In this document: in pieces, positions 1 through 64,000 of the stretch
Layout of the letters: each line of letters begins with the position of its first letter
Position numbering within the stretch: the first letter of the stretch is position 1
Source: Kryptolebias marmoratus
Taxonomy: Eukaryota; Chordata; Actinopteri; Cyprinodontiformes; Rivulidae
Reading direction: 5' to 3'
DNA: 64,000 bases
NCBI RefSeq assembly: GCF_001649575.2
Contig: NC_051449.1
Coordinates: 19,665,432-19,729,431 of the forward strand
Program-made: the position numbers and the translations under genes
The notes under the pieces: generated by a model
Told to the model about the DNA's origin: nothing
Seen by the model: the letters and a program-made list of their open reading frames with translations, nothing else
Databases searched by the model: none

Positions 1-22
1 GTGCCTGGAAAATCGTATCTAC

Positions 23-3000
23 CTCATTCTGCAGCTGGCTGACTCTGACAGACAAGTTGAGAACGAGGTGAGTCACGTTCTCTAACTGGCCCTGCAGCAA
101 CTGAATGGATTCAGTCTGACGCAGGTCCTACAGGGAGAGAGACAAAAACAACAACAACCAACTATATTCACTGACATGCTTTGTGGTCAGTTTTCAATTA
201 GCATATATTTATTTATTCTACATTTATCATGTACATCTGTAGTCAGACAGTGGATTTATAGTGCATTTGCTGTTCTGCACAAAGAAAACATAACACTTTA
301 CTAATTCACAACTCTAGTCCCTGGCTGGGCTTTTCAAAGCTATGATGTTATGGCCAAACATTCAAAACTTGGGCTTAAATTCTTAGTAATTTGGTAGCTT
401 GGTAATTTTTACTCTGAACCCATAATTAAAACGTATTGGGGAAAAAAATGAGACAAAAAGCACGCCGCATCTCTGCATGGCAGCTTATCTTTGCTTACCT
501 GCTCCTCTGCTAATCGGGACGTGTTCTGGAGCTTAATGATGGTTTTGTTGAAAGCTCTTTGCATCTCCTCCATCTGCTTCCGATACCTCAAATTAAGAAA
601 AGAAAATTGGAGAAGACTTAAAATCACCCTATACTCAAGAGTTCAAAAACAGAGAACAGTCTCCTCCTGTGTTATTATTTCTAATAAGGCTGCTGATGCT
701 TATTGGCACCCACAACACTAACTGTTCAAGACTCATTTTTTTCCTGATAATTTTTGATTTGCATCTACTCCTGCAGCTTTAAAAAACCCTTCCAAAAAGT
801 ACATCAAAATATGGATCAGGAATAGTGTGAGATGACTTTTGGACACATGGTGTAGACAAAATTAAAAAAAAAAAAAAAACGAAACTATAAAACATTTCCA
901 CATACACAACGATGGAGTTTTGGTGAGAAAAGCCAGCCTGTTTTGGAGTTCTATAGCTCAGACACAGAGCGGTATTGGCACCCTTCAACATTTCTCCAGA
1001 ACGTTTTTAGGCGTGTCACTGTGCCTCACCTCTGGCTGAGCTGCTCCAGGTAGCGCCCGCTGAGCGACATGTTCACCTCCAGAGCCTTGATGCGGTTGTT
1101 GAGTCTCATGAAGACGGACTCTTTCTGGTTGGAACTGTGCATCAGGTTCCCGTTCTGCTCTGTACCATTGAAGGGCTCCGCATAGATGTCTGAGAGGGAT
1201 GGTGAGGTAGGTGAAGAGGCAGTTGGAGGAGAGGGATGAAACAGCTGACCACTGCCGGCTGAGGATGTAGAAAAGTCTTCTGCGTGCTCCTCCGTTATCG
1301 TATCTGTCACAGGCGTGAGGCTGCCAGAGGGCTGAGGCTCTGTGACGGCGTCTGCCACAGAGGGGGATACTTCAGTGGAAGCTGGGATTATTTCAGACAC
1401 GACTGCTGGTTCGGCCTGATCTTCTACAGAAGACGAGGAGGTGGAGGAGAGAACTGGAGCCTGAGGCATCTTCTCTTGGGTCTGGATGGGAACATTTGTT
1501 TCTTTTTCAGGAGCGTCAACATCAGGCTTCTCCTCTGTTGGTGCTGCTGTTGGTTCGTCTGCTGAGACACTGATAGTGGGTTTTACATGAGCAGAGCTGC
1601 TGAGAGAGGCTGAAAGCTCCACATGTTTCTCCTCAGGTGGTGCACCCTGGCTCTTTTCTGGCTCCAACGTCTTTGCTGGTTCCTCAGAAGACAGCTTTGG
1701 TGTTTCCACAACAGGGGTGGGTTCGATGAAGGACGATTCAGTCAAACTAGGTTTGGGAAGGTTCAAGCTCTGACTGGGCTCCAGCACAGTGAGCTCAGAT
1801 ACAGATCCCTCTGCGTTCCCTGAAGGCTGCCCCGTTTCTGATATGACTGCTTCACTCTCTGGCTCCTGCTCAGAGGCTTGTTCTTTTTCATGGGGTTGAT
1901 TCACCTCAGCGTCGTGTGGCTGAAGCTGCGGCTGAGGGCAAGATGAAGGGAGCGCGGGTAAGGGCCAGGTGGGTGTCAGGATGGTAGGGATGATATTAAG
2001 CGTTCTGTCTATTGTTTGGCATGACCTCTTTTTGGATAGCGAGGCTGAACACTGCTGCTGAACAAACTCCTGGAAGGAAGCTGCACATGAGCACAAAGAA
2101 GAAGAAAATGGAGGGCAGCATTTGAGGTCGTCTTGATGTCGCTCATGATGATCCTTTGCGTGTCTGTCTTCATCCACCTCCTCTTTGTCCAGGAGAGTGA
2201 TTGTAGAGCCAATTGGTTGTTCTTCATCCTTCTCTAGCGGGATGACTAGTTTCTCCTCCTCTGGGGGGAGCTCCTGTTCACATTTATCAGTAGTTTGTGT
2301 TTCTGACTCAGCTGTCTCAGTTGGAGAAGAAACCTGCACATCTTCAGTGTCTAGACTGAAGGGAAACGAGAACAATGTTAGATACGATAAAAGAAGACCA
2401 CGTGATAAACATTAAAAGTTAAAGCACTCCCGTCAACTGTCCCAACCAACCAGAACGTCAGAAAATCTTCCAACCCAGGTCAGCAAAGCTAGTTGCATCA
2501 AACCCAAAAAGACTCAAAGCAGGAACTGCTGCCAAAGGTGCTTCATCTCAAGACTAAGTAATGTGATATTTCAGCTTTTTATCTTCATTAAAATTATAAA
2601 AAACATATAAAAATATATTCTCACTTTGTCAATATGGAGTACTGGGTGTAGATTAATGAAAACAATAAAGATTTTAAACAATCGTGACATCTTACTACAA
2701 CCTACTAAATTGAAAAAAGTAAAGGAGGTCTAAAAACGTTTTGAAGCCAATGAATTTCACCAAAGCTTGTTGGGTGTGTAAAAAAAAAAAAAAAGCCGTA
2801 CTCACACTGCAGTGAGGTTAGTTGTGACAATCTTAGTGGTGGTTTCAGGTTGTTGTGATGGCTCAGTGAAGTTCCCTTCTTGCGATGAGAGGTTGCCTTA
2901 AAATGAGAAGGAAACATTAGTAAGAATGAGCTGTAAACATTGTTTAATTACATCCTTTATCAACACTGGGTGACCCACCGCACACCAGTACACTGTATAT

Positions 3001-6000
3001 TACTAATAAATAATTTACAGTAGTTAGGAAAATAGCAGCGAGTGTCTTGTTCATACCAGAGTTTCCCCCGAGAACATTGACAGCAATATTGTTCACCATG
3101 TTCAAAATGGCATCTGAAGAAAAAATGCAAACAACAAAGTCACAAGTTAATAGATCACTAACCTGGATATAGGATAAATGTGCTCATCTTAAACATAAAA
3201 TATATATTCATTAAAAAATGTATTCAATTAAAGACCTGTTGCTGATCCAATCAGATTATTGGATTCCCCAGGTGAAACTCCAGGGGGATAATCTGCAGAT
3301 TATTAAACACATTCAAGGTTTTCATAACTACACAAAAATATCCATCTGGTAATAAAACTAAGAACTAAATTTAGAAAACAATCATAATACAGATAACTGG
3401 AACAATTGTATGTTTATGACGTACGTCGTCTTTGAAGTCTGATTCAAAGGGTGCATCAGGTTGTTTCGACAAAAAAAGGAACTGGAGGACTGAAAGTACA
3501 GTTCTGTCTCACCTGGGTCGTCATCCTGATCATCTGGTCTCTCTGAAGGATCAGCAAACTCCTCGTACTCTGCCATCATACTTGTGCCAAACACTCTGAC
3601 AAAAACAAGCCCGGTCAATTTACTGTTGTAAGATAAGATCTACAAAACTCACTTCATCTGTAACTCAGTTTATTTATATGGCACCACCTCAGGGCGCTGT
3701 ACAAAAACAATCATGTACATTGTAAAAAGCTATTTAGTAAATGTTATCTATCTGAGGAAGCCAGCAGATTGTGTTGAATCTTCCCTTTGTCTCAATCTCC
3801 CATCCTGAGCAGCATGATGGCAACAATGGAAAAGAAAAAAACTCCCTTTTAACAGGAAGAAACCTCCAGCAGAACCGGAACCAAAACCAGGTTTTCAAAC
3901 TAAAACCTGGTAATGTGTCATGTGATTTGCATGTTAAAAAGATATTTCAGATTTTTGAAGTGAGGTTCTGTGGAAAGGTTATCAATATATCACCTGTTGT
4001 ATATAGCTCTTGATTGACCTCAGTTTGGAGGAACAGAGTTAAATTCTGACTGGACTGATGAGCTAATGGCTAAAGAGGCCAAAACCAACTTCAACAAGGC
4101 CAAAAGCAACTCAAATCTCAAACACGTCATAGCAGTTCTTGCAAACGCTGTATTATAAACCTTTATGCCACAGTCAATTTATGCATTATGTGGATTTTTT
4201 CAAAAGGTATCATAATAATCCTGCTGAAAAGACAATAGGAATGCAAAATTGGCAGCAGGTTAAAGGTTTATAGATCACATAAATCATAATAAAATTTTTG
4301 AAATTCAAGGAGCTTTAAGATGGCAAATTCTAACTACCGTATTTTATGGACTATAAGGCGCACTTATATGACAAAAGTTCAGAAATGGACCATTCATTGA
4401 CAGTGCCTCTTAAAATCCAGTGAGCCCCGCTCAGAATAGCTGTTTGCTCATCAATTTGGTCAGAATTGAGCTCCATTTCACAAAAATAAATCTGCTTTTT
4501 TAAATTTTCTTGTCTGTTACATACCTTATGAGACTAAGAGGACAGAAATGTTCAGAGCCAAAGTGAGAGAGCAGTTCCACCTGAAAAATACAGACATGTA
4601 AATTGTGACTAGATTAGATTAAAATGTGAAAAATCCTACAACCAACACCCCTACTTTGAGTAGCACTTTTAAACAGGACACAGTGGATTTCGTATTGCAC
4701 ACAGGAACCAAACACCGATGAACAGACTGTCAGTGAGTTACTGTGTGAGTCATTAAGACAGAAGCAAATCAGAAGTTAATCGTGTGACAGAATGAGCTCC
4801 ATTTTGTGAATGAGTGATCATATGTATGAGATTTCAAATGTTCTTAAAGTGAATGTCTCAACATGAGAGTTGTGTTCAGGAATCTTGGTTAGATCCGATC
4901 AGGTTACATGATTAGTGTGCGAGGACAGAAGTCACAAATATGTTTTCGTTCATCCGACCACAGAGCACTACAAGAAGAGCAGGCTAACCTTTATGTACTT
5001 GGTGAACATCTGAAGCAAGGCAAAAAGAAGGGGAAAAAAGAGAGAGAAATTACAGATACAAGCATGCATTCAAAACAAGGACTGAACAGAGAATACTGAT
5101 TTAATCTGAATCCTTTCAGATGAAATTGTGTCACCATCTGGGCCGAGCTGCACTGCTGGTTTTATTCACAGCAATGAACATTATAAATAACACTAATAAC
5201 TGAGACAGGACAGTCTAATGACAACTCATATACAAACAGGTTGTAGTAGCTATTTAAAAACAATAAAATAGAAGGACTCAAACGTTTCATTCACGGGGAT
5301 TAAAAAGGAAAAGAAAACTCCCTGACTGGGTTAAAGGTTAAGCAGTCTACACCAGCGGAGAACACAGACTACAGTTTAACTAATAAAAACTAAATATTGG
5401 GCTCACCTTCACATATTTGGCATAAAGTTGCTCGTCTAAAGGGAAGCTCTGGACTGTGCGTTCATCCCTGGCATGAAAGGTTCCCAGTTTAAGCCACTTA
5501 TTTGTTGGGTATCTGAAAAATGTCATTTCATGCAACACAGTCAGTTCAGTGATATGAACACTGGGAAAATCATACATATTGAGGTCTACGGAAAAAACAC
5601 AGGCTGCGTCACTTAAATGTGATACCATCAAAATGTCTCTACTAGGATTTGTTACTTCTTATTTATTAAAAAATAACGCTATTACATGGTGATACATCTT
5701 GTTTTTATAGCCTTTTAGAAGATATACAGTAGGACAGTGAGTTGTAAAATGCAACAAAACAGCGAATGAAAAGGGGAGTGACAACTTTTGCTACCTAATT
5801 TTTAAATACTACTTATAGTACTACGTCAAAATGGTGGCGTTTCAGTGTTTACCTATCACTGATGGAGACAAGAAAGTCTTTAGGAGTGGACGAAAAAAGC
5901 TCAAAATTAGCAATGTCCAGCTGCTTCACCTGGATGGGCTCACAGAGCTCAATAATAAACCTGAACAACACGGAAACAGGATTAAAAGAATGCCCTTCAC

Positions 6001-9000
6001 ATGGAGATGAAAATTAATTTGTGAACAGAAAATACAAACTGTACCAGATTTTAGTACTGCATGGATTTAGCATGTACATGTCCATGTTCTCCTTCAATAT
6101 GGCTGAGGTGCTCTGAGGGGAAAGAAATTGGAGATGCATCTCAGTTTATATTTATTTACGTGTCAATGTTTTCTAAAAGGTATGAGAGAATGTACTTTAG
6201 CTTCTGGGTTAGCGCCGAGTAGCTTGGCTCCACATTCCACCGAGGCATAATTGTTAAAGTTCTTTTGGACTTTCTTCACAGTATGAGAACCGCCGTTGCT
6301 AGAGGGGTGAGTAGACAGTGCTGTTGAAGGGAAAAAAAAGACAACGTTACAGAAAGAAAACTTTGAAATAATTTCTTAAGTTTTGAGCTTTAAGTGCGAC
6401 AAGAATCAGCTCTAATTTCCGTTCTTACTCTTCTCTTTCTCCACCTCCATCATCTTCCGCTTCCACTCATCAAAAGTGGGGATGTCCTCGGGGTCTTTGC
6501 TGCTCGCAGGAGGATCCGTGTCTGAGGTGACAGGGGAACCGGCGTCCTGTCAGAGATAATGAGAACACGAGAGCTGGGACACATCCTCTGACAGAGGGAG
6601 GAAAATAGCTCGCATGGTGTCTGAGCGCCTCACCTGCTTGTGGGAAGTGTTGGCTTCCAGATGCTTAGTGCTGTGAACAGCTGGAGAACTCAGAGGGGGG
6701 TCGGTGAGGGTTTTGGTACCTGCAGTGTGAGCGTTGAAAGTGTTCTCCAGGAAGGGTGGAGGGCTGCCGTGACAACAATAACAAGCATTAATGTCTTGTT
6801 TAAGAGCGGAAAACTGGCCAAAAGCTCTTATTTTGAGGTTGTTCTTGGTGGTTTTTATTTAGAGATTTGTAAACGGTGATCAACTGTACCAACCTGTTTT
6901 TGTCATATGGGTTGTTCGCTTCTTCTGCACAGTCAAAATCAGTGGCCTCGGGAGCAGCTACATCATCTGCATCATTGGAATCACTGGAAAAAAAAAAACA
7001 ACACATTTTACCTAAGATATGTGCACAATAATTTGAGGCCAAGCAAACATTCTCTGTCTTGTAACAGATGTTTAAAGATAAATATTTTCAAAGACAGTAA
7101 AAGAAACCTGCCTTTTTGGGATGTCCTTTTGAGAGCTCGGGATGCTGGGATCATCGTGGTTTGGAGCAGGGAGACCAGAGTCAGTGAAAGGTGGCGGGGC
7201 AGCACAGTTTTGATGCTGAGACACAGACGAATCAGAATGGCAGTACTCAGAGCTTTGCTCAGGTTGTGAAGATCCTTTGTCTGCCTCCAGTTCAGCTTCT
7301 GGAGCAGCATTCTCTGCATCAAACCCCTGATGGAAAAAAAAACCCCAAAAGATATTGAAGTGGAACGCTTGATCCATTAACTAATGGGCGGATCAATTAA
7401 AAACCTAAAGCTGTAGATGTTCCAGACACAATCAATAAAAACAACAGGATAGTGTGGTGCATATGGATGCATTCTTGGTCTATATGTTAGTATTTTATGC
7501 ATTTATTACTAATAGTGACATCATTTACATTGCAAATCTCCAGTCTGCAGAGTGAATGAGGCTGGAAGATGACAACAAAAAAGAAGAACTGTGCACACTT
7601 CATTAGCTTCCTAAGACTGTATGTGTCTATTAATGTGTCCTAAATTTTAAAAAAGACCACTCTTCATGAGAAAAAAGTTCAGAAATCAGAAGTAGGATTA
7701 AAAAAAAATTTCTCTGAACCTCCGCATTCTGTTTTTGCTCCTCTTCTTGTGTCAGCTGCTCCAGGTTTGAGTGACGGTCTTCTTCCACTTTTTCATTTTT
7801 AGATGAGGACTGAGCCGGTAAGGCTGAGCTTTGCTCATTCTGAAAAACAGAAAAAAGTTTAACTTTTTTTTAAAAATGCAAATTAGCATCTACTAAGATA
7901 TAATTAGTATGGATCCAGGAGGAAAAAAGTGACATTTTGGTGACAGAAAGTAAACATTCACAAATATAAAAGCACTAGATAAACTATTGAACAATTCAGA
8001 TATTCACAAAGTGCACTTACAAGCACAAAAAACCGAGCATATAGTATCTTGAGGCATAAGGCAGATAGCAGTACTACAGAATACTGGACCGCTACCTTCT
8101 CAAGAGGAGTTGCTTTCTCTGGCTCCTCCTCTGAAGGGACATCCTGTGAAAACTCGGGCTTGTGGACCTCTGGGTGCAGCTCCAGGCAGCCGACATGGCG
8201 ACCAGAGTACCTGCAGAGGTGAAAGGCAACCACTGCTACACAGTCTGAACAAGGATTGCTTCATAATGTGCTATATAAACAATCCTGGGATCTCGAGCCA
8301 GGCGATGGGGAATTTATACACACTTTTATTGAGCAAACAATATTTTGTTTAAGACTAGAAGCCCTTCTGTAACAATAAAAAAGAGCTATAAAGTGTTACT
8401 TAATAATGTCATTTTTTTTTGCTGGGATCTGTTAAAATGCATCACTAGGTACATTTCCTGCTGTGAAAAAAAAAAGAAAAAAAAGCAAATGCACTACTTG
8501 GCTTTTTCAATATCCTTCACAGGAGACTTTAATTTTGACACATAAGAAAGTCTGGACTTGTTTGTCTCAAGAAAAAAAAAACATGTTCAATAACCCATCT
8601 CAACCAGCTTTTGGATGCTGATGATAACTGTGAAAGTTAGGACTAATGTGGATCTCAAGTTGGCTATAAATAAATAAATAACTGCCCTTCTGTTAAATCT
8701 CAAATGTGACCAAAGGAGCAGAAGAAAGGCTGGATTCTTTAGAGCAGTCCTTCCCAAACTTTTCAGCTTTCGACCCATAAATTAAAAGTGACAAAGGTGT
8801 GTGACCCCATCTATTGGCTGTTTAAATATCTAAAAATGGTAATGACCCTATTAAATATGAGCATAATGACTACACAAACAGTCCTAACATCCATTGTGAT
8901 TTTTTTTAAATCAATTTATGATTTGTATTTCAATTATGTCACAATTATGGTGCAAATATATCATAAAAACTAGGTTATTAATTGCAGGTTGATATCTGGA

Positions 9001-11283
9001 CCCCTACTTGGTGTTGGGTGACCCACATTGGGGTCCCGACCTTAACTTTGGGAATCATTGCTTTAGAGTACCCAAACATTTGACCAAGCCTTATGGACTC
9101 ATCCTAAGAACGCTGCTTGTACACTGTGCAATATCTGTAAACATGCTTTAATGTGTAAGTACTGTATTGTACTGAGATGCTGAACGTTTGGGAACCACAG
9201 TTTTAGAGGACCCAAACAACCTCAGATGACGCTGTCAAAAGAAATCTAATCAAATTTATTTATATAGCCCATTTAAAAATGGCTGCCATTGGCCAAACTG
9301 CTGTACACAAAACACTAAGTAGTAAAAAGATAATACTGAACACAAGAGACCATAAAACAACCAAAAAATAAAAACAAATGAAAACAGTAAAAAGTGATCA
9401 AGTTAACACAGTGATCATCTCTGTCATGGCAGGAAAACAGACCAAGACGCTTTAAGTCACTGTCATGGTGTCTTTTTAAAATCCAAAACTGATTTTTAAC
9501 ACAGACTGGTCCCCAGTCCAGGCCATTATTAAGATTTCACATCTTATTTGAGGTTAGGACTCTCACTGGACACAGTGCAAATACAGTGTTGGCTTTGCTA
9601 CCCACTTAACTTGGCAGATATAATATGAAACCTAAAGGGGTACGACTGGTGTTGAGGCATGACTCGATTAATTATTGACTTGCTGTTTAAAGGGAGACAC
9701 GTTGACCTTCCAGCATCAAATTCAAAGCAGCAGAATATGCTGGACCCTATTACACAACAAGATGCTTCAGTGCTGTTCATCGGCTCTGACAAGAAACAAC
9801 ACCTCAAACAGGAGCTCACAGGGTTCAGGCAAGAGTTGTGCATTTATACAAAAAACAATTCTGAACTACATGCTGCTGAGGACAGGAGAAACAGCATGAA
9901 ACATCTACTGTTCATACGACAGGACTGAAAAAGCTAACAGACTATGGTCATTTACCAGGGCAAACAGCGTCAGCAGCTGTAGCACTTCCCAAAAGTGGGG
10001 CATGTGATGTCACATTGTTGTGACATAAAATGTTACGATGCAGTCGTCTGAAACACTTATACTGCGCTGCAGAATCATTTCTACTTTCATTTTACTTAAT
10101 ACAAAAGTTATAGTATTATACCAAGAACTCCTTTCATACCTTACAAAGAAACTCTGTATTTTATTATTAAATCTAGGACAAATTTTACTTTATGTATTTC
10201 TTCATATATTACTATAATACTGCCGTGTAGTTTTAATTTTTTCTTTACCTGTTACAAGGGAAGAGATGAAGATACTTCCTTTCAGCTAGACCCCCAGGTT
10301 AAAATGCAAACCAACGAACTGTATCACATTTACAACCATAATACATTCACAATTAATCTGGGAGATTCCTATGTGAAGGGAGCTTTGTAGACGTTTAGAG
10401 ATTGTGTGATCTTTGGTATCTGAGCGACTTTGCACTCACCCTGTATATGACACAAATTTTAAATGCCAAACTAGTCTTTCCTCATGTCTGTTTAAGGAAA
10501 GGCAGGTGTTAGCAGGCCCTGCCAACACCATCAACACCTATCAATGAAAGATTACATCATAGCTGTCCCTCCCTTCTTTTTATCTGAAGTGCAGCAGTCA
10601 GTATTATAAAGTTACTATCCTCTAATATCACTGCTGTAATAATCCCACATAACCTCTCGCTGTTGGCTTAGCTGTTAAATCATCCTGAGCACAGGAACCC
10701 CGGGCTTTCCAAAGTGAGGACATGACTGCTATGAAAGGCCTATAATCCTGCCAGCTGCTAAGTCAGACCTGTGGCTAACATCGACTCTTGGACACTCAGG
10801 TTTACACGGATGTGCAGCAGCCTCAGCAGAGTATCTTTAGTCAGGTGTTCATTAAGAAAAGTCCCATTTTGCCCTTCTGTTAGTGTAAAAGAGTTTCACA
10901 CTCATGGTGGTAACAAAACTCCGCTCAGTCACGCATGTCACGGCTAGGTAATGCGTAATACCAGCTTAATGTGCTTCTTATCGAACTAAGTTAGTCTGTT
11001 TCAACTTTAGCAGCTGAAGCTAACTCATCCCGACAGGTCAGAGGTCAGCCAGGTGCCACATCACAGCCTAACGTCGTGAATGCTAGCAGCAAGCTACTCT
11101 GCCTAGTAAACAACGCTAAACAGCACAGGCCACATTAATATTTGTTTTTATTCACGGCGCCGAAGAATGAAGTGAGAAAACAGTGTTCTAAATAGGACAC
11201 GTAAAAAAAACAACTCACCAGCAGACTACAGCTACACATAGCGACACTGACACAATTCGCCACAACAGTTGTGTCATCTTCAT
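23..11283 (-). CDS. suco: SUN domain-containing ossification factor, 3' end outside window
   Basis: Type I membrane glycoprotein of the ER/nuclear envelope with a SUN-like domain; the mammalian protein supports collagen synthesis and osteoblast maturation. Exons, 5' to 3' on the minus strand: 11219-11283, 8096-8210, 7720-7839, 7112-7326, 6894-6983, 6634-6763, 6429-6546, 6196-6320, 6045-6112, 5853-5960, 5407-5512, 4989-5009, 4525-4580, 3513-3595, 3236-3292, 3057-3113, 2806-2896, 1030-2355, 499-586, 23-127. Phases agree across all junctions and give about 1048 codons. Residues 1-20 form a hydrophobic signal peptide ([20 protein letters not shown]). Residues about 285-460 hold the SUN module, including [34 protein letters not shown] and [19 protein letters not shown]. 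Residues about 542-983 are acidic and low-complexity, followed by the conserved [20 protein letters not shown] and a coiled coil. The transmembrane segment and tail lie beyond base 1. ATG 11283 was chosen; in-frame ATG 11277 is the alternative. Identification is secure; small exon edges are by eye. Confidence 0.95.
1030..2355 (-). other. suco: suco large acidic/low-complexity exon
   Basis: A 1326-base exon (442 codons) rich in Glu, Pro, Ser and Thr. It is poorly conserved except at its ends. The start contains a short hydrophobic stretch with Cys ([20 protein letters not shown]), and the last ~40 residues are nearly invariant ([20 protein letters not shown] then [14 protein letters not shown]). 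The acceptor that keeps frame with the preceding exon (2806-2896) is the AG at 2356-2357. Using the next AG, four bases further in, would give an immediate TGA. The exon lies on the lumenal side between the SUN domain and the coiled coil. Confidence 0.9.
3660..4250. repeat. Interspersed fish repeats in a suco intron
   Basis: 3665-3895 matches a common fish element whose body reads 'cctgagcagcatgatggcaa' followed by 'aacaggaagaaacctccagc'. Directly after it, 3945-4250 is a plus-oriented copy of the multi-copy family A described in the findings, with landmarks 'gttctgtggaaaggttat', 'cacctgttgtatatagctct' and 'gatgagctaatggcta'. Both lie in the intron between exons 3513-3595 and 4525-4580, and neither contains a gene. 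Confidence 0.6.
4525..6320 (-). other. suco: suco exons encoding the SUN/SLP1-like domain
   Basis: Six exons (6196-6320, 6045-6112, 5853-5960, 5407-5512, 4989-5009, 4525-4580) encode the conserved core shared by SUCO and yeast Slp1. Read in order they give [20 protein letters not shown], a [20 protein letters not shown] stretch, the [20 protein letters not shown] strand pair, [20 protein letters not shown], the [20 protein letters not shown] loop, MFTKYIK from a 21-base exon, and [19 protein letters not shown]. This is the part of the gene closest to the human protein, and it fixes the identification. The two paired Cys positions (ASVEC, NPC) and the FC near the end are retained. Confidence 0.93.
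8211..11218 (-). other. suco intron 1 with interspersed repeats
   Basis: A 3.0-kb intron. At 8745-9070 it holds a degenerate copy of a common fish repeat that begins like 'cttcccaaacttttcagctt' and ends like 'gggtcccgacc...tttgggaatcattg'. At 9240-9345 there is a second dispersed fish repeat ('tttatttatatagcccattt' ... 'gctgtacacaaaac'). The rest is AT-rich with no conserved coding pattern seen; the open frames at 9598-9928 look like chance. Confidence 0.6.
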
Positions 11284-11600
11284 CCCTCTCCTGCCGGGAC
11301 AGACATCCTCGCCGTACACGAAAGAAAAGTTTGTCCTTGTTTAGTTATTGCCTTCTCTGACAATACGACATAAATTCGCCAGCCGTGTCCCGCTAACTTC
11401 ACCGAGTTGGGTAAACTGTGATGCTAACCGCTGTTTCCTACTCACGCAGCCTGCTACCGAGCGTCAGAGCGAGTCGACGTCCAATCAGAAGGCAGCAACG
11501 CGGCTGCGCAGTTCAAACGCTCGGAGCGCGTGTTTTGTTGAACCTGGTCACCCGAAATATGCGGAGCTTATTTCACTCAAACCTCCATGACAGTCTCTGA
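11284..11600 (-). promoter_or_regulatory. suco: suco 5' UTR / proximal promoter region
   Basis: This GC- and CpG-richer segment just upstream of the suco start codon contains a CCAAT box (plus-strand CCAATCAG near 11481) and no clear TATA box, as expected for a broadly expressed gene. Placement is by position and composition only. The transcription start cannot be fixed from sequence. Confidence 0.45.
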
Positions 11601-14210
11601 AAGTTCAGTAGGATCTATGAGAAACCCATGTGCTTTAAATAGGCTTCCGAGTGTTATCAGACATGAGAATTACGACTTGTGATGACAGGAGTGTTAGAAA
11701 TATGACAACACAAGGCACGGACGTGTGAACAGGTGATGGAAAACAATGTAACTTTGACCTAACAAATGCGTTTATCATTGTAGGCTTTATTCGCTCTAAA
11801 AATGTATTCAGAAAATTTTCAAAACCTATATTTTCTAATACATAACATCTAATGAAAAGGCCAAGTTGTAAAGAATACAAAAAAAAAAACAGTTTGAAAA
11901 TAAGTATCGCGAGACTTCATTATCAAACTTTGCACACTTCACAGCTTTTCTCAACAATAAAAACACTTTCATAGGACGGACACTAGATGGCGCGCCCTAC
12001 TCAACTTTGAAACATTTTTAAGGCTTCTTGTCGTTGAAAACTAACATTGGATGAGAAGAACAGAGCTGATGAGCACAAAAGTTGAAAGGTAAATAAATAA
12101 ATAAATACATGAAATAAGCCGTTTCATCCATGAATAGAGCTGTATGAACACACTCAACAGGTTGCACTCTGTGTTTGTATCAACAGTCTATGTTAAAAAG
12201 CCCTTGTTTGGGCCACAATATAAAATTTAGGACAGAAAGGAGGCATGGGTTGATCAATGTTTGGGTTCATCTCTAACATCAAATTAAAAAACACACTTCT
12301 TTTTTACAAGGGGCTATTACACCCTAATATAAGAATACAGTCTGAAACATGGCTTGTCAGTTTTATCATCTGATATGCCACTGTAGGAAAAGAATAATAC
12401 TTTATTCAAGTTCATTTTGGTTTTGTTTTGTTTTTCTGATTAAGCTCCACTATGATTTTTAGGCAGAGTAAGTCAAAACTATAGCGTGCCAGTTTGATCA
12501 GAGTTTGTAATGCAGAGCATTCAGAGCACATGCTGTTTGTGCTAGGTAAAAAAAAGAGGATATTTGAACTTTAGATATTGTGTCATCTTTAGAAGCATTT
12601 TTAGTGAGTGGTGAACAATGTTGAGCTTATTTGCTCAAAGGAAAACAAACGTGCATCTCCAGCAAACCTAATGATTACTAAAAACGTAAAAACGCTCACC
12701 CAGGAGAACCTGATCAGACTAATCCAGGATGCAGGACATACAAATCCTGAATCTTTAGGTATAGTTCTAAATATTGTTTCTTTACTTTGTATTTTTCTGA
12801 TAAGTGACATGTTTATTTAAAACTACAGCACCTCATTTTGTAGTTTATGTTCATTTCTGCTTTGAAATTGTTTCAGTGAAGATGCATAAATGTAATGAGA
12901 GGGAAAGGAACTTGAACACTTGCTATTACTTTTTAAACAAACACAAAAAAAGAGCAAATACATGACTAACCTTAACACATTTACAAACCTAAAATAAAGT
13001 TTGAAATTGAAACTGTTGGATCAAGTTTGTAGTGTGTAACCTCTTCAGTGTTTGTGATTTGTTTTGTTAAGGTTGCAATTGGGACAGAATTGAGCAGCAT
13101 GGAGTGGAAAAGTTCTGAATTAACATCTTACCTGTTGTAAATAGCTCCTGGAAGGTCCTCGGTTAGTTTTGTTTTACAGACTAAGCTTTACTGGACATGT
13201 GAGGAAGAAATATATGAAATAATATGCCCAGAGACTGATTGGCTGCCCTCTTCCATTTCTGGAGAAGAGCTACAGGACCTGCTGCCTCCGGAGAGCCCAC
13301 AGCATCATTAAGGACCCCTCACACCCCGGCCACCACCTCTTTGAACTCTGACCCCATTTCAGGGTAATAAAGACAAGAACAAACAGACTATAAAATAGTT
13401 TCTACCCAAAAGCTGTTGTTGCCCTGACCGCAAATTCATCTAAAACCTGAACAATCATTTTCTTAACATCACAGTTGTTTCTATTATATTTATATAGTTT
13501 GCACTGCCTTCGAGAGTTGTTGTTTTTAAATTTCATTGTGCTTTTTTGTACAATGACAATAAAGGAATTCCTTTCTATTCTATTCTATGTGTTTCAGTCT
13601 GACAGGACAGACAAATTAATGGCTAGTCCAAACATAATTAATCCTTCTGATGAGATAATAATGACTTGTGAGAACAACAAAAAACATTTTAAGACAATTT
13701 TGTAGTTTTAAAACAACTCTGTTATTCAACATTTTATGGTGGTTCATATGGACCTTATTAAAACTTTTGCATTGCCACCAATTTTGCATTAGAGGATTAT
13801 TTTGGCTGCTGCAGCTCACTGCTGCTACTGCTATTTTTGCTTACAAAAAACCCCCGTAACTCTCTATTATTTGTATTACAAAGTTGATGGCAGTGTAAAG
13901 ATTTAATGTAAGTTTTTGAGAGTTAGTTTAAGACAGCAGCAATCCACTTCGGTCTTGGTTCTGCTCAAACTAGGCGTTAGCTCATCAGTACTGCTGGACA
14001 TCCATTCTCCATTTCCATTTATGCAAACAAGGTATTTTACAGAGCTGTACAACATATTAGTTAGTTAGCCTTTCCCTGGAACCACACCTGAAAATGATCA
14101 AAATATCCCTTTAAGTTTTATACCCGACCATCATAAAACACAACCCTTTCCCCCAAACCCCGCTCACCTCAACAATGAGCACTCTGATGACACAGTGTAA
14201 CCTTATGAGG
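11601..14210. other. Intergenic region suco-dnm3, LINE 3' end and repeats
   Basis: No gene is supported here. 13210-13600 resembles the 3' end of a non-LTR retrotransposon: a frame reading like 'RKSYRTCCLRRAHSIIKDPS' and a 3' tail 'acaatgacaataaaggaatt' followed by ATTCT repeats, on the plus strand. Pieces of repeat family A lie at 13095-13160 (plus) and about 13700-14115, the latter ending in the inverted end motif 'caaaatatcccttta'. The rest is AT-rich and featureless to the eye. Confidence 0.55.
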
Positions 14211-14216
14211 AAGTCG

Positions 14217-14222
14217 TTTATT
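14217..14222 (-). terminator. dnm3: Candidate poly(A) signal of dnm3
   Basis: Plus-strand tttatt reads AATAAA on the minus strand, downstream of the dnm3 stop codon at 15964. If used, it would give a 3' UTR of about 1.7 kb, which contains CA repeats and a copy of repeat family C. Other candidates exist, so this is only a plausible site. Confidence 0.3.
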
Positions 14223-15963
14223 GAGGAGCGATACAGACACAAAAAAACAACTGATGCATTTCCAAATTCAACATTTTTTTCCTCTATTTAACAATTTCAC
14301 TTCGACTGAATTCTTCAGCTGGTTTCTTTTCTTAACTTTACAATTCTCCTTCTGTATAACTTTGGCAATAAAGAATTGCGATTCATGCCAGTAAGGCAGT
14401 CTAAATTAGAGACAGGAGAACATATAGTGAATAGAGACATAGAGAACGATTAAAGCGCTAAGATTCTTGATGAGGTCTTAATAGTCCACAGGTACACTAT
14501 CTCCTTATTATTACCTATATACATTAGAACATAGTTTAGGCCCACATACACAATAACAAAGTGACAGAGAAGCACTTGAACATTGACAATACAACCTGAA
14601 GCTCCGATGCAGCTGCTGACAGATGGGTTTTAGTGGCTTTAATGGAGGGAGAAACAGGGACAAAGTAAAAGAAAGATTGGAAAGTTTTGGTCTGTGTATG
14701 AAGATACAGGTTTTAACCTTGAGCCAAAGGATAATGGAAACATGTTAAAGCATAAAAGAAAACAGGCGATCATGCAGTTGCCTCTGTCTGCTTGTTTGTC
14801 TGTCTGTTAACAAAATTTCTCACAAACCGCCGGATGGGTTTTAATGAAACTCTCAGAAAGTAACCACTGGGTGTACATCTACGACCAATTAACTTCAGGA
14901 GTCAACTCAATTCAAGATGGCCACTGCAGCTAACTGAACTTAGAAAACACAAAGAGTGGTATAATTCTATAACTATTACACGCATTCAGCTGAAATTTGG
15001 TGCGATAGTAGCCAGGAGTCATCCACAACACATACTTTGAGCACTATTAGATCACATAAAATCTTGCGTTATCGTGTGAGATAACACATAATTTTATTTT
15101 CCAGATTTGACTAAAACTGCCATAACTCATTTTCCAATATAGGAAGATGATCTTTGTTTAAATTTTCAGCATGGAAGGTGGCAGGTGATGTGCCTTCAGT
15201 TTTTCTTAACATTTTTTTTTTTTTTGTCAGCACCTGAATCGGAGTTTAAGTGGTACATTTTGACCATCGATACAGCACAGGTGGACACCTATGACGAGGT
15301 GAAATGTATTATCGAGGCTGATTTCTACGTAGAGAATAGTGAAGGTGCTCCTCAGCCTTGCTAATTGTGTATGACTGCTACTACAACACAGGAACAACTC
15401 ACAAAAGTTCAAACGATGAATACACCCAGCAGGGTCTGATGATGGTTCATTAACAGCTTCGACCATGAGAACAAACAGAACCGAAATACCAACGAACGTG
15501 CAAATGGACAGCACATGCATACTTCACACACACGCGCGCACACACGCCCACGCACTGTATTGTTCACACAGAAAAACGCATATACACACTTTATACTAAG
15601 ATACAACTTGTGTTCCTAAGAGAACATCGAGGTGATAATTACCACTTGGAGGGGCGTTATACAATAAATAATACAATACTAAATTGAACTCAGCCTACAT
15701 ATAGGCAAATTAGTCCATCCCCCAAATGCATACACACAAAAACACAGGCACACACACTCTACATACACACACTCCCATGCAATAAAAGCAGCTGATGTGC
15801 CATGCTGCGTTTTGGAATGAGTAGGGCAGTACGACTGCTCAGTGTATTTTGATGCAGAAGCAGCGGCTGGAGGTGGTGGCTGACTTAGTGGAGGGTATTG
15901 TTGAGGGAGGGGAGGGTTCCAGGGATGGATACAGTAGTAGTGGACCTGCTAAGCAAACCTGGA

Positions 15964-41375
<25,412 letters not shown>

Positions 41376-41412
41376 NNNNNNNNNNNNNNNNNNNNNNNNN
41401 NNNNNNNNNNNN
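41376..41412. other. Assembly gap (37 N)
   Basis: A run of undetermined bases followed by a poly-A tract. Its true length is unknown, and any open frame crossing it is artefactual. Confidence 1.
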
Positions 41413-41786
41413 AAAAAAAAAAAAAAAAACAACAAAAAAACACAGACACACACATTCCCGCAGTAGGAGCAGGAAGCAAATCATTTCACACACTGCCATT
41501 TCATACAAGACGCACGCGCACACACTCAGTGGGCGTCATTTTATGTCAGTTTGGTGATTCCTGTGAATCCGAGAGCTGAAAAACTTGGAAGCGCCGTTTG
41601 CTCGCAGATTGCCCCCGCAGGCTGAGGCTGGTGGAAGCTGTCATGCGGAATGGATGCCTCTCACAGGCCAACATCTGTGCCTGCTGGAACAAGTGTCTTG
41701 TCCTGGCTGCGGGAGGTTTGCGCTCATCTCAAGGAGAGGGACAGTCTGGTCTTCTAAACACCTTTGGCTGAGATGTTAAAGAAGAG

Positions 41787-42630
41787 ACTTACAATTGCGC
41801 TCATAAGTTTATATGTGCTCTTGAATGTCATGGTAATTTGGGGGGGGGGGGGTAATTAGTTTGAACCACTCTTGACATAATAAAACCCACACAAGCTTGA
41901 ACTTATTGTGGGTTTTCTCTAAGTTACACAGCATCAAATATACTGCCTTTACATTGACCAAAATATTTTAATACGGCTCTGTGTGATCATGACTGACTGC
42001 AGGTCATTTCTCTATGCCGAAAATGATTTTATTGACAGCACTCAGCAGAATAATGAATACTCAGAACAGTGGGAGAAAAACAAAACAGTGAACTCAGTGA
42101 AGATCTAATAAGAGGAGGAAATTAGATGAAGTGTTCAGGAACAATGCTGGAACTACTAAGACTGAAGTCTGCCATGAACTGGAAACTGCTGGAACACCAG
42201 TGTCTCTGTCCACAGTAAAGCCAGTTGTACATAATTGTAGACTGAGAGGGTTATGACCAGGAAGGAAGCTACAAAGGTCACATCTTTAAGCTTGATCAAC
42301 AAGCCAAATGCTTCCTGGACAAAAGGTTGCAAGGTCAGATGAGACAGTGATTGAGCTGATTGCCCACACTGACAAGAAGAATGTTTGGAGGACTCACGAT
42401 GAGGCTTTCAAACCTAAGAACACTGTACCAACTCTTAGGCATGGTGGCAGTAGCATTATGCTGTGGTACTGGTGCACTACAAAGTTTAATGGAATAATAA
42501 ATGGAGGAAGACCACCTTCAAATTCTTCAACCTCACCTCAAACTAGCGGTTCAAATAGTTCAGCTCGAAATGAAAGACATTCGTGTCCATAATGAATGGA
42601 TGTAAACGTCTGACTGCAACTGAATATTAA
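41787..42630 (+). mobile_element. Degenerate Tc1/mariner element
   Basis: The left end 'gctcataagtttatatgtgc' and the right end 'atgtaaacgtctgactgcaa' form the typical pair of fish Tc1 terminal repeats. Inside, the frame at 42308-42592 carries the transposase segment around the second catalytic Asp (SDETVIELIAHTDKKNVW, then TVPTLRHGGSSIMLW). Upstream, 'gaagtctgccatgaactgga' matches the N-terminal part. Several stops and an internal deletion make it inactive. Confidence 0.8.
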
Positions 42631-42807
42631 CAGCAAACAAAGGCGTTTAGAGCTTCCATTCATGTTTAAGAGTAAAATGTCATGAGTGTGCCCTTGGTCA
42701 GGCCCACACGTGATGGAGTGAGCACTAGATGGCAGTAAGGACCTGACCACTACAGCTCCATGTTTACATCCATGTTCATCAGTGATCTGTTTAAGACAAG
42801 AATAGAT

Positions 42808-42985
42808 CATCCATCCATCCATCCATCCATCCATCCATCCATCCATCCATCCATCCATCCATCCATCTATTTTGTTTACCCGCTTCTCCTTTCCTGGTCG
42901 TGGGGAGCTGGTGTCAATCTCCACCATGTGAGAGGCGGGGGACACCCTGAACTGGTCGCAAGTCCATCATAGGACCAAAAATAGA
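42808..42985. repeat. (ATCC)n tract joined to a fish repeat
   Basis: About 15 ATCC units (42808-42868), then 'cccgcttctcctttcctggt', 'gtggggagctggtgtcaatc' and 'acaccctgaactggtcgcaa'. This is the usual composition of a widespread fish dispersed repeat with a tetranucleotide tail. Confidence 0.75.
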
Positions 42986-44429
42986 CCAGAAAGTGAAAAA
43001 TAATGGTCCTGTATTCAGATACAGGGAAAGGCAGAAAAAATACTTTTAAGGTGACTTTGTTGATGTTGTGAAAAGATTTGAGGAAACCTCACTGAAAAGT
43101 TGCACTGATATAAAACTGTAGATGAACTATTTGTTGCTCAGCTTCTATGATTTTATCTGTAAGAAGGACAGGTAGTCAACACTGTGTCTCTTTTCCTCTC
43201 TGAACTATCGTTTTCATCTCCTGGCAGTCTAACACCAAAGGCCCAAATACCCACTTCAAAAGATCTGAACTAGTGCTTTAATTCTGAACTGTGAAAAACC
43301 ACTCCACCCTTCAAGATCTTGTCAAAATATTGCAATCTATCCCTGTTTTGGCTGATTTTTAAAATTGTGGTGGGGGTTGTCATGCAGTGTGAAGTGAGCC
43401 TTAAGGTTTATTGGTCTGCTTTAGCTCTCCGTTTTTGAATTTAGTTGAGAAGTTTTCCTGTCCTCTCAGCCATAATAATAAAAAATGCATTTCAGCCGGC
43501 AGGATTTGACCTGTTTGACCTGTATGTGAGACACTTTTCACTGCAGAAACTCTGAAGTCAGGCGAGTCTGTCTCTGTCTGCTGGAACACCTGTATGACTA
43601 AACACCACCAACTGTTTTGCTGTCGGGTTTCAGGTTTGTTGATGTGTGACTTGCTGTGATTATAGCTTCAAAAATGCAGCGGACAGCAGGACATTTTCAA
43701 TGCTGTTCTCAAAGGAATCTCGTGGTCACCCTGCTGTAAGAGCATGGTAAAAACTAAATGATCGCACTACAATCCAAGCAGTACTTTTGATCGTGTGCCG
43801 TCTTTTTTTTTTTTTTTTTACTGTGAATCAAACTTGACGTATTTTTTGCGTTGACAGCTTGCATCACAAGGCATGCACACACAATCAAAGGCAAGCGATC
43901 AGACCTGCTGCAGTTTGCATCACGTTTAACATCAGCAAGGCGGTCGGCTAAAAATGCACGTTACATAACTATTCACGCCTGTATATGCAAGTCTGGCAAG
44001 CAAATGATTATTCTGTGTGGGTGTTACCTCACTGAGCTCATAATGATACCACTGTTTCAATAAATGTGTGAAACAACTGACACATTCGTTTTTAGCATCT
44101 CTTTTTTCTTCTGCAGATTTAATTAAAATATACTGTATGTAAATTGAAATTGGCATACTATGAAGGAATGCATATCGCTCACCTCCTTGAATACGATTAA
44201 ACAAAGACCTCAGTCATCTGTTAGTGCCCAGCATATTGGACCAGGAGGGCTCTTGTGTACTACCACACCAAATTTTAGCTCAATATCTGTAAAATTAACA
44301 GAGTTAAAACCATTTTTGTGTAGGGTAAGGTCAATTAGTATTTGTGTAGGTCCAATATTTTGATTCAAATTTATTATAGGTGTAATACATAAACAGAAAG
44401 AACACCAAGCGGGTGTATACTTTTGCAAC

Positions 44430-44913
44430 CCCTTGCATTAACTGTCTCTCTCTGAGCAAGGTCTCCATGACCGAAAGAACAAAAACCTGGATCCAAGTGA
44501 CTAAAACAGTCTTACTTCTGGTGGCTGGACTCAGCCTTAGAGATAAAATGAGGAGCCCCGTCATCCGGGGGGAGCTAGGAGTTGAGCTGCTGCTCCTTTT
44601 CATCGAAAGAATTCGTTGAGGTGGTTAGGGCCTCTGATTAGGATGCCTCCTGGGCGACTCCCTTTTGATATTTTACAGTCTTGTTCCACAAGGGCAGACC
44701 CAGAACTGACTATAGGGATTATGTATCCTCTCTAGCCTGGGAACACCTTGGGATCCTCCAGAGAGAGTGTTGATGGGGAGAGCGATTTCTTGGTTTATAC
44801 TTAATGCTTCAGTGACTTAACTTCAGGTAAGCAGCAGAAGATGGATGGATGGATGGATGGATGAATGGATGGATGGATGGATGGATGGATGGATGGATGG
44901 ATGGATGGATGGA
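44430..44913 (+). mobile_element. Rex3-like LINE 3' end with GATG tail
   Basis: Frames read RVAGLSLRDKMRS-like (VAGLSLRDKMRSPVIRGELG), then a broken continuation to 44790 ('ggaacaccttgggatcctcc'). It ends in about 18 units of GATG at 44841-44913, the tail form typical of these elements. It is truncated at the 5' end and frameshifted. Confidence 0.75.
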
Positions 44914-45753
44914 CTGCTGAAACACATCTGACAATAATGCCTTGGTTTTGAAGTTTTACTTTTCTCCACGGCTTCACTTGTGTTTTGGCTTGAAACAAAA
45001 TGGTGCTGTAATAAACAGAACACCTCACATGGTGCCATCGATTGCTAGTCTGCTAATTAATTTAAAGAAACTCTGTTGGAGTTTGTGGAAAGTACTGGAT
45101 TTACACGAATAAACAAAAATAATAAAGTCTCAATAATCCATAATACAGACCAGCTTCCCTTGATTTTTATGGTGTCGTCTGCAGAGGTCCTAAACTGGGT
45201 TTATTTTTAATTATGCAGTGGTTTAATAGGAAGCCTATTAGCTGTGGAGAAAGTAAACAAACTGCAGTTGATGGCAGCTGCACACATAAAGACCTGCTGT
45301 CCAGTCCAAACAACCTGCAGAGACATAATGACTCCTAAATCGCAATGAATGAAATCTGCACCAGAGAAAACAACCTTTTTTGTGTGTGTGTGTTTTTTAT
45401 GCTGTTCAACACTTTTAGCACATCCAGTAGCAAAAAGAAGAAGAAGCACGTGGAGCCTACACAAACACTCCACACCCACTGGTAATTTTATTCCCTTCCA
45501 CACTCCTGATCCCTTCCCACTCTCTGACACCTGACTGTAGAAACAGTCAAAGTGCTGCTGGGAATCAGGCATTGACCTGAACTGAGGTTGAAAATCAGGT
45601 GAGGGAAACCATAAAAGAGGGAGGGGGGAAACAGTATTTCTGCAAACAACCTAATCAGGCCCTCCGAATTGTGGTTCCAAGTGTCTCTTTTCAAACTAAG
45701 TCTATGTCATCCGCTCCAATGACCCTAAAGGACGCTGCCACTGCAGCTTCACT

Positions 45754-46850
45754 ATGACCAGTTCAGAGAAGTCCAGCTGCCCTGGAGGCAGTACCAAATC
45801 AGACATGGAAGGAGTCCTGACTCAGCTCACCCTGCTCACCCTGGAACCTCGGATCAGTCGGCTGATGGAGAAACTGGTGCGGGAGGACAGAGCTGACAGC
45901 AGTCTTCATGAAGCCTTTTTGAAGGTTGAAAGGTAACGGTGTCAGAGCAGGTTGGGCGAGCTGAACCAGGAGGCAGAGAGCCTCAGGCAGCAGACTCAGA
46001 CCTCAGGGGGAACTCAGGCCTGCCAGGGGTAAGTAAAGGTTACGAAAGCTCAATTATCAATTTCAAAAAAGCACAAATAAATCATTCTTAAGCACTAAAA
46101 AGTGTCATTTCAGTCAGCAACTCTGTTAAGCAGGGAAACACATTTTATTACACATCTCTTTGTGTTTTGAACACAATGTCTTTGTGGTTTACCTGAACTA
46201 TAAAACATTCCCAGGTGCCCTGCAGGCCAGGTTGCAGTTCTGTCCTTGATAGAGGATGGGAACAGGTATTTACAACTCAGACGACCCTTTTAGAGTTGAC
46301 TTTTATCAGTTTATGAAATCCCTTCACAGGAATTTTTCACTTTCTTCAGAATTGTTGCCTTTTGCTGCTGTGTTTTTTGCTAAAAAAATGTAATAAGTTT
46401 GTTGTCATCTGTGCACATAAATGAAATTTTTGTCATGTCCTTTACTGAATTTCTCTCTAGATACAATTCCTTTCATATCTGGTTTCTCTCTGACCCTGTG
46501 GAGGATTTGGAGAATGGAGTCTATCAGGAGAAGAAGGCTGAGGTGACTGAGGTTCCTGCTTCCCACCTCAGTCCTGACAGAAACCTCGGCTCTGCCGGTA
46601 GGAGTTTACTGACCTGGTGTCCCGGTGCTCATGTAAATGACTGCATTTGAGAGCAAAGCAAATACTACAAAGCTTAGCTCTTATGTTTCTGCTCAGGCTG
46701 AAGAGAGTTGCTGTCAGTGGGAGAACCAGAAAAGCAACAGCATCACAGGGCGTGAGGCTACAGGATCCAGAGCCCCAGGACCCCTTTTTTCACCAACCAG
46801 ACTGTGTGGCATATCGATGCTGTCAGTAAACATGTGCATTGTAAAGATGT
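45754..46850 (+). pseudogene. Unrecognised small multi-exon gene, in-frame TAA in exon 1
   Basis: Model: exon 1 45754-46028 (donor GG|GTAAGT), exon 2 46215-46265, exon 3 46461-46597, then a short last exon after 46696. Phases match (2, 2, 1). Exon 1 reads MEGVLTQLTLLTLEPRISRL, MEKLVREDRADSSLHEAFLK, VER, stop (TAA 45934-45936), and continues in the same frame with RCQSRLGELNQEAESLRQQT, a coiled-coil-like heptad stretch. Exon 3 reads NSFHIWFLSDPVEDLENGVY. An ATTAAA lies near 46851. The frame continuing past the stop, with matching splice phases, suggests a real gene that is either recently disabled or mis-sequenced. The family is not recognised. An alternative is a short product ending at the TAA. 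Confidence 0.45.
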
Positions 46851-46859
46851 AATTAAAAA

Positions 46860-47200
46860 GGCAGATTATTTTCTTTGAAAGGGATTTGTGTGGCGTCGTT
46901 GTGAGTTGTCAGAATCTTACCTGCAGCAGATAACAGGAGTCAAAGCCATCTCACACTGGAAAATCAGAACCAACGAACAAACTAAACAAGTCTAAATTAA
47001 AACTGTCCAGTTTGAGCAATCATATTAAACATTTTTACATTTTGTCAATGTTTTATGACACAGTTGTTGACATTGTTAGTGTTTGTTTTCTCAATGGAAC
47101 AAAACATGTCTTGGTAAATGTAATTGTGTGCACAGAGGCTGCCACATGTTTGTTTTTTTTTACACAGATGAGCCAGGACTTCCATTGGTCAAATAGCTAC
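46860..47200. other. No gene seen
   Basis: AT-rich spacer after the hypothetical gene. No splice-flanked coding segment or known repeat was recognised. Confidence 0.5.
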
Positions 47201-47214
47201 AGGCAGTAAATTTG

Positions 47215-48535
47215 AGTGCATACAAAAGCAAAAAACAACATGCATCTGTTGTAGATAGCTTCTTGTACGACGTCAGTCTGGATAAATACAGCTTGGTTGT
47301 TAACTGATGAGCTAACATCTAATTTAAGCAGGGTCAAAACCAAAATAAATTGCTGCCATCCTAAAACAGCTTCATTACATCGTTATTTCAACAGGAAATT
47401 TTATGACGTTTTGGCCAAAAGTGCCCCAAGTTACATCAAAAGTTGTATAATTTGCTGCTGCTGTTTGCATTCACAAATTGGAAGTATGTGATTATATAAT
47501 GCAAAACTGATAAAAGTGTAAATTTTAAAAAATAGTGTTCTCATGAACTGCTGTGGATATTTTTGGATTGGAGCTCAGACTAGCCAAAAGCTCATAAATC
47601 CAGTCAGACAGCCCCTGTCTGCATAACTGTGGATTTTATTTATTTCTATAATTTTTTTTCCCTTGTCCACAATAATCTAACAAAACAACTGCAATGCCAA
47701 CACCACACACTGGAGATAGAGAAACATCCACAATAACAACACATCAAGGTCCAAAGAAAGGACATTCTTAGCTCAGCTTAAGATTCTCTGCAAAACAGCT
47801 TTTGATGCTACTTATAGTTTATTATTAATGATTAATAATTTCAGCACACAATCAAAATGTATTAATGATAAGATCAGGAAAAGTGGGACAAATGCAGGAA
47901 AAATTCTAAGAATGCTGTAGAAATGGCTCCATTGTTGTTTTGGTTTCTTTGGTACAAAAACCGTCATTCGCAGGAAAGTTTCCCAATTGTCTCAAAATGT
48001 TTGCGGAGGTTCTGAATTTCCTCATGCGAGCTACAGAGGCTTGCTCTCGTGTCAACAAATTTTTGGAATTTTTTGAACTAATTCAAAAAATTTGCAGCAA
48101 AATTTTCACTCCGTCCCAGACGAGGTTGCGGGCATTTCAAACCTTTCCTCGTTCTGACCCAGATTTTGCCGAGTGCTTGTGCAAATTTGCCGTTCGGTGT
48201 GATTTTCTTGCAATTTTGTGTCCCCAGCCAGTCCTCAACAGTCACAGCCCAGTGAGATACTACCCAACGTGTGAAAGAGGCTGCTGCATCTTTGTTACTC
48301 AAAACCTGTTTGTCCGGTCTGCACGGAGATAAGAAAAACAACCCAAAGATTCTGTTTGTGTGACATGAGGTGCTGATGTAGCAGCAAATCTTTTTTTTAA
48401 TACATCTAAGGCCTTAAACTCTATTTCTCCCAACTGAGGCAGTTCAAAGAGCTATCTACAACAGGTAAGATATTCACTGTTCATAACCACTCCACAGATC
48501 TCTATTTCAAAAATTCCTCTCTATTGCTTTAGGTT
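47215..48535. mobile_element. Long family A-related element with inverted ends
   Basis: The left part 47215-47600 has the plus landmarks ('catctgttgtagatagcttc', 'tgatgagctaacatc', 'gccaaaagtgccccaagtta'). The right part 48405-48535 has the inverse ('gagctatctacaacaggtaa', 'aaattcctctctattgcttt'). The interior 47930-48335 ('tctgaatttcctcatgcgag', 'ccagacgaggttgcgggcat') resembles another dispersed fish sequence. A 1.3-kb composite or longer family member is the best reading. Confidence 0.5.
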
Positions 48536-49311
48536 ATTGTCATCTGTGTTGGATCTCTACTGATCGTGGGGTTTGAAATTATTAATTCTGGTGTTTTGCT
48601 TGTCTCCGGAGCTTTACTGGAAGGCTGTGGAGATTTACACGAGTCAACAGACAAACAGATTTTTAACTAAAAATACCAATTTATTCTGATCTTACTCCAA
48701 CAGCCCAAATTCTGTCTAACAGAACTGAGCTTTCTGCTATATCAAAATGAACTGCAAACATTATCAAACACGACGGGGCTTAAGAGCACCCACACAGACT
48801 CATCTGCATGTTCCATCACCTACACATGATGGAAGGTAGATGGAGGGTTTTTAGCAAGTATTAACATACCGAGAGTCAACATTTCTGGGGAACTTTTCAA
48901 TGCAATAATGTTTTGTTTTTTTTAATGTTCACCACAAAAATCATTTCAGGGCACAATACAAAGAACAAACAGTTAAATACTGTTTTCATTCAGTCAAGAT
49001 GTGTAATAAATCCAAACATAATTCAGATCGGTTTCAGACATTCAAACTCAGCATATTAATCTTTATAAAATAGAGCTAAAAAAAAACAAATAATAACATC
49101 AAATCTTCCTGCTTTGTGGGAGTGCTGCCCCCTAGGGATCCTGTGTTTTATAAACACATCTTCCAGGTTTGATTCTGTTCCGGCACAAGGGAGTCTTGCC
49201 CGCTCTTTTGATCTCTTTATCATCTTAAACCCAAATCCGGTCCTTCGTGTTTGCGCGGTTAAATTTGGACGTTTTATCGGCACGCTGAAAAGAAGGTGAC
49301 TGCAGCGGGGT

Positions 49312-49520
49312 TTATCGACGCTGTAAGATGAGATGAGAGGTGTCGTACGGTATAATGACGGTCAGGAGCCTCGGCAGCAGCTGGTGGAAATTTGGACGCG
49401 TGTGAGCTGACTTTCCCCCCACATAAATATAGTCGCCATGGTTCATTCTGAGAGCTCGGGAAGCCACAGGAAAAACCGGGCCCAGGAACACTGTGCTTTC
49501 TCTCAGAAAGGCTGAGAAAG
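49312..49520 (-). CDS. Possible terminal coding exon, unknown product
   Basis: On the minus strand a strong acceptor (TTTTCTTTCTCAG) is followed by an open frame reading FLRESTVFLGPVFPVASRAL, RMNHGDYIYVGGKSAHTRPN, FHQLLPRLLTVIIPYDTSHL, ILQRR, stop. It is CpG-richer than its surroundings. No upstream exons or family match were recognised. The LGPVF...GDYIYV pattern faintly recalls the last strands of TNF-family ligands, which lie near SUCO and PRDX6 in mammals, but spacing does not fit. It may be chance. Confidence 0.25.
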
Positions 49521-49734
49521 AAAACAATGAAATAAAAATATGATATGTAGAATATATAACGTAGCGTAAAAACAAAACAAAACACAGACTTGTTACTTGC
49601 TGTACTTCAATCCTCTCATTACTTGGCTTTATCATATACAGAACTACTTTATTAACCTCATAACTGGTAAATAAATTCAATTAATTAAATTAGCATTCTT
49701 TGAAAGAGTGCTTACGGCCTGTTACCTTGCATGC

Positions 49735-50400
49735 CAAAGTTTAAACAAAGATATTGTGTGACCAGTTAGTGCTTGTAGTAAGTGTTGGGGATCAGTCTCA
49801 GCTACTACCATACCACGTTTAAGCTCAATGTGTGTAAAAAAGACCTGGAGCCATTTTTCTGTTTGCTAAGATTAATTAGCTGTGACAAACATCCTGAATC
49901 AGGTTGATGCCAAAAGTTAATCAGTTGTAGATGTACATCTAGTAATAATCTTTACTTAGCCTCATTAATTTATATCCAGTGGTTCATGAGATAATTTGCT
50001 AACAGACAGACAGGGCTGACTACAACAGTTAGTGCCAAAGTCTTATGCAAAAATATTGCATAATCTGTTAGTGATTGGAGTATGTGGTGGGGATAACTCT
50101 CAGCTACTACCTCACCAAATTCTAGCTCAATTTCTGTCAAACTGATTAAGTTAGGGCCATTTTTGTGTTAGCTGGGGTGGATTAGCTGTTTTAGCCATCC
50201 TGAATAGAAGTGGCTTTAAAAGTTAATCAGTTGTAGATGCACATCCAGTGATTATTTTCTGAGAGTTTCATTAAAATCCACGCAGTGGTTTATGAGATCT
50301 TTTGCTAACAGACAGAAAAACATAAGCACACACCGACAGAGGAACAATACATGATCACCTGTCTTTCATGGTGGTGGGCAATAATGAAAGGGAAAACAGA
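49735..50400. repeat. Two tandem family C repeats
   Basis: 'gatcagtctcagctactacc' occurs near 49790 and a near copy 'ataactctcagctactacct' near 50092, each followed by the same block ending in 'gagataatttgctaacagac' or 'gagatcttttgctaacagac'. The second runs into 'ctttcatggtggtgggcaat'. A third copy lies at 51160-51440 inside the plpp6 intron. Confidence 0.65.
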
Positions 50401-50587
50401 GAGGACATTTCCTGTCAAAACGTAACCTTTTTTTGGTCTGTTGTGACATTATTCCACCTCAGCCTCTCTTCTCAACATTGTGCTCAGGCTGAACAGCTTT
50501 TCTGGCTTTAAATGGGATTTTTGAATGTAAAATGCTGCATATAGTATGTTGTCTACTCTCACACACACACACACAAGTCCTCCTGAC

Positions 50588-52790
50588 CTAATGTTTCCAG
50601 TCTGCAGTCCAGAGTCCGGCGTAGGCCTGGTCCAGGCTCTCTCTCAGCCGCAGGAGCAGCGGGTCCTGCAGGCAGTCCCAGGACACCCAGAACTGTTCCA
50701 CCAGGCTGTACTGGCAGTATCCCATGGCCAAACCAAAGGCCACATCCGTCACGTAGTGTCGGGCCAGCAGCAGCCGGGACAGGCTCACCAGGACGGCCCA
50801 GCCCACCACCAGGACCCGCGTGGAGGCCGTGTCCGCCAGCTGGGCGAGGAAGAAGCGGGCGCACAAGGCCGCCCTGGACGCGTGGCCCGAGGGGAAGGAG
50901 TACCGCTCCACGAAGAAGGCCGACAGGATGTCAGAGCGGTTTGGAGCGGGCGTTCGGCGCCTAACCAGAGTCTTCACGGTTCTGACCAGCAGCAGGTCCA
51001 GAATCAGAGCTTGAAGGAGGAAAGAGGCACATGAAACACGGCTCAAGCTCAGTCTCCTTCTGGGGTTTAAACACTTTTCTATTTGTGACAAGGTTTATCA
51101 CATTAAAACAAGACAATCTTAAATATTATCTCACGTAATATCACAAGGTCTCATGCTATCTGTAAAAGCTCAGAATATGTGTTGGCTTGGGGGTGACTCT
51201 CAGCTACTATCACACAAAATTTTATATTAACTTCTGCAACACTGACTGACTAATTGCCGTTTTAGTGTTTACTGAGGTCAATTAGCTGTGGTGGCCAACT
51301 TAAATTGGGTTGGCTCCAAAAGTAGGACATCCCATGGTAACTTTCTTAAAGTTTTTTTTAAATCTGTCCTCTGGTTCATGAAATATTTTGCTAACAGACA
51401 GATGCACAAGCAGGCAAAAATGTCATTGTCCACTTTTTGAGCCCACCAGAACACTTTTGTTTTCAGCTTAGTGATCATTTATAGGGCCACAATGACAACA
51501 CGTTTTTTTTAAAGCTGTTATTTGTTGCTTGATATATTTTCACAAACTATTGAAAATTATTTATTAGCCATAACTTTAAAATGAATAAAAAATAATGTAA
51601 TATTTCTTAAAACTGCTTTATAAACTAAGTAGTATTAAAGAGAAACACGATATTCATAAAATGACATCTTTGCTACAAGATATAATGAAGTGTTACAACA
51701 ACCCTAACACTGACCCTTGACCCTGGGGCAGCATTCACTGGGGTTTAATTTTATTCCCCTTGTTGTTGTTGTGGAGCAAGTTGGTTGTGTGTGTGATCAA
51801 ACTGATGCTCTCACACGCGCGCACACACACTGCCTCGTCCTCAGTGGGCTCCAGTGTGCCAAGAATAGCTCTGGTATTTCACCAAAGCACAGCTCTGTAA
51901 TGTAAAGGTACAGGAGTGGGGACCTAAAGAGACCAGGCGACCAAAATAAACTATTCCCGTGTAGAATCATCGTGTTGACTGGATGACAGTCTGATCCTTC
52001 TGCTCCAGCCGCAGCTGTTTGGTTCTCGGTCCTGGCGCACAGAAACAGAACCGGTCCCTTGTTGTGTCCCTACGGGACCTGGACGGTCTGACGCGGCTCC
52101 AGACTGGTGGTCTGTGTCAGTAGCCATTAGATTTGCTCAGCTCGGAGCGGACGGAAACGGCGCGCCACAATGACTGACAAATCTCTCACTTTGGTTTTGG
52201 CACAGTCGTGCGTAAAAACGCACCAGCTGTTTTCCGGCCTGGCGCACCAACAGCATCCACCTAAATGACACCAGGCTGAAAGGTCATTGAAATTGTTAAA
52301 TTAATGAAGCTGTAATAAGTTTTCTGAATTACACATAATTATTTACTGTAAATTAATATTTAAGCTACAAAAAAACTAAGCAGACGTGTGCAGATGAACT
52401 CAGAGGACACTTTGTCTCACCCAGGCTCAGATTCAGCATGACCTCCTGCTCCGCCGCGCTCTCCCCGCGGAGCAGGGTGTACACGGTCCCGACGAGCCAG
52501 GGGACCACATGTCCCGAGAACTCCACCAGCCGAACCAGGGGCCGAATGCTGCCCCACGACGACTCCTCGCACGCGCACACCCCGAGCCGCTTGGACAGCC
52601 ACAGATCCACGGCCAGCAGGAACCGGAGCGCGATGGCGAGCATGGGCTGGTTGAGACTCACGGAGAAGTCCTCGGGAGAGAAGTACGGACAGCTGGCGGC
52701 CCGGCGGCGGCCCGGGTGCGCCTCAGACGGTGCCCGGCTTCCACACACCACCGCTCGGCAGCTGTTCCGTCTGCTCGCCGCTAAGGACAT
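50588..52790 (-). CDS. plpp6: Polyisoprenoid diphosphate/phosphate phosphohydrolase (PLPP6-like)
   Basis: Membrane PAP2-family phosphatase. Mammalian PLPP6 dephosphorylates presqualene and other isoprenoid diphosphates at the ER/nuclear envelope. Two exons: 52421-52790 and 50588-51009, phase 1, 263 residues. Exon 1 has a basic N-terminus, then [40 protein letters not shown]. Exon 2 has the catalytic motifs: C1 [10 protein letters not shown]2 [14 protein letters not shown]3 [16 protein letters not shown] distinguishes it from PLPP7 (PAGH). In C1 the family Arg-Pro is Thr-Pro (codon ACG). ATG 52790 sits in a good context (GAGAAGATGTCC); an in-frame ATG at 52898 is the alternative. Human PLPP6 is intronless as I recall it; here there is a 1.4-kb intron. 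Confidence 0.88.
51010..52420 (-). other. plpp6-like intron
   Basis: Holds a family C repeat (51160-51440) and, in its 5' part (51950-52260), GC-richer sequence with words such as 'ggacggaaacggcgcgccac' that may belong to a regulatory element. No further exon was recognised. Confidence 0.5.
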
Positions 52791-53742
52791 CTTCTCTTGG
52801 ACAGAGCGTCCTCGGTGATCCGTCCGCGTCTCTGTAGGGAGCTCGTGAACCCCGCTGCGCTCAGACGGAGGACATCCTGCAAACGGGTCCCTGCACACTG
52901 GAGCTGCAGGGTCACAGGCTCAGAACCGGACTCCTCTCCTCACGTGACTGGGAGAGAACTTTTTCTGCCAAACACTTTTATAGGTTTATTTCTCTTTGTC
53001 TGTAAGCAATGATAATAATAATGAATAACACACACTTCGGCATGATTGGTAGAGATTCTGTCTCGAATGAGGTGTTGGAACCACACAAACATCTGAACCA
53101 AACCAGCTGTTTCTGTGCCTGCAGGTCTAATAACGAACCCAAATCAATTTAGAGCTAGTCTCAAAACCTGAGTTTGGCTGGAAAGCTATAATGAGGATGT
53201 CATGAATTGTAAATTGTCTGTTTCTTTTTTAAAATACTGCTTGGAATGTTAAAAAGCAGCATTCAGGTTACATCACACTGAAGTTGTCGGTGCACAATGA
53301 AACAAAAAGTAGCTAAAAGTAGAACAAAGAGAACAATGTTTTTTAAAGATTTAAAGACATCTCAATGTGGTGGAAATATCTGTGAGTAAAGTTAATCTTT
53401 TGAAAAGTACAAGAGTTACAAAAATGAAAATAATATTACCATAGATGAGCACAATGTTTTGACAGCTAAAATAGCACAAATTGCTTAAAAACTACACAAA
53501 ACATTTGAAAACTGAAAACTATAGAGTGACTGTCAATTAAGCATAAACAAAATGTACAATTTCTAATGCAAAGAAACAGCAGCATGAAGAGTAGCCACCA
53601 CGGTGTGCATGTAAAATGTGTTTTATCAGTGTTTCAATCAACCTGTGGTATAAGTGTGTGTGGGTGTGTGTTTCAGAAAGCACTTTCCACCCCACCTCTC
53701 TGTGTCTCTGCCAGTTGTCAGAGCAGCTGCTGAACACACAGA
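52791..53742. promoter_or_regulatory. Divergent intergenic region plpp6 / prdx6
   Basis: About 0.95 kb separates the start codons of plpp6 (minus) and the first prdx6 (plus). The plpp6 side (52791-52950) is GC-rich. The prdx6 side carries a 5' UTR-like segment ending 'cagttgtcagagcagctgct' that has a counterpart upstream of the second prdx6 copy ('ctgtcagtcgtcagacctgc'). A shared bidirectional promoter is possible but not demonstrated. Confidence 0.4.
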
Positions 53743-56700
53743 ATGTCAGGACTGCTGCTGGGAGATATATTCCCTGACTTTGAGGCGGAGACCACCGTTG
53801 GGAGAATTAAATTCTATGAATATCTTGGTGATTCGTGAGTATGCTTGTTGATTATTGGCAAAAAAGGCAAATTCACATTGAGACTACAGTTAAAAGAAAA
53901 AAAGAGTGAGCTTAAGGGTTATTTTTTGGCCTTAAGGCCCCTAATATATCTGATTCTGAGGAGTGCCAAGCTCCAGTCCTTGGGGGCCACTATCCTCCAA
54001 GGTGTCCTTGTCTCTCTGCTCTAACACACATGATTCAAGTCAATGAATTACTTCATCAGCAGGTCACCAACTTCTGCAAAAGCCAGTTAATAAGCCATTC
54101 TTTTAGATCAGGCATGCTGAAACAGGAGCATATCTAAAACAAGGAAAATGGTGGCCTGCTATATTACGAGAGAAGATTTTAAAGATTTTTAAACTGCTTG
54201 TAGAACCATTTTTGGCAATCATACATTTTTGAAACTCCAATCCGTTTCTCACATTACAGTGGATGTTTTTTATTTCATTTGTTTTTACATTGATGTGCAG
54301 GCAAAATCAGAAAAAAAAACCCTGATCTCACCTGACAAGCAGATTAAAAATCAAGCAATCAGGCACGCGTAGGCGTGCAGACACAAAATATCAAACGAAA
54401 ACAGCTTACAGATCAATAAACAGATAAACTGCCGCTGTGGCTGGGCTCACTGTCCTGTGGCAAGACTCCATTTGGGATAAACTTCAGCTGTCAGACAGAC
54501 TTATGCGCTAGAATACTTTCATATATGAAAGATTTTGCGGTTCACACAATGAGTGCAAGGTGCTCAGGTCTTGCAGCTGCAAAACAAGCCCAAACCATCA
54601 CACCTCTTCCACTGTGCTGACAGCTGATATGAGGTGTTTTGCTGATATTCTGTGTTTGAACCTTTCTAATTGTGCTTCTGTGCGTTATGCCCAAACATCT
54701 CAACCTTGGCCTGTCCAAAGAGCATCGTTCCTGAAGTCTTCTAGCTCATTTTGACCAAGATTCAGTTATAAGATGAGCAGAGTTTATCTGTAAGTCTGTG
54801 TGACACCAGAAACATATTAGCATTGAAAGCATTAGCAAACTGGACAAATGGCAGACCTAAAGAAGTCTTGACCACAGAGAAGCCTCGCACAATCACACTG
54901 CCAAGCTCAAAAGATTAACATAAAGCACCCGTGACAATGTTCTGGCAACTTTACAATGACAAAACAGGTCACATCCTGTCAATTTGGTGTCAGATTCTTA
55001 TCAGAGACCATTAACCCAACAAGCATTTACACGCTTGATGTTAGGAAGTGATTGTCTTCATCTCATGAGTGGGCACTGAGCAGGAAAGAAACCTGGTCAC
55101 AAAATACCCAAACCCATGTCTCTTACAGATGGGGAATTCTCTTCTCTCACCCCAAAGACTACACTCCAGTGTGCACCACAGAGCTGGGTCGGGTTGTCAG
55201 ACTGAACAGTGAGTTCAGCAAACGCAACGTCAAATTAATTGCCCTGTCGATCGACTGCTTGGAGGACCACCATGGCTGGAGCAAGGTGATCTTAATGCAT
55301 TCCTATTGATTTATTTCTGTCTGCAGAATTTGGTTTTCCATCTATATCAATGAACGAAAGTAGCCGTGTTAACGTTAAATCCATCAGTGAGAAAATATGC
55401 TTTACTCTTTGAAATAATTAATTATAGACATTTTGATTGGAAAACTGCATGTTTCCACATCCAGAGGAGCCAATTGAGGTGGTTGGGGCATCTGGTAAGG
55501 ATGTCTCCAAGGTAGATGTTCTGGTCATGTCCAACTGGGAGGAGACCCCGGGAGGACCCAGGACACGCTGGAGAGACTATGTCTCTTGGCTGGCCTGGGA
55601 ATGCCTTGGAATTCTCCTGGAAGAGCTGGAGGAGGTGGCTGAGGAAAGATGTTTGGGCTTCCCTGCTCAAGCTGCTGCCTCCATGACCCGACTCCAGAAT
55701 GAGCAGCAGATAATGGATAGATGTAACTGCATGTTTCATCCATTTTTGATATATTGTAAAGTTATGACCTGAAAAACTTATGTTTGATTGCACTTCATAG
55801 CAGAGTATGTTTAAGTTGCAATTATCAAAGCCATTAAGAGATGAAGTGATCATATCACAAAGTATTATTCTGCTAACAAACAGTAAGATATTTGTTAGGA
55901 CCTGACTTATTTGGCATATTCTGAACGTCCACTCAGACATTACAGATTGACACACAACAACACACACAAGCAACATTTTTAAAAACACTTCAGAGGACAA
56001 ACTAAACTCAGTATTTAAAAATACAACTCTACACTTGACAAATTCGAAGTTGTGTTTGTGATGTTGTGACCTTCTATAGCATATAATATACCGCCACAAA
56101 AGACAATTTCTTGTTTAGGTTCTTTTTTTTTGGAAAATCCACCACAGGTCTCGTCCCAGTGTGTCTCACCTTTTATATTGTGACACCTCTCTCTCTGATT
56201 AGGACATCCTGGCTTACAACTGTGAGGATTATGAGAGCTGCGCACTGCCCTTTCCCATCATAGCAGACAGAAACCGCGAGCTGGCAGTCAGCCTGGGCAT
56301 GATGGACCCTGATGTACGAGACGAGAATGACCTGCCTCTTACTGCTCGCTGCGTGAGTATCACAACGACCCTGTTCACACTGGATGATGACCTGATCATA
56401 ACAGAGCGAGTTTGGGAGAACCTCCTTCAGTGGGAAGGCAATCATGGCGCTGGTACACTCTTAACATTCTCAAAATAGGTTTTCCTGCTATTTTCTGCAC
56501 CCCCAAAATGTTCTCCTGCATCCTCACCATGGCCTATATGTCAGCAGCGCATTGCCACATCAATGCTATACCCACGATCGCACCACGCTCTAAGCTCCAC
56601 CCTAACAGGACTCAGTCAGAGCACTCTAAGATGCAGCTATGAACTAGAAGATCATGCCACTCTAGTACGGCACATACAGTCATGGGTATCTGCACTAGGT

Positions 56701-57750
56701 TGTTTGCATGACCTTGTCATGATCTACAGAATTATTGTGTGTATATATATATATATAATATAGGTTCTTGGGCATTCAACATCAGTTTCAGCCTTACTGT
56801 GGAGCAAAAAAAAAAAACAATTCAGCAGCATGAGAACCTCGACCACATTCATTCTTCTTCCAGCCAAGAGTGTTGTAACAACTTCCTTAGAGGACTGCCA
56901 ATGCAATGTGAGAACAACGGGGTTATGGCCTAGGCAAAAGGCTGGAGTAGCCAGTCAGGCTTCAAATTCTCAATGACCAAACATCATAGGTGCAAATGAG
57001 CTACATGTCATGGCTACGCTGCGACCACATTTCCCCACCCAGGACCCTGATACTCTGCTACCACGACGATAAACCTCCACAACCCTGCTACAGAAGTTCT
57101 GTCCATGCTCAAAACCCACTGCTAATGAGGGGCCACCTGCACTTTTAATCTGCATCTAAAAACCTTGCCAAGACCCTGCAACATCCATCCATGCCCTGGC
57201 TGTTTGTATTTTTTAAAATGTCATAGTGGGATTTTCATTCTGTGTAAAGGGAGCTTACTGTGATTCACTTTTAAACTTGTTCCACTGAAACCTATAAATA
57301 TCAAACAATGAGTCTTCTAAGTTTCCACCCTATTTTTCATTCTTGTGTAGGTGTTCCTCATTGGTCCTGACAAAACGCTGAAACTCTCCCTGCTGTATCC
57401 GGACCCTACGGGACGCAGCTTTGATGAAATCCTGCGAGTGGTTGACTCCCTCCAGCTTACAAATATGATACAAGTAAACACCCCTGCCGACTGGAAGGTA
57501 GGTCCAGCATTTGAGGGTGACTTCAGCTGGCAGTCCTGCAGCTGTCTGCACAGATTAAAGAAACAAGAGTTGACCTGTGGCACCTTAAAAGTGTCCCGAT
57601 TCTGTTTCACAGCCTGGAGACAATGTGATTGTGCCTTCCAGCATGTCTGAGGACGAGGCTGCATCTTTGTTCCCAGCTGGGGTCCACACCAAAGAACTGC
57701 CCTCTGGCAAGACTTATCTCCGCTTCACGCCGCAACCACAAATCCAGTAA
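53743..57750 (+). CDS. prdx6: Peroxiredoxin 6, upstream tandem copy
   Basis: 1-Cys peroxiredoxin that reduces H2O2 and phospholipid hydroperoxides; vertebrate PRDX6 also has calcium-independent phospholipase A2 activity. Five exons: 53743-53834, 55129-55285, 56203-56352, 57351-57497, 57613-57750. They total 684 bases, 227 residues, phases consistent, close to the usual 224. The peroxidatic Cys is in DYTPVCTTELGR (human Cys47). The lipase nucleophile motif GDSWG is present (human Ser32). The residue matching human His26 is Tyr25 (KFYEYLGDSWG, codon TAT), so phospholipase function is doubtful. GPDKTLKLSLLYP keeps the Asp region of the triad, and the C-terminal 1-Cys domain ends LPSGKTYLRFTPQPQ. 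Extra Cys residues occur in SIDCLEDHHGWSK and ESCALPFP. Confidence 0.95.
53835..55128 (+). other. prdx6 copy 1 intron 1 with antisense Tc1 remnant
   Basis: 54545-54770 is the reverse complement of a Tc1-like transposase segment ('gtgctgatatgaggtgtttt'-like block, 'gcccaaacatctcaaccttg', 'tgtccaaagagcatcgttcc'), heavily decayed. The last ~55 bases before exon 2 ('actgagcaggaaagaaacct', 'tgtctcttacag') are homologous to the same place in the second copy. Confidence 0.6.
55445..55735 (+). mobile_element. Rex3-like LINE 3' end
   Basis: Frame 55437-55772 includes GPRTRWRDYVSWLAWECLGI then EELEEVAEERCLGFPAQAAA, the characteristic C-terminus of Rex3/RTE-type fish LINE proteins, followed by an imperfect GATA/GATG tail ('gataatggatagatg'). 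It lies within intron 2 of prdx6 copy 1 and is not a host gene. Confidence 0.85.
56353..57350 (+). other. prdx6 copy 1 intron 3
   Basis: A 1-kb intron with a TA-repeat (56741-56759) and a C-poor, weakly structured sequence at 56860-57180 that may be old repeat material. No gene was recognised. Confidence 0.5.
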
Positions 57751-58319
57751 GCGTGCAAGGATCCTTAATATTCAGACTGAACCAAAATCCAGACCTTCTA
57801 AGTCCTGAAGGTCCTGCTCATCTTCCTCTGGAGCAGAAAGTCCAGTCCAGCTGGCAGACAGATCAGAAACAGACTTAACGTACACAATAATTTTTAGTCA
57901 TTTAGACATTTTACTGTAGCACAGGGAGGCTGAACTAGGGATAAAAACATTGAAATATAAAGTGTTTTTCGTTTTCTGTGTTATATTATAAAAGGTTTTT
58001 TTTTTAATCTGAATTCGCTGATGTTGATTTTTAATGTCTTGTGGTTCGATAATTCACTTGTGTCAAACGACAAATATATATATAATTAAATATAATTCAT
58101 ATAAAGTACTGAACTTGAAGTAGCTTCGTTTTGACTTCCAGACACAACTGTCTGAAGCATTAAGTCAGCTGTAAAGGATTTGCTGTTCTTTTGAACCCGG
58201 TCGATCTGCATCAACGAAGAGCTTATCGACTCTGATCCTGGGATTGAGCGTCAAAGAACAGCAGAGGTGATCCAAACAGGAAAAGGAAGGAGACGAATAT
58301 GCTACTAACAGTCAGTGGG

Positions 58320-58615
58320 AGGTTCGATTACACCAGTATGCCACATGTCAAAGTGTTCTTGGGCAAGACACTCAACCCCTCACTGCCTCCAATATGTGCC
58401 CCATCTGTGTATGAATGTGATCTAAAACACCGATTAGGCTCTATAGAATGATTTATTCAGATCAGCTTTGTAGATATTTGTAGAGACTCAATGGAGTGCT
58501 GTATGAATGTGCGTGTGGATGGATAAATGAAGGCACACATTGTGTTGTAAAGCACTTTGAGTGGCCTGGTTGGTTAGAAAGGCACTATAAAATACAGTAT
58601 ATTTACCATTAAACA
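58320..58615. repeat. Interspersed fish repeat between the prdx6 copies
   Basis: Shows 'gttcttgggcaagacactca' 'acccctcactgcctcc' at the left and 'gtaaagcactttgagtggcc' 'gcactataaaatacagtata' at the right, the layout of a very common fish dispersed repeat. It is in the intergenic space of the tandem pair. Confidence 0.7.
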
Positions 58616-58796
58616 CGTCCAGTCAGAGTTCCTGATTTCAGTTTCTGAACGGAGACAATCATAGCTTGTGTGGGCATTTCAGAGTTAACTTCCCACCCTT
58701 TGTCTCTTTCTCTCTCTGTCTCTCTCTCTTTGCGTCTCTCTGGCTGTCAGTCGTCAGACCTGCTGCCGAACACGCAACCCCCTCCACTTTCGCAGG

Positions 58797-61700
58797 ATGC
58801 CTGGGCTGCTGCTCGGAGACGTGTTTCCTGATTTTGAGGCAGAGACCACCATTGGGAGGATTAAATTCCATGAATATCTCGGTGATTCGTGAGTAGACTT
58901 GTTGAGAAGCAGAAGAAAATTCACAGACTGATTGAGAATTCAGTTTAAAAGAAGGGAGAGAGATTTGAGGAGTCTGTGCAAGTTTTTTTAAGCACTTCCT
59001 GACTTGTGCTAAATAAAAACCAAGATGAGCTTCACCTATAGGCCTGTTGCCTATAGTTGTGTGAGCTGTTAAAATATTCTTTCAGTGAATAAATTGAGAG
59101 ATGAATGTATTTGTTAGACATTAGATGAACTGTTTGTCATGGGTCTGATGATGTGTTAAAACACAACTTAGTAAGAACCACAAGAGACTTTACAAACTTA
59201 CATCTCTGACCTCTTAAAAAAAATCCCCTCTGTTATCAGTCTGGTAACTTACCAACTACAAACCGTATCCTGTTTTTCTAATGTAAGATTCTTATCAAAG
59301 TCCTTCAACTTCACCAGCCAGCAACACCTTTCAAATACTGACAACTGCAAACCTTTAGAGAAAATCAAATTTAGAGAAAATAAAAAATATTTGTTGATTG
59401 AAAATGAATGAAATATATATATATACACTGCCCATGTGGAAAAATAGGGTGAGCTGGGCGTTTTTTTTTTTTGTATATATACATATAGATATATACATAA
59501 ACAACAACAAAAAAATGTCACCCACTTCAAACGATTTGTTTTACATATGCAGTTCCACTTTCACTTCAAGCTCAGGTCCTCTACCAGAGGCCTGGGAGCT
59601 TGAGGGTTCTCCTCAGTATCTTAGCTGTTTATAGGACTGTGCTCTTCTAGACAGAGATCTCTGAGGTTGTTCCTGGGATCTGTTGGAGCCATTCTTCCAG
59701 TTTGGGGGTCACAGCACCCAGTGCTCCGATGACCACTGGTACAACTGAGGCCTTGATGCTCCACAACTTCTCTATTTCCTCTTTCAGCCCTTGGTATTTC
59801 TCCAGCTTCTCGTTCTCCTTCTTCCTGATGTTACAGTTGGTTGCAATTGCTGCATCTATCACAACTCTGCCTTCTTCTGTATCTTGTCGACCACCATGAT
59901 GTCTGGTTGGTTTGCCATCACCTGTTTGTCACCCTCGATTCCTATTGTGGAAGCCCCACAATACCTTAGCCCTGCAATTCTCCACCACCCTTGGTGGAGT
60001 TTCCCACTTTGACTGTGGGACTTCCAGTCCATACTCAGTACAGATGTTCCTGTACACTAATCCAGTCACTTGTATGGTTTGCCTGCCTGCTTCTTACACC
60101 TTGCTATTATGTGCTGGACTGTCTCAGGAGCATCTTTGCACAGCCTGTATCTTGGGTCCTATCTGGTATGATAGACCTCATTCTCTGCTGCTCTTGTGCT
60201 GCCATAATTCGTGCTTCTGTGCTGTCCTTATAGCCACCGGTAAGAGTAATCAATATCAGCCACTTCCTCAATCTGCCATGCAGTGCAGGGGCTTATCTTT
60301 TTATGATGGTTCCTCTTTTATGAGGAACCATCATATACAATATGGTTTCATTTTATTTCATTACTTTTGTTTTAGCAAACAAATAAAAAAACTCATTATG
60401 CTCAAGATTTACTTTACAAGGGCAACCTGGCCAAAAGGTCAGTAGCATACATCATAAAACAATGATCAAAAACAAGTAGCACTGTAGGATAAAACATAGT
60501 TATTTTACCCACATAAATTATTTCCAAGTTGGCATAATGGTAATTTGGAATTTGGAAATAACTCCATTCTCCATTTCATGTAATATTGTGAAATGTCACA
60601 CTAAAAGTATGTGTTGTGAATGACTCATCTACTACCACACCAAATTTTGGCTCAATAGCTGTAAAACTGGCTGATTTATAGCCATTTTTGTGTTGGCTAA
60701 AATTAATTAGCTGTGGCAGCCATCTTAAATTTGATTGACTCCAAAGGATAATTAATTGTAGGGTACAGCCAATGATTACTTTCTTAATTTTTTTTTATTA
60801 AACCCTTTCCAGCGAGTGGTTCATGAGGTATTCTGGGGACAGATATATGAACACAGACACAGACAAAACAATTATCATCTGCCTTTGCCTTTCAGCGGCA
60901 GGCAATAATGAACAAGGCATGACATATTACAAGCTGTTCTACAGTTATTTAACAAAATAAAGTACAAGCACTTTATGAGTCATCTAGTACAACCTTTCAA
61001 TCAACAGCTTGTACTTTTTTCATGGAATTGCTTCATTTTATTGAGGTTTGTGAGCATTCATTTCTGCACAGCTTTTTAAGATTTCACAGCATTTTAATCA
61101 GGTCGTGGTCAGGTTGCTTTAGCTGTTGCAACACCTTTATTCTGTTTTTTTCAACCATTCTACTGTTGGTTTGCTGCTGTGTTAGGGATCATCGTCCTTT
61201 TGCATGACCTAGTTTCAGACTTCAGCTGTGAGACAGGTGACGTCAGTTCTGACTTTAAATACTTTGACTTAGAGTAGTTCAAGGCTGACTCAATGTCTCA
61301 AGGTGCTCAGGTCTCGTGGCTGCAAAGCAAGCCTAAATCATCAATACTCCACCACCGTGCTTGGCAGTTGATATGATGTGTTTGTGCTGATATATTGTTT
61401 GGTATTTCCAAACATGTCCCTGTGCATTATAGCCAAACAAATCCACTTCGGTCTTTTCTTTCCAAACATTGCTTCAAAAATAGATAGCTAATGTGGAATT
61501 TTACAAACCTAATAATTTCCTAACTGATTGTAAATGATCTTGTAACACTTTCCAGATTGATAGGCAGGAGTAGCTGCTTCTCTGTGATCCTATGATCATA
61601 TAGAGAAGCAATGTCTTAAGATGTCAGCAATGATCATAGGAGCTGGGGGTAAATTTCCACCTTGATACTGCCAACATTTCTGCTTTTATAGAGATTATAG

Positions 61701-63239
61701 AGATAGTTGCTTGGTTTTCAAACTCTTAGGATTCGCCAATCTACTCCAACTTTCACACAACACTTTAAAACTGTGCTTGAGACCCCTTTTTCCTGCTTCA
61801 GTGTGATAAATGATATGACTGAGGAAGAATGGGGGTAGAAACTGATTTACCCTTGATAAACTAGAGGCAAAAAGGAAGGTAGTCACAGTTCAGAGTTGGC
61901 GAGTAGGTGTGAATTGGGATACTGTCAATTGCAAATCGTATCCTGTTATTCTAATGTAAGATTCTTATCAAAGTCCTTCAACTTCACCAGCCAGCAACAA
62001 CTTTCAAATACCGACAACTGCAAACCTATAGAGAAGATTTAAAAAAAATTAGAAATAAATGTAAATATACAGCCCAGTTGGAAAAATAGGGTGAGCTGGG
62101 TGTTTTTTTTTGTACACCCACTTCACTTCACCCACTTCAAACGATTTGTTTTACATATGCAGTTCCACTTTCACTTCAAGCTCGGGTCCTCTACCAGAGG
62201 CCTGGGAGGTGAGGGCTCTGCTCAGTATCTTAGCTGTTCCCAGGACTGTACTCTTCTGGACAGAGATCTCTGAGATTGTTCCTGGGATCTGTTGGGGCCA
62301 CTGGTTCAGCAATGTTGGCTTCATGATTGTAAGCACACATTGTTACAAACTGTAGTCAGTTTGATTGGTTCATATGCAAATTAATATTAGGAATGAGGTC
62401 ATCAGAGGTACAGCACAGGTTGAAGGACTGGGACATAAAGTTAGAGAGGCCAGACTGAGATGGTTTGGACATGTGCAGAGGGGGGACAGTGGGTATATTG
62501 GTAGAAGGATGTTAGAGATGCAGCTGCCAGGAAGAAGACAAAGAGGAGATATCTGGATGCAGTTAGAGAGGATATGGAGGTAGTTGGAGTGAGGACAGAG
62601 GATGCAGAAGACAGAGTTAGATGGAGGAAGATGACTCACTGTGGTGACCACTGAAAAGGGAACAGCCCAAAAGAAAAAGAAGAAGAAGGAAAGCACCTCT
62701 CTGAAACTTATTGCTACTTATCATCCTAATTCTTGTGGAAGCTGTATAAATGTACTTTGTTTTTCTGATGCTGTTTTGCAATTCAGCTCAATTCTTGTGA
62801 AAAAAGACCTGATGTGTTATGCTTCTGAGCTTCTGTGGTGTTAAAAGCATTAGAAACTTCAGCCTAAGGTATAGGCAACTGTTAAAACAACATTGCAGAC
62901 CTCAAGGGGAGAAGTAAATTTCCATTCTGGTATCATATGCATGTTCTGATGCTTTCATCTCTACAAACCAACAACAGAAACAGAAAACAAAGTACCAGTA
63001 ACTGGTAGCCTATATCTAATTAGTGGAAACTGAGTAAAAAGGAAACTAGATCATAAAATCTCTTAAACCGTGTCTCTTACAGATGGGGAATTCTCTTCTC
63101 TCACCCCAAAGACTACACTCCAGTGTGCACCACAGAGCTGGGTCGCGCTGCCAGACTGAGCAGTGAGTTCAGCAAACGCAACGTCAAAATGATGGCCATA
63201 TCCCTTGACAGCTTGGAGGACCACCACGGCTGGAGCAAG
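58797..63239 (+). CDS. prdx6: Peroxiredoxin 6, downstream tandem copy, truncated by window end
   Basis: Same enzyme family as the upstream copy. Only two exons are inside the window: 58797-58888 and 63083-63239, with lengths (92 and 157) and phase identical to copy 1. The protein starts MPGLLLGDVFPDFEAETTIG, RIKFHEYLGDSWGILFSHPK and continues DYTPVCTTELGRAARLSSEF. It keeps both the phospholipase His (KFHEYL, codon CAT) and GDSWG, as well as the peroxidatic Cys, so it looks like the canonical bifunctional form. Exon 1 is about 83% identical to copy 1 by eye. Exon 2 starts with a long identical run (see findings). Exons 3-5 must lie beyond 64000. Confidence 0.93.
59250..60320 (-). mobile_element. 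Fragment of a LINE with restriction-like endonuclease, antisense
   Basis: On the minus strand, broken frames read KENEKLEKYQGLKEEIEKLW, VVPVVIGALGAVTPKLEEWL and QQIPGTTSEIS. Upstream pieces ('tctttgcacagcctgtatct') correspond to a CCHC-type Cys/His motif, and 'ccaccatgatgtctggttgg' to the catalytic PD...D region. This is the C-terminus of an R2/R4-type non-LTR element. Its 3' UTR continues to about 59265. It lies in intron 1 of prdx6 copy 2 and is inactive. Confidence 0.75.
60590..60915. repeat. Family C interspersed repeat
   Basis: Contains 'actaccacaccaaattttgg', 'agccatttttgtgttggcta', 'ttaattgtagggtacagcca' and the end 'ctttcagcggcaggcaataa'. It matches the copies listed at 21425-21720. 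Confidence 0.65.
61160..61495 (-). mobile_element. Tc1-like transposase remnant, antisense
   Basis: The reverse complement of 'ccaccaccgtgcttggcagt', 'tttgtgctgatatattgttt' and 'gcattatagccaaacaaatc' encodes the Tc1 segment around the DDE domain. The same part of the same kind of element, same orientation, occurs at 54545-54770 in intron 1 of the other prdx6 copy. Confidence 0.7.
61935..62310 (-). mobile_element. Second 3' fragment of the same LINE as at 59250
   Basis: Matches 59265-59690 almost base for base over several stretches ('gattcttatcaaagtccttc', 'aaatagggtgagctggg', 'cctctaccagaggcctggga'). It ends at 'ctgggatctgttgg', so it is a shorter 5'-truncated copy in the same orientation. 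Confidence 0.8.
62385..62695 (+). mobile_element. LINE 3' end, RTE-like
   Basis: The frame at 62365-62583 reads HKVREARLRWFGHVQRGDSG then YIGRRMLEMQLPGRRQRGDI, the usual C-terminus of RTE-like elements, followed by 'gaaaagggaacagcccaaaa' and an AAG-rich tail. It lies in intron 1 of prdx6 copy 2. Confidence 0.75.
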
Positions 63240-63424
63240 GTGATCTAAGTGCCTCCATGTATGTTTTTTGCGGGGTTTTTTTTGTCTGCAGGCCCTAGTA
63301 CTTAGCCTATATCAGAGGCTCAAGAGGATCAACACATGGACACGTCTCCTCTAGTCAAACAGTGTTCAAGTAATGCTTTCAGAAGTACAACAAGCGAGTC
63401 CAAGGCTAAAATTGGTTTTAATTA

Positions 63425-63830
63425 TGTGGTTGACTGTCCATCCATCCATCTTTTATGGTTATCTGCAGAGATAGCAGGTCCAAGAGGAAACCCAAACATA
63501 ACTTTCTCCTGCTCCTTTACTGGAAGACTCAAAGGTGTCCCCAGGCCAGAGATATATGTTCCCTGATGTGAGTTCTGGATCTGGGCGATGGCTTCCCCTA
63601 CACGGAACATGCCCCAAAACCCTCCAGAGACATCCCAGAGGCAACCTACACAAGTAACTGAACCATGTCAGCTGACTCCTTTGGATGTGGCGAAGCAGTG
63701 GCTCTACTTTCTTATCCTCTTTCTATAACTGAGCCTGGCCATCCTACAGAGAATTATCATCTCAGACAGATGTGAAGAGATCTCAGTCTTTCAGTCATGA
63801 TCCATATTTCCTGTCCATAAGTGTTGGAAT
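63425..63830 (-). mobile_element. LINE 3'-end-like sequence, antisense
   Basis: A CCATCCATCC tail leads into sequence whose minus-strand frame reads CRGSHRPDPELTSGNIYLWP, a phrase typical of decayed fish LINE copies. It lies in intron 2 of prdx6 copy 2. Confidence 0.6.
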
Positions 63831-63832
63831 AT

Positions 63833-64000
63833 ACAGGTGCTGGTCATAAAATTAGAATATCATGAAAAAGTAGATTGATTTCAGTAATTCCATTTAAAAA
63901 GTGAAACTTGTATATTATATTCATACATTACATACAAACTCATATATTTCAAATGTTTATTTCGTCTAATTTTGATGATTACAAATGACAACAAATGAAA
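63833..64000. repeat. Terminal part of a common fish DNA-transposon-like repeat
   Basis: Begins 'acaggtgctggtcataaaat' and continues 'attagaatatcatgaaaaag', 'gtgaaacttgtatattatat'. This is a frequent dispersed sequence in fish genomes. The superfamily was not assigned; it runs off the window. Confidence 0.6.

What the first reader, a model, noticed from the sequence alone, without database searches (positions are those of the whole stretch)
53743..63239. Tandem prdx6 copies; upstream copy lost the phospholipase His
Both copies keep the peroxidatic Cys (PVCTTE) and GDSWG. The residue equivalent to human His26, needed for lipid binding and phospholipase A2 activity, is Tyr in the upstream copy (TTC TAT GAA) and His in the downstream one (TTC CAT GAA). 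This predicts a peroxidase-only copy next to a bifunctional copy, a clean case of function splitting by one codon.
Basis: partly seen in the sequence, partly recalled or inferred. Interest (0 to 1): 0.75.

Follow-up and report, generated by a model that had tools for sequence, protein, structure and literature searches.

The report
Fish prdx6 pair, one lipid-site change
A killifish-like genome carries two side-by-side copies of the antioxidant gene prdx6, and the upstream copy has changed a histidine that mammalian Prdx6 needs for lipid work, but that change is one of many in a fast-evolving copy rather than a clean one-codon split.

Summary
Two head-to-tail prdx6 genes lie at 53743-57750 (copy A, 227 aa) and from 58797 on (copy B; exons 1-2 in the window, 3-5 beyond it, 247 aa). 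The residue matching human His26 is Tyr in A and His in B; both keep the peroxidase residues, Ser32, Asp140 and Asp31. Published H26A work shows loss of phospholipase A2 and also of phospholipid-hydroperoxide reduction, with small-peroxide reduction and acyltransferase kept; I saw no assay of a Tyr form. Nor is it a one-codon split: A is the most deviant of 103 compared proteins at conserved sites (16 of 129; B 2), evolves faster than B and seems to have lost a C-terminal tail. Its open frame argues against a dead gene. Three other fish Prdx6 proteins have the Tyr; with A this needs four changes on the tree, so it is repeatedly tolerated. Best reading: a constrained, diverging duplicate with weakened lipid functions. 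A whole-genome search for other copies did not complete.

The parts
53743..57750 (+). prdx6 copy A (upstream), five exons: 53743-53834, 55129-55285, 56203-56352, 57351-57497, 57613-57750; 227 aa
   Evidence: [quoted passage not shown]
53815..53817 (+). copy A codon TAT (Tyr) at the place of human His26
58797..63239 (+). prdx6 copy B (downstream), exons 1-2 (58797-58888, 63083-63239); exons 3-5 lie beyond the window in L004 at 2594-2743, 2856-3002, 3092-3289; 247 aa
   Evidence: [quoted passage not shown]
58869..58871 (+). copy B codon CAT (His) at the place of human His26
55129..55191 (+). copy A's exon 2 part of a 71-base coding stretch identical in A and B (the rest is 53827-53834 in exon 1); it holds Ser32, His39, Thr44, Cys47
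   Evidence: longest identical run 71, next 28; 1 of 20000 random placements as long (placement at random ignores uneven constraint)
57752..57808 (+). untranslated stretch behind copy A's stop that reads ...IQTEPKSRPSKS-stop, aligned with copy B's coding tail ...SQTEPNFEPSQS-stop
   Evidence: alignment of the 3' ends and translation in three frames

Best explanation
This is a head-to-tail tandem duplication of a prdx6-like gene in a killifish-like fish (nearest relative of copy B in the set: the rivulid Austrofundulus). Copy B is the conserved copy with the peroxidase, PLA2 and acyltransferase residues. Copy A is intact and still under constraint but evolves faster; it keeps the peroxidatic Cys47 pocket, Ser32, Asp140 and Asp31, while His26 became Tyr, many conserved sites of exons 3-5 changed and the tail was probably lost. 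Most likely A still reduces H2O2 and short hydroperoxides (and could carry selenide on Cys47), but binds phospholipid poorly, so aiPLA2 and phospholipid-hydroperoxide reduction are lost or much reduced. Shown: gene structures, residues, rate difference, intact frame. Inferred: the biochemistry, from H26A work on mammalian Prdx6.
For: Gene anatomy. Tajima tests, A-only to B-only changes: 29:12 (Nothobranchius), 27:12 (Cyprinodon), 29:11 (Sparus), 32:8 (Channa), 32:8 (Salmo), 28:13 (Fundulus), 26:12 (human), p from 0.023 to 1.5e-4. Conserved sites: A deviates at 16 of 129, B at 2 (one shared); A is the highest of 103 rows. Constraint: dN 0.134, dS 0.46; under unconstrained substitution of 0.23 per site 57 of 5000 simulated frames stay open, 688 of 5000 at 0.10. 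H26A recombinant protein: aiPLA2 at pH 4 104 to 1.0, PCOOH peroxidase 4.94 to 0.38, tBOOH 5.37 to 4.92; LPCAT unaffected, data not shown there (PMC5581854, passages). Copy B with Austrofundulus 96*, 100/96*.
Against: No passage that I read assays His-to-Tyr; Tyr is native in other Prdx6 lineages and in three other fish proteins. PMC11327102 reports no GPX activity for purified PRDX6 and poor expression of H26A (passages); the abstract of PMC6523285 says H26A inactivates the peroxidase while its body says that small peroxides are still reduced. So both 'small-peroxide activity kept' and 'only lipid functions lost' are open. No expression data. Copy A's place in the careful tree is not resolved: A+B alone is 13.75 log units worse but not rejected (p-AU 0.244).
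Confidence: 0.6

Rival explanations
1. Tyr at this position is tolerated: copy A still binds phospholipid and has PLA2 activity, and the change is near-neutral.
For: Tyr is native in P. falciparum, Drosophila and yeast Prdx6 (PMC6466579, passages) and in Fundulus, Xyrichtys and Electrophorus proteins; with copy A that makes 4 changes on the 103-row tree. Wheat PER1 keeps PLA2 with Gly for Ser32.
Against: H26A removes about 99% of aiPLA2 of the recombinant protein; His stands in 158 of 163 fetched homologues, so the site is constrained.
Confidence: 0.25
2. Copy A is on the way to loss: relaxed selection on a redundant duplicate, with no particular division of labour.
For: Acceleration over exons 3-5 (22 A-only against 7 B-only changes with the Cyprinodon outgroup), an early stop before the tail, H26Y; no close A-like protein among the 120 listed homologues (best identity 79%).
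Against: All five exons and splice sites intact, no stop, dN/dS about 0.3; an unconstrained frame would seldom stay open; peroxidase residues untouched.
Confidence: 0.3
3. Copy A is specialised by many changes (new partner, dimer or regulation), and the Tyr is a side effect.
For: 15 of A's 16 deviations at sites conserved in 90% or more lie elsewhere (one, F28Y, is shared with B), among them G126D and M188I, sites invariant in the 101 other rows.
Against: No test for positive selection was run: I had coding DNA for one pair only.
Confidence: 0.25
4. The Tyr is an assembly error or an individual variant.
For: One base (C to T) in one assembly; no reads seen.
Against: The same change stands in three other fish proteins, and A is diverged throughout, as expected of a real old copy.
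Confidence: 0.04

Closest known systems
Vertebrate Prdx6 (1-Cys peroxiredoxin with aiPLA2 and LPCAT activities)
   Same: Full-length similarity to human PRDX6 (copy A); PVCTTE, GDSWG, H39/T44/C47/R132, S32, D140, T177 in both copies, D31 in both
   Different: Copy A has Tyr for His26 and many other changes at conserved sites
Prdx6 proteins with natural Tyr26 (P. falciparum, Drosophila, S. cerevisiae; PMC6466579, passages) or with a changed Ser32 (wheat PER1 with Gly; shrimp PvPrx6 with Lys, PMC13116241, passages)
   Same: A PLA2-triad residue changed while the peroxidase site is kept
   Different: Distant lineages; I did not examine their gene copies. Here the changed copy sits beside an unchanged one
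Teleost prdx6a/prdx6b (Trematomus, Tolomeo et al. 2016, seen only as cited in passages of PMC5126087 and PMC8613830)
   Same: More than one prdx6 in a teleost, with different expression under warming
   Different: I did not see whether those are tandem or what their triads are
H26A Prdx6 mutant and knock-in mouse (PMC5581854, PMC6523285, passages)
   Same: Same residue changed
   Different: Ala, not Tyr; laboratory-made

Membership tests
Prdx6 (1-Cys peroxiredoxin) | PVCTTE with peroxidatic Cys47, plus H39, T44, R132 | tested here: met
   both copies HTCR
[quoted passage not shown]
   both copies over Pfam cut-offs
Prdx6 (1-Cys peroxiredoxin) | Nested among vertebrate Prdx6 in a tree | tested here: met
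   copies A and B among ray-finned fish Prdx6 proteins, human as outgroup
Bifunctional Prdx6 (aiPLA2) | Triad His26-Ser32-Asp140 | tested here: not met
   copy A is Y-S-D; copy B meets it, H-S-D
Bifunctional Prdx6 (aiPLA2) | GxSxG motif and Thr177 | tested here: met
   GDSWG and T177 in both
Bifunctional Prdx6 (aiPLA2) | Measured aiPLA2 activity | not testable with these tools
   needs recombinant protein
Prdx6 LPCAT | Asp31 | tested here: met
   Asp in both copies (sequences); role of D31 from PMC6523285, passages
Subfunctionalised pair | Complementary losses, one in each copy | tested here: not met
   by catalytic residues only A has changed; expression was not testable

The most novel reading that the evidence does not exclude
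The same His26-to-Tyr step has been taken several times in fish Prdx6 (copy A, Fundulus, Xyrichtys, Electrophorus: four changes on a 103-row tree), and herring-like fish lost Ser32 instead, so extra copies repeatedly free Prdx6 to shed its membrane-lipid functions while keeping Cys47 chemistry: a recurrent evolutionary uncoupling of a moonlighting enzyme.
Probability: 0.2. Interest if true: 0.6.

Novelty: new variant of a known kind. Interest (0 to 1): 0.4.

Why it matters
How the activities of Prdx6 share out in vivo, and even whether it has GPX activity, is disputed (PMC11327102, passages). Natural copies that keep Cys47 but change a lipid-site residue, sitting beside an unchanged copy, would let the functions be compared without engineered mutants. 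The repeated appearance of Tyr in separate fish lineages gives natural replicates.

Tried and rejected
A recent one-codon split: rejected, because A is changed throughout. Gene conversion of exon 2 as the reason for the conserved Cys site: suggestive only. Synonymous differences in exon 2 are 3 of 44 same-residue codons against 40 of 132 in the other exons (counts, p 0.001), and a 71-base identical run exists; but fourfold sites alone give p 0.14, exon 5 is also low (4 of 29), and constraint would look alike. Shared origin of the Tyr with Fundulus: 14.42 log units worse, not rejected (p-AU 0.162). Regulatory differences: consensus motifs upstream of A and B showed nothing telling. Downstream ORFs in L004 were listed and not identified. 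Other prdx6 copies in the genome: the three family matches (L001-L003) look like 2-Cys peroxiredoxins by tblastn and reading; the window's own copies were not among those three, so that family search is no census, and the protein search did not complete. Structure prediction was not run, because it would not decide activity.

Limits: the 103 tree rows are copies A and B, human, and 100 of the first 136 fetched proteins, chosen by hand for taxon spread; 36 of the 136 were left out (near-duplicates, further birds, reptiles and 221-residue fish proteins, and odd or composite models), among them some with changed triads (P0090, P0108, P0121, P0129, P0134). The 27 proteins added were counted for residues but not put in the tree. 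Conserved sites and Tajima tests rest on the same rows. Residue 26 was left in the tree columns. The database lists are capped at 120 and are 90% clusters.

Full report
What is there. The window lies in a 680.65 Mb genome in 300 contigs. Two prdx6 genes stand head to tail on the + strand, start codons 5,054 bases apart. Copy A is complete in the window: five exons, GT-AG introns, 227 residues. Copy B starts at 58797 and runs out of the window after exon 2; exons 3-5 were read from the same contig (L004) after a run of N, giving 247 residues, with a GC donor in intron 4. [quoted passage not shown]

The residue. Aligned to human PRDX6, copy A reads Y26 S32 D140 and copy B H26 S32 D140; both read H39 T44 C47 R132 and T177, and both keep D31. 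It is a single C-to-T difference, CAT against TAT.

Not one codon. A and B differ at 51 of 227 residues. At the 129 sites where one residue is shared by at least 90% of 101 other rows, A deviates at 16, B at 2, and A is the most deviant of 103 rows, the next having 11. Tajima tests give 27-32 A-only changes against 8-12 B-only with Nothobranchius, Cyprinodon, Sparus, Channa and Salmo as outgroups, 28:13 with Fundulus and 26:12 with human (Austrofundulus gives 41:5 but groups with B, so it is no outgroup). With Cyprinodon as outgroup, exons 3-5 hold 22 A-only and 7 B-only changes, exon 2 holds 3 and 5. So the Cys47/Ser32 region is spared and the rest has drifted. The C-terminal tail of copy B (ending ...SQTEPNFEPSQS) has SQTEP counterparts in the Fundulus, Ataeniobius, Characodon and Nothobranchius proteins; the Austrofundulus and Cyprinodon tails are of like length but have no SQTEP. 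Copy A stops early, yet the DNA behind its stop, in another frame, still reads IQTEPKSRPSKS-stop: most simply the remnant of a lost tail. That would make the duplication no older than the tail. The opposite, that A never had the tail, is not excluded.

Still a gene. Between the copies dN is 0.134 and dS 0.46 by NG86, 0.137 and 0.43 by YN00. In a simulation of unconstrained substitutions on A (no indels), 688 of 5000 frames stayed open at 0.10 changes per site, 269 at 0.15, 57 at 0.23 and 23 at 0.30. So A has probably been under selection, though weaker than B. Expression is unknown.

Kinship. In the 103-row quick tree copy B pairs with Austrofundulus limnaeus (96*), and A falls in an open fork with them and Nothobranchius (support 85). 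In a careful 35-row tree A's place is unresolved, and grouping A with B, with B and Austrofundulus, or with those and Nothobranchius is not rejected (p-AU 0.244, 0.423, 0.486). Austrofundulus is a rivulid killifish. No close A-like protein was among the 120 listed relatives of A (best identity 79%); as copy B too has no match above 89%, this says little.

How common is the Tyr. Among 163 fetched homologues, position 26 is His in 158, Tyr in 4 (Fundulus P0005, Xyrichtys P0008, Electrophorus P0058 and a firefly protein P0121) and a gap in 1. On the 103-row tree the four Tyr rows, copy A included, need four changes. Xyrichtys also has a second prdx6 with His (P0152). Ser32 is changed in 9 of 163, five of them one group of herring-like fish proteins; Asp140 in 4 of 163 counting one gap. 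The peroxidase residues depart in 3 of 163: P0041 (gap at H39), P0071 (R132 to P) and P0080 (C47 to S). So the lipid site is the looser of the two, as PMC6466579 says for Prdx6 more widely (passages).

What it should do. In recombinant H26A Prdx6, aiPLA2 at pH 4 falls from 104 to 1.0, phosphatidylcholine-hydroperoxide reduction from 4.94 to 0.38, and tBOOH reduction only from 5.37 to 4.92; LPCAT was unaffected in lungs and cells, data not shown there (PMC5581854, passages; also PMC6523285, passages, whose abstract, unlike its body, says that H26A inactivates the peroxidase). The step from Ala to Tyr is inference. Tyr-bearing Prdx6 enzymes were named but not tested in PMC6466579. PMC11327102 found no GPX activity in purified PRDX6, poor expression of H26A, and a Cys47 selenide-carrier role (passages).

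In print. In the listings of my searches of the open library (searches list 20 of 600, 20 of 88 and 30 of 31 papers) I saw no report of a fish tandem prdx6 pair with a changed triad; subscription papers are mostly not held. Two prdx6 genes in an Antarctic fish are known (Tolomeo et al. 2016, seen only as cited).

Verdict. Observation confirmed; interpretation partly supported. An ordinary duplicate in kind, with a testable loss of lipid functions; the repeated Tyr in fish is the more interesting thread.

Noticed in passing
P0080 (Arapaima gigas prdx6-like): The mirror image: peroxidatic Cys47 reads Ser while the PLA2 triad residues are intact. One database protein, so an error is possible.
   Followed up: partly
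P0061, P0069, P0070, P0072, P0093 (herring-like fishes; group name recalled): Ser32, the proposed PLA2 nucleophile, is Cys, Gln or Arg in these five prdx6-like proteins, which form one group in the tree.
   Followed up: partly
163 fetched homologues, human position 31: Asp31, reported as needed for LPCAT activity, is Asp in 108 of 163, Asn in 31, Ser in 15, others in 9; at least 13 changes on the 103-row tree.
   Followed up: partly
L004 3003 (copy B intron 4): GC donor (gcaggt) where copy A has GT (gtaggt).
   Followed up: no
window 50588-51091 and 52365-52898, - strand: A PAP2-superfamily ORF (Pfam; plpp6-like by recall) lies head to head with copy A. The second ORF, whose upper end is 844 bases before A's start codon, has no Pfam match and is tied to it by recall only.
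   Followed up: partly
window about 63830-64000 and L004 33-1382 with about 150 bases after it: A run of N between copy B exons 2 and 3 is flanked by inverted copies of one sequence (seen by eye), like the ends of a mobile element.
   Followed up: no
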